NCBI GenBank assembly: GCA_964017045.1
Contig: OZ024798.1
Span: 11,181,793-11,245,792, forward strand
DNA length: 64,000 nt
Reading direction: 5' to 3'
From: Omphiscola glabra
Lineage: Eukaryota > Mollusca > Gastropoda > Lymnaeidae
In this document: one piece after another, positions 1-64,000 of the stretch
Layout: every line of letters begins with the position of its first letter
How positions within the stretch are numbered: position 1 is the first letter of the stretch
Position numbers and translations under genes: made by a program
Notes under the pieces: model-generated
Database searches by the model: none
What the model saw: only the letters and a program-made list of their open reading frames with translations
What the model was told of the DNA's origin: nothing

Positions 1-180
1 ATCGAGCTGAAACTCGTCACATAGACCCGCGGCCGATGACAACACATTCTTTCAAATTTTAAGCCCCAACCCCCAAATATCAGTTGTTTTTTTCCCCCTG
101 TGTTCCGAATGGGAAGACGAAAAGAAATATGATGACCCTAATTGCATAAAATAAAATTCCCGATAACTGCGCTGTATGGT

Positions 181-425
181 CAGTGGCGTAGCGAGCTTAG
201 CTCGCGCCCGGGGCACAATACCTTTTTAGCGCCCCAATACCTTTTAGCGCCCCCAATACCTTTTTAGCGCCCCAATACCTTTTTAGCGCCCCCAATACCT
301 TTTTAGCCCCCCCTCCTATTCGAAAACCATACAATATTATAGTAAAATATACCATTTGGCGCCCCTTTGTGAGTAGCGCCCGGGGCATGATGCCCCCCTT
401 GCCCCCCCCCCTCACTACGCCACTA
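181..425. mobile_element. hAT-like MITE, CAGTGGCGTAGC ends
   Basis: The left end reads CAGTGGCGTAGCGAGC and the right end reads CTCACTACGCCACTA, so the termini are inverted. The flanking 8-mers TGTATGGT and TAAATGGT match at 6 of 8 positions, as expected for an old hAT target duplication. The interior holds about five copies of a 19-20 bp unit (GCCCCAATACCTTTTTAGC). No coding capacity. Related ends occur at 13746 and 16601. Confidence 0.7.
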
Positions 426-1480
426 TAAATGGTGCGAAGTGTTTTTTTTTTTGTTCTGAAATAGTTGGTGAAATAAATCTGCGGTGTAAAAGCGGGTGAG
501 ACATTAGAATATTATTATTAAGATAAAATAATTTTTTATTTAAGGAATGCATTTAATATAGGATTTATATGAAAAACTTTGTTGTTAAGGGGGATGGGGG
601 TCGTTTAATTTGACATAATTTACCAGTGTCATCAAGCGTTTACTAATACAAGTATCGTTTATTATATATATATATATAAAGAGTTCTCTATATATATGTA
701 AAGAGTTCTCTATATATATGTAAAGAGTTCTCTCTATATATGTAAAGAGTTCTCTAAGAACCAAGCCGTTGACCCAGTTCTTTGGGACCAGTTTGGAAGG
801 ACTATTGATTTTTTTGATTATTTTTTTTTACAGAAGGAGACCAAAGCTTATAGTAAAGCTTAGGGCCCTATACAACCTTACTTCTTAGAGCCCCCATCCT
901 GTATTATGCCTGGGTGCCGAAAATAATCGTAACTTTTTTTTTGCGTGTCCCATCACATATCATTCATGGAGGTCATTTCCTATAGTAAGAAAGAGGGGTG
1001 GAGGGCTAAGTCCCCTTTCTTCTTTGGGTCCCATTCTTTATTATACCCGAATTCCCCGCATCCTACCAGACTCCTGGAGCCCCATCCTGTCTTACTTCTT
1101 CGTGCCTTATCCTACGTTAAACCTAGATCTGCCATCCATAACTTTTTTTATGCTACCTGTAGACTGTGCAAGTGGCTCATTCCATCACTCGTATAAATGC
1201 AGCACTTATTAAAAAAAGCGTTTTTATTTCATAATTATTGATAAGATCCTTGCCTCCATCTCCTTCTCAACCTTTGCCCCCGCGTGTGATCCCCACACCA
1301 CCACCCCCACCCCACCCACACCACCACCCCCACCAAAAAAAGCCCCAAAAAAACACGTTAACGGACATCACAAGGCTGTGTTAACTTACAAACGTCGCGC
1401 CTTTGAGAGAAATTGCGGTAAATGCGAAGAGATATCACCGCGTGCCGCCAGCTTGGTTGCCGCGACCCGCGAATTTATGT
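426..1480. other. Intergenic, no gene seen
   Basis: AT-rich sequence with poly-T runs, a (TA)n tract near 665 and CCACC-rich low complexity near 1295-1340. Apart from the short array at 660-757 I see no exon-like block. Confidence 0.5.
660..757. repeat. 22-bp tandem repeat, about 4 copies
   Basis: Unit close to TATATATGTAAAGAGTTCTC, repeated head to tail after a TA dinucleotide run. Confidence 0.8.
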
Positions 1481-1640
1481 CCTAAATTTATCCCTAAACA
1501 TAACCTGAACCCTAAATCTATCCCTAAACCTAACCTGAACCCTAAATCTATCCCTAAACCTAACCTGAACACTAAATCTATCCCTAAACCTAACCTGAAC
1601 ACTAAATCTATCCCTAAACCTAACCTGAACCCTAAACAAA
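1481..1640. repeat. 30-bp tandem repeat rich in CCTAA
   Basis: Five full copies of a 30-bp unit built from CCCTAAATCTAT and CCCTAAACCTAA blocks. Because 30 is a multiple of three, open frames persist on both strands, but the translation is purely repetitive. The CCTAA content is telomere-like but not a canonical TTAGGG array. Confidence 0.85.
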
Positions 1641-1654
1641 TCACTAGCCTGGGA

Positions 1655-1722
1655 TTGACCCTACCGGAACCAGGGTTTTGACCCTATTGGAATCAGGGTT
1701 TTGACCCTATCGGAACCAGGGA
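1655..1722. repeat. 25-bp tandem repeat, 3 copies
   Basis: Unit GACCCTATCGGAACCAGGG plus TTTT, three imperfect copies directly after the 30-bp array. Confidence 0.75.
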
Positions 1723-1865
1723 CAAAACACGCAAATGACGTCATGGTGGTATCTCTTATTTATGAGTAAGTTTCCTTGTTTTTTTTTAAATTTCAGAATG
1801 AGAAAGTTAGTCAACTTTTTTTAAAAAAAATTATTTTTAAACACTGTACAAAAACCACTCCAATT

Positions 1866-1985
1866 TTAACACGTTTGATGTTTGTCAAAACACGTTTGAT
1901 GTTTCTTAAAACACGTTTGAATTTTCTCAGAACACGTTTGTCGCTTCTCAAAACACGTTTGAATGTTTCTTAAAAGACATTTGAT
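1866..1985. repeat. About 21-bp tandem repeat, 6 copies
   Basis: Imperfect unit AAAACACGTTTGATGTTTCT. A CA-dinucleotide run follows near 2070-2085. Confidence 0.75.
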
Positions 1986-2119
1986 GGCTCACATAATATG
2001 TTTACACAATTCGTTGTTCGCGTGGCGACATCACACTCGGTACACCGTATATGTCCGTAACCTCTACACACACACACACACAAACGGCATCTGATAACAC
2101 GTGTTTCCAATGTACAGAA

Positions 2120-2302
2120 TCAGCTTAATGCCTCCTCCCAGTCATAAAACCGGGTATGATCAACACGCACACTGACAAGGAAAAGCTGCAGGTAAGACTC
2201 AGAAATGTGCAGACGGTACATCCCTTGCGCATCAGTTATCTCCACAGACCACTCTAACCCACACGGAACGAACTCTCGTAATTTTTTTGGTGTGGAAATG
2301 CA
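2120..2302 (-). CDS. Candidate last coding exon of an unidentified gene
   Basis: On the minus strand a strong acceptor (CCCCCCTCTTCTCGCTAAAG) is followed by 61 codons, including the stop TGA. The predicted peptide is not low-complexity: it starts CISTPKKLREFVPCGLEW, contains VEITDAQGMYRLHISE, and ends FYDWEEALS. Composition and the clean splice site look like a true C-terminal exon, in phase 0 if the acceptor is right. I do not recognise the family. Upstream exons would lie at higher coordinates; the 6.2-kb block does not join it in phase. It could also be part of a decayed transposon gene. Confidence 0.4.
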   Translation of the reverse strand, partial: CISTPKKLREFVPCGLEWSVEITDAQGMYRLHISESYLQLFLVSVRVDHTRFYDWEEALS

Positions 2303-2630
2303 CTTTAGCGAGAAGAGGGGGGCCGAACCGGTTCGCACTTTTTCTTAATTGTGGCAGATGAACGGACCGATAGCCTCGACGCAAACAAAACCCGGCACAC
2401 GGGGTTTAGGGAGACAAACAAAACATGGCGTGCCACCAACGCGTGCGGCCTCGCCACGGCACATCTCCTTATCGGAGCGGTCAAAATTAATTGGCGATTT
2501 ATATTTTTTTTTAGTGGGTTTTTTTTTTTTTTGGTGTATTTATTATAATTTTTTTTGTGCGTTTTTTTTCTCTTTCAAATAATTTTTATCAACTCCTTGA
2601 AATTTTGTAGAGTTTTCAAAGGATCGGTCG

Positions 2631-3360
2631 GTGAAGGGCAAAGTGAGGCAAGTGGCGGGTGAGTCTAGGGCAGAGCGAGCCAAGTGGCGGGTGAGTCTAG
2701 GGCAGAGCGAGCCAAGTGGCGGGTGAGTCTAGGGCAGAGCGAGTCAAGTGGCGGGCGAGTCTAGGGCAGAGTGAGCCAAGTGGTGGGTGAGTCTAGGGCA
2801 GAGTGAGCCAAGGGGCGGGTGAGTCTAGGGCAGAGCGAGCCAAGTGGCGGGTGAATCTAGGGCAGAGCGAGCCAAGTGGCGGGTTAGTCTAGAACAGAGT
2901 GAGTCATGTGATGGGTGAGTCTAGGGCAGAGTGAGCCAAGGGGCGGGTGAGTCTAGGGCAGAGTGAGCCAAGTGGTGGGTGAGTCTAGGGCAGAGTGAGC
3001 CAAGTGACGGGTGCGTCTAGGGCAGAGCGAGCCAAGTCGCGGGTGAATCTAGGGCAGAGTGAGCCAAGTGGTGGGTGAGTCTAGGGCAGAGTGAGCCAAG
3101 TGGCGGGTGAGTCTAGGGAAGAGTGAGCCAAGTGGCGGGTGAGTCTAGGGCAGAGTGAGCCAAGTGGCGGGTTAGTCTAGGGCAGAGCGAGCCAAGTGGC
3201 GTTTGAATCTAGGGCAGAGTGAGCCAAGTGGCGGGTGAGTCTAGGGCAGAGTGAGCCCAGTGGCGGGTGAGTCTAGGGCAGAGTGAGTCTTGTTGCGGGT
3301 GAGTCTGTGGCAGAGTGAGCCAAATGGCGGGTGAGTCTATGGCAGAGTGAGCCAAATGTG
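2631..3360. repeat. 32-bp minisatellite, about 23 copies
   Basis: Unit begins GTCTAGGGCAGAGTGAGCCA and continues AGTGGCGGGTGA. Copies differ by scattered substitutions (gtgagcc/gcgagcc, ggcgg/ggtgg). G-rich on the plus strand. Confidence 0.95.
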
Positions 3361-3990
3361 CTTAAAGATCAAGCTCAGAGATGAGTGTGGGAGGCAAAGG
3401 TAGGAAGGCATGTTTCGGGAGGTGTGTGTCATTGTCTAATGGCAAAGGGGAGTGTGGTTGTCTAAAAGGGTGCGTGTGGTTGTCCAAAGGGTGTGTCGGT
3501 TTGTCTGAAACGGGGTGTGTGGGTGTACAAAAAAAGGGGGGGGAGTAAGGGGTTAGGATTAGGTATGGGTTAGGGTTAGACAACAGCAGAAACTTTGATT
3601 TAGCGATATGTGTTTTTTCTGATTCCCTCGGTTTTCCATTTGGTCTCAACCCCCACCCCCCACCCCCCAAACATAAGAGCGTGTCATCCGATGCAGTACG
3701 CAACCCCCCCCCCCGCCACCCGCAAAAGACACACCATATTCCTAACGACCACAATAGAAAGGCATGGGCTCCAAAGACATACCTTGTAATCAATGATACG
3801 AATGTTGACAGCAGTGTGGTGACAGACTAAAAGAGGGTGGCTATCAGAGTGTGTGGGACGGCTGATATTAGCAACGAAGGTGTCATAAGGGCGACAATTT
3901 AGATAACTGTTTAACGATTGGGTTAGTTTACGACTGCACAGCTGGTTGATACAGGCTCTAACAACGGTTGACATCTGCTGCTCATTAGGC
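3361..3990. other. G/C-tract-rich intergenic DNA
   Basis: Holds about four imperfect 26-bp units around GTGTGTGGTTGTCTAAAAGG (3425-3530) and long C runs near 3650-3715. No exon-like block seen. Confidence 0.5.
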
Positions 3991-4178
3991 CTGCACCAAA
4001 TACGGCCCGCGGGCCACATACGGCCCGCCAGCTTCCACTTTGCGGCCCGTGAAGTAACGAAATATTCTTTTTTTTTTTCTTTAATAGCTCCCCACCCCCG
4101 TGCTATTTTCTTTCGGCCCGCACACGTTTTTTTATAAAGTATTACGTCTCACCTTACATTCTGAGTTGAGCAGGCCTG
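3991..4178. mobile_element. hAT-like remnant with GGCCCGC-rich end
   Basis: The left part reads GCCTGCACCAAATACGGCCC then GCGGGCCACATACGGCCC. The right part ends GAGCAGGCCTGC. The same terminal sequence recurs, inverted, at 63362-63432. Boundaries are approximate. Confidence 0.45.
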
Positions 4179-4965
4179 CTGAACATTATATTGGATAAAG
4201 GTTTAGGGTTAAGACCGGATTAGTGTATGAGTTCAGTGCTATTCATGCATTGAGTTCAGTGCTATTCATGCATTGAGTTCAGGAAGAGGTCAAGAAGAAG
4301 AACCGACATAAAATTAATAATTCTATTCTCTTACTAATTTGCTCCTCACACCACTTTGTTGGACGACCACAAGGTCATCGTCTCATTTAAGAAATCAATC
4401 TTTTGTACCCCAGTCTGTCAGAATTACCCAGAGTGTTCCCCCCCCCCTCCCCCAGCGGTTTCAAAATTTAAATCAGACCTTATCAAAGTGTAGGACCCCT
4501 CCTCCCCCCCCCCAAACCAAGGGAGGGTAGAGATAGCTCTGGGGGCGCTGAAAGGCTTTGGAGATTATTTATTTTAAAAGGGGGGGGGGGGGTGGGTGTG
4601 TGCTTGGGCTCTCAAAATGGGTGCCAGGAAATTATATCCAGAATAAACTTTCACTTAAAATTATATATTAAAAAAAAAAAAAGATGATGAACACCTTGAA
4701 AGCCGGATTCCAATAAAACTGCACGCCACATGTAATGCTTTCAAACATAACGAAAAGAGAGAAAATGGAAATAGGATAGAAAACCAAACACTATACATCA
4801 CGAGACAGGCCCTGAATGGGGACCCCTCAATGTACCGGGAAAAGAGGAAGACCAAGAGCCACACGGAAGAAGGGAGTAGAGACAGTGGGGGGGGGGGAGA
4901 GAAGCAAGAAAAGCTGGGCTGAACTAGCAAAGATTTAATTTCGCACAAAGCAACAACAACAACAA

Positions 4966-5006
<41 letters not shown>

Positions 5007-6117
5007 ATATAGAAATGTGAGCATTGTGAATTATTTTAAGACATTAAGCCGGGCACCGACAAAAACTGCTATCACTCTACGGAGCAAAGCCATTGCATTA
5101 AGAACAACAGACCCATGACGACGTTATAATATCTAAAATTGCTGCTGAGTCATTATACTACATTAATAAAGACCAAATGTATATGTTAATGAACGAGTCT
5201 TCAGATCGCATTATCCCAGTCTATCCACTGAATGGATAACTATTATAAAGTTGTTTTTTTTTATCTGAGATGTGTTTCAGGGTCATATTTTGTTCCCCGT
5301 TGTTGTTACTTTGTAATTCGCTATTGATCCATTCCATAATAAATCTACATATATATATATTATCGGATATCCGACGTTTCGGTTAGTCATCCTTCGGAAA
5401 AAACGACGCTCTACTGAGGGCGCTAAGGTGAATTTTATGGCCCCCAGAAGGACGGTGGACGAAAAAAAAATTGAGAACCGCTGATATTAATGATCACTGA
5501 CAGAGTTATTATTGTCACTAAGCGTCAGTTCACACGATGAGATGTCGAGTCAAATTGTTGTAGGAGCGCACTATTTTGTGCGTGGTTTCTTTCTTTGGGG
5601 ATTTTAATCAAATAGTAATTTGAAAGTTGTGACAAGGCTTCATACACGAATGGCATCAAATGCTTGAAGGAAAATATTTGATCGTGTGAACTGTCCCTAA
5701 GGGAGTGAAGTCTTATTGGTTTATGACAGCTGGTTTTTTACGCTTCAGAAATACTTCAAAAGTTTTAATTCTTTTAAACTTTTAACATATTTTCTTGGTT
5801 AGAATATTCATTCGCGTTCGCTGAAATTAAATACGCACAGCGTAATATCAAAATAAAAATAAATAAATATTTCCAATGAAATGGATCAATAAAAAATAAT
5901 ATCATCGGCTATCTCTGCAAGGGGCACTACCAAGTTTAAACATAAATAATTTCAGTTACCTCCCCCAAATATCAAGTTGGCATCTACAGACCTCGACTCC
6001 TTACTCCAGTAATGGCCTACACAAATTGTAACCACCACGGGCAGTTTTTTTTTTATCGCGAATCAACCGATCATTTTACTCAAAAAAAAATATAAAAAAT
6101 TTAAATTAAATATTTAT
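4179..6117. other. Intergenic, low-complexity tracts only
   Basis: Contains a 23-bp direct repeat (GAGTTCAGTGCTATTCATGC, about 2.5 copies, 4228-4280), G runs near 4580 and 4885, and a (CAA)n-poly(A) tract at 4950-5003 that could be the tail of a retroposed element. No gene supported. Confidence 0.5.
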
Positions 6118-6378
6118 ACTTTTTTTTTTCGCAGGATGAAATCCCAAGGCTTGGTATCTTTCTTTAGGAGGATAAGCCGGTCCCTTAGACCAGCAAATCG
6201 CCTCTCTCCACGCACCTGGACAACTCATGTGGATGATACAGCCAGGTGCCACACGCGTCACAGGAGTTACATATTCATTACTATCCACCTCCATCTCCAG
6301 GTTTGAATTCAGAGTTTCCACTCTCGTAGATGAGTTGCCGTTCAAGTTCATCGAGAGTCATACGCGAGTGCTGCGGAC
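6118..6378. other. Exon-like block, strand uncertain
   Basis: On the plus strand a textbook acceptor (TTTTTTTTTTCGCAG) opens at 6135 and a possible donor CCAG|GTTTGA lies at 6299, with a 55-codon open frame starting ATGAAATCCCAAGG. On the minus strand a frame of up to 81 codons contains VTRVAPGCIIHMSCPG followed by the strong donor CAG|GTGCGT. Both readings have splice-like borders and neither was matched to a family. It may be an isolated exon or a gene fragment. Confidence 0.25.
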
Positions 6379-6781
6379 GTATTAGCTTACCTTTGTTTTT
6401 TTGGTGGTGGGGATTGAGCTCCAGACCGACAGCTATTCGGGTTGACTCAGACGAGACGGCTCTACCACCCAGTACCCAAGATGATAAATTATTTAAATAT
6501 GCTGCCTTACTGAAAACAAATTATTTACATATATTCGTACTGCACACAATTCTCAGATGACAGCACATCTAGACGTGCCGAATAAGTACCTAAATAAATG
6601 GTATATAATTCATACAGATTTGAAAAAAAATCTCTTTTCTTAAAATAAAAGTATAATTCATTTATTTCAAAGTGTGCAGCCCGTCACAAGTCGGTGCTTA
6701 GTAAATAAAAGTCGCAATGATGCTAAAAGGGTGGGGGGGGGGGGCCGATATCGTGTGCTAGGAAATCCTGTGCTATATAAG

Positions 6782-6935
6782 GGGTGTGCCACAATCATTG
6801 TAATAGGTGCGCCACAATCGGTGTACTAGGTGTGCCACAATCGATGTACTAGGTGTGCCAAAATCGATGTACTAGGTGTGCCACAATCATTGTAATAGTT
6901 GTGCCACAATCGGTGTACTAGGTGTGCCACAATCA
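6782..6935. repeat. 23-bp tandem repeat, about 6.5 copies
   Basis: Unit GGTGTGCCACAATCGATGTA plus CTA, with small substitutions between copies. Confidence 0.9.
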
Positions 6936-7773
6936 ACCGACTGAGATATAGAGGATACGTATACATGCCGTTTAATACGAAAAATAAATCAGACACAAGA
7001 AATGGACAAAACCATTACATTAGCATTTTTAAATCATGTCTTTCGACTCCTTCGTCACAGAGAAGAGGGGGAATCAGAGGTGGGAAACAATAAGATGCAT
7101 TCATTAGCTATAATTTATAATGCAATATTATTTTACAAAATACACAACAAAAAAAAAACTTTTTAAAAAAATCATTTTAAATCGAAAAATATTTTTTGTG
7201 TAAGGTTCATAATAATATATAGTCAATTTTTTGATAATTCGTTTGATTAATTTTAAATAATTCAGTGTCGTTATTTTTTTTAAAAATTATTTGTGCTTTT
7301 TACCTTTTTTTAAAATATATTCGAAAAAATAAATTTCCCCCCAAACTTTCATTTATGCAGCACTTTGTCTTAAGAATTATTTTTTAAAAATTTCTTTAAT
7401 GCGTGATTTTTTATAATTCATGTTTAGGGTAATGGTGTGTCTTTTTATGATGCTAAATGGTGCAAATATAATTTTCTTGCCCTTAATAAATACCTACGTC
7501 TTAAAACTGTTTTAAAATATATATATATATATTGTTTTTAATACTATATTAAGAATATAGTTTTCTTTTTTTATGAGACAATGTTCACCCCTAAAAGAAA
7601 ACAGGAATAAATTTTCTTGAATTTATTTTTAACAAATTATACAAATTTTAAGTTTTTATTAAATCTTTCTAAAGCCACATTCTCTAACAATACAAAAAAA
7701 AAAATAATTAAGAAATTAAAATGCTTATTTATATTTTTTAAACCGAAGCTTTTTTTCTGACACCAAGAGTGTC
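6936..7773. other. AT-rich region upstream of the stress protein gene
   Basis: Long T and A runs and a short (TA)n at 7519-7533. TATTTATATTTTTT at about 7724 could be a TATA-like element about 50 bp before the ATG at 7774. Nothing else seen. Confidence 0.35.
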
Positions 7774-7880
7774 ATGGCCGCCGCGTCGCGAAATTCAACA
7801 AAAGCTGAGGTCTGTGGCGTACGGCTTGTTCCGATTGATGTGGTGCCATCTCGTACGCTGGCTCAGCTGAACGGCTCAAC

Positions 7881-10800
7881 ATGCCAAAAGCAGACGAAAA
7901 GGCGGGCAACAACCGACACTCTTGCTACACTGAAACAAGCCATCATCCCTTGGGTTCAGGCGGCCCCCCTACAGCTGCACCTGTGAGTAGCCGAGTCCAG
8001 ACATCAAACACATGTAGATTGCATCATGGTGATATACCTGATATACATTTCACGTTGACGACATGCGACATATACACCATTTTTGTGGATGACATACAAC
8101 AGATAAACTCATTACACTGCATGTTGATGGAGTGTGACATCATGGTGTGCGTCAGATCCCCGCCTCGGGACATTTCCCACGAGGAAGTCGTACCTCTGTT
8201 TGGTCCCACAAACCCAAATACCTTGTTCCCCGCTACCGTGCCCAATGTTGGGGAAATAACCTAGAGCTCTCAATATCATTTCAGAATTTCGTTGTTGCTG
8301 AGGTCATTTATATGCCTACTGAATGATACACATATAATTTAAAAAAATAACTTTGGAGTTCTTTAGTTGCTTAAAAAATTATTTAAATCTCTTTTTAAAA
8401 TGGAATTAAAACATTAATGTGGTACTTATTACTATTCAAATCGGGTTGATTTATTTGTAGAAGTTAGATTTAGTGATCACATCGCACTTTTTGTTCCAAC
8501 CCCTCTAGTTTATCTGAAAATTGAGCGTGTGTATGTGTATGGTTTGGGGGGGGGGGGGTAAACCTGAAAGTTGTTTCGTCTAACAGTCGGTCGTTCGGCT
8601 TAGGTTCCCAGCAGCAGCATGCCTGGGAACATCATCCGAGATCCCGCCCGAGCCTCACGGCAGCAGCATGCCTGGGAGCATCATCAAAGATCCTGCCCGA
8701 TAGTCCCCGGTAGCAGCATGCCTGGGAACACCATCCAAGATCCGGCCCGATAGTCCCCGGTAGCAGCATGCCTGGGAACACCATCCAAGATGCTGCCCCG
8801 AGATTCTGGTCGCAGTATTTCGTGTTGCTCCGGGTGATTACGACGAAAGCTAGTTATAATATATATATTTATAATCCAGAAGCGACCAAGAAACGGCTAC
8901 CCAGGATACCCCCCATTCACCCCCCCCCCCCAACCGGACCATTTTTGTAGGTTGCGTGGCATCAGCTTTATGTCTAACCGTGACATAATAGGACTGTAGC
9001 GAACCCGTTTCAAAGATCGACTTTCATTATCACAAAGGGCCGACAGTGCATTTAAAAACTGAATGCTTGTGTTCTGCATACGGGAAGAAAAACGATTTTA
9101 ATAAGACGAATATCTATTTTAAACACATGGACCAAGAACTCGCCGCTACCACTCGCGATCATGCGCAGTTTTCAGCCCTGCGCTGACCTGTTAACCAATG
9201 CTTGGCGATTTGGCACCGCGTGCCGACAGAGAGGGTGATGCGTGCCAACTGTGGCACGCGTGTCATAGGCTCGCCACCGCTAACCTGGGATCTCTAAGGG
9301 GGGTGGATGTGATCAAGCGAGTCACCTTGATATAAACTGTCTACTAAATGCATGAACCGAAGGAGCCGTCTAAAACAATATAATACATATATTTATTTAT
9401 TTATATAAAAAATATAAATAAAGTTCCACAACAGACCATACTGGGGGAAACCTAGTGCGTACTTACCAATGAATGTAATGGTTTCCCAACCTCTTCAATA
9501 TTCTGAATCCCTGTCATTAGTTTGTCTAAGTATCACACACCGCCTCCCCCGTATACTAAAGTAGCAATGCCTTATAAAATTTGTAAACAAATTATAACAT
9601 ATTAAACATATGGGAGAGAAAAGTTCTCCGGATAATATAATTTGTACCAGCAAAGGATGAATATGGCTGGAGAATGCGAGCGAATCAGAAATTTTGCAGT
9701 CTATATCAGGATCCCACGATAGTAGCAGAATTATTTTTTTAAGGGGCAAGCTACGCTGGAGGGGGGCTGGGGATGGCAATTAGAAAGAAGTCCAAATGAC
9801 AGAGTAGTGGTGAGGGTGCATCAACAAAACCCTAGACCAGTGGTTCTCAACCTTTCTAATGCCGCGACCCTTTAATATAATTCCTCATGTTAAGGCGACC
9901 CCCAGCCACAGAATTATTTTCTCTGCTACTTCATAACTGTAGAGTACATGTGCTTTCCGAGGGTCTTAGGCGACCCCTGGGAAAGGGTCATTCGACACCA
10001 AAGGGGTCGCGACCCACAGGTTGAGAACCCCTGCCCTAGGGGAAAACGTCTCAAAGGCAGACTTAGGTTTGGATACAAGAAATGAAAAAAGATCTGCAGC
10101 AGATCTGAATCCAAGCATGGAAAAGAAAAGCATTAGTTGGATCTGAGTGGAAGGAAGTGATGAGGCAAGCCAAAGACCTACTTGGGCTGCATCGCCACAG
10201 GGATGGATGGATGAAATTTATAACTAAATCGTATATTAAATTACGTAAAGAACTCAAGAACTTGAAAAAAAAGTATTAATAATTTTGTGACTATTAAAAT
10301 TACTGAAATTAAAATAGTTTAATAAAGACAAAAATACTTAAAATACCATTAGTCACATAAGTAAAAAGCCTATGGCTCATCTGTTACATCACTAAAACGT
10401 CTATGGCACATCTGTTCTTGCATCACTAGAAGTCTATGGGTCATCTTTTCTTGTATCACTAAAAGTCTATAGGTCATCTTTTCTTGCATCACTAATAGTC
10501 TAGGGCTCATATGTTCTTACATCACTAAAAAGCCTGTGGCTCATCTGTTCTTTCGCCACTAAAAAGTCTAAGAATCATCTGTTCTTACATCACTAAAACG
10601 TCTATGGCTCATCTGCTCTTACGTCACTTTTCCTCGCATAATGTGAAATGCCAACACGCAACCCCCTAAGGGTTGGGAGGCTCTGAACAAATTTATTCGC
10701 CTCCCTGCATTTCTTGGTTGTAGATTATCGTCAAGCCAGAGGCGTGTGTCGTGGTGATGCCCTTGGATGCCAGTGAACACAGTGAATACTGCCTGGAGTT

Positions 10801-13800
10801 CTACCTGCGATACATACACAAGCCTGATAACAAGGTACTGGTAATCCGAAAACAGATTTTGGATATGTGGTGTAGGGCCACGGTGAAATGGAAACATAAT
10901 GACATGCTTATGCGGAGACATTGGCTCGGTGATATGGAGACATTGACACGGTGATGTGGAGACATTGACACGGTGATATGGAGACATTGACACGGTGATG
11001 TGGAGACATTGACACGGTGATGTGGAGACATTGACTTGGTGATATGGAGACATTGACACGGTGATATGGAGACATTGACTTGGTGATATGGAGACATTGA
11101 CTTGGTGATATGGAGACATTGACACGGTGATGTGGAGACATTGACACGGTGATGTGGAGACATTGACTTGGTGATATGGAGACATTGACACGGTGATATG
11201 GAGACATTGACATGGTGATGAGGAGACATTGACACGGTGATATGGAGATATTGACACGGTGATGTGGAGACACTGACACGGTGATATGGAGACATTGACA
11301 CGGTGATGTGGAGACATTGACACGGTGATATTGAAACATAGTGACACGTTGATGCGGAGACATTGACACAGGTTCTACGCAGACACATTAACATGGTTAT
11401 ATGGAGACATATTGCCATGGTGATAGTGATATGGACACATATTGACATTGTGATATGGATGACATATTGACTTTGTAATACGGAGACATATTGACATGGA
11501 GATACGGAGACATTGTATGGTGATACGGAGACATTGTATGGTCATATGGAGACATTGTATGGTGAAATGAAGACATATTTTCATGGAAACGTACCGACAT
11601 AGCGATAATAGGACTTTATTTTAAAGGGCATAGGGTGTCGTTTGTTTTGGAAAAAGGGCGGGGGGGGACCTTTGACAACAACAATAACAACAACAACTGC
11701 AGCATCGTTATTTTTTCTATCAATTCATTGAAGGTGTATGTTTGCTATGTGGCTGAGGATTTTTTAAGAATGCGAATGACTGCAGAGTCCAGGAAATCGT
11801 TCGACGTGTCGATAGTGTTGCCGGCGCCCGGCGCGCAGAAGCGCAAGCGCTCCTGCTGTTCCAAGATGTGCAGCTGCTTTCAAACGGTCGAGGTGGGCCC
11901 CAGCCCTGGCGTGTTGGCAGAACTAGAGCAGACGGACAAGGCCAACTGTCACAAGCTTAAAGTTAAGGTGTGTGGACTCGTGCGTCATACGTTACTTGTC
12001 ATCCGGCGGTAAAAAATACTCAGCGATAAAGTTGTGAAGGGAGCCTCTACAAACAGTGGTTTTCAACCTTCCTAATGCCGCCACCCTTTAATTACACCTC
12101 CTTGTGTTGATGTGACCCCCAACCATAATTTGTTTTCCGTTGCTTCTTCATAAGTATGTGTTTTCCTATGGTCTTAGGCGATCCTTGTGTAAGGGTCGTT
12201 CAACCCCCCCCCCTCCCTCCCGAGGGGGTCGCGACCCACATGCTGAGAACCACTGCTCTAGAACAAATAGTGAAGAGATTCGCCGACTCTGGTTAGTGCA
12301 ATTTGAATAAAAATGTGGAGGAAGACCAAGGGCCAATGATCAAACAATTTTCTTTTTTTTTTTTTAAATTATTATTTTATATATTTTTTGGTGTCCTTTA
12401 AAGGTATTGCTCCAATTTTTTCCCAGATTGCTAAAATGTCCAATGAAACTTCAAAGAGTAAGCCTCCAACACAGATAACTAAGATCAGCTCGATCAGGGG
12501 AGAATTCTTTTCCTTAAACTTAGGACCGAAAGATATTTTAACAAATAATTGTGTTCCCCCCACTCTGTCAGAATGTACGAGAGTGCGCGCCCCCCCCCCC
12601 CCCGCCCTCTTTTTCCCAAAGCGGTTACCAAATCTAAATGATCACTAATTAATTCTTTTTTTTTTAAAAAATAAATAATAGAGTTAAGATTTTTAGTATA
12701 TGATGGATGATCTTTACGCAAGAGCAATACTTCAGATATCTTGTGTTTAACTTGCTCTAAATTTAAAACTGTTGTCTTTGTTAAAACATATATTGATTTA
12801 TGGGTTGACGTTGAATATGCAAACAGTAATTTTTTTTCAAAACATTTTTTTTTATATGGATCAGTAAACAATCTTATTGTATCTTATGTTAGCTTATCTT
12901 ATAAAAAAAAAAATTAAAAAAACGGTTGAAACCTTTTATTGTTCCCATCTTATAAAAATGGAAAATTGTTCGCGTGTGTGTGTGTGGGGGGAGGTGGTGG
13001 TGGTGTGTGGGGTGTGGGGAGTGGTGTGTGTTAGGGGTGGGTGGTGGATGATTATAATTCCGATGACTTACTCTTTCAATGTGCAATCTATGCACACACA
13101 CACACATACACACACACACACACAATTGTAATTTAACTTGTTGCAGGTCAGAAACTTTTTCCACACTAACAATGTGAACCACGAATTCCGTCGTCTGACC
13201 GGATCTGATCCGGGGACCACCATCATTGACTTCAGGTACAGTTAAACACTTATGCATTCAGTAGCGTTATGGGAGGAGGCCCTCAAAGAACTTGTAAAAT
13301 CGGGGGGGGGGGGGCGCCCTAAAAGAACTTGTCAAATCGGGGTTGGTGTCTTCAAATAATTTGTGAGATCGGGGGGAGGGGGCGCCCTCACGGGACTTGT
13401 GAGAACGGGGTTGTCACCCTCAAAGAACTCGTGAGATCGAAGGGGCGCCCTCAAAGAACTCGTGAGATTGGGGGCGCCCTCAAAGAACTTGTGAAATTTC
13501 TCTAAGGCCAATTTCCTAAATGTGTTTTTTTTTTTTTAAATAAATCTACACGCATTACCGTATATACTCGAGTATAAGTCACAACCAAAATTTCCATAAA
13601 AATTAGGCGTGTAAACTTCCACTGGTGCTACCTATACGCGAGTAAATACGGTAGACGTCTTCATATCCCTAAAATACGTTGTTCATTTTTAATTTAAAAA
13701 CTGACCTTTGCTTTGGGTAAAGTTTTGACGTTGGCTCTCCCTTCCCAGAGGCGTAGCTAAAGGGGGGGGGCGCCATACTAGCTAGGGTCTCCAAAATGTG

Positions 13801-14541
13801 CTTTGATATTATTTTATTGATGAAAATAATGGGTTTGAGAGTTGAAAAAAAAAAGGGGGGGGTGCTCTTTAAAATGAATCTTTGGCCGCCAAACATTCTA
13901 GCTACGCCCGTGCCCCCACCGCCCCCCCCCCTTTCGACTGAAAAGATTGTAATGGGGGTTGGGGTAAATATATATATATATATATATGTATGAATGTATA
14001 TATATACTTTTATATCAAAGGGCAGCACATTTTTTATGTTGTGATTATGATGTTTCCTGCATTTATAACTTTTCCCCGATATGCATGTATTCCCTCATAC
14101 TGTCGTATCCCCTCATATTGTATTGTCCCCTCATATTGTCTCTTTCCCTCACATTGTCTCTTTCCCTCATATTTTATTGTCCATTTTACATTATCACCAC
14201 ATATTCAATATGATATCGTCTTGCCCCCTCACGTTGAACAGCCATCACGTGGTTTACTCCTCCACTCCCTACTCCTATAGTAAACTCCGTACGCTTTACT
14301 CAATTTTTTTTCCCCTCAAAAAACTTAATCTATGTTTATTTCGAGTCTCAGATCGGAAGTGAACGCCTCCCTCATCATCATGGGTTCCAGAGGTCAAGGG
14401 AAGCTGAAATCCAGCATATTCGGCAGCGTCAGCCACAAGGTCCTCAAGAACTCCGTCGTCCCAGTGCTGATTGTGAAGCAACCACACGTGGAGAGCCACA
14501 CGAACGTCGGTTCTGCGGAAAAGGAAACTATAATTGCCTGA
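7881..14541 (+). CDS. Universal stress protein (UspA family), 5 exons
   Basis: Small ATP-binding protein of the UspA fold. Coding exons: 7881-7982, 10724-10834, 11734-11967, 13147-13235, 14352-14541; phases 0,0,0,2 all agree, giving 241 residues. The fold starts in exon 2 with [17 protein letters not shown], the usual first beta strand and D-x-S loop. Exon 5 has the nucleotide-binding signature G-x2-G-x9-G-S (G190, G193, G203, S204), then VPVLIV as the last strand. Exon 3 carries an insert with a basic stretch and a Cys cluster ([15 protein letters not shown], residues 106-120) that I do not know from typical UspA proteins. Exon 1 is the least certain part: ATG 7881 uses a strong donor (CCT|GTGAGT), but an ATG at 7774 with a weaker donor (GAG|GTCTGT, 7809) would also join exon 2 in phase. 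Exons 2 to 5 are firm. AATAAA follows at 14956. Confidence 0.87.
8270..8611. other. Intron 1 segment of the stress protein gene
   Basis: AT-rich, with a G run near 8545. No exon-like block. Confidence 0.4.
8612..8800. repeat. 50-bp tandem repeat, 4 copies
   Basis: Unit contains CAGCAGCATGCCTGGGAACA, then CCATCCAAGATCC and CCCGATAGTCCCCGG. Lies in intron 1 of the stress protein gene. Confidence 0.9.
9600..10240 (+). mobile_element. LINE 3' remnant, interrupted by a MITE
   Basis: Plus-strand segments AAAGGATGAATATGGCTGGA, CAGTCTATATCAGGATCCCA and GATCTGAGTGGAAGGAAGTG match, in the same order, the second remnant at 26515-26815. The translated end of the copies resembles the C-terminus of a LINE reverse-transcriptase polyprotein. 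It is broken by stops and by the hAT MITE at 9838-10033. Confidence 0.7.
9838..10033. mobile_element. hAT MITE nested in the LINE remnant
   Basis: Ends are CAGTGGTTCTCAACCT and AGGTTGAGAACCCCTG. Flanking 8-mers CCCTAGAC and CCCTAGGG match at 6 of 8. The paralogous LINE remnant at 26.7 kb lacks this insert, which gives an empty-site comparison. A related element lies at 12054. Confidence 0.9.
10365..10625. repeat. About 34-bp tandem repeat, 7 copies
   Basis: Imperfect unit CATCACTAAAAGTCTATGGC followed by TCATCTGTTCTTG. Ends about 100 bp before exon 2 of the stress protein gene. Confidence 0.85.
10905..11600. repeat. 22-bp minisatellite in stress protein intron 2
   Basis: Unit GATATGGAGACATTGACACG plus GT, near-perfect to about 11330 and then more diverged with longer units. 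A 22-bp unit without stops keeps several minus frames open for up to 242 codons; these are repeat artefacts. The array starts about 70 bp after the exon 2 donor. Confidence 0.93.
12054..12255. mobile_element. hAT MITE, same family as 9838
   Basis: Ends CAGTGGTTTTCAACCTT and ATGCTGAGAACCACTG, with internal GGGGTCGCGACCCACA as in the 9838 copy. Flanks TCTACAAA and TCTAGAAC are similar. Lies in intron 3 of the stress protein gene. Confidence 0.88.
12966..13125. repeat. GT/GGTG-rich tract and CA microsatellite
   Basis: GTGTGTGTGTGGGGGGAGG-type sequence at 12966-13045 and (CA)n at 13092-13123, just upstream of exon 4 (13147). Confidence 0.8.
13265..13500. repeat. About 33-bp tandem repeat, 6-7 copies
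   Basis: Imperfect unit GGCGCCCTCAAAGAACTTGT followed by GAGATCGGGG. Begins about 30 bp after the exon 4 donor. Confidence 0.85.
13556..13653. mobile_element. Short MITE with TACCGTA ends
   Basis: Starts TACCGTATATACTCGAGTAT and ends TATACGCGAGTAAATACGGTA minus its first base, so the termini are inverted. About 98 bp, no coding capacity. Confidence 0.75.
13746..13912. mobile_element. hAT-like MITE, CAGAGGCGTAGCTA ends
   Basis: Left CAGAGGCGTAGCTAAAGG and right CTAGCTACGCCCGTG are inverted copies. Related to the element at 181. The target duplication is not clear. Confidence 0.65.
14085..14230. repeat. About 19-bp tandem repeat before exon 5
   Basis: Imperfect unit CCCTCATATTGTCTCTTT, 6-7 copies, ending about 120 bp upstream of the last stress protein exon. 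Confidence 0.8.
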
Positions 14542-14955
14542 AATCTTCCGTTGCGGTTGGGGGGGGGGGGGACATAATTGTAAAAATAATGGCGCTAAAA
14601 ACGGAAAAACATCGAAAATGGAAATCTAAAAAGAAGCAACAACAACAAAAAAAAACAACAACAAAAAATAGATGTGGATCGAATGCTTAGATTCAGCTAA
14701 TTAGACTTTCAAAATAAAATTAAATGCATGTTATTAATGTTAAGAATGCTGCAACTCAGCCCCAGACCAAAAGCGTACGAAGATGATAAAAAAAAAACTC
14801 ATCGATGCCACCATGGTCATTCCGTCACCCCTGAAGCCAACTCGTGCCAGTTAAGACTTTAAAACTCGGTTATATTCACGTCCCCGTCATCAACCAGTGC
14901 TACTTTTTGCTGTGTGCAGTGCTACTTTTTTGCTGTGTGTAGCCCATGCGAATTT

Positions 14956-14961
14956 AATAAA
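14956..14961 (+). terminator. Poly(A) signal of the stress protein gene
   Basis: AATAAA lies 415 bp after the stop codon. The 3' UTR between has a G run and a (CAA)n tract and no other features. Confidence 0.6.
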
Positions 14962-15207
14962 GCTGTAGGCAAATCTCCAACGTGTTAAAAGTACTGCAAT
15001 TATTTTTTTTTGACATCGATAAATGTGAACCCAAAAACTTGGACGTGCACGCTAAAACAATCATAGCAATGAGAGTTCTTTTATGAGAAAGGTAACAGAA
15101 CGTGTGTGAGTAGAGCGAGTAGAAGGCCCGGGTGTAATTTATCGGGAGAAGAAGGGAGAAGAGAAAAAAAAAGCATGGAAGAGACGGGGTGTATAGAGAA
15201 ACGGGTA

Positions 15208-15296
15208 GAGAAAAGTGAGAGAGATAGAGAGCGAGAGAGAGAGAGAGAGAGCGAGAGAGGGAGAGAGAGAGAGAGAGAGAGAGCGAGAGAAATAGA
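15208..15296. repeat. GA microsatellite
   Basis: (GA)n interrupted by GAGC and GGGA. Further AGAGAG occurs near 15433. Confidence 0.95.
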
Positions 15297-15789
15297 ATGA
15301 GCGTATAGTACACAAAGTGTTCGAGACGACGAGTGGGTATATATACTTCAATAATTATAAGTATATACAATGGATAAAAACACATTGGATGAAATATTGT
15401 GAGAGAGGATGAAGATTGGTTTGATCGCGATAGAGAGAGAGAGAAAAGATGAGATTTGGAGAATAGAAGGAAAGAGTGTTATATATACATATTTTTATTA
15501 TTTAATATAATATATATATATATATATAAAACTGTATACTTAATGAAATCTATAGTATCCGTTGTTGATTTCAGCAGTAAAAACCTGACCAGGAGCTGTT
15601 AAAATGATTTCTTGAGAGCACGAGAGATTCCCAACGTTAAGACAATAAAGAAATGCTATCTGAAAACTAAAACACGAAAAAGCTATGATTGTTGTTTTCG
15701 TATTTTACGACTGTGAAATACTGTGTAATAATTTTATGTAAGCACGTGAATGTCAAATATTTCCCTCACTCTGGCGTACTTGGTCACCA

Positions 15790-15900
15790 CACTTTTAACT
15801 TCATCCCCAGACTGTTAATTTCATCACCACAAAGTTAACTTCATCACCATAATGTTAACTTCATCACCCCAATGTTAACTTCATTGCCCCAATGTTCTCC
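15790..15900. repeat. 20-bp tandem repeat, 5-6 copies
   Basis: Unit TTAACTTCATCACCACAATG with small changes. The flanks 15300-15790 are AT-rich with a (TA)n at 15510 and hold no visible gene. Confidence 0.85.
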
Positions 15901-16027
15901 AGAGCTTATAGGTGTTCTCGTGCAGTTCCCCCTCCCCTCCCCATAGATGTTAACTGATAATTCTTTTGAATTTCCTTATGGAATGGCCGCACTTGTCTTG
16001 ACCTAATTTGAACCCAGGTCGTCAGCG

Positions 16028-16500
16028 ATGTTTTACCACAGTATTTGGTGATGTTTTACCCCAGTATTTGGTGATGTTTTACCCCAGTATTTGGTGATGT
16101 TTTACCCCAGTATTTGGTGATGTTTTACCACAGTATTTGGTGATGTTTTACCCAAGTATTTGGTGATGTTTTACCCCAGTTATGGGCGATGTTTTACCAC
16201 AGTATTTGGTGATGTTTACCCCAGTTATGGGCGATGTTTTACCACAGTCTTTGATGATGTTTTACCCCAGTTATGGGCGATGTTTTACCACAGTCTTTGG
16301 TGATGTTTTACCCCAGTTATGGGCGATGTTTTACCACAGTATTTGGTGATGTTTCCCCCCAGTTCTGGTCGATTTTTAGCCCAGTCCTTGACAATGTTTT
16401 TACCCCAGCTCTGGACGATGTTTTACCCCAATTCTGGGCGATGTGTTACCCCAGTCCTTGACGATGTTTTACCCCCAGTCCTCAATGATGTTTTACCCTA
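16028..16500. repeat. 23-bp minisatellite, about 20 copies
   Basis: Unit GATGTTTTACCCCAGTATTT plus GGT. The right part drifts to CTGGACGATG-type units. Confidence 0.95.
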
Positions 16501-16600
16501 CAAGTAAGCCCCAAAGCAATGCACGATTTAAGTAAGTTAAAATAAAACGAATTACTAATAGTTACTTTGCAACAAATTATTTGTATCATGGCAGTCTTGA

Positions 16601-16786
16601 CAGTGGTGTAGCTAGGGTTACCAAAGCGTGCGTCGCGCGAAAATCTTTAACGCCCCTTCAAAGAAATAAGTGTGCTTTTTGGCCGAAAATGCCACCACTT
16701 CATATAATAAAGAAGGAAGAAAAAAAAGTGTCACCCAGAACAGACGCCCCTCCTCCCCTTCCACAGCCCCTTTCCTGCGGCACTGA
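16601..16786. mobile_element. Degenerate hAT-like MITE
   Basis: Left end CAGTGGTGTAGCTAGGG resembles the element at 181. The right end, TGCGGCACTG near 16785, is only partly complementary. Boundary uncertain. Confidence 0.4.
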
Positions 16787-17017
16787 GTGGGGTAAATACC
16801 ACATAAGATAAATGACCCAGAAAGATGTTGATGCAGTGTTGCGATCAGTTCATAGAGGGGCTGGTGGTGCTACAGACAGAACTTAAAAAAAACCAACGGA
16901 TTAGTCAATATTTTACTTCACTATAGCTTATGTATGTGTATAAATTTCTTTATGAATTAAATACGGGATAGCTTAATGAATGAATTACTTACATGCAACG
17001 CCGTACGAAGTGGGCAC

Positions 17018-18484
17018 TAGGGGTCGCAAACCGGGATCCCGAATTTCGAAAATACCGGACCATAATTCATGCTCGAAAATACCGGGGTTGGATTTATGAA
17101 AACCGGGACTTTCGATAATCCCGGGATTTTATTTTCAATATTTTTTAAAATAGTTTTTCTTAGTTTCCACGTCATAATTAAAGTAAGACATGGCAATAAT
17201 TTTTGAGATGTGCAGATCCATCACGTGGCACAAGTTCAAAGAAAGCCGACCGATCTTTGTACTAGTACTACTATATCTTATTTGTCAAGAATCATGACGT
17301 TGTGATTAGTTTTGTTTTTTTATCGTGTTTGCGTAGTGTGTAAGTGGAGACGAGTCGCGACCTGAATGTACGGGAGGTGATCCCTTGTTATGGCGCATTA
17401 CTCAAATCACGGGTCAACTTTTAATTTTAAAAAAATGTTGATTGCTTGATTTCTTTTAATTATGCCAAAAAACACACAGGCCTACAGCTTAAAAAATATG
17501 AGTAAATCCGTATTTTGATAATCCAATGCCTTAAGTTTAAGACACAGAAAAAATAATGCTACTTCTATTTTGTGATAACAATATTAATAATTTACATTCA
17601 ACTCATAATTGATTTTCTAGCTATTTTGTCTCAGGCTGAATTTTACAGTTTGTATGTACCGTACCTAGCCAAAATTTACATGTCTGAATGTCCCAATTTG
17701 TCTGTACCATACTTAGTCAAACATTTACATGACAATTTAAACATTTAAAAAAAAAACCGTTTTACACGTCAAACCAATTCGATTGAATTTATGTTTTTTT
17801 AAATGATTTATTTTCCAAGGTGGATAGAAAGAAATGGGGGACCCTGAAAAAAAGAAACCTAAATTTAAAAAGCATATGAAACTATCGGAAAAAAGACATC
17901 AGTGTGGCATTATTTCTTGAAAGCTACAGACAATCTCTCAGCTAACTGTATTAGATGTAACAAGATATTTAAAACATTAGGAGGAACAACTTCAATCTCA
18001 ATTAAAGTCTGCACATTCCAATGATTACTTGGACGTATTTCTAAGGCCAGATTGCGACCAGATGCGAAAACATATCGTGGATATTCAAAAGCATGGTCAG
18101 ACAGTGGATTCCTCCTTGGATATATCTTTGAACAATGAAATTGAACATCTTGGAAATGAGCTTGATGAACTTGAAGATACACTGCCGCTTAAGAGACAAT
18201 TAGAAATTGAAATACAAAAGAAACTTCAGGCTTAGGATAATACTTCCAGACCAACGGATGGAGACATTGATACATTGGTAAAAATAGAAATGGTTTTATT
18301 TGAGAAAGGCGGTTCAAGAGGAAAATATCTAGAGATTACTTATGATAGCCTAAGGTCTATTCCTCCGACCAGTGAGGAGTCAAAGAAGGTGTTCTCGTCA
18401 TCAGGTTACCTTTGTAACCATTTGCGGCTAAAGTCAAATGACCAAACATTAGACACGTTGTCATTTTACGATTTCATTATTTAA
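17018..18484 (+). pseudogene. Collapsed hAT transposase (BED finger + hAT C-terminus)
   Basis: Coding remains start near 17890. One frame gives SVWHYFLKATDNLSANC then IRCNKIFKTLGGTTS, a BED-type zinc finger (W, F, C-x2-C). It shifts frame before KSAHSNDYLDVF. At 18275-18484 another frame gives YDSLRSIPPTSEESKKVFSS and GYLCNHLRLKSNDQTLDTL, the hAT dimerisation region. The catalytic middle is missing, only a short charged remnant (18029-18235) remains, and at least two frame breaks are present. Upstream, repeated GGGTCGCAAACCGGGATCCC and ACCGGGACTTTCGATAATCC motifs probably belong to the element's 5' end. Not functional. Confidence 0.75.
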
Positions 18485-19117
18485 ATTTGACCAAAGATTA
18501 AAACAACACTGTTTATTTTAATATTTGATTAATAAAAATTCTCTAAATATCGAAAATACTTGTAGTTAGTACATTTTTAATTATTAGACTAAGGTTTGGA
18601 GTTTTCTCCCCTCAAAAATCTTCTTCTAAAGAAGTTAAAGTGATTATATCCGGGCCTTTGGCGGAAGTGCTCTTGTGAGGTTAAGAGTTCAGTTATTTTT
18701 ATCGGCTCACTGTCGAGAATCACGGCCCCTGTCATGAATACTATGAATTTAAAGTGATTATATTGACATAATACTGTGAGTTATATTTTACAATACTCAG
18801 TAATAAATAATTATGAAGGTGAAGTGGGTTTAATTGATAACTACTATGAAGTAACTTTTTTAAAAATAAAGCCGACGGCGAGCAATTAACTATCTTGAGT
18901 ATTATGACTTTTATTTTTCTTTGACTAGTCACTAGTCTGACATACTTATTACTTAATCTTATATTAACTTATTATATTTTAATTATTAATGAAATATATA
19001 TCTATTCTTTTATAATTTCTCATTTACTAAACTAATAAATAGGCTATACATAACAAAATTATTAGGCTAATGCAGAGAATTGGTTTAGGGATACATTCAC
19101 TTCATTCCTGGTTAGTC
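18485..19117. other. AT-rich intergenic DNA
   Basis: No exon, array or inverted repeat seen. It may include the 3' end of the collapsed hAT element. Confidence 0.4.
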
Positions 19118-20137
19118 TGAAGGTAGGTACTTTGACAAAATTTTTAAATATTGTCCAATTGCCACAAATGATACATCATTTTAAAGGGCTAGCTATAAGC
19201 TTTGCAAAAACACCAATTTCATCTTTCTATCTTTTAAGTTTTGCGTTATTTTTCGTTATGCGCAGACCGCATGCGCGTGGCGTGAGACCTTCGATATCCC
19301 TACTGAAGGCAAAGGCCTCAAAGGGATACTTTAAAGTTAAAGTTATTTTAATAATTAGGGTTCAGGTTAGGACACGGTTAGGTTTAAGGATACTTTACTT
19401 TGACTTTAGGGTTCGGGTTAGGTTTATTATATTAGGTTTAGTGAATTATAAAAGGTCGTGGCCACCAAGATGTGGCCGTGTGATACGTCATGGCACCAAT
19501 AGTATTATTATTTATAAATATATAATAAAGATAATACAAAGCTATAGACCAAGACAAAAGACAAGAGTCACCTACTATGTGACTATACTATAGACTATAG
19601 TTAAAAATATAATATATAAAGTAGGTACTTCAAAGGTCACTCGCGCATACCTTCTGCGCAGATGCGAAAATGTAGAAAAACTTGTTCTAAAATATGGCGT
19701 ACGGACCACTGTATCTTTGGAAAATTGCATTCTACGTCACCTTTGACATAATTGCTTTCCTCATCAGTGACGTATCAGTTTTTGTGTTCCGGTGTTTCTA
19801 GGAAATTAGTCTTGATGTAATGTAAAAGTTTTGTTGTTCTTTGTGTTGTATATTAGATTGGGAATGTCTCCTGAAATTTGGTACAATTATCTTTAAAAAT
19901 AAAAATGTTGTGGGCAAAATAATACAGAAATTTGAAATTTGGGTCACATGTTTTGGGGGTAAAATATATAGTTTATGTAAGGGGCATAAAAAATTTGACA
20001 AAACAATTAATATCTCCAGTTCTATAAAAGATAGAAAGATGAAATTGGTGTTGTTATAAAGCTTATTGCTAGCCCTTTAAAATGATGTATCATTCATGGC
20101 AATCGGACCATATTTAAAATTTGTGTCAAAATACCTA
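19118..20137. mobile_element. About 1-kb non-coding element with long inverted ends
   Basis: About 110-120 bp at the left (from AGGTAGGTACTTTGAC through GATACATCATTTTAAAGGGC and CACCAATTTCATCTTTCTAT) reappears inverted at 20010-20137 (GATAGAAAGATGAAATTGGT ... GCCCTTTAAAATGATGTATC ... TCAAAATACCTAG). Identity is high but not perfect. The interior has no transposase and contains GGTTAGG/GGGTTCGGG-type motifs around 19360-19440. Possibly a foldback-type or large MITE element. Target duplication not resolved. Confidence 0.75.
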
Positions 20138-20394
20138 GTTAAAGTAAGTCTAAGTTAACATTAATTAACCCTGAGCCCCTGGTTAAACTGTAAAACAATA
20201 ATATAATATTGTCTATTCTATTGTCAATAAAGAAAGTAGTTGAATTATATTAACTTCCTACAATTTTACGGGCTATAAGATGCCATTTTTACTTCGAAAA
20301 ATTGCCTCCAAAATGCAGGTGTGTTTTATGCTGGAAATTAATATTATAATAGTAAAAATAGAATTAATAAGTTACTTTTAGGCAATGGCTTATT

Positions 20395-20746
20395 CAGGGG
20401 TGGGCAAACTACGGCTGAGCAACTGATATTATGCGGCTCTAGAAGGCATTTAGAAATTTAAAAAATGTACTTTGTTTTTAAGTTATTTTGTTGAATTTTA
20501 TAGAATGTCAAATACCGTTATGATTGTTTTAACACTTTTGATCAAAATTTCGTTCTAATTTTCTTTTTTTTTTAACAGTCCTTGTCTTTTGTCATGTAAT
20601 GTTAATATGCGACATTACCGATTTTAATATAAAGAAATGTTTATCAACAAGTAAAAATTGTACACAATATTGTATATACATGCAGCCCCACAATAGCTTT
20701 ACATTTGTCAATGTGGCCTTCCGCACAAAAAGTATGCTCACCCCTG
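20395..20746. mobile_element. hAT MITE with CAGGGGTGGGCAAACT end
   Basis: Left CAGGGGTGGGCAAACTACGG and right AGTATGCTCACCCCTG are inverted. Flanks GGCTTATT and GGCTTAAC match at 6 of 8 if one base is shared with the end. AT-rich interior. A piece resembling the 35400 MITE (ACGGGCTATAAGATGCC) lies just before it at 20268. Confidence 0.75.
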
Positions 20747-21834
20747 GCTTAACTCAATAACTGAATTTTTATTCAAGTTGGGGATGCTAAATTTACATTG
20801 GAACTTACACTTGAGTTAAGGCTACTGAATTAGCATTCAGGTTATGGAGTTGTAGATTTTTCTAAATAAGTTTGGACGATGTATGCTTGACCTTTCGCCC
20901 AGGGACCACTGTGTTTCAAGCTTTGTTTATTTTTTGATTATTACTAGGGTTAATGTTTCTTTTTTAAAATGTTAATACACCTTTGGAATGCTGTAAATTA
21001 ATACTTCATTGGTTGGTTAGTTATGATATTTAAATTTTCTGACATTTTGGAAAATGGCTATTGTATTGTATATTGATTTTTCTGACACCTTTTGGATTTT
21101 ATTTTTGGTGGAACCTGCAATGAAGTGTGTAGGGTCTATCCCAGTGACTGTATTGGATGAAACACTTAGTTGGGTTTTCATTACCTTAAAAATATTTTGT
21201 GTTGTTTTTCTGAATTTTTACTGTTTTCATACCAGTGTGTAACTGTAGCACACACTTTTAATTTGAGGGATTGGAGCAGGTCGCTGAGATATCTTGCCGC
21301 ATATCTCAAGGGATACAATAAAGGTGCTACGTTCGAAATTAATTAAATGTCTGAAATTACACCCAAGTAAGGGGGCGACCATTAAATTTTAACGTTTTGT
21401 TTCACTCTGTAAGTAGTTGAAACAACATAATCACAGTTGCCATCTTTGTTGCTGTGACAAAGATGGTGGCCATGGGGAAAAAAAGTAGTGCAAAAGCATG
21501 GGATAATGGGGGTGAAGCGCCAACCGCATAATTAACAAAAAGTTTCATAAAATTTACATGTTTTTTTGGCGCTAATTTTTATCGGTATTTTTTTCTTGAA
21601 TTTTTCACCTCTTACAATTATTTATTATAATTTCTTTACTGTTATAGTTTTTTTGTGACGCACATTAAAAAAAATATCTTTACTTCAAGGTTTTTTCTAT
21701 TAAAAAAAAAAAGGATTCTGATGAAATTCCTTATTTTCATTTCTTTTGGAAGGTAGTTGAAACAACACTCAACACATTCTTTCCCCTCCCCATTTAGCAG
21801 ATATGTCATCTTTGTTGTCTTATACATCTGTTCT
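20747..21834. other. Intergenic, with a duplicated segment
   Basis: A segment starting GTAGTTGAAACAACA occurs at about 21413 and again at 21752. The first copy continues to ACAAAGATGGTGGCCATGGG. The second copy is split by the LINE and resumes as ACAAAGATGGTGGCTATGGG after it. No gene seen. Confidence 0.5.
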
Positions 21835-22605
21835 GCGGATGACATAGGCGGACTGGCTGGAAGTGAGGAAGAGCTAGCCAACCTAATAAAGAGTCTTGAC
21901 AAGACTTCATCGTCCTTTTGCATGCAAATCAGTGCAGAAAAGACAAAAATGATGACGAATAGCACTAATGGCATCACCACTGAAATTAAGGTCGGAGAGG
22001 AAAGATTAGAGACAGTTGGCAGCTTCAAATACCTCGGAGCAATAGTTTCAGAACAAGGCTCCAAGCCTGAATTGATGGCCAGGATTGCGCAGACCACGAC
22101 AGCACTAAAGAGGCTCAAAAAAATATAGCCCCTAGCACCAAAATCAGGCTGATGCGCTCATTAATCCTCTCCATTTTCTAATATGCCTGTGAGTCCTGGA
22201 CATTAACAGCAGAACTTGAAAGGAAAATAAAGGCGATGGAGATGAGATGTTTCAGAGGCGTTCTTGGCATCTGCTATAGAGACCACATCACCAATGAGCA
22301 AATAAAAGAAAGGATTCGTCAGGCAATTGGGCAATACGATGACCTCCTGACTTGAGTGGTATGGCCACGTGACCAGAAAACAAGGGCTCGCCAAAGAGAT
22401 CTTGCAGGGCACTACTATAGGAGGGAGAAGAAGAGGAAGACAAAGGAAAAAGATGGGAAGATAACATCAAAGAATGGACGGGATTAAAACTAGGCGACGC
22501 TATGCGTGGGGCAGGAGACCGAGAGGAATGGAGAAGAATAGTGTACATGTCATCTGTGGCGCCCCAACGGTCGAAGGACTACGGGACCTGATGATAATGA
22601 TGATG
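21835..22605 (+). mobile_element. 5'-truncated LINE with 11-bp target duplication
   Basis: The fragment starts inside the reverse-transcriptase catalytic box (ADDIGGLAGSEEELANL) and continues through AEKTKMMTN and GSFKYLGAIVSEQGSKPE to frame-broken C-terminal sequence (YACESWTLTAELERKIKAM, then GRRRGRQRK-like). The 3' end is a GATGAT-type simple repeat. ACATCTGTTCT flanks both ends perfectly (21824-21834 and 22606-22616). The clade (RTE-like by its tail) is an inference. Internal stops show it is dead. Confidence 0.88.
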
Positions 22606-22616
22606 ACATCTGTTCT

Positions 22617-23100
22617 CATGTCAACAAAGATGGTGGCTATGGGGGGAAAAAAACTAGTGCAAAAACGTGTTCAAATTTACCTCTTTTTTTTTTTTTTTTG
22701 CAGCATTAATTAGTTAATTCATAATTACAGGCCTGAAGATACAGAAGGATTTTGCCAGAAATAGTATAATATAGAGACAGAATTAGACTAAGTTAGGGCA
22801 ATCTTAAAATCAATAAAAAGCCTCTCTTTAGGATTTCTCTTCTAGACAGTTGCTTCAGTTTAAACTTAACATAGGCTAAGGCTAAACACTTTATTATACA
22901 CATTAAAAAAAAAACAGTAAGAAGACAGCAGCTAACCACTTTGGGTCAGTGTCACATAAAGTTAAATGAAAAACTGAAATAACAAAAACCTACAAGTGCT
23001 GACAAAGCATAAAATAAACCTAATCACTGCAGTCGATTCCCTAGACCTACATTTTATAATCATAAATTCACTAAAATGACATAATTTTGTTCTTTTGAAA
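22617..23100. other. AMBRA1 upstream region
   Basis: AT-rich. A pyrimidine tract plus AAACAG at 23103 looks like an acceptor 24 bp before the AMBRA1 start codon, so a non-coding first exon probably lies upstream. I cannot place it. Confidence 0.4.
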
Positions 23101-23127
23101 CAGGACCGAATTCTTAATTGAAATACC

Positions 23128-26100
23128 ATGGTCGATGTGTTCCACTATCTGGAACTTAGGGCCCAGGGTCTTACACATGGACATCACTTCAGAGAGTGCC
23201 GAAAGGTCGTCAGGAACTTGCTGGAAGATGTTTCTGCAAAGCCAGTTCACAACCTGGTAGATATTATACAATAATAAATAAACAACCTTCTTCCTTACAA
23301 AAAATGTTGCTTTTTATTACATTGCTTCAATGGCTTATGGATATCAATAGCCCATTTGACGCGTTTAAATTTCATGATTTTGACACCCACTTGAACAGGA
23401 GAGAGGAAATAAGTTTTGCCACGGTTACAAGAACACAGGAGTTAAAGTTAACTCTGCATCAATCGGTTAGCTTGTGTATATTCATATACAAATTGTGACA
23501 ATAGCTAAAGTTATGCCTACCAACATGTCCTGGGTTATCAAAGGGTTTCACTGGTTAATCTGGTCAGATTGAAATTTGTCGGGTTTTTTTCCACTCGCAG
23601 TTTACCAAAAAGTGGTTTTTCTTTTCAGACCATGTTTATATTATCTCATGCAAATTAATATCAGAATAGAACTTTGGTGGTTACCAGATAGAATATTTCA
23701 TGCAGCTAAACTGAAATGCTACTCTGGAGATTGAGGGAAAATTCTAGAAATTGTGTGTGCTTATATTTGAACCAAACATCAGCTGACATGTCCGCGAGCC
23801 TGTTGGCATCTCACCGTGATTTTTATATTTTGCATGGCACGCTGAGGCAGTTCAGCGTTTAAAGCCTGTTTGAAAAGGGAGAGTTTTGATTCAGTTGCTA
23901 GATTATAACAATGCTACTTTTATTGGAAGAAAAAAAATGGACACTTTGTAAAAAAAAATTTGGTGCAAGATAGATTATTTTATGGCTGAATCGGGTGCAG
24001 TTTTTAATTTTTTTTTTCTTTTACACGTTTTCTATAATGTGTTGCAACCAATGGGGGAGAAGGGAAGAGTGCATGTATAGAAACAGTAACAATTGCAAAT
24101 GCATCAAAGTTGAAGTCTTCAAAACACTAACAGCTTAATAACGTAATCCTACCCTAGCATTTCTTAACTTTTTATAGTTTTCTATTATTATCTATTTCAT
24201 TCAGGCCAAATGTACAATTTGTGTAAAAAAATATGTACAGGTTCTACACATGTACTTTTCCTTACTCACAACACCTTATAGAAAATGAGACACTTTTTTT
24301 TTAACAACCGGAACCGGTTTTGTTTTTATTTTAGCAGGGTCCTGGTAAGTGCTGGCCGTGTGAAATCTCAACTATTAGAAATATTACAAAAAATTTAACA
24401 TGTTGAAGCTGAACTTTTAAATATGTAAGCTTGCTTCCCCCCCCCCCCCCCTTTTTTTTGAATATGAAGCCCTGGAAAAATATGCCTGAAGCAACAGCCT
24501 TCTACTGGCTAAAATCAATTTTTTAAGCAAGCTGACCAGAGCTTTGACAAAGTTAAAAGGGACATCAAATTTCTTGGAGATGTAGTTTAATGTGAAACCA
24601 TTGGAATACCAGGGACTGAATCAAATCATTGCCATACTGTCTGGCATCAACCCAGCTGAATTTCTGTTACAATCCCAGTTAGCCCAGTTAAATGGCATGA
24701 CAAGCAATTCATGTTTGTTTTTTTTACTTAACATGTTGTAGGATTGAATGATCATTTATTGTTCTCTTCACAGCCCTGTGAGTTTTCTGGTGAGCCAAGG
24801 GCCACATTTCTCATGGACTTCAGCCCAAACATGTGACTATAATTTCTTTTTTTTAGATCTTGACAAGCTTGAAGAAAATATACAACACATACTATACTTT
24901 TCTAAATAATCGATATATATGTTTGGGAGTTTATTAGTCCAAATGATTTTGCCTATATGTAACTGAATTTACTCGCAACCATATTGTAGAGGGTACTCAA
25001 AAGAATCGTAAAATTAAATTTTTTGTGTGCTATTTTTTAAATAATGTGCTGCAGTCATATCTCTTTCCATGAACTGATGTTATTTTTTTTATTCTTTAGG
25101 TTACGTGTCGCATCAACACATGGGGACCACACTGTACGAGTGACGGATATACGGACTGGAAAATGTACCCACATTCTAACTGGGCATCCCAGAACACCAT
25201 GGTGTCTAGCATTCAATCCAGCATCTAATGATATACTTGCCTCTGGCTGTTTGGGTGGAGAAATTCGTATATGGGATCTACTGGTATTAACTTTTCCTAA
25301 AGCTCCATCGAAATACATTCATCTGATATTGTTCATATATAAATTTTGAACAATTCAGTTGATTCATTTGGTAGATCTGCCCCATTAATTATATTACTGA
25401 GTAGTGTTCTTTAACCTATTCAATCCCGTAGCGATCAAATCCGGCCAGTACCTATTCAATCCCACTACGGCCAAATCCGGCCACTTGACCCTTTGTTTAC
25501 ATGTTGCTAAAAAGAAAGCGGAAATCTCGCTATTTAAACGTAAATCTCACTAGAAACGAGACCAAGGGAGATTACTCTCTTTTTAAAAATATTTTTATTT
25601 ATTGGATGAGGAGTATTCATTATTTTAAAAGCAGATTTTTTATTTGAGTGTTATGATCGTTTGTATTACAAAACTTCGTCGATAATTGACTTCTAGCAAT
25701 TTACACAAGAAAAGCATGGATGCAAATCAATTTATTTCATATGATTATACTGTTAGATTTGTTTAAAATTTTTTTCAAAACCTACCCACGATAAGGGTGG
25801 AGTTGCTCCCCTTTGGTTGGGGTTTCCAATTATAAAATTTCTGAGCGCCCTGGATTGAATGGGTAAATTAATAACTAAAATTTTGATGACTCATGACACT
25901 ACTGTTGTATCCAGGGTGGCGGAAGTGAAGTTCTCCTCAACCCTTGTGCGGGCCAAGTCATCACATCGCTGGCATTCCACCCGACGGGCCAAGTCCTTGT
26001 GTTTGCGACCATGAACTATATTTACTTTTGGGACTGGAGCCAGGCCACGCCGTTCTCCTTCACAAGGACAACCCACGATTATGAGAGAATACGGTACAGG

Positions 26101-28630
26101 CTCACACAGCTTTGTTGTTGTATTTTTATTTAGTTCTGTTCTCCAGAAATAATTTTGATAAGTTTGTAGCTAGTTATTAAGGGGCGTTTTTTTTTAAAGT
26201 TGTTTTTAAGTTTTTGTTTAACGGCTAGTTGTTATGAAGTGTTTGTTTGTGGGCTAATTTTTATTAAGTGTTTGATGAAAAAACGAATTACTAACAGAAA
26301 TAAAAGAAAGAATATTAGCCGGAAACAAGGCACACTTTAGTAGTCAGAAAATACTAAAAAGTAAAAACATTACAAGAGAATCAAAGAAAACTATTTATAA
26401 AACTGTAATCAGACCAGTTTTAACATATGCAAGTGAAACTTGGACCCTAACAACAACGGCAGAAAACCTTTTAAACACGTGAATGAGAAAAATTATCAGA
26501 AACATATGTGGACCAACAAAGGATGAATACGGATGGAGAATACAAATCAACCAGGAATTGTAAGTCTATATCAGCATCCCACGATAGCAGCAGAAATAAA
26601 AAAAAAAGGGTTGGCTATGCTGGGCAGGAGCTTTAGAGGGAGTGCCAAATGACAGTGGATTGAAGAGGGTGCTTCCCCAAAACCCAGAAAAAAAAGGCTC
26701 AAAGGCAGACCTGGGCTTGGATGGATGATGTGGAAAAAGATCTACAGCAGGTGTGAATGCAAGCATGGAAAAGAAAAGCATTAATTAGGTCTGAGTGGAA
26801 GGAAGTGGTGAGGCACCACAGGGATGGCGTTTGATGGCTACTTATCATTAGGAAGTGTTTGATCGTAACTAATAGATTCAAGCTATGAGAATGAAGTTAA
26901 ATGTATAAGGCAGCAATTCCCCAATACACAAGAGTTCAAAAGTTCATTCAGTTTAGAAAGGTTTATAAACATTCTCATTATTTTTGTAAAAAAACTCATA
27001 AATGTATTTGACTTGTGACAGGAGCTTGTACAATCTCCCTATAACAGGATTCCACTTTTATACCATCTCTTAGGGTCTCGTAAGCACCAATAAATCACAC
27101 CATGGCATGCCATCTCTTAGGTTCATTTGAGCACCAATCACTCACACCATGGAATGCCATCTCTTAGGTTCATTTGAGCACCAATCAATCACACCATGGC
27201 ATGCCATCTCTTAGGTTTTCTTTAGCACCAATCACTCACACCATGGAATGCCTTCTCTTAGGTTCATTTGAGCACCAATCACTCACACCATGAAGAGCAG
27301 TCTGTTAGGTTCTCTTGAGCACCAATCACTCACATCATGGCATGCCATCTCTTAGGTTCATTTGAGCACCAATCACTCACACCATGGCATGCCATCTCTT
27401 AGGTTCATTTGAGCACCAATCACTCACACCATGGCATGCCATCTCTTAGGTTCATTTGAGCACCAATCACTCACACCATGAAGAGCAGTCTGTTAGGTTC
27501 TTTTGAGCACCAATCAATCACACCATGAAGAGCAGTCTGTTAGGTTCTCTTGAGCACCAATCACTCACACTATGAAGAGCAGTCTGTTAGGTTCTTTTGA
27601 GCACCAATCAATCACACCATGGCATGCCATCTCTTAGGTTCATTTGAGCACCAATCACTCACACCATGGCATGCCATCTCTTAGGTTCATTTGAGCACCA
27701 ATCACTCACACCATGGCATGCCATCTCTTAGGTTCATTTGAGCACCAATCACTCACACCATGAAGAGCAGTCTGTTAGGTTCTCTTGAGCACCAATCACT
27801 CACACTATGAAGAGCAGTCTGTTAGGTTCTTTTGAGCACTAATCAATCACACCATGGCATGCCATCTCTTAGGTTCATTTGAGCACCAATCACTCACACC
27901 ATGGCACGTCATCTCTTAGGTTCTTTTGAGCACCAATCAATCACACTATGAAGAGCAGTCTGTTAGGTTCTTTTGAGCACCAATCAATCACACTATGAAG
28001 AGCAGTCTGTTAGGTTCTTTTGAGCACCAATCAATCACACTATGAAGAGCAGTCTGTTAGGTTCTTTTGAGCACCAATCAATCACACTATGAAGAGCAGT
28101 CTGTTAGGTTCTTTTGAGCACCAGTCAATCACACCTTGGTGTGCACTGTTGTGTTCCAAATATTCTGAAAAGATTAATTTGTTTCCACTTGAATTTATCA
28201 TTTCCAGCTGGTTACGATTTGATCCACTGGGCCGGTACCTGTATACAGGAATAGCCAACAACACCACAGTTCACAGAGACAGAGAAGGTGTGGCAAGAGT
28301 TGTCGCAATGTAGGTATCAACATTCAATCTGACTTATATCGTGCTATACCCTTTGTAACCCTGCAAGCGTAACATTTTAAGGGATCAGAATTCAAACATT
28401 TTTTAGAGACTTATTAAGTTGGGTGATAGAAGAGTGACCAATTTAAAGTCAACCAACCTGTTTCAAACAAAAAAATAAATGTATTTATCATGGTTCTTTC
28501 TCTTTCAGTAATGATGCGTTAGATTTGTCAGCAGAGGGTGATGACAGGAGCACACAGCAGCATCTCAACCGCCTGCGGTATCAGCGACTGCTGCAGCGGT
28601 TTATGGCCTTCCAACAAGACCACAACAGAC
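23128..28630 (+). CDS. AMBRA1: AMBRA1 exons 1-6: N-terminal WD40 half
   Basis: Residues 1-259. Exon 1 (43 codons, [14 protein letters not shown]) corresponds by position to the N-terminal helix that contacts DDB1 in vertebrates; this is an inference from alignment by eye. Exons 2-5 encode [46 protein letters not shown] and [17 protein letters not shown], three to four WD blades. Exon 6 is Gln/Arg-rich ([15 protein letters not shown]). Introns carry a piggyBac-like MITE, a LINE remnant and a 47-bp array. Confidence 0.9.
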
Positions 28631-31600
28631 GTAAGGCTGCGTCTCTAAATAAAAAACAACAAATTAGTGTAATGCTATAAATTCATTTGAATATTAGAAC
28701 ATCTTTATTCATTTTCACCTGCTACATTATTTTGGGATCTGTGGTGAGTGCAAGCAGGATATAAATCTGTGAGCTTACTACTGGCAAGACAACAGGTTGG
28801 GGTACCGTTTATGTTCTTGCTCTGACGCCGACTTTTATTTGGAAATATGTCAAGGGGAATCAGTCGGGCATTCAAATAAAGAATTTTTTTAACAGCGCTT
28901 TAGTTTCCTTAACTAATGTTGGTCTAGTTTTACCATCCAATATTTTAAAAAATAACAGCGACCTTGCAATGACCATATCCCAAATATTGAAATAGTAGTA
29001 ATTCTTATTTTCATATGTTCTAATCATCTTAAAAAGTGTAAATGCATTAGAATTAAGCTATTTCTTCTTTGCTCCCTCATTGCCCTCTGCCCCAACAGCT
29101 GCATATCCCGGTATGCCACCATTATCACCTGAATCTCGCTCCCCTGTTCATGAAGAAGGGCTCGACAATGCTCGTCAGTATGCTCGCCATGTGACCAACA
29201 TCGCAGCCAGGACAGCATCCAATAATGCAGAATCCGCTTCTTCAAGTTTGCCCATTCTGTAAGTTGGGATATTCCACTCCAAAAAACAAGATGTGCATGC
29301 TCACAATGAGTACATTGCTATTGTACTTGCTATTCCAAAGGAATCGATGTACTTTAAAAAATTTATTGTAAATTTAGTATAAACTTTAACATTTATTTTT
29401 AACAATACAAAAAATTCAGTACAATTCAAATAAGTAGAAAGCTTATTAATCTATGTCAGTTATTGTATAGTTAAGACTAGCGTTAAGATTCAAACAATAT
29501 CATATATGTGATTTATTTAAGTAAAGTAACTTGTATTACATTTGACCATAAGTATGATAAAGCCGCCCCCCCCCCCTCCACAATCTGTCTGCAGGGCGCT
29601 CCATCGTCGGAGACATGCTTCATCAAGAGCACCAACAATACAGCCGAGCGTCTCGCAAGAGGACTTTGTGTCCGTCGGCCAGGAGTCTAGAAGCTCGAAC
29701 TGGCCCATGCCTAGAAGATTAGAGGATGCCCAGGCTCGGAGGAGGTGGGGCAGATACGAGCCGTTCTTTTTTTCCAGACACACAAGCAACAGCAATAACA
29801 ACAACAATGGCTTGGGGGACAGTAACAACAACAGCAATAACAACAACTATAACTTTGGTCATGGTAGCTATAACAGTTACAGGCCCGAAGTCCCCGTCCG
29901 GTCGGCCTCATCTTTAGACAGGCTCTTCACCTTGACGAGTCGTCCTTGGGAGGAGAACTGCCGCGGTGCCCGCCCGAGTCTTTTCTCCGCACGGCCAGCA
30001 GAAACGTCTGGGTCCTCGGCAGCCTCATCCTCCCAGCCATCTTCTCTGTATCAGGGGACAAGAAATGAGAACGCTGCAAGTGAAAGTCTGGATGCCAACG
30101 AGTTTGAGATTCTTCCGGTAGACCAAGAGAGGGAGGCTCGCAGAAACAACGGAAGTAATGGTTCGTCATCTTCCGGTGTTCTGAGCAATGCGGAGGGGAA
30201 TAACAATAATGTGGCCAGCTGGGAGGAGCTGCGTGCCTTGCTTAATAGAATAGCCAACCGATCAAGTGAGGAATCGTCCGCTTCTAGTGGTGCGGCTACT
30301 GTTACGGGTGTCCCCCCGCCATGGCCACTTCAGTCATCCAGCGCGGCATCCACTGCTGAAGGAAGTGAGTCTGGTTCAAGGTTGTCCATAAGGATATCCT
30401 CTGAGCCTGCCGCGGCCAGGCCAACATCAGTTCATCGGACACCCGCAAGGGATTCTGGCACCGCTGACTCGTCTAATCCCATCCTGAACCTAGATGTCTT
30501 CCTTGGCAGTGGAAATCTAGATACCTTTGAAGTGCCTTCAGCCAGAGTTTCTTCGTCGTCGTTGTTGTCCTCAAGATTAGCCTCACAGCTCCTCCCACCC
30601 GGACAAGAACCCCCTGCTGCCCAGCAGGAATCCATCAATTCAGTATTGAGAAATTCAGAAGCTGCTCCCCTGGCGATGGGCACTTCTGACAACACTGGTG
30701 TCCACATTCATTTTGACAATGGTGTCAGCCACAGCTGGAGGAGAGGGCTGGGTCTTCGTCATCATTCCGTGGATGAAGAGTCAGAGTTTCGCCTGCATTC
30801 TTCACTGCTGGATCGCTCCACCCCTAGGCACGTTATCGATCAGACCAGCCAGACTCTGGGAGCCATGAACCTGCCAGAAAGCTCTGATCAGTGCACAGAT
30901 GTGTCTGATTTGGGGGAGCAACATCAGCGCACAAGTGTGTCCGGATTGGGGGAGGACCATCAGTGCACAGATGTGTTTGATTTGGGGGAGCGCCGTCAGG
31001 GAGATTCTCATCTCATGGGGGGTGGTGTGAGGGACTCAGCGGGACATTCTGAGGTCACTGGGGTGCGTGTAAGGAGAAACGTTTATGAGCGCTTGGATGA
31101 AAATATGCAGCCCCTTCGGATAACCATTCCAAGAGAGCCATTAAGTTGTGAATTCAGTAACGAGGACGGAGACTTGGCTTGCAAGGAGGGAATAAGTGAC
31201 ACTAGAGATGACCAGAGTCAGTCCAGTAAAAGTCTTGATAGTAGAAGTAACAAAATGTCCATCTCGGCTGCCAGAGGGAATAGTAATTTAAGAGACGATG
31301 TCTGCACCTTGCCGCTGAAAAAACGAGGCAGAAAAATTCAAAGCAAAGAAGCTGTGGTGAGCAGTCAGGATTTTTCAACGAGTGAACACGCTTGCCCTTT
31401 GCATGCATCAAGACAAACTGGTTCTCTTGCTGGGGATAGAGGGGAGGGCATCAGCAGGCATGCAGGGCCACCACAGCCGGCCGGCTGCTCAGCCCATCAA
31501 CAGGTTTGTGCTGATGACTCTCGAACCAGAGAGACACAGGCAGTTGCATGTGAGGATCGGTCAAACACCCAACTGTCCACAAAAGTTGGTGAGGACCAGC

Positions 31601-34358
31601 CTGGCGTGTTGTGTTCAGATCCAAAGGACAGATCTGAAGATAATGAAGGGCTTGGTGAGAGCTGGCATCCATCCATCAGTGAAGATGGTCAACTCAATAC
31701 CTCTGTTGTGCCCGAGCCTGAGATGTACTCTCCCGAAAGGCCAACATTGGATTGTTCTGAAAATGAATCATCCACTCCTGTGGGCACAATGTCGGCGGAA
31801 TCCCTTTCGGGTGTGAGCGGTCCATCCGCTGCCCCCGTCCGCGTTATATCCTCGACATCCTCTTCATCAACATCGTCCCCTTCCTCATCCCCTTCTTTGT
31901 CCTTATCTTCAGTCATATCTTCCTCCTCTCAGGACACCCAAGCTTCTAGTGCCTTACTGGGTACAACCTCTTTGCATCTCCTGCCTGTCATCTCAATGGC
32001 AACACAGTCCTCCAGGGCACCTCCAGACTCTCCTGGAGTCAGCAGTCGGCAGGCACCCAGGGACTATTTAGCACTTCAAGAACAAAGCCGTACAATCGCT
32101 TCCCTCTCAGATAGTGGGGAAACTAGGCAAACACAGATCTTTTCAAATGGAATGGCCTCCCCTACTTTAGATGGCGAACCATACCCGAACATAAGGCCAA
32201 GTATGTTCGCCACAACGCCTTGTCCATGGAACATACCAAGGAGCACGAGTGATAGCATTCTCAGGGCCTCGCTTGTGCGTCCATCATCCTCTGATGTCAG
32301 GGCAGGACTGCGGCGATTCACCGACTCCAGTCAGCCCAGCGCCTTCTCTATCTTCAGCACGTCGACGCGGGAGCTGACCAGAAGCCCGTCGTTATTCAGG
32401 ACCTCATCGTTGCTGAACCCTGCTTCTGCCAACCCTGCATCTTCCTCTGGTCTGTACCCACCTGCCGCCAGGTCAGTTTCTGATCAGTCCAGTACAAGCT
32501 CTCCTCCCGAGGGTGAGGCTTCCTCTCAGAGACAACTGAATGCTGTTAGAGATGTGCAGGAGAGATTGCAGCAGGCTGTACAACAGCTACGGGAGGTGCA
32601 CACTAGTGTTAGAGAGTTGTCTTCAACTGCGCCAAGTGATGATCTCAACGTGATGGGTCCTGATTCAGTGACTCAGTACCTTGAGAGAAGAGTAAGTAAG
32701 AAGATGTGACTCTTGGCAAAAGAGAATATGTAGCCCTTCACTAAATTAGTCTGTCCAAAGTAAATAGACTTTGATCCAAGAAAGTACCCTTTGAGTCTTC
32801 CATATAGTACATGCGCACTGATGGGGGAGGGGGTTGTCAATTTGGGAGATTGGGGGAGGGGCCTCACCAGAAAGTATATACTATACATTTATTCACAGAC
32901 TTCTTCGGCAGAGCGAATGACCCTGCCCAAGTGCATTCCGTTACCCCAGGGTGACATTGCTCATTTTTTTATGGGAACCACTGGGCTCACCAAATAGCAT
33001 TGGAAAACCAACGATACATTTTATTTCATGTGACGCCATAATGGTTTTTAAATAAATTAATACGTTTTTTTTTAGAGGATGGGGTTTGACAGCTTGTTGT
33101 ACATATGTATTACGTATGGGGGTGTCTAAAATGTACATTTGAAAAGGGAGGGGTAAATTTTTTTTAAATTTATGTTCGTGCTATATGGATGGCGCTTTTT
33201 GTCCTAGTGTGTGGTTTGTTGATGTACCGGTATGTAGCAACAATTTGACCTAAATCTCCTGTCTTTCCTATGGGAAATTAGTAAAACACAGTAAGGTTAA
33301 ACCTGATAAAAGGAATGCAACAAAACAACGAACGTGTCGGCAGGAAGCCTTCATCAGCGAACAAACGGAAAAACCAATAAAATTAAAAAATGTGTAAAAA
33401 AAATATAATGTAGCACTTGGCTCAGAAGTGGTGTTCGTTGTTTTGTTGCGTTCCTTTTATCAGGCTTAACCTTGCTGTGTTTTACTAATTTCCTATTGGG
33501 CTAACCTGATTATCAGGCCCAAGTTTTAAATCATATTAGATCTTGTCTGTTCATTAAATACAAGCAATGACCAAGTAAGTTGTGTGGCTTAAACTACTTA
33601 AAGTTAACGCTACACTGTCTTTGCTTGACACAGTTTTCACAGTCTCACTGACCTACTTAAAATTCGTAGGTTTAATTGAACTTTTTTTTTTTTTTTTTTT
33701 TTTTTACAATACCGGACAACTGACAAATAAAAATTTAAATATTATTAATTTGAAGCAAAACAGACCAAGTCATAGGCTGACAGACCAAGTCATAGTTTGA
33801 CAGAACAAGTCATAGGTTGCTTTTTTTAAAAATCTTCCAGGTATCTGAGCTTGATCGAAGAATCTCTGACCTTGAGGAGAGCTATAACTCTCGTATTCGA
33901 GAGTTACGTCATGATTACTTGATGAGAAGGTCAGAAGTGCATCAAAATCTTCCTCTCTGTATCTCACCCTCCCACTTAATTATTTTATCATTAGAAAGCT
34001 TTTACAATTTTTTTTTGTGTTGTGGCCAATTTCAGTATTATTTATTCTCTAAATTAGTCCTTATAGGCTCTCCCGCTACCCCCCCCCCCCACCCCCACTA
34101 GCCCTCCCACTGTTTCAAAAAAAAAAACGACAAAAGCATTAAACTAAACATTAAACCTGTAACACAGGGGATAATGTGTAATTTCCTTTCAGTTTATTTC
34201 CCAATTCAAATATTCATTTCTCGTGGTGTCCAGCTGCATGTAACATAGATTAAATACCAAAATAATTTCCGTGCTTCTTGCTGGAGGCATTTGTAAAAGG
34301 AATATTGACTAGGCAAGAATGCAATAGACAAACTTATTTTGTGTATGGGAATGGATTG

Positions 34359-34401
<43 letters not shown>

Positions 34402-37400
34402 AAAATTCATTGGTGTTTATCAGTATATTATTTAAAGAAACGCTTCTGAAACTGAAAGCTTGGCTTTATTTCAGAATCCAAAGCAGCCGTGAAAGACGGC
34501 GCCCGGTCAACAACAGTCCTTACTTCCGCCGGTATTCTGCCCGGTTGAGAGAATCTCTCAGGGGCAGGGAGAGGGCGAGCTCATCACTGGAATGCAGCAC
34601 TGGCTCAGCATCTGATGTCCATTCTAGAGGTGGGTCGTCGCGACCTGTCGATGGTAGCGGTGATGGTAAGTACCCTTTTTTAAAAAAATAATCTACTTTG
34701 ACTAGAAGTTTGGGTAGAGATGGAGTTTACTTGGATGCTCACATATCCCATCTGAATGTGAGAACTTGTTTATAAATTTGTTTTGCTTACATGTGCCACC
34801 AGAATGTGAAAACTTGTGTGTACGTAAGTGTAACACAAGTTAACGAAACTCAGTCACATGATACCTCAGCACGGAGGCGTAGTAATTTAACCATAGAGTA
34901 TGAGAATAAGAGGAACTAGTTTTAGTAGCGGAAGAGGATTGCATGATTTTAGAATAGAAGGCTGGAAGCCATATTGTGAGGACACGTTTTGAGTCGGAGA
35001 GGTCATATTTGAATGTGATATTAATTCATGTGTGGAATTGTACTGAAGATTTCTTATTTGATATTGTAACTACCTTTGTTACATGGACTTATCTGAATCA
35101 AGAATAATATTTGTATTGACTATGTAAATAAAGAATTGTGCGATAGATCGGACCTTATTCTATTCTTGAGATGAAAGATGGCAGTGAAATTAAGGATGAT
35201 AGAGTAATGAAGTGAGTGGTAGATAACTAGCTGAACAAGTATATCAAGCTATGTTACAGTAAGTATGTTTTTAAATTAACAAAAGGGGTGGGCTATATAT
35301 TTAAGTCTGCCACATGGTGCAGCTACTCGTATAAAATAATCTTATTAAGATTCCTCTCATCCCACAATGTCATCCAGGAATTCCACCTAAAACTGCATAA
35401 CCGTATTTTACGGACTATAAGACGCTACGGACTATAAGACGCTACGGACTATAAGACTCAATTTAATTTTTAAGCAGTTTTAAAAAAAACCAAAAAAATT
35501 TGTTACCATTTATATTAATTTCGAGTATAAGAAGCACCATGAAATTTGGAGGCAATTTTTCTAAGAAAACAGTGCGTCTTATAGTCCATAAATTACGGTA
35601 ATTAACTACCTGGTATCACCATTTTATTAATTTAAATACTTTGAAGACTTTCACTATAAGTATAATTGGCATGAAAATGAACTGGTAATAAGTTTTTTTC
35701 AGTGTGAATCATTAAAAACTCACAAATAAAGCTATAGACCAGTCTTGCCAATGTGTTTTAATTGCGTGTGTGTCTCCCACTTGTTGATCTCTGAGATATC
35801 AAGACTAATGTGGAACCGTGTTTATTGCTCTCATCCATTAGCTCCTCCAGTCCGTCCTAGAAGTGGCCAGTTACTAGAGTGCCTGGTCAGACGAGACACA
35901 AGTCTTCCAACGGCATCACAAAGGTTGTTCTCAAGCTTCCACCAGACAGTTTGTTCAATTTTAATTTTCAAAGATGACGCAACTGCATAAAATTTTATCA
36001 GTACTTACGGTCAAAGAATGTTAAATTTTTGGTAATTTTGAAGAAGAATTTTTTTTTATTAAATTGGAAATGAAACTTCTTTTTTTCTTTTTTTTTCACT
36101 CCCCAGATCTTTGAGAGCTTCTGAAATGCCAGCATCAGTGACCATTAGACCGGCCAGGGAAGAGGATAATGAAGACAACGGCCAGAGATATTATTTAAAC
36201 CTGCATCATGCCCACTTGCACCCTGACTACTCCAGCAGTATTCTAGATGACACCATCAACCGACCCACCGACACTGTGCAGAGGATCATGAACCGAACCA
36301 TAGCTGGTAAAAAAAAAAACATTAAGCATTTCCCCCGCTCGTCATTCAGTTGTGTACAATTTTTTTTTTGTAAATCATCGACTGGCGTCAGAAAGGCTTG
36401 TTACATGGGGTTGAAAATGAAAACCTGATTGGCCAAAGTCATTTTGTAAGCTATGTGAATTTCAGAGAAAGGGTTAAGCAAAGTCAAGTTAGTTGGATTA
36501 AGTAGTCGAATTAAAGTCATTTCACCCCCCACCCCCAAAACAATATTATTGAAAAATCTTATCACACTCGTAAAGCAGACGTTAACTGAAACTGATGTAA
36601 TTGGAATCAAATTATACAAAATTATGGTTTTATTTTAATGAAGAAAAAATTAATACACAAGGTATCATCATATTCTAAAACAAAATAAACATCTCAGATC
36701 TGTTTTGGAAAATGCTCAAGTTTTTTTTGTTTTTATTATGCAAAGCAATAAATCCAGATTTATGGATTGAATTTGAGTGGGTCAAACATACTCACACATT
36801 ATGATATAATATCTGTGAGAAGAAAATCTGAATGTTAAAAATCTTTTTTTTCTTTTAAGTGAAGAAGTATTTTAATGTGTGAACATTGTGTTGCCATTTT
36901 TTAAAATGTTGACTGATTGCTTAGATGTGATGGTAATAAGCAAATGTTTTGTGTTCTAATAATTGTTTGATATGAACATTCCGTTGATGAATCGCTCTAT
37001 TACGATATAAACTGTCCATTTGGTAAATTGCTTGGATTGATATGGACTGTCCATTAGTGAATAGCTCTGTTTAATATGAACTGTCCAATGGTGATTCACT
37101 CTGTTTAATATGAACTGTCCAATGGTGATTCACTCTGTTTGATATGAACTGTCCATTAGTGAATAGCTCTGTTTGATATGAACTGTCCAATGGTGATTCA
37201 CTCTGTTTAATATGAACTGTCCAATGGTGATTCACTCTGTTTAATATGAACTGTCCAATGGGGATTCACAAAATGAACTGTCCAATGGTGATTCACTCTG
37301 TTTGATATGAACTGGCCAATGGTGATTCACTCTGTTTGATATGAACTGTCCAATGGTGATTCACTCTGTTTAATATGAACTGTCCAATGGTGATTCACTC

Positions 37401-40400
37401 TGTTTAATATGAACTGTCCAATGGTGATTCACTCAGTTTGATAAGAACTGTCCATTTGGTTAATCACTGTTTTTGATATGAACTATACATTAGTGAATCG
37501 CTCTGTTATGCCCAGCCTTCCTACCCTATCAATTTGATTCCATAAGTTCAATTTCTCATAGCCTGTGGTTACAATATGGATTCGCAGGTGCTTTCCTGAC
37601 CAGGGATGACCAAGCAGTTGCCAGTAACATTGTTCCTCAGACCCACAGGATCCAGAGGTGGGATGTCTCCAAGTGTGTTGTTCCCGATATAACCAATGGT
37701 GAGTGACGTTGGTAACTAATGTTTGGTCTGTGTCCACTTGGTCTGATCACAGATGGTAAACCGAGCCCGATATAACCAATGGTATCGAATCTTGACACTA
37801 TAAGGGAGACCACTGATTTAATCTGGCCTGATTGAAGTTTGACTAGATTTTGAGACATCCCCTTTTTAAAATGCCCACATGAAGACTCGGATTTTGAGAC
37901 ATCCCTTTAATAGAATCAGAATGCCCACATGAATATATGGATTTTGAGAATCCCCTTTTTTAGAATGCCCATATGAAGGCAAAGATTTTGAGACATCCCC
38001 TTTTTAGAATGCCAACATTAAGACACAGATTTTGAGACATCCCCTTTTTAGAATGCCAACTTGAAGACACAGATTTTGAGACATCCCCTTTTTAGAATGC
38101 CCACATGAAGACACGGGTTTTGAGACATCCACTTTTTAGAATGCCCACATTTTTTTAATTAGCCTTGTGATGTGTCGCTTAACCATTTAAATTTATCATT
38201 GATATAGATTTATCTTTTGAGAAATATTTTGAATGTGACATTTAAATTTATCAGTGATATAGATTTATCTTTTGAGAAATATTTTGAATGTGACATTTAA
38301 ATTTTTTATTAAAGTTCCTTTTGTATTTTCTGTTATTCCAAAGCTGTACATGTCTTACTTCAGTTGACTTGGACTAAAGTATTAAACACCTAGTGACATT
38401 TCCCTATTTTCTATCCATAGCGTCCATCAATATCGTTGTAAAGCATTGCAAACTCCACAATGATGCCAGCTGTGACCTCTCCAAGGATGGGACATTCCTG
38501 GCCACTTTTGTACCAAGTCACAGGGGTTTCCCAGATGACAACATACTGGGGGTTTTCTCTTTGAGGAAGGAATCTCTGGCTCACTGCTTGTATACAAAAA
38601 GCTTTGGTAAGACTTGCAGAGAACATTTCTTTTTAATCACTGACTTGTATCAACCATTCACTCAGAACTTTGGTACAGTCTGTGGCCTATCAACCATACA
38701 CTTTGCCCTTTGGCACAATCTGTGGCCAACACTGTTCATTTATATTTTAAACACTGAATGCACTGCACCTTTCCTAATCCCATTTCTGTTGTTTCATAAA
38801 CATACTCTTTATACAAACTAAGCTGTTGCTACGGCACAACATGAAATTTAGAATGCTCGTTCAGTAACAAAATTACCTAGGTTTTTGTTTGAACCACAGC
38901 TGTTAATGTTAAAGCTCCTCAGCTTAACCAGTGAGATTTCAATTACGTTAAGTGTTTTGTACCATCTCTGCTCTGTATTGCACCATCTCTGTATTGCACC
39001 ATCTCTGTATTGCACCATCTCTGTATTGCACCATCTCTGTATTGCACCATCTCTGTATTGCACCATCTCTGTATTGCACCATCTCTGTATTGCACCATCT
39101 CTGTATTGCACCATCTCTGTATTGCACCATCTCTGTATTGCACCATCTCTGTATTGCACCATCTCTGTATTGCACCATCTCTGTATTGCACCATCTCTGT
39201 ATTGCACCATCTCTGTATTGCACCATCTCTGTATTGCACCATCTCTGTATTGCACCATCTCTGTATTGCACCATCTCTGTATTGCACCATCTCTGTATTG
39301 CACCATCTCTGTATTGCACCATCTCTGTATTGCACCATCTCTGTATTGCACCATCTCTGTATTGCACCATCTCTGTATTGCACCATCTCTGTATTGCACC
39401 ATCTCTGTATTGCACCATCTCTGTATTGCACCATCTCTGTATTGCACCATCTCTGTATTGCACCATCTCTGTATTGCACCATCTCTGTATTGCACCATCT
39501 CTGTATTGCACCATCTCTGTATTGCACCATCTCTGTATTGCACCATCTCTGTATTGCACCATCTCACATTTGCACAGTGTGAAATAAAAGCCAGGCAGCA
39601 TTATTTGTGTCAGAATGTAATTGCTAAGGCAGACTTGTTTACCCTCAAACTCTTAAAATTGTGCAATTTCATCACAAAATCTCTCAATACATTATCTTAA
39701 TAGTGAAAAAATAAACATACAGCATATATAATGTATATACCTTTTCAGAATGCCCACATGAAGACACGGATTTTGAGACATCCCCTTTTTAGAATGCCCA
39801 CATTTTTATTAGCCCTGTGATGTGTGGCTTAATCATTTAAATTTATCAGTGATATAGATTTATCTTTTGAGAAATATTTGAATGTGACATTTAAATTTAT
39901 CTGTGATATAGATTTATCTTTTGAGAAATATTTGAATGTGACATTTAAATTTATCTGTGATATAGATTTATCTTTTTATACTGTATACACCTCAAAATCG
40001 TACATTGTACGCCAAAATCTTAAGAGTAAACAGGTCTGCTAAGGTGATTCACACAGACTAAAACAAGGTTGTTTTTACTGCGTAGCTTCTTGTTTGTTAT
40101 TTTAAGAAGTGCCAATGAAAATCTTGAGCTTTTGTGACAAAAGAGCTCAGCGTAGATGGAGATAGGAATGCTGTTGAAAGAGTCAAAATTGACGTTGGCC
40201 ATAAAGGTCAATGTTGAAAAAATTGGTGTTTTCTTTATTTGACAGGCCCAAATGCCATTTCAGTGAGCATCTCCCCAGAAAATCGCTACGTCATGGTGGG
40301 ATTAGCCGCTAAAAGGCTGTTCTTCTTTTCCGTCAACCAAATGGTGGCCCAAGTGTACAGACTGGCTAAGGAGAAGGCCGGAGAGAGTTCTATGCGGGTA

Positions 40401-41832
40401 ACTAGCCGGATGACTCCTGACATTTAGTTAGTATAGACTTGATGATGAGGCATAATCAGAAACTTTAAGTGTACTTAACAGAAATAATCTGACAGTTGCG
40501 GTACTAATCAGAAAAAATGAGCTACCTGAGAGAATTAATAAAAGCAAATGATCTGGTGTGTCTTCTCTGTAACAGAAATTTAGCCTATGTATTTATATAT
40601 AACATAAAATTGTGTATTTGCAAATAATTTGAAAGGACTGACAATGCTAACGATCTAAACTTTCTCAAGATACATTTACTAAAAGTAAAAGAAAAGTAAT
40701 CAGCGAGTAACTCCAAGAGCAAAGTAAGAGTTCAAACTTGCTTATCAATATGTTTTACTTTCAGCACGTCACCGACTTGTTTCACCCGTGTAACCAAGAC
40801 AGCCGAAACCATGTCAGTGTCAACTCTGCGCGCTGGCTGCCTGGAGTTGGGGAAGGTATGGTGTATGGTACCAACAGGGGAGATCTACACTTCTGCCGAC
40901 CTGGGTGAGTTGTTGGTTTGATAGGCACCCTGTGTGTTACAGGTGATCACGGACATGTTTAGCTTCACAGGTACCATAGCTGTCTCAAATGATATCTGAC
41001 ATGATTGAGTTGGGTCAAAGCAGTTATATCTCACATTTTAAGAGGATTTTTAAAAAAAATGAAATTGGTTTATAATAATATAGCAAAACAAATAAAATTT
41101 TATCATAAAAACTACTCCGAAAAGATTATAAATCTGAGAACCATCAATTTTATTCAAACACATTGGAGTTAAGGGGAAATAATACATTTTAGAAGCAGGC
41201 CCGCACCTAGGAATTTCTGGGACCCAGGCAGCTGACAGAGTTCGGGCCCCATTTCCTGTTTCAAACATGAGGCGTATATTTTAAAAACTTGAAAAAGGGC
41301 GGGCCCCTATCTAGCTCTGGCCCCTGACAAGTGCCGTTGTTGTCCCCCCCCCCACTTGGTGCTGGCCTGGTAGAAGGGCAGATGGAAGCTGGCATTAAAT
41401 GTTATAGATATTGATAGACTTAAAGCTTGATCCATTTTTATGCTCATACATATAGGTCCTGCACTTACTATGGTCAACAAAAATGGTCTCAAGTTAGTAC
41501 TTAAATGTTTAACAGTTTACCATCTGAGGAGAAAAATATTTCTGAGTATCACTGAGCTCCACGCAAACATTTTTCTCCCGTTTCCATTAGCTCTAAACAA
41601 CCGTCCACGTCTCGGCCCTTTTAAAATGAGTTTTAATGTCGTCTCCAGATCTCGAAAAGTCCATGAACGAGATTCGCCCAAACCAAGAGGGCCCAACAGC
41701 GGTCTCGAGTCCATGATCAGGCTCCACAGAAATCAGTCAGCCCACAACAGCATCGCCACCCAGACCACCACCGTCAGCATCAGACGCAGCGCCAGCACAC
41801 AGACGTCCAGAGAAGAAGATCATAATCTATGA
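23128..41832 (+). CDS. AMBRA1: AMBRA1, autophagy and CUL4 substrate-receptor scaffold, 17 exons
   Basis: Scaffold that in vertebrates links BECN1/ULK1 autophagy complexes to dynein and acts as a DDB1-CUL4 receptor for D-type cyclins. Coding exons: 23128-23256, 24774-24832, 25100-25283, 25915-26093, 28208-28309, 28509-28630, 29099-29258, 29595-32691, 33841-33929, 34475-34665, 35842-35923, 36107-36306, 37588-37698, 38421-38606, 40246-40397, 40765-40904, 41649-41832. All phases agree; total 1,788 residues against about 1,300 in human. An in-frame stop sits 9 bp before the chosen ATG. N-terminal blades include [20 protein letters not shown]-terminal blades include [17 protein letters not shown] and [18 protein letters not shown]. 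Two donors are weak (33930 GTCAGA, 35924 GTTGTT). The first exon is the least conserved and was placed by phase and position. Confidence 0.93.
25415..25863. mobile_element. Possible piggyBac-type MITE in AMBRA1 intron 3
   Basis: TTAA is followed by CCTATTCAATCCCGTAG. The other end is GGATTGAATGGG followed by TAAA. The ends are inverted (CCTATTCAATCC / GGATTGAATGGG). A 30-bp subterminal unit (CAATCCCGTAGCGATCAAAT) is duplicated. Only one flank is an intact TTAA. Confidence 0.5.
26290..26830 (+). mobile_element. LINE 3' remnant in AMBRA1 intron 4
   Basis: Translates with few breaks to [38 protein letters not shown] and [14 protein letters not shown], a reverse-transcriptase C-terminal region. 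The rest matches the remnant at 9.6-10.2 kb. Confidence 0.78.
27060..28140. repeat. 47-bp minisatellite with two unit types
   Basis: About 23 copies. Type A contains CATGGCATGCCATCTCTTAG and type B contains CATGAAGAGCAGTCTGTTAG; both share GAGCACCAATCACTCACAC. Type A includes the palindrome ATGGCATGCCAT. Ends about 70 bp before AMBRA1 exon 5. Confidence 0.95.
29595..32691 (+). CDS. AMBRA1: AMBRA1 exon 8: 3.1-kb disordered centre
   Basis: A single exon of 3,097 bp coding about 1,033 residues (about 313-1344). It is rich in Ser, Gly, Glu and Asn, with an Asn-rich stretch ([19 protein letters not shown]), a Ser run near 31850-31930 and an in-frame 36-bp repeat at 30889. It ends in a helical segment ([18 protein letters not shown]) that starts a coiled-coil-like region continued in exon 9. 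Apparent starts upstream of 29595 are intronic. The acceptor is CTGTCTGCAG and the donor is GTAAGT. The extra length of this AMBRA1 over human is mostly here. Confidence 0.9.
30889..30996 (+). repeat. Coding 36-bp repeat, 3 copies, in AMBRA1
   Basis: In-frame 12-residue units [24 protein letters not shown] and [12 protein letters not shown]. Confidence 0.9.
33272..33493. repeat. Long inverted repeat (foldback) in AMBRA1 intron 8
   Basis: Arms of about 61 bp at 33272-33333 (GGAAATTAGTAAAACACAGT ... AACAAAACAACGAAC) and 33433-33493 (GTTCGTTGTTTTGTTGCGTT ... GTTTTACTAATTTCC) with only a few mismatches, separated by about 99 bp. Confidence 0.9.
33841..36306 (+). CDS. AMBRA1: AMBRA1 exons 9-12: coiled coil and basic linker
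   Basis: Residues about 1345-1531. Exon 9 is a short heptad-like helix ([19 protein letters not shown]). Exons 10-11 are Arg/Ser-rich ([18 protein letters not shown]). Exon 12 leads towards the second WD half with [18 protein letters not shown] and [10 protein letters not shown]. Confidence 0.88.
35400..35600. mobile_element. MITE with ACCGTA...ACGGACTATAAGACG ends
   Basis: Left ACCGTATTTTACGGACTATA and right CTTATAGTCCATAAATTACGG are inverted. The left subterminal GCTACGGACTATAAGAC unit is present in tandem. Lies in AMBRA1 intron 10. Confidence 0.75.
36960..37500. repeat. 34-bp minisatellite in AMBRA1 intron 12
   Basis: About 15 copies of GATATGAACTGTCCAATGGT followed by GATTCACTCTGTTT. 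Ends about 90 bp before exon 13. Confidence 0.93.
37588..40904 (+). CDS. AMBRA1: AMBRA1 exons 13-16: C-terminal WD40 half
   Basis: Residues about 1532-1727, closing the split propeller. Recognisable blocks: [102 protein letters not shown] and [16 protein letters not shown]. These follow the vertebrate order. Introns hold 34-bp, 43-bp, 55-bp and 16-bp arrays. Confidence 0.93.
37845..38155. repeat. 43-bp tandem repeat in AMBRA1 intron 13
   Basis: About seven copies of GATTTTGAGACATCCCCTTT followed by TTAGAATGCCCACATGAAGACAC with variants. One more copy lies beyond exon 14 at 39748. Confidence 0.9.
38160..38310. repeat. 55-bp repeat, first block (before exon 14)
   Basis: Units ATTTAAATTTATCAGTGATA then TAGATTTATCTTTTGAGAAA. 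The same block follows exon 14 at 39800-39980. Confidence 0.88.
38959..39566. repeat. 16-bp minisatellite, about 37 near-identical copies
   Basis: Unit TCTGTATTGCACCATC, almost without variation, in AMBRA1 intron 14. Because 16 is not a multiple of 3 and no phase makes a stop, long frames stay open on both strands; these are not genes. Confidence 0.97.
39745..39980. repeat. Second copy of the 43-bp/55-bp block (after exon 14)
   Basis: Repeats the order AGAATGCCCACATGAAGACA, GATTTTGAGACATCCCC, GTGATGTGTGGCTTAA, then 55-bp units, as at 38.1-38.3 kb. Confidence 0.88.
41649..41832 (+). CDS. AMBRA1: AMBRA1 last exon with two TQT motifs
   Basis: 61 codons after the acceptor GTCGTCTCCAG. It carries SIATQTTTV and SASTQTSRE (TQT at residues 1765 and 1778). 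In vertebrate AMBRA1 two TQT sites about 12 residues apart bind dynein light chain DYNLL1. The vertebrate LC3-binding WDQL segment that precedes them is absent from this model: exon 16 ends HFCRPG and joins SRKVHERD directly, in phase. The 5' extension of this open frame (from 41440) is intronic. Confidence 0.85.
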
Positions 41833-43620
41833 CGGTGTCGGCTTACATTGTTTAAAATCACTGACAAATAAGTAGGCAGGACATGGTCAGAAAATAGTGG
41901 GGAACTTGCATAGAGTTTGAAGCCGTAGGTGCAAAGGTCAACTGCTCCTGTGTAGATAGGCTCAATAAATTAACTGTGATGGCAACTTAAATATGTGCTT
42001 TCATCTGTGCTATCTTCACCACCCCCCCCCCCCCCCTTTCCCAGATTTGTGAGGTTTCCCCATCAGAACTCGATGACTCTGTTAAATGTGTTGTTCTCAG
42101 TTGGCCAGCCATGTTTCTGTTTCAATCCACTTGTGTGATGCCATCATGAACTTTGTTCCATGATTACTGTGGGGGCTTTTCTGATTTGGAGAGACTGGTT
42201 TACAAAGACTGTCATTAGATATTACTATTACTGATGATGGTATTGCCATGTGCATAGGTAAGGGTGTGGGGGAAAAAAAAAAAGACGTACTATTTTCATA
42301 ACTTAATTTTTCCTCTGCATCTTTAAGGTGATTGATTTGATGTAAGATTTTTATTTTAATGAAATAATCCAGTCTGTATCAGCTGATGGTTAATTTATTC
42401 TTTCAAAGTTCATTTCACAATACACGTTTTTTGTTTTTCTCAATGGGGGGATAAGGTAATGTTAAGCACATGTGATGGATGTTTTTTCTAAATGAGTGCA
42501 AGTCTTGTATTTGATTTTTTTATATTAAACTGTGATTCTTATATGCGAATGTGTTACAAGTAGAGCAGCCCTTACGTTGCATGTATGGCAGATTTTTTTT
42601 TTTTTTTTTTTTAAGTAGCAGCAAAATGAATAATAGTAATAGCACCAAATTTGCTAACTTGCCTGGTTCAAAGGACATTAAAATTTTGCTCTCCTTTTCT
42701 TTTTTTACTGTAAGATAATTTTTTGTTAAATTTGCTGTTAAATGTTATGTTTTGTGTTTTGAGATTGCCCTATAATTATTGAAAGTCGCACAATGAAGTT
42801 ACCTGATTGGATCCAATCTGTACATACAAAACATGTTTTGTGTTTGGTTATGCTAAAACTCTGGGTGTTTTAAGAGTTTTTTTTCAGTGTCGACATTTGC
42901 TGATATAATAACTCCACCCATCATGATGTACATATTCATACTATCCACCCACCTCCTTTCTGTGTGTAGATATGTAATTCACTTACTGAGCACAAATGAA
43001 TGTACATGAGATGAAGTGTTTGGATGATCATGATTGAATAGCAAACTATACATATATACCACCTCAGATTGAAATATTGCTCTGAAGTGTTGTGATAAAA
43101 TTGAGGAGCTTACCTTAAATCTAAACTCAGCCACCACATTGCACATTTAACATGTTATTTTTTGGCCAAATTGATACAATTTAAATAGAAAAATACACTT
43201 TTCTTGCCCGAGTTGAAGATGAGTTTTTTTCTTTTGTTTCAAGTATTTTGTAAGTAAGGATGAAATTTCATAGACGCGTGATTTTTGAAAACTATAGTTT
43301 AAACAAAGTGTTAAGAAATAACATCAGATGTTAGATTGAGGAAGGTAATCATGTATGAATTTTTTTTTTTATTAAAAAGGTCCAAGTAAAATGGGTATCA
43401 GCCCGCACCCCCCATTCCCTGATAGTGTCTTCAGACAAATAAGTAATTAATTTAGGCATGTAGTTCAAATATGAGGATCATGAATGGTAACTACAAACCA
43501 AGTTAATTGCCATAATATAAAAATAAAAAGTATTTAGAATGGTGTCAGTCAGTGCAGAAGTCAGTATCAATTTGCTGTTTAGAAATTTGAATGTTGCATT
43601 ATCCAATATCCATGTTGTTT

Positions 43621-43626
43621 AATAAA
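43621..43626 (+). terminator. Likely AMBRA1 distal poly(A) signal
   Basis: AATAAA 1.8 kb after the stop. An earlier AATAAA occurs near 41964. The region 41833-43620 is T-rich non-coding sequence typical of a long 3' UTR. Which site is used cannot be told from sequence. Confidence 0.4.
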
Positions 43627-43937
43627 CTGATCCTCTTTGCAAGGGATCAACTCTATCATCCAGCTTTTCATTCTTTTGATGTTACCTCTTGTTTTAGTTA
43701 AATATCACCGCTGTTAATATTAAAGCCGACAATGTAATCAATTTTTTTTTTTTAAACAAAAAAGATATCCAAACACTATTTAGGTGATCTTTAAATGTGA
43801 TAATAGACTTACAGCACTGTGACAAGTTTAGTCAAAAGCCAAAGATTTTCCATTATGAGTAACAGTAACTATACATTTTTAAAAAGTGTCTAACCTCATA
43901 GGCTAATTTACACTTGTACACTTGTCCAGCTCATAAA

Positions 43938-45246
43938 CATATCCATCAGAGCTAGGCCATTATTGTTTTCACATGCCACCAGAGCTAGGCCATTATTGTT
44001 TCCACATGCCACCAGAGCTAGGCCATTATTGTTTCCACATGCCACCAGAGCTAGGCCATTATTGTTGCCACATGCCACCAGAGCTAGGCCATTATTGTTT
44101 TCACATGCCACCAGAGTTAGGCCATTATTGTTGCCACATGCCATCAGAGCTAGGCCATTATTGTTTTCACATGCCACCAGAGCTAGGCCATTATTGTTTT
44201 CACATGCCACCAGAGCTAGGCCATTATTGTTTTCACATGCCACCAGAGTTAGGCCATTATTGTTGCCACATGCCATCAGAGCTAGGCCATTATTGTTGCC
44301 ACATGCCACCAGAGCTAGGCCATTATTGTTTTTCACATGCCACCAGAGGTAGGCCATTATTGTTGCCACATGCCATCAGAGCTAGGCCATTATTGTTTTC
44401 ACATGCCACCAGAGCTAGGCCATTATTGTTTTCACATGCCACCAGAGCTAGGCTATTATTGTTTTCACATGCCACCAGAGTTAGGCCATTATTGTTGCCA
44501 CATGCCATCAGAGCTAGGCCATTATTGTTGCCACATGCCACCAGAGCTAGGCCATTATTGTTTTTCACATGCCACCAGAGCTAGGCCATTATTGTTGCCA
44601 CATGCCATCAGAGCTAGGCCATTATTGTTTTCACATGCCACCAGAGCTAGGCCATTATTGTTTTCACATGCCACCAGAGCTAGGCCATTATTGTTTTCAC
44701 ATGCCACCAGAGTTAGGCCATTATTGTTGCCACATGCCATCAGAGCTAGGCCATTATTGTTTTCACATGCCACCAGAGCTAGGCCATTATTGTTTTCACA
44801 TGCCACCAGAGCTAGGCTATTATTGTTTTCACATGCCACCAGAGTTAGGCCATTATTGTTGCCACATGCCATCAGAGCTAGGCCATTATTGTTGCCACAT
44901 GCCACCAGAGCTAGGCCATTATTGTTTTTCACATGCCACCAGAGCTAGGCCATTATTGTTGCCACATGCCATCAGAGCTAGGCCATTATTGTTTTCACAT
45001 GCCACCAGAGCTAGGCCATTATTGTTTTCACATGCCACCAGAGCTAGGCCATTATTGTTTTCACATGCCACCAGAGTTAGGCCATTATTGTTGCCACATG
45101 CCATCAGAGCTAGGCCATTATTGTTGCCACATGCCACCAGAGCTAGGCCATTATTGTTTTTCACATGCCACCAGAGCTAGGCCATTATTGTTTTCACATG
45201 CCACCAGAGCTAGGCTATTATTGTTGTCACATACCAACAGACCTAG
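43938..45246. repeat. 33-bp minisatellite between AMBRA1 and androglobin
   Basis: About 39 copies of ACATGCCACCAGAGCTAGGC then CATTATTGTTTTC. Variants (ATCAGAG, GTTGCC, GTTAGG, an extra T) recur in the same order every 364 or 232 bp, a higher-order structure. Multiple-of-three units keep long repetitive frames open. Confidence 0.97.
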
Positions 45247-46394
45247 GCCAAGTGTACTACTAGTTTTATTACTAAATTTTCAACCTAACATCAAAATTTC
45301 ATTAGTGGCTTTCTGAGCCATTCAGAACTATTTTTTACCATATATGACGGACAGATTTTGTTAAGGAGGTGGGAAGGAAGGGGAGAAGCTCTCTGGCTAT
45401 TACTTCTATATTGTGGTGAGATTTGCCATCTTAAGCCCCCATGGCCTGAAAATGTTAAGGGAACACTATTCAATCACACAACAACGAAAAAATTAAAATT
45501 CAGAGATGACACAGAAATGAAAACAACCTCTCCTTTAATTTATATTGTAAAAATTTATATTTTAGTTAATAAAAAATATTTTCCAACAATTGACAATTAC
45601 TTCATTTTCCTGAAAATTTGGATGGTTTGAAAATTGAGTCTGAACTCGTGACATTAGTTTGAAAATCATTGTAAAAACTAATTTAAAAAACCATTTCCAC
45701 TATAAAATATGAAAAAGTATCACAGGTTATAGCATCACTATAATAAGTTATAATATGTCAAATATAAAAATGTATGTAATACTGCCTCCATTTAGATTTA
45801 GAGCTGCAATAAAGAATGTGTTCAGTGACTTAAAACCAATCATAAATTCCACTTTTCTTATTAATTTGCAGTTTACATTCTCACAAACTGGCCAGTGGCA
45901 TCATATTCTTGATATACCAACAAGCAGGGGACCAAAGTTTCAAGGACAATAGTTTTATCCACCACCAGATTTTTACAATTTATTAGGTACACTATTATTT
46001 TACAACAGTAATTTTCAATATCAAATGATTGTATACAAAAAGAAAAAAAAAAAAATTAAAATTTATGGAACGAGAAAAGTGAACCAAAAGATCTGCACCC
46101 GTACATCAGCCAAATACAGAAAATATTATGGTTAAAATATTACATTTGTGTTGTCTTCAGATGTCATTCTATCTGCCAGATAGTGTGTTCCTCTGAGTGT
46201 TCATCGTCTCGATCTTTTCTTCGAATTTTTTTTTGTTGAAGTTGCATAGTTGAAATGATTGTTACAAAGTAAGAAAAACAGAGTAAATATAATTAATACA
46301 GGTCTTACTGTAGTCTTTCAGTTCTGATGACATCTCTTCTGTACCAAAGCGTTTGCAACCACAGACCCACAAAATTAAATGGGGTTTTTTTGCC
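45247..46394. other. Androglobin 3' flank / 3' UTR
   Basis: AT-rich. TTTATT at 45979-45984 is AATAAA on the minus strand, 411 bp after the androglobin stop, and may be its poly(A) signal. No other feature seen. Confidence 0.4.
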
Positions 46395-46568
46395 TCATTT
46401 TTTCTTGGGAGGTTTTTTTGTTTTGGCCTGACTAGATCCTTGTTCTGCTTTTAAAAGAGCAGCTTGCTTTTCAAGTTCTTCCAAGCGGAGCCGCTCGGCT
46501 TCCAGATACTTCTGTCGAATGGCTTCACGGGGAATGTTGATCCTCTCTCTGGCAGCATCCAAAGCGGC
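46395..46568 (-). CDS. ADGB: Androglobin last exon
   Basis: 57 codons plus TGA (46395-46397): ALDAARERINIPREAIRQKY, EAERLRLEELEKQAALLK, ending KKPPKKK. Separated from exon I by a 7.86-kb intron. Confidence 0.92.
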   Translation of the reverse strand, partial: AALDAARERINIPREAIRQKYLEAERLRLEELEKQAALLKAEQGSSQAKTKKPPKKK

Positions 46569-49500
46569 CTGTTTGCGTTAAGAGAGCAGAAAAATATGAA
46601 AGGAAATAAAATAAAAATATATTTAATTGAAGTTAAAGTAATTGGACATAAAATTTATTGTCATCTCCTTATTTTTATTTCTCATCCAAAAATTGTAAGA
46701 TCTTTGGCTCAATTTGAATTATCACCATTCTTAGATGTAATCAATACACACTGATAAATGGCTGGGCTAATCTAAATAAGTTCAACTTTATACAAGTTCA
46801 GGTGGATGACTTCTTTAAATAAACTTGCACATGTACGGTTAAAATTATTCAACCCCAAAATGTTACTCCTTACAAATACAACAGTTCCAAAACATGATGG
46901 AAAATTGGCAGATGTCTTTTTTAAATTAATGATAGTAGACTTTGTAGAAATCTTTAAAACCTCATTAGAACAACATGCTCTGATTATTAAAATATATTTA
47001 GCAGTAATTACTTAAAAAGTGAAGGGAACATTCTATAATTTTTTTTTCTTCTAAATATGAGTAAGCTCTGTAAATAGCTCTTTAGTGAATGTTCATGTTA
47101 TCTGATTACTCAGTAGATGTGCCTCTTTCTTAACATTTCAAGATCATAAAGATAATAATAATAATGGTCACTTTTAGATATGCTTGTTTTCCTACAGTTT
47201 TCCTTTCATTTTCCATGTAGACATTTATACACAAAAAATGTAAACACATCCTTACATATGAATTTATTAATCTCATTGTTAGTAGTTTCACATAAGCTAA
47301 AGTCAAAATTACAAGAATTCAACATCTGCAGCTAAAATGGAAAAGAAATAATTTGTTTCTTAGTAATTCTTTACAACCACAAGCCATTCACTGAGCAGCT
47401 CAGTATAAATAGAATATTGGTTTTGTGTCCCAAAATGTAAATTACTCTTCCGAGAGGAAAAGATAAAATGTATTGTCTTCCAAGTAGTAATTATTCAATT
47501 TTAAAATTTGTTTCTTAAGAATTTTTTACAACTACAAACCATTCACTGAGCAGCTCAGTATAAATAGAATCTGGGTTTAATGTCCCAAAATGTATATTAC
47601 TCTTCCAAGAGGATAGGATAAAATGTATTGTTATCTACCAAGAATTAATTATTTAAATTTTGTCTTGTCGAGACTCTTAATATTTCTTTTTAGCCACAGA
47701 ATGTTGATTTGTTAGTAGCTACTGTTTAATTCTACAAAATATATTGAATCTACTGGAACTAATGAAGATAGAGGAATATTTTAATATATTAAAATAACTT
47801 ATGCTGTTCTGTGGACGAATGTACTTAAAGTCAAAACTATCGTCAAAAATGTGTTTACTATGATTGCATCTTAGAGGATACAGCATCCTCAACAACATAC
47901 CCTTCCCCCCAACCCCTATATAAGAGGACAAAGATTTTCATACATCAATTCTATTTAACTATCAAAGTATGCCACAAATACTGTGGTATTAATATAGTCT
48001 TAGCTTACACTAAAACAATTGTTTCTTATCATTGAATAGGAACTTTTTTTTACCATTTGAATTCCATGCGTATAAAAAAGTCTGATAGTTGTGCTTCATA
48101 AAATTTAAAAGAAGAAATCTATGCTATGTTTTTACCATAAAGTTTAACATGAAGAAAACTTTTAGACATTCCAATTCAATGATGCCCTTCTAAATCATGA
48201 ATGCAATATTTACTTAGCACACATTTTTTGTCTTACTAGTTGATGTTTCAATAAAATCTAAACCAGTGGTTTCCAAACTGAGGGACACTCTTTATCATTT
48301 TATCAAGTAAGGGGTGCCAAGAGTTTCATTATGAATATTGAGTCAAGCAGCATTAAGTTTGGGAACCACTGGCCTAAAGCACAGATATACAGAGACAACA
48401 TCACTATTTTTGGACTGTGCATAATACTATACAGGAGTTGACTACCCTAAAAGACAAGTGTTGATTTCCCAAATGTATTCAATGTTGTTAGTAGTCCTCC
48501 AACTCAGAGTCATGAATGGAGTGATCTGACTCTAACGAATCAAAGTCACAGAACATAGAGGAAGTCAAGAGCTTTTTGCGCCTGTAGCTAACAAGGCTAG
48601 ATAAGTAAACGGCCCTATACCTGTCCACAGAATGCTGCTTGTGAGGTGAGAAAATTGGGGAATAAGCTGGTAAACTTGACCAATCAATTAATTGAACATT
48701 AAAAAAAACAAAAACATACAAGGCTTTATTTATTTAAAGGACTGTTGAGAACGACAAAACCATATTGGCTTGTATAATTATATTATATGAATCAGGATAA
48801 AAAATTAATATGCTTCGTTTCAAATAAACAGTGACTTGTGTGCCGTATCGGTAGATATCCAAATTAATATTATAAATGCGAATTACAAGTTTTAAATTTT
48901 TTTTTTTATTTTTTTTTAAAGGGGGGTAACTATCGTAGACTAGTATTATCTCCTTCACAATCATATCCAAATAGAAGGTATATTTTACGTCTTTTTATAT
49001 TTTTGTTTCAATTTTTATTCGAGCTAAAAAAATTACCGGAGCTTTTGTGTAACCAATCTTATAGGACGCAGATATTAAATGTATCTGACGTTACTGAATG
49101 AGACCTTTTACTATTAGTAGCAGTAAGTCATGTTTATTATAGCAGACTATAACAAATAACGGAAATAGAATTGAATTAAATTGAATGTAAATAATAAAAA
49201 AAATGACCATGCCATTCCTACTGTTTTTAGTTTTTACAGTAGTGGTTTTTGAATTTTTGGACACATTTGTCATGAGCTTTAATTTTAATGCTTTATGTAG
49301 CTTTAACTTGCATGTAGCCAGTATAGAGTATAGAGTTAAAGTCTTAAAAGAATACAAAATCAAAAAATGATAAAATTAACAAAAGATGAAGTAGACTACA
49401 ACTGATGTCCAGGCATAAATAAATAGAACTACCTGTAATAAAATATTTGGCAAGAATGTATTTAATTTTAGTGGTATGCCTGGGGATGTCTTCAATGGTA

Positions 49501-52500
49501 TATATGTATATAGTTTATATAGCTCCTAGTAGAGGTTCCCCAGGTTTACTATTTAATATATAAGGATTTTGATTTCTTATTTGATACAAGTTTCTATTGT
49601 CACATGACAGTGACAGTTTAAAAATATTTTTTTATACCTGTCTTGAAAGTCGGGCAGCCCCCTCCCCAAAAAATTACATTGAAATGAACTGTGAAACAGC
49701 GTAATGGTCAAATGAATGGCATACTGGTAATAAGTAATAAGATAAAACTATTGGTTTTATAGCTTATGGCGGAGTCACGAACATATATTTGTTATTTCTT
49801 AACCAATCAATAGACTCAATAGATAACATTTTAGCCATGCATGCAAATTTTTTAATTTAAAGTTTAATGGTGCCTGTTGTTTTTCAGCAAGGATGAATTT
49901 TTTTTTAAAAAATGTCTTTTGAACTTTGACAGTTGAATCTTTTTTTGTTGACCGGATGGAAAATTTCATGTGAATATATTTTATTTATATAACTTTTATC
50001 AATTATCAGATTTAGGTTATGCCAGAAATAATGCTTTGTAAAGAATAAAGGAAATTTATCATACACTTCGTTCAGGTTCAACTATTAAACTTATATCCTT
50101 TGTTTGTATTCCCCGAAAACATGTCGCTGCGCTTAGTGTGAGACAACTCTTCTCAAAACCCATACCGCAAACTTCATATTTACAAAATAATTATTAATTC
50201 ATCCAAATAGATAGCATCATGAAAAGAACAGCTCACTTATTGTTAATTTTTGGACACCTATGGCTAAAAAATATATTTTTTTTACGTCCTGGTTTCAAGT
50301 TTGGATAAAAAAAATGGTCACCTTAGTAAAGGGAAAACCTTCAAACTTTGGATATTTTAAAACACAACCCACACTTAGTGAATGATTTGAATAATATTTT
50401 TTTAATGTTTTTTTTATTTGTACAGAAATGAGCAAACGAAAGAGGAGCATTTTAGATTTCTTGGCTAAGGTGTCCACTAAGAAATTACATGCTGATACTG
50501 CAAGTTGCTCATCTCAGTGTGAGCCAGTGCTTCAGCAGGATAACCCAGTGTCCAGGGCAGAAACTACGCCAGCCTGTAAGTCAGCTGTAGTTCAGTTGGT
50601 TACCAATGTGGCTAAAGATACAGCTGCTGAAGTCAGTGAGAGAATTCATCTACCAGAATGCTGGGACCAGAACCAGTGGCTAGATTTTAAACAAAAATAC
50701 CCTTGGCTGTTCGTAGAAAATGGCCTTTTAGGATGCAGTGTGTGCCGTGAGTTTAAACATCTTGGAGTATCTGTTTCACAGGGAGTATCTGTTTCTAAAG
50801 AATGGAGCACTGGTAGGATTACTCCTTATGGCAAAACAAAAAAAGATATGTTGACCTCACTGCGTAAAAAAATTCATGTACATAAGATTTCAGAAGCTCA
50901 CGTAAAGGCAGGACATGTCCAAGCTGTATCTGAGTTACTTCAGTCGAACATTGCAGAACAGCAGAAGCATAAGTTTGCTTCCACCACTAAAGTGTTCCGC
51001 ACTGCTTACTTTTGTGTGAACAAAAATCTCCCGTTCACAGATTTCCGAGATCTTATCAGCCTGCAGGTTGCTAACGGCGCAGACTTAGGGTGTATTCCCC
51101 ACAGTGAGCATACAGCTGCAAAAATAATAGATTACATTGCCAGTGAAATGAGGAAAAAACTGTGCAATGCAATTGTTGAACAGGCTCCAAAAATGTCTGT
51201 GTATATTGATGAGTCCACCATAGTTTCATCACATCCAGTGTTAATTGTTTATATTCGTGCCTCTGTTAATGGAAAATGCCCAGTCACTTTCTTTATTGAT
51301 TTGCTTGATTTGCCTAATGCAGAGGCACAATCTATTGAAGCCGCTCTTCTAGCTTGTCTTTATAAACATGGGTTCAGTAATGGCTTTCTTGCTAAAAACT
51401 GGATTGGGGCTTGCAGTGATGGTGCAAGTGTACTGCTGGGAAGACAGTCAGGATTTCTGGAACGACTCAGTGAAAGATATCCACAGCTTGTGAAATGGCA
51501 CTGCTTATGTCATAGGCTTGAATCGTGCATTCCAGACACAGTCGATTTATTTCCTGGTCTTCACCATGTAACATCATTTTTTGAGAAGTTGTATGCAGCG
51601 TATCATCATCAGTCACTCCAACATCTGTCAGAGTTCTTTGAATGTGCAAAAGAATTAGAAGTACAAGTTCTTAAAATTGGAAAAGACTATTCAGTTAGTA
51701 GGGTTGCCTCCAGCCACGGAGCTATACAAGCAGTCTGGGAGTCCTATCCTGCACTGCACAGTCGTTTCTTGAAAGCAAGCTTAAGTTCAACCCTTAACAC
51801 TCAGCAGAGATCTATGTTTAGTGGCCTTTGCGAGGTCCTGATATCAGAAAATTATTTGTTAAACCTTGCTGGGATTGCAGATGCTGTTCAGGAAATCAGA
51901 CTTTTATCTGAAGCCCTTCAAAGAGATGACATCACACTTCCACAAGCCTATCAGCTGATTAATCAGTCGGTTCGTGCAATTGAAAAAATGAAAGATACTC
52001 CTGGCAAACATCTGAAAGAAGTTATGGAATCTCTGGATAAAGGGTGTTTCAAAGGTGCGACCATCATTCCAGAGAGTTCAAAGGGCCAAGTGATGATTAA
52101 TCTCACTCAGTTTTATCAATGTTTAGTAGATAATTTACGCTCTAGGCTTAATGCTTTAACTGCGGCTTCACCACAGTCAGGTGAATTTGAAACCCTTGTC
52201 TCAGAAGTTGACATCCTGAATTGCCAACGCTGGCCAATCAATGTGGACAGTCCCTGGTTTGAGGGTGAAGCAAAGCTGGAGCAGCTCTGCAAGAGATTCC
52301 GCCTCAACTATGCATCCATCTGTGAAGGTTTCAGGGACTACATTGACAATGGTGGTGCAGAGATTCCTGAAAATCTGAAACCAGCTGTGACAGCGGTTAA
52401 CAGTCTTCCTGTGACATCTGGTTATTGTGGAAGGGCGTTTCGTACAATAAATTTGTTTATGTCACCCATTAGGAGTCGGCTTGACATTGAGCTCTTGTCT

Positions 52501-55500
52501 TCTCTATTGTTTATCCGTCTCACTGGCCCCCCTGTGGATGTATGGGATCCTTTACCATATGTCTCAAAATGGCTGACCTCACATTGTTGCGCAGATGATA
52601 CTAAATCTCCAAAAGTCAAAAAGCATGAGCTGCAAGGGCAATGTCATACCAGTTTGTGGGAAATCTTTTAATGAGGGGGGGGGGGGATGTGTGGGAACTC
52701 ACCCAAGATTGCCTCCTCGAAATAATATTTTTATTTTTTAGCATAACAAAAATACAAGAATGCGGATCCCATGTGCCCTGCAGGACTCTAGGCCTTTACT
52801 ATTGGCTGTTATTTTTATTACATACCAGTATGTTTCAAATTTCCAAAATTTTCATAGGAATTTATAGGGGAATAAAAACCCATAAGTACAAAAGTAAACA
52901 GCACACAAGAATTTAGGATCATTTCGCTGGTGCCTTTAAAAAATAAAACAAATAGTAAATCAAAATTTTGAATTTAAATAAAACTTTACAAGACTTAACT
53001 TTAAAAAAAATGTGTACAAGGTATATACTTATTAGTGTACAGAAAGTACACCTACTCTGAGAATTTTCATCATACAAAATATATGAAAAAACATTGTACC
53101 TCTTCTTATGGGTGGAAAAATTATGCCACCAGACCAGGGTTAAGGTATTTTAAACACTCTGTCTTAGAAATTCTGTATGAAGAGAAGAGCATCATCCACT
53201 GGGGCGATTATGGCATTAGTATGGCCAACAGGTTAAGTTATTTTGTTGTTACATGGGCTCTATTATTACACTATTGATACATGTGTAAACAAGCAATTTA
53301 TAGTGAATGTTGCACTGGATTTGCTGAGAAAGAAATACATATTTATTTCCGGTAAAGAGAGGGTGGGGGGGGGGGGGGGATTAGGGTGAGTACCCACAAT
53401 AATTTTTTTCAGGACTTCAGCCCCCATCACCTATAACCTCCATAGCATTTATTCTGTTTCCGAGGTGACGCTGTTCCTATCGTACATTCAGAAATTATTT
53501 ACATTAACCATTGTGAACCAATTAAAAAAAAAGCTCTTCACACTTGGCAAATGTTACAACAAATTAAAATGTGTGTATGTCTAGAATTAGGCCTATCAGA
53601 TCATGTAGAAACTTTATGTTCTTCCTCAATGTTTTTTTTCCTATTGACCAAATGAATAAAGATTATGTTGTGAACATAAAACTACCATGCATTATAAGTT
53701 GCATACATTTGTGGATACAAAACAAGCACAATCTTTTAAACATGCAATTCATAATTATTAATAGTATTAGCTGGAACAGTTTTATTTGAACTAGTTAGTT
53801 GTAAAACTGAGTTTTTTTTATCTGTAGTGCTGCATTGTTCAAAATTATTTTTCCCTAAAAGTTTTTCTTTAAGATCAATTAGTTCAAGACTACCTAAATT
53901 TACTCCCACCCATATTAACATATTGAGTTAGTTTTTTGTAATTTATGGCTTTTTTAAAAGGAGTCTATGTTCTAAAAAATATACATTTGAAATATAGATA
54001 TAATTATATTAATGCTGAAAAATAATGTTATTTTTCTTTTTACTAAAATTGGAAAGCAAAAAAGGAAGCTAAATTATGGAATAAAGATTATAAAATATAA
54101 ATTGCATGCTGCAGGTGATTAATTTATTAGCCTATTCATGAAAAATAAATTTTCAAATCTTTATTTGGTTAAATTTGGGAATTATTCATTTGTAAAATAA
54201 ACACATTATTAGTGATAATTGATATTGAGATAAAAATAAATTGAGAATCAGATATCAACTACAAGCCTTCAGTCAGTGCACAGCCTAGACTCATAGATCT
54301 GTAATTATGTCAAGAGCCAGGTTGTTCTGTACTGTCATGCCCCTATTAATATTATAATGAACAACTTTCTCAATCTTTAACTTAACAATATACCCTGTCT
54401 GTAATCTGTTTCACACAATTGACCAACCTGCAAGGCCTGGCATTGTTTGAGCTGTTGTATTTTGGCTTTGTTCCTGTTTTGCTTGTCCATTTCACGCCAC
54501 TGTTCAACTTTCTCCCTGAGAGCTTTGTAGTCTGCAATTTCTTGCTGTCGTTTCTCTAGCAGCTTCTGTTTCTCTTCCTCATCCAAATATATGGGTTCTG
54601 GCAAGGTTTTCCTGCAGTGCAACATAAACGATTTTAGTAAGGTAGTTTTTCTAGTGGAAACTTCACATTATCAACTTACAACATAAACATTTCTTTAGCA
54701 ACCAAGAGCACAATATTTGCATATTTTTGTCCTTTAAAAAACATCATTAACCAATGACGTAATTACAACATATAAACATTTATTTTTTATTAATTAAGAG
54801 TGCAAAATCTTCATGTTCTAATTTGCATATTTTTCCTGGAAAAACATCCCTAACCAAAAACCTTGATTTCAACCTGTGCGATTTAGCCAAATAGCTTTGT
54901 TCTTCATTAGCTTGCTTTATATTAATTGGCAACATGAGCTCCATTGCAACTTAAAAAACTGTAAAAAAAAAACTGTTAACTACATTTGGCCCATCCATCA
55001 ATCATTTACAGGTACTGCATGTGAACAAAAAAAATCCATTTTCACTCCCCAGAGCATTTTCTTTACATCCTTTATGGGTCATTTTGAATAAGGAACCCAC
55101 CTCCCTTCCTAAAACATCACCCACTTAAAATTTTTTTAAACTATTTGTACCATACTTTTTTTTACTGTTATAACTTTTTAAACACATAAAGATATCAATT
55201 TTTCATGTTTAAAAAGTCACTTGAGATAAGTAATAAAAAATTTTTTTATATCAATAAAAAATGTACCAGCATGCTTTCCCCCCCGGATGCCCAGATGTTA
55301 AAAAAATCAAAATTCTGATAAAGTCAGTATTTTCATTAAGCATGTGAGGTTTTATGCTTAATCTTAAAATGTTCTCTTTTAAAATTTGTTACCAGAATGT
55401 TAATCCTAATGCTGAAAATGAATATGTACAATTACAATGTGCTTAAAACATATTTACATTTATTTGCATCAATAAAACAAATCTCAAATCTTTTCTAATA

Positions 55501-58500
55501 AAGCTTATTTGTACTTTTTAAAGTTTTTCCCAGAATTCCTCAATCCAACTTATTGTATTTTCATGTAATTTTTAAAAAAAGTTTCACATAAGCCATCTTT
55601 TAAGTTTCTGTTATGTCTGTGTAAACATTAGTTGACACCAACTGACCTTTTCAGAATCTCTACCTTCAACCTGCCATGGGAGTGATGAGGAATCTAGAAC
55701 TCATGAGGGCATTGGCTCTAAATGTTTGAGAACCAAGGGCATTAGCTCTAAATGTTTGAGAAACAAGGGCATTAGCTCCAAATGTTTGAGAACCAAGGGC
55801 ATTAGCTCTAAATGTTTGAGAAGTAGTTTCCTCAGCAGCATAACTTACCTGATAAAAGGAGTCAGATCTAAGGGTTCAACAATTTCTTTAGCATGGGCGG
55901 GGTGAGGGGGTTCCAGGGTCAAGATGACATCAGACTCCACGTGGTCAGGCGACTGGGGTGGCATCGAATCCTGTTCGTTGATGACAGAGCCAGATTCTGC
56001 AGCATGGACGTAGCTGTCAAAGTCTGACTTGGATGTCGGCACGGTGATGTCACTCATGGTAGGGGCCAGCTTGATGGCATGGGTATTGAGATACATCAGT
56101 CTAGCCTGGAGAGCCTGGGGATCAGAGGTCATGCATTAGTCTAGACTGGGGATCAGAGGTCATGTATTTTAGTCCAGCCTGGGGATCAGAGGTTATGTAT
56201 TTTAGTCCAGCCTGGGGATCAGAGGTCATGTATTTTAGTCCAGCCTGGGGATCATAGGTCATGTATTAGTCTAGCCTGGGGATCAGAGGTCATATATTAG
56301 TCTAGACTAGGGATCATAGGTCATGTATTAGTCTTGCCTGGGGAATCATAGGTCATGTATTAGTCTAGCCTGGGGATCAAAGGTCATGTATTAGACTAGA
56401 CTGAGGATAATAGGTCATGTATTAGTCTAGACTAGGGATCATAGGTCATGTATTAGTCTAGACTAGGAAGGTATGTTGATGTCATTTTAATTACTTTTAT
56501 TTAAGGGAGGAGAAAGGTGGTTTAAGGAATTGTTTTGGTCCATAGGTAATGTGACACAAGTTGATGTAGTAATGTGACACAAGTCGATGTAGTAATGTGA
56601 CACAAGTTGATGTAGTAATGTGACACAAGTCGATGTAGTAATGTGACACAAGTCGATGTAGTAATGTGACACAAGTCGATGTAGTAATGTGACACAAGTC
56701 GATGTAGTAATGTGACACAAGTCGATGTAGTAATGTGACACAAGTTGATGTAGTAATGTGACACACGTTGATGTAGTAATTTGACACAAGTTGATGTAGT
56801 AATGTGACACAAGTTGATGTAGTAATGTGACACACGTCGATGTAGTAATGTGACACAAGTCAATGTAGTAATGTGACACAAGTCGATGTAGTAATGTGAC
56901 ACAAGTCGATGTAGTAATGTGACACAAGTCGATGTAGTAATGTGACACAAGTCGATGTAGTAATGTGACACAAGTCGATGTAGTAATGTGACACAAGTGG
57001 CTGTAGTAATATGACACAAGTCGATGTAGTAATGTGACACAAGTCGATGTAGTAATGTGACACAAGTCGATGTATTAATGTGACACAAGTCGATGTAGTA
57101 ATGTGACACAAGTCGATGTAGTAATGTGACACGAGTCGATGTAGTAATGTGACACGAGTTGATGTAGTAATGTGACACAAGTTGATGTAGTAATGTGACA
57201 CAAGTTGATGTAGTAATGTGACACAAGTTGATGTAGTAATGTGACACAAGTTGATGTAGTAATGTGACACAAGTTGATGTAGTAATGTGACACAAGTTGA
57301 TGTAGTAATGTGACACAAGTTGATGTAATGTGACACACGTTGATGTAGTAATTTGACACAAGTTGATGTAGTAATGTGACACAAGTTGATGTAGTAATGT
57401 GACACACGTTGATGTAGTAATGTGACACAAGTTGATGTAGTAATGTGACACAAGTTGATGTAGTAATGTGACACAAGTTGATGTAGTAATGTGACACAAG
57501 TTGATGTAGTAATGTGACACAAGTTGATGTAGTAATGTGACACAAGTTGATGTAGTAATGTGACACAAGTGGCTGTAGTAATATGACACAAGTCAATGTA
57601 GTAATATGACACATGTCGATGTAGTAATATGACACAAGTCGATGTAGTAATGTGACACAAGTCGATGTAGTAATGTGACACAAGTTGATGTAGTAATGTG
57701 ACACAAGTCGATGTAGTAATGTGACACAAGTTGATGTACTAATGTGACACAAGTTGATGTAGTAATGTGACACAAGTGGCTGTAGTAATGTGACACAAGT
57801 CAATGTATTAATATGACAGAAGTCAGTGTAGTAATGTGACACAAGTCGGTGTAGTAATATGACACAAGTCGATGTAGTAATATGACACAAGTCGATGTAG
57901 TAATGTGACACAAGTCAATGTAGTAATATGACACAAGTCAATGTAGTAATGTGACACAAGTTGATGTAGTAATATGACACAAGTCAATGTAATGTGACAC
58001 AAGTCAATGTAGTAATGTGACACAAGTCAATGTAGTAATATGACACAAGTCAATGTAGTAATGTGACACAAGTCGATGTAGTAATATGACACAAGTCAAT
58101 GTAGTAATGTGACACAAGTCAATGTAGTAATGTGACACAAATCAATGTAGTAATGTGACACAAGTCAATGTAGTAATGTGACACAAGTCAATGTAGTAAT
58201 TTGACACAAGTCAATGTAGTTATATGACACACATCAATGTAGTAATGTGACACAAGTCAATGTAGTAATGTGACACAAGTCAATGTAGTAATGTGACACA
58301 AGTCGATGTAGTTATATGACACAAATCAATGTAGTAATGTGACACAAGTCAATGTAGTAATATGACACAAATCAATGTAGTAATGTGACACAAGTCAATG
58401 TAGTAATATGACACAAGTCAATGTAGTAATATGACACAAGTCGGTGTAGTAATATGACACAAGTCAAGGTAGTAATGTGACACAAGTCAATGTAATGTGA

Positions 58501-61500
58501 CACAAATCAACGTTCTGTTTTAGATGTAATGTTCTTTTCTTTCTTTTTTTGTACAGAAAATAAAAACAATTCTTTTCAAAGACCAGCCTTATTTCAGTAG
58601 CATTTTTTTCCCTACATCTTATGACAGTTGTTACTGATTAAAAAAAAAATCTAAATTTATTTTCAATCAAACACATCAGTCTATTGAAGGCCACAGAATA
58701 ATAAATTAATTTTAAGTAAGGATGTTTTTTTTTTTTTGTTGGCCAATAATTCATAGTTTTACAAAGAAGGAAAATATTTTAAACATCCTTCAATATTTTC
58801 TTCCTATACAGAAACCAATACACAGACATGCTTTTATTTTAAAATATACATGAACATAAATTATCAATATACTGTCATCATTGTGTCCCACTAACATTGG
58901 CTGCCTTACACTGTTCTTGGCTGCTCTGCCTCACACTAACCCAATTGCTCTGCCTTACACTAACCCAATTGCTCTGCCTTACACTAACCTTGGCTGCTCT
59001 GCCTTACACTAACCTAATTGCTCTGCCTAACACTAACCTTGGCTGCTCTGCCTTACACTAACCTAATTGCTCTGCCTAACACTAACCTTGGCTGCTCTGC
59101 CTTACACTAACCTAATTGCTCTGCCTAACACTAACCTTGGCTGCTCTGCCTTACACTAACCTAATTGCTCTGCCTAACACTAACCTTGGCTGCTCTGCCT
59201 GGCTCAGCTTCTTCCCATGCTTTCTTCATTGCCCTGATCTCATCAGCTCTCTCTGTATCTTTCTTGATCTCAATTTCCTCCTACAACAACACCAATACAC
59301 TTGCTTAGTGCCTTTAAGGGGTTATTTTGATGAGCATTTTTTTAAATGTTACTGTCAACTTTAAGTACCATCTCTGTTGCCTCTACACGAAACATCAAAG
59401 AATTAGACTTCCTGCTGCAAGTGAATCACCAGAAAACATTGAGACTTGGGGGTCTTCTGCAAATTACATCATGCTCGGGGGGGGGGTCGAGAATTTGTGA
59501 CACTTTGTGACAGGGGGAGGGGGGTAAAAAAAATAATGTGACGTCACATTGTTTTTACTGACATCACATTATTTTTACTGTTGTTTTTTTTTTAAATCTA
59601 AAATTTTCTAATTTTGAAAAATCTTTATTTAATTAATTTTTAAAACATTGATTTGAGGTCGACATGGCCTCAGGTATTATAGGTACTATGAACTCAGTCG
59701 CTCAAACCTTTTGGGCAGAACGAAAAATGATGCAGAAGCTGTTGTGGTCATTTTTGCATTCGGCTTGTGGATGACTTTGTTGTTTTGCGTCAGAGTTTTC
59801 TAATAATACTACATCTTAATCCATTTTGGGAGAATGTTAAAAAATTTAATAAAATCTTAGTTTTTTAATGAAAATTTTATGTATGTTTTGATTTTATTAG
59901 GAGTGATGTGACACGGGGGGGAGGGGGGGGTAAAGAATTTGTGACACTTAGTGACAGGGGGAGGGGGTGGTCTAAAAAGGTCATTTTTAGTGTGACCTAA
60001 TTTACGAACGACCCCCTTTATGCTGAAGTGAATCACTTGAAAAACATTGAGACTTACTGCTGCAAAGGAATCGCTGACGACACGTAGAACGTAATGGGGC
60101 TTGGTCAGGTCAAAGTTCGGTGACGGTGGCCTGGAGACCTTGACCTCTTGACCTTTCTCTTTCACCCCCTTGTCCTTGCCCACTTTAGGCTTCCCTTTGT
60201 TGGGGGCTGGACTTTTCTCAACCTTGGGTGGAGACGGGTCCCTCTCTTTATTGGCAACTTTGGAAAACAAATGAAGAAATGATTGCAGATAATAGTTCGG
60301 TTCTTGACACAGAAAATAAAGGTTGCTAAAACTTAGCTTGATGGTCAGACAGCAATGCAAAGAAAAGAAAACATCAATAAACAAAATCTGTACTTTTAAT
60401 TTGAAAGAACTAATCCATTTCAAATAACATATAATATATAATTTTATATAATTTTATGTTGAGAACATTTCATGTTTTTTAAATTTCATTTATCAAATTA
60501 AAAAACCTAATGAATAATCTACATGTAAACACTGTCTGATTTATATCCAGTAATTAATAAGTAACGGTAAATGAGATATAACAAAATGTATGCACCATTT
60601 ATGTGGACATTCCCCATTCTATATTTGGCAGTGTAGAGGCCACAGTTTTACGAAAACAGTGTGTAGCGCCCAAAACACTGTATGGAAATTTGCCCTCGCC
60701 CAATCAGGAATGTGACCTCGGGGTCAGGGCTTGGGTATCAGGTACCCTGCAGATGACCAGCGTCTCTCCGTTGCTCAGAATACTTAAATATCAGGAACCA
60801 CTATGTGAGCATTAGTTATAAGTTCAATAATTTATTTCTCGGGAACCCTAGTGTATGATGCTATGAATGATATCTAGTTGGGAAGGGGAGTTTATTTGCT
60901 ATACTTTAGTATATTTACAAGTCTCAATCATTATAGGATATTTTAATATTTAGTAATTAAGTCAGTTTTCACATTCATTCATGGGGGGGTCCCAACCCGT
61001 TTTATTTACATATCTCAAAAACCATTTAGCTCATAGAAATATAAGAATGTATCTTAGATAGCCGAGAAAAAAACTGAAAAGGACACATCTAAGTCTTTTG
61101 GGATTTGGTCCAGAATTTTAACTTCTACTCGGGCTGTAGTCCTCAGGGTTAGTCATTTTACCACAGGGAATTTGCCAGAAGGCAAGTAAGAGAACGTCTT
61201 ACACGGGGCGTGACGTACATGCTTTCTAGTCTGTCTGCGCGCGACTATTTAGGGCGGGCACACTAAGGAGTTTTTATTTGAGGATTTAACAGCATCCCTG
61301 AAGTGTGTCATTATTCACCTCTGCCCATTTGAATGCTCTGTAAGTAGAAGCAAATACGCCTTTATATTTCTGTGTTTGTTGGATGCAATTGTTAAGTGTT
61401 ATGTAATGGGATATTTCTGTTCATGACTTATATTAGGCAGTGTTTTAATCACTTGTTGGCTCCGTCAAGTTGACGTGTAACAATGATATCGTGATGGTTG

Positions 61501-63988
61501 AACATACGGCCGTCCACTGAATTCTGAAATGGAATTGGATACCAGTGTTTGTGAGAATAACGCCAGCCATTATGTTGTTCTGGTTACACAATGTGCTTAG
61601 AAGCTATTGATACAACTGTATACGACCAGCGAATATACATAAAATATGTGCAGTAGGCTAACTCCTGCCTTGTGCTAAATTCTCACATAGAAAATGGTGC
61701 ATGTGTTAGGGGACTATTACCAGCTGTATTAATATAATTAGTCATGCCGCAATTTGCTTTCGTCTTATGACACAGTGATTGAGTGATGCAAGGCTCTAAC
61801 TAACGGTGGTTATACCTTACACCTTTGTAGTAACTGTCCTGCTATGGGTGCATCTTACATAGACCCCTTACATCAGCATTTTGTCTTTAGAAGCTACAGT
61901 CCTCAAGACCTGAATTTCTTTAGTGTATATTTTCTTACCTTTAAGCTCATTTTTCTCCATTTCCTTAAGCATCATGACATGCCTCCAACTTTTCTCAGAA
62001 AGAGGCCAGCTGTTCTGTAAGACCTTGGCTTGTATGACGTACTTGTGAGGCTGTCCAACAACATTAATATTTGAAAAAACTACTCTCGACACCAGCTTGT
62101 TATTTTTAAAATAATTTTTTTTATAAACAAACCCAATTAATTTCCTGAAGTTCAAGACGTAAATAAAACGTGAGTTTAAAACTAACTACCATTAGGAAAA
62201 AGATGGAAGCAACAGCTTATACAAAATTTTTAATAAACAAAACAAAACAAAAACAGATACCTGCAGTTAAAATGAATTTAAATTCTTACTTTTGTTTCTT
62301 CCAGTCTCTCTGCCAACTCGGCCTCAGATCTCATACTGTTTCTCTGGAACAATTCAGTAAAATGATAGTGTGACGCATTAAAGAGTTGTGACACAATAAT
62401 ATTTTTTTTCCAAGTGAAATCTAAGTGATGATGTGTCTGAGATATTAAAATGATGTCGGTTGTGATGTTTGATTATTGATGAGTGAGTGACGTAATACTG
62501 AATTGAATGACCTCATCGTTCAGTTTCACTTACAGATGGTGGGGCCTGCTCGTTGACCGCCGACTCAGATCTCTTGGTCTTGGTAGAAACCTTATCAGAT
62601 TTGTTTGAAATGGCCGCAACAGAGCCTTTCAATGCTGGGGAAACAATCAAATCATGTACTGAAAATGGAGGGGTCCATAAAGTGAACGGGGATCTCACAC
62701 CTTCTTGAAGGTGTTCCAGTAGTGTGTACTGTAACTTTGGACAGAAGGTTTCCTTAAAACAAAAATATGATTACATATTAATTTGATCATTGCGAGGTGC
62801 TAAATTTGAATGTCATTTCAAGCCCCACGCATGGCGCCAAGACTTACAAGCTCTGGAGCCTGACCGCCTGTCAATGTCATCCTGTGTGATGTTCTTGAGA
62901 AATATGAAAGCAGGAATGACGACATGCCCTTTGCCCACAGCACTGATGATCTCCTCATCATTGTCCAGTATGGACAGCTTAATGTACACGTCTCTCTTTG
63001 AGGTGTTGACTTGTAGGCTGGCGAAATGGTCCTCAGCCACCTTCACCGACTGTCTGAAAACAGAATATATATATTTGTATAATGTCTGAATGTCATACAA
63101 GAACAGAATATATAATTATATAATGTCTGAATGCTATGCAAGAGCAGAATATCTATTTTTTATAATAAAAGAACAGAAGAATATTAATAACACAGCCCAG
63201 GAAGTTATTCACAAATGAATGAGAAGCTTCATTTATATTGTTAGTACCTGTGTAGTATTTAATCTACTTTCATTATATTTTATGAATGTTCAATGCCAGC
63301 AAACTATAAATTGGAATTTTTTTTTTTTAAATATGGGTATGTCAGTGCAACTGCAGAGAACATAATTGGGCCGCAAAGTGGGTGCCGGCGGGCCACATGT
63401 GGCACGCGGGCCATATGTTGTGCAGGCCTGCCCTGGTTTAGATATATTTTTGAGCATTTTTAACCCTCAAAAAATTGAAATATGCTGTAGCTTAAGAGAG
63501 CTGTGAAAAAGTAGATATCAGAGTCTTTAGATTCCAAGTCACCACAAAATAAGTCGTCTCCACTTACGGCTTGAAAAATCTACAAAGATAATTTTAAAGT
63601 TATAAGTTAATTAAAGTAAAGTAAGATAGTTTTGGAGTTTTGGGTAGTTTGTAGGATTCCAACCTTGTCAAAGTCAATATAACAGTTCCAACCTTGTCAA
63701 TATAACAGTTCCAACCTTGTCAATATAACAGTTCCAACCTTGTCAATATAACAGTTCCAACCTTGTCAATATAACAGTTCCAACCTTGTCAAACACAAAC
63801 CTGAAGATGATATTGTTGGGATTGGGGAGGTAGTATTCTTTAATCTCTTTGGTGATGAAGCTGCTGCAAACTTCTGCTGTCTGTGGCGCTGGCAGGGGAC
63901 TCAGTGACCCAATAAGGCGCATTCTCCAGTTGCCAGAGGTCAAAGGTTGCTCCACTGTTCTTGCCTCTGCTACAAATGAGTAGCCTTT
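46395..63988 (-). CDS. ADGB: Androglobin, C-terminal part (10 exons, 5' end outside)
   Basis: Chimeric calpain-like/globin protein linked in mammals to cilia and sperm flagella. Only the C-terminal region, about 525 residues, is in the window; the protease and globin domains would lie beyond the right edge. Exons in transcription order: 63801-63988 (5' border tentative), 62848-63053, 62534-62634, 62290-62343, 61939-62050, 60058-60257, 59185-59280, 55849-56114, 54428-54611, 46395-46568. Phases agree throughout. Diagnostic blocks: EIRAMKKAWEEAEPGRAAK, LDLTPFIRKT, the coiled coil EKRQQEIADYKALREKVEQW, and the end AREAIRQKY-like helix with a Lys-rich tail KTKKPPKKK, all in androglobin order. Transcribed towards AMBRA1 (convergent). 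Confidence 0.92.
46569..50427. other. Androglobin last intron, left part
   Basis: AT-rich. It has a diverged direct duplication (AACCATTCACTGAGCAGCTCAGTATAA-like, near 47390 and 47535) and the MITE at 48264. An exon-like minus frame at 48488-48721 has no clear splice sites. The last 20 bases before 50428 read as an acceptor. Confidence 0.45.
48264..48371. mobile_element. 108-bp hAT MITE
   Basis: Ends CAGTGGTTTCCAAACT and AGTTTGGGAACCACTG. Flanks ATCTAAAC and GCCTAAAG share the central CTAAA. Confidence 0.85.
50428..52671 (+). CDS. hAT transposase, KIAA1586/ZNF862-like, intronless
   Basis: An uninterrupted 747-codon frame inside the androglobin last intron, on the opposite strand. TTF/BED-like finger: C103-x2-C106 with H140/H142/H148. 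RNase-H-like core: D251 in MSVYIDESTIVSS, D321 in IGACSDGASVLLGRQSGF, then CLCHRLE (C-x2-H). C-terminal dimerisation block: LPVTSGYCGRAFRTINLF and SRLDIELLSSLLFIRLTGPP. Where hAT proteins normally have C/S-E-R-x-F, this one has C-G-R-A-F (G668, codon GGA at 52429-52431), so the usual catalytic Glu seems lost by one base change from GAA. TTTATTTGTACAG ends 2 bp before the ATG and could be an acceptor. I found no terminal repeats. It could be a recently disabled copy or a retained host gene. Confidence 0.87.
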   Translation: MSKRKRSILDFLAKVSTKKLHADTASCSSQCEPVLQQDNPVSRAETTPACKSAVVQLVTNVAKDTAAEVSERIHLPECWDQNQWLDFKQKYPWLFVENGLLGCSVCREFKHLGVSVSQGVSVSKEWSTGRITPYGKTKKDMLTSLRKKIHVHKISEAHVKAGHVQAVSELLQSNIAEQQKHKFASTTKVFRTAYFCVNKNLPFTDFRDLISLQVANGADLGCIPHSEHTAAKIIDYIASEMRKKLCNAIVEQAPKMSVYIDESTIVSSHPVLIVYIRASVNGKCPVTFFIDLLDLPNAEAQSIEAALLACLYKHGFSNGFLAKNWIGACSDGASVLLGRQSGFLERLSERYPQLVKWHCLCHRLESCIPDTVDLFPGLHHVTSFFEKLYAAYHHQSLQHLSEFFECAKELEVQVLKIGKDYSVSRVASSHGAIQAVWESYPALHSRFLKASLSSTLNTQQRSMFSGLCEVLISENYLLNLAGIADAVQEIRLLSEALQRDDITLPQAYQLINQSVRAIEKMKDTPGKHLKEVMESLDKGCFKGATIIPESSKGQVMINLTQFYQCLVDNLRSRLNALTAASPQSGEFETLVSEVDILNCQRWPINVDSPWFEGEAKLEQLCKRFRLNYASICEGFRDYIDNGGAEIPENLKPAVTAVNSLPVTSGYCGRAFRTINLFMSPIRSRLDIELLSSLLFIRLTGPPVDVWDPLPYVSKWLTSHCCADDTKSPKVKKHELQGQCHTSLWEIF
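52672..54427. other. Androglobin last intron, right part
   Basis: AT-rich, with G runs at 52675 and 53370. No convincing right terminal repeat of the hAT element, and no further exon. Confidence 0.45.
54428..56114 (-). CDS. ADGB: Androglobin exons H-I
   Basis: Exon H (55849-56114): ALQARLMYLNTHAIKLAPTM, then an acidic linker and EPLDLTPFIR. A second AG 9 nt downstream (CTCCAG|GCTAGA) could give an in-frame ALQ-less variant. Exon I (54428-54611): KTLPEPIYLDEEEKQKLLEK and a long coiled coil. Confidence 0.9.
55703..55825. repeat. 30-bp tandem repeat, 4 copies
   Basis: Unit ACCAAGGGCATTAGCTCTAA then ATGTTTGAGA. Ends about 25 bp from the exon H donor. Confidence 0.92.
56115..56470. repeat. 31-bp array carrying copies of the exon H acceptor
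   Basis: Eleven or so units of CATGTATTAGTCTAGCCTGG then GGATCAGAGGT. On the minus strand this reads ...CTGATCCCCAG|GCTAGACTAATA, matching the real acceptor (CTGATCCCCAG|GCTCTC) and the nearby exon start (CCAG|GCTAGACTGATG). At least seven units keep the CCCCAG. Confidence 0.92.
56548..58510. repeat. 23-bp minisatellite, about 85 copies
   Basis: Unit TGTGACACAAGTCGATGTAG plus TAA. Subtypes (gttgatg, gtcgatg, gtcaatg) occur in blocks and a few units lack 5 bp. All minus frames stay open over long stretches; no gene. Confidence 0.97.
58888..59200. repeat. 49-bp array carrying copies of the exon G donor
   Basis: Two alternating 24-25 bp half-units. On the minus strand they read GGCAGAGCAGCCAAG|GTTAGT (identical to exon G end plus donor) and GGCAGAGCAATTAG|GTTAGT. 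The full donor half-unit occurs at 58983, 59032, 59081, 59130 and, as the real junction, 59179. Confidence 0.95.
59185..60257 (-). CDS. ADGB: Androglobin exons F-G
   Basis: Exon F (60058-60257) codes a Pro/Lys-rich linker (KGKPKVGKDKGVKEKGQEVK) then FDLTKPHYVLRVVSDSFAA. Exon G (59185-59280) codes a charged helix ending EEAEPGRAAK at donor GTTAGT. The last 16 bp of exon G are also the first unit of a tandem array. Confidence 0.9.
59410..60056. repeat. Intron F-G repeats: duplicated donor flank and G-rich element
   Basis: AAGTGAATCAC..GAAAACATTGAGACTT occurs at 59418-59446 and at 60026-60054, the second next to the exon F donor. Between them, GAATTTGTGACACTTTGTGA plus CAGGGGGAGGGG occurs twice (59490 and 59935) and the right end reads AATTTACGAACGACCCCC, typical of a dispersed non-coding element. 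Confidence 0.6.
60258..61938. other. Androglobin intron E-F
   Basis: No exon is needed here, since E and F join in phase. AT-rich, with a short GC-richer stretch at 61190-61260. Nothing recognised. Confidence 0.45.
61939..63988 (-). CDS. ADGB: Androglobin exons A-E
   Basis: Exon A: SGNWRMRLIGSLSPLPAP, KEIKEYYLPNPNNIIFR. Exon B (acceptor TTTTCAG|ACAG): DVYIKLSILDNDEEI, GKGHVVIPAFIFLKN. Exon C is a low-complexity Ser/Lys linker. Exon D has 18 codons (RSEAELAERLEETK). Exon E: HKYVIQAKVLQNSWPLSEKS. The acceptor of E was set at GTTGGACAG|CCT because it is in phase with D; an earlier frame extension is intronic. Confidence 0.88.
63060..63160. repeat. 43-bp tandem repeat at the exon B acceptor
   Basis: Two and a half units around CAGAATATATAATTATATAA then TGTCTGAATGCTATGCAAGAG. 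Each unit carries, on the minus strand, CATTCAG|ACATT, close to the real acceptor TTTTCAG|ACAGT. Confidence 0.8.
63362..63432. mobile_element. hAT-like terminal remnant
   Basis: GCGGGCCACATGTGGCACGC then GGGCCATATGTTGTGCAGGC, the inverse of the end at 3991. No partner end found nearby. Confidence 0.5.
63650..63797. repeat. 23-bp tandem repeat beside the exon A donor
   Basis: About six copies of TTCCAACCTTGTCAATATAA plus CAG. The last unit runs to within about 10 bp of the donor at 63800. Confidence 0.93.
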
Positions 63989-64000
63989 CTATTGGTTTGA

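What the first reader, a model, noticed from the sequence alone, without database searches (positions are those of the whole stretch)
56115..56470. Minisatellite made of copies of the acceptor and start of the next exon
At the other end of the same intron, a 31-bp unit repeats the exon H acceptor (CTGATCCCCAG) and a stretch like its first codons (GCTAGACTRATA). At least seven units retain CCCCAG. Translated from a decoy, the unit reaches TGA after about seven codons, so decoy use would be a poison event. Two independent arrays thus amplified the two splice junctions of one intron.
Basis: partly seen in the sequence, partly recalled or inferred. Interest (0 to 1): 0.82.

Follow-up and report, generated by a model that had tools for sequence, protein, structure and literature searches.

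The report
Intron repeats copying both splice junctions
In a pond snail's androglobin gene, short tandem repeats at both ends of one intron are copies of the neighbouring splice junctions, a kind of 'mirage' repeat already described in amphioxus; most likely a harmless by-product of a repeat-rich genome.

Summary
The array is real. On the minus strand, 11 units of 31-33 bp (TRF 56112-56461) lie against the acceptor of an exon at 56114-55849. Each unit joins a copy of about 15 nt of exon start to about 16 nt of intron end. The gene is androglobin (Pfam domains IV and V) in a lymnaeid snail. Protein homology fixes the border at 56115/56114: 27 of 30 relatives align across it, none with a gap there. 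The exon is conserved across animals, so it is the ancestor and the array the copy. The donor at the other end (59185) is copied too, in a 24/49-bp array. All 11 decoy acceptors and all 11 decoy donors would bring an early stop.

The kind is known as 'mirages' (amphioxus Adh3, globins, PGBD5), reported to splice normally. I have no RNA data and no sign of a poison switch. Random intron 24-mers in this gene are repeated more often than its splice junctions, so background tandem duplication suffices. The point worth testing: the duplication pushed the presumed old branch site about 350 nt away, so the true acceptor probably uses a branch site lying in an exon copy.

The parts
56112..56461 (-). 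Acceptor-side array: 11 units of 31-33 bp, each = about 15 nt exon-start copy + about 16 nt intron end with AG
55849..56114 (-). Exon H of androglobin; its first 24 nt are GCTCTCCAG GCTAGACTGATGTAT (codons A L Q A R L M Y)
56091..56105 (-). Exonic segment GCTAGACTGATGTAT, inferred ancestor of the exon-like half of each unit
   Evidence: 12/15 match, 0 of 12,006 AG-anchored controls as good
56136..56136 (-). Predicted branch-point A (CTAAT) of the true acceptor, 21 nt upstream, inside the exon-like half of the nearest unit
   Evidence: inferred from consensus
56463..56490 (-). Far edge of the array: TTAAAATGACATCAACATACCTTCCTAG, inferred remnant of the original branch site, pyrimidine stretch and acceptor
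   Evidence: sequence; inference
59185..59280 (-). Exon G of androglobin, ending GGC AGA GCA GCC AAG (G R A A K)
58922..59200 (-). Donor-side array, 24/25-bp units, largely in 49-bp pairs; repeats the last 15 nt of exon G plus donor GTTAGTG; ten decoy donors inside and one just beyond, at 58895
   Evidence: the exon 15-mer occurs only here in 224 kb
56546..58505 (-). Third array in the same intron, 23 bp x 86, which I read as made of neither junction
   Evidence: unit sequence

Best explanation
Two separate tandem duplications, each straddling one splice junction of the same androglobin intron, grew into minisatellites on the intron side ('mirages'). Shown: the units contain exon sequence, the exon is the conserved ancestor, and the complete exon borders survive at the outer edges of the arrays. 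Inferred: the spliceosome uses these outermost sites, so the mRNA stays normal; duplications across a junction survive because everything added becomes intron. Slippage between the two CCAGGCT words 9 nt apart in exon H probably removed nine bases from the unit. Since a unit holds only about 16 nt of intron, the native branch site was probably pushed about 350 nt upstream behind 19 AGs, and the true acceptor now most likely uses CTAAT (A at 56136) in the exon-like half of the nearest unit. The arrays most likely have no regulatory function.
For: Gene model open over ten joined exon pieces, nine introns with AG/GT borders; Pfam androglobin IV and V; 30 homologs, of which 27 align across AAK|ALQ with no gap at the border, two align only to unrelated stretches (P0020, P0026) and one gives no alignment (P0022). 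Exon-like halves in all 11 units; copies of the exon G end. All decoys stop early. Tandem arrays are 26,630 of 224,000 bases here; junction 24-mers with a copy at >=20/24: 2 of 34, against 140 of 1020 random intron 24-mers; donor motifs are not enriched among 71 array units. Mirages in amphioxus are reported not to interfere with splicing.
Against: No RNA data. Five of 15 arrays in introns of this gene end within 30 nt of a splice site, 0.9 expected under uniform placement inside introns, P 0.0006 (two of the five are the arrays that led here). That could mean attraction to junctions, though arrays stopped by the exon would give the same. The control is uneven: random 24-mers were searched on both sides, junction 24-mers on one, and the 56114 junction falls short there because its units lack nine exon bases. 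The neighbouring CEP126-like gene shows 0 of 14 approximate junctions with copies, so the frequency across genes is unknown.
Confidence: 0.82

Rival explanations
1. Poison switch: some decoy donors or acceptors are used, giving transcripts with early stops that are degraded, and so tune androglobin levels.
For: All 11 decoy acceptors and 11 decoy donors lead to a stop before the next exon; three of the 11 decoy acceptors have the same last 16 intron bases as the true one.
Against: Stops are expected from the periods; the two arrays differ in unit and in homogeneity (89% and 96% matches), so nothing suggests joint upkeep; amphioxus cases are reported to splice normally. No RNA data either way.
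Confidence: 0.1
2. The array came first and the exon start was recruited from it, or repeat sequence was converted back into the exon.
For: Two exon residues, A and M in ALQARLMYL, differ from named gastropod relatives (S and K) and lie in the repeat-like stretch; M at that place is seen in none of 27 homologs.
Against: The border is ungapped in all 27 aligning homologs and A-x-Q is kept in 23 of them, from molluscs and annelids to mammals, while the array was found at one place in the genome.
Confidence: 0.03
3. RNA pairing between the donor-side and acceptor-side arrays brings the intron ends together.
For: A paired duplex of -28.8 kcal/mol can be drawn between units.
Against: 52 of 500 shuffled unit pairs are as stable.
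Confidence: 0.03
4. Splice junctions are preferred sites of minisatellite birth in this snail.
For: 5 of 15 arrays lie within 30 nt of a splice site; two further short junction copies, donor 60058 and acceptor 65420.
Against: Junctions repeated less than random intron positions; donor motif not enriched in arrays; neighbour gene has none.
Confidence: 0.1

Closest known systems
'Mirage' minisatellites of amphioxus (Adh3, Canestro et al. 2002, seen only as a reference; globins BflGb6 and BflGb9, PMC3087553)
   Same: [quoted passage not shown] both 5' and 3' boundaries can be involved; many repeats carry AG/GT signals; unit lengths 10-72 bp in Adh3 (as told in PMC3087553)
   Different: Here in a mollusc, with independent arrays at both ends of one intron; no RNA or polymorphism data here
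PGBD5 tandem duplications of lancelet (PMC3902484)
   Same: [quoted passage not shown]
   Different: Longer units, lancelet; copy numbers not compared
Internal tandem repeats that alter human gene structure (PMC2812944)
   Same: Minisatellite expansion at exon-intron boundaries
   Different: There some are said to form new introns; here there is no evidence of that

Membership tests
Mirage minisatellite | Tandem repeat whose unit spans an exon-intron boundary | tested here: met
Mirage minisatellite | Many units keep AG or GT splice signals | tested here: met
   AG in 11 of 11 acceptor decoys; GTTAGTG at 11 places beyond the true donor
Mirage minisatellite | Regular splicing is not disturbed (a reported property) | not testable with these tools
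   needs RNA; the open frame over the joined exons fits
Mirage minisatellite | Length polymorphism or somatic instability (a reported property) | not testable with these tools
   one assembly only
Androglobin | Androglobin domains V and IV above cut-off | tested here: met
   97.7 and 47.4 bits against a cut-off of 27 each; the N-terminal and globin parts were not tested against Pfam
Poison exon / regulated unproductive splicing | Decoy use in RNA raised when decay is blocked | not testable with these tools
   no RNA data

The most novel reading that the evidence does not exclude
Tandem duplication turned coding sequence into the branch point of its own exon's acceptor: the exon-like half of the nearest unit (CTGAT in the exon, CTAAT in the unit) now supplies the branch site of the true acceptor, because the native one was pushed some 350 nt away behind 19 AGs. 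Of 17 acceptors examined in this gene, only two have a CTRAY motif 15-45 nt upstream, and both are acceptors with a junction copy (56114 and 65420, noticed after the fact).
Probability: 0.35. Interest if true: 0.55.

Novelty: new member of a known kind. Interest (0 to 1): 0.36.

Why it matters
If right, mirage minisatellites are not an amphioxus oddity but arise in unrelated repeat-rich genomes, and one intron carrying decoys at both ends is a natural test of how the spliceosome picks the outermost of many near-identical sites. It also offers a possible route by which exon sequence becomes a branch site. As a functional element it is probably ordinary.

Tried and rejected
RNA pairing between arrays: 52 of 500 shuffles as stable. 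Enrichment of donor motifs among 71 array units over 224 kb: none (observed 2 at >=8/9, null mean 1.8). Shuffle test of junction 24-mers against their introns: three of 34 junctions reached the floor p of about 0.003 (donors 59185 and 60058, acceptor 65420), and acceptor 56114 gave 0.027. I discounted this because one search showed that random intron 24-mers are repeated more often. In one search several targets overlapped their queries (65420, 63053, 63801, 55849 and the first 56114 comparison), so I use only its donor 60058 and exon-only 56113-56080 results (donor 59185: 1 of 3000). Searches placed the start of one upstream exon 1-6 nt off (74953 or 74948; 74947 used). Several CEP126-like exon borders are approximate and some do not sit on AG or GT. 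PDB sequence search: 0 hits. Pfam on seven large ORFs: 0 families. A gene-by-gene survey of the genome (myosin family) did not complete. Literature (9 of 10 searches used): mirage with amphioxus, 2 papers; minisatellite with exon-intron boundary, 2; title search for the Adh3 paper, 2, not itself among them; intron gain, 1; mollusc with minisatellite and splice site, 2, one of them a Conus gene-structure paper that I did not read; Lymnaea, 442 of which 15 were listed; junction repeats, 75 of which 15 were listed; snail with splice junction, 0; androglobin with minisatellite, 0. I saw no molluscan mirage in these listings, which are partial, and subscription papers are mostly not held.

Full report
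What is there. The window lies at G000:C5:11181793-11245792 in a 744.8-Mb assembly of 37 contigs. Its COX1, on contig C37, is 96% identical to a Galba cluster and 95% to Austropeplea and Lymnaea, with Planorbidae at about 91-92% (best 120 of 7999 hits listed). Galba belongs to Lymnaeidae, so the host is most likely a lymnaeid pond snail, species not determined. The gene on the minus strand is androglobin: ten joined exon pieces give one open frame to the stop, with nine introns that all have AG/GT borders (the first four letters of that translation are intron), Pfam domains V (97.7 bits) and IV (47.4 bits), and 30 homologs, among them Elysia marginata at 67% over 69% of the query and Batillaria at 54% over 97%. 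PDB sequences gave no match.

The splice border. Of ten homologs compared with the DNA, eight match exon G: six at exactly 59280-59185 (P0001, P0003, P0004, P0005, P0006, P0013), one at 59277-59185 (P0002) and one at 59280-59179 (P0019). Six (P0001-P0006) match exon H from 56117, one codon before the border. Of the 30 homologs, 27 align across PGRAAK|ALQARLMYL with no gap at the border; P0013 and P0025 have gaps only further on; P0020 and P0026 align only to unrelated stretches (E 0.33 and 6.2) and P0022 gives no alignment. A-x-Q follows the border in 23 of the 27. So the acceptor is at 56115/56114; the alternative AG nine bases inside the exon would drop three positions that are filled in all 27.

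The acceptor array. TRF: 56112-56461, period 31, 11.1 copies. Eleven units precede the exon, each an exon-like half (GCTAGACTAATACAT type) and an intron half ending in AG. The exon has GCTAGACTGATGTAT at 56105-56091, 12 of 15 identical; none of 12,006 other AG-anchored 15-mers on that strand reaches 12. The unit lacks the exon's GCTCTCCAG; the word CCAGGCT stands on both sides of that stretch, so slippage is a natural way to lose it (inference). Because the exon is conserved in distant animals, the exon is ancestral and the array derived. A DNA search of the whole assembly with this stretch found only this place (that search skips simple repeats and very common words).

The donor array. The last 15 nt of exon G (codons for GRAAK) plus GTTAGTG recur in units of 24 and 25 bp, largely as identical 49-bp pairs; the 15-mer is found six times in 224 kb, all here, the exon included. 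Of the 11 decoy GTTAGTG sites, ten lie in the TRF array and one just beyond it. A third array (23 bp x 86) fills most of the intron and, by its unit, copies neither border.

What decoys would do. All 11 decoy acceptors read into a stop before the true exon: seven after seven codons, the others after 11, 18, 29 and 40. Reading on from exon G reaches TAG at the eighth codon, so all 11 decoy donors also bring a stop. With periods not divisible by three, all frames are soon met, so this is expected without selection.

Is the association special? Tandem arrays of period 10 or more make up 26,630 of 224,000 bases. Five of 15 arrays in the 17 introns examined end within 30 nt of a splice site against 0.9 under uniform placement (P 0.0006), but two of the five are the arrays that drew attention, and arrays whose growth is stopped by the exon would look the same. 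A control against attraction: copies at >=20/24 exist for 2 of 34 junction 24-mers but for 140 of 1020 random intron 24-mers of the same gene; at >=17/24 it is 3 of 34 against 191 of 1020. The control is uneven, as random 24-mers were searched on both sides and junction ones on one, and the 56114 junction itself falls below 17 because its units lack nine exon bases. Array units at large are not enriched for donor motifs, and a neighbouring CEP126-like gene has copies at 0 of 14 approximate junctions. So no special attraction of repeats to junctions is needed; what the junctions add is tolerance, since everything duplicated becomes intron if the outermost sites are used. That exon context decides between duplicated splice sites agrees with classic experiments (Reed and Maniatis 1986, recalled, not read).

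The branch site. The intron half of a unit is only about 16 nt. The original branch site and pyrimidine stretch presumably remain at the far edge (TGACATCAACATACCTTCCTAG, 56484-56463), about 350 nt from the true acceptor, with 19 AGs from that edge on before the true one. Within 15-45 nt of the true acceptor the motifs fitting yTnAy (a recalled consensus) are CTAAT (21 nt) and CTGAT (38 nt, but behind an AG 26 nt upstream), so CTAAT, in the exon-like half of the nearest unit, is the likely branch site. CTRAY motifs occur at 2 of 17 acceptors in this gene, both with junction copies. This is consensus matching on few sites and was noticed after the fact.

Known kind. Tandem repeats of exon-intron boundaries in amphioxus are called mirages: section 16 of PMC3087553 was read whole, passages of it, one passage of PMC3902484. 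They affect 5' and 3' borders and are reported not to disturb splicing. Passages of PMC2812944 say that variable human repeats at exon-intron boundaries may form new introns. A different role, RNA pairing by a repeat in a TERT intron, is known to me from a search listing only (PMC3948165). I file this as a new member of that kind, in a mollusc, with both ends of one intron affected.

Noticed in passing
window 60058 and 59426-59403: The donor of the preceding intron also has a copy (20 of 24) about 645 nt downstream, with GT changed to GG; 0 of 3000 shuffles reach its surroundings' local score.
   Followed up: partly
L002:1420 (acceptor) and L002:1471 (copy): Another androglobin acceptor has an upstream near-copy, AG followed by ACACTCCAG (17 of 24).
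   Followed up: partly
window 63673-63792, 63059-63166, 55706-55822: Three more arrays end 8, 5 and 26 nt from splice sites of this gene.
   Followed up: partly
window 56105-56091: Exon H reads ALQARLMYL where named gastropod relatives have AxQSRLKYL; both changed residues lie in the repeat-like stretch and M is in none of 27 homologs, which leaves room for repeat-to-exon conversion.
   Followed up: partly
window 50395-52668 (+): Open 758-aa frame inside the last androglobin intron, opposite strand, no Pfam match; perhaps a transposase relic (impression, not tested).
   Followed up: partly
window 29530-32706 (+): A 1059-aa open frame without Pfam match.
   Followed up: partly
window 38971-39565: 16-bp unit repeated 37 times at 100% matches, so probably very young.
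   Followed up: no
L011:440 onward (+): Neighbouring gene resembles CEP126: nearest hit is a Physella acuta protein that its source names a TFIID subunit 1-like protein, while Liolophura and Ambystoma hits are named centrosomal protein of 126 kDa.
   Followed up: partly
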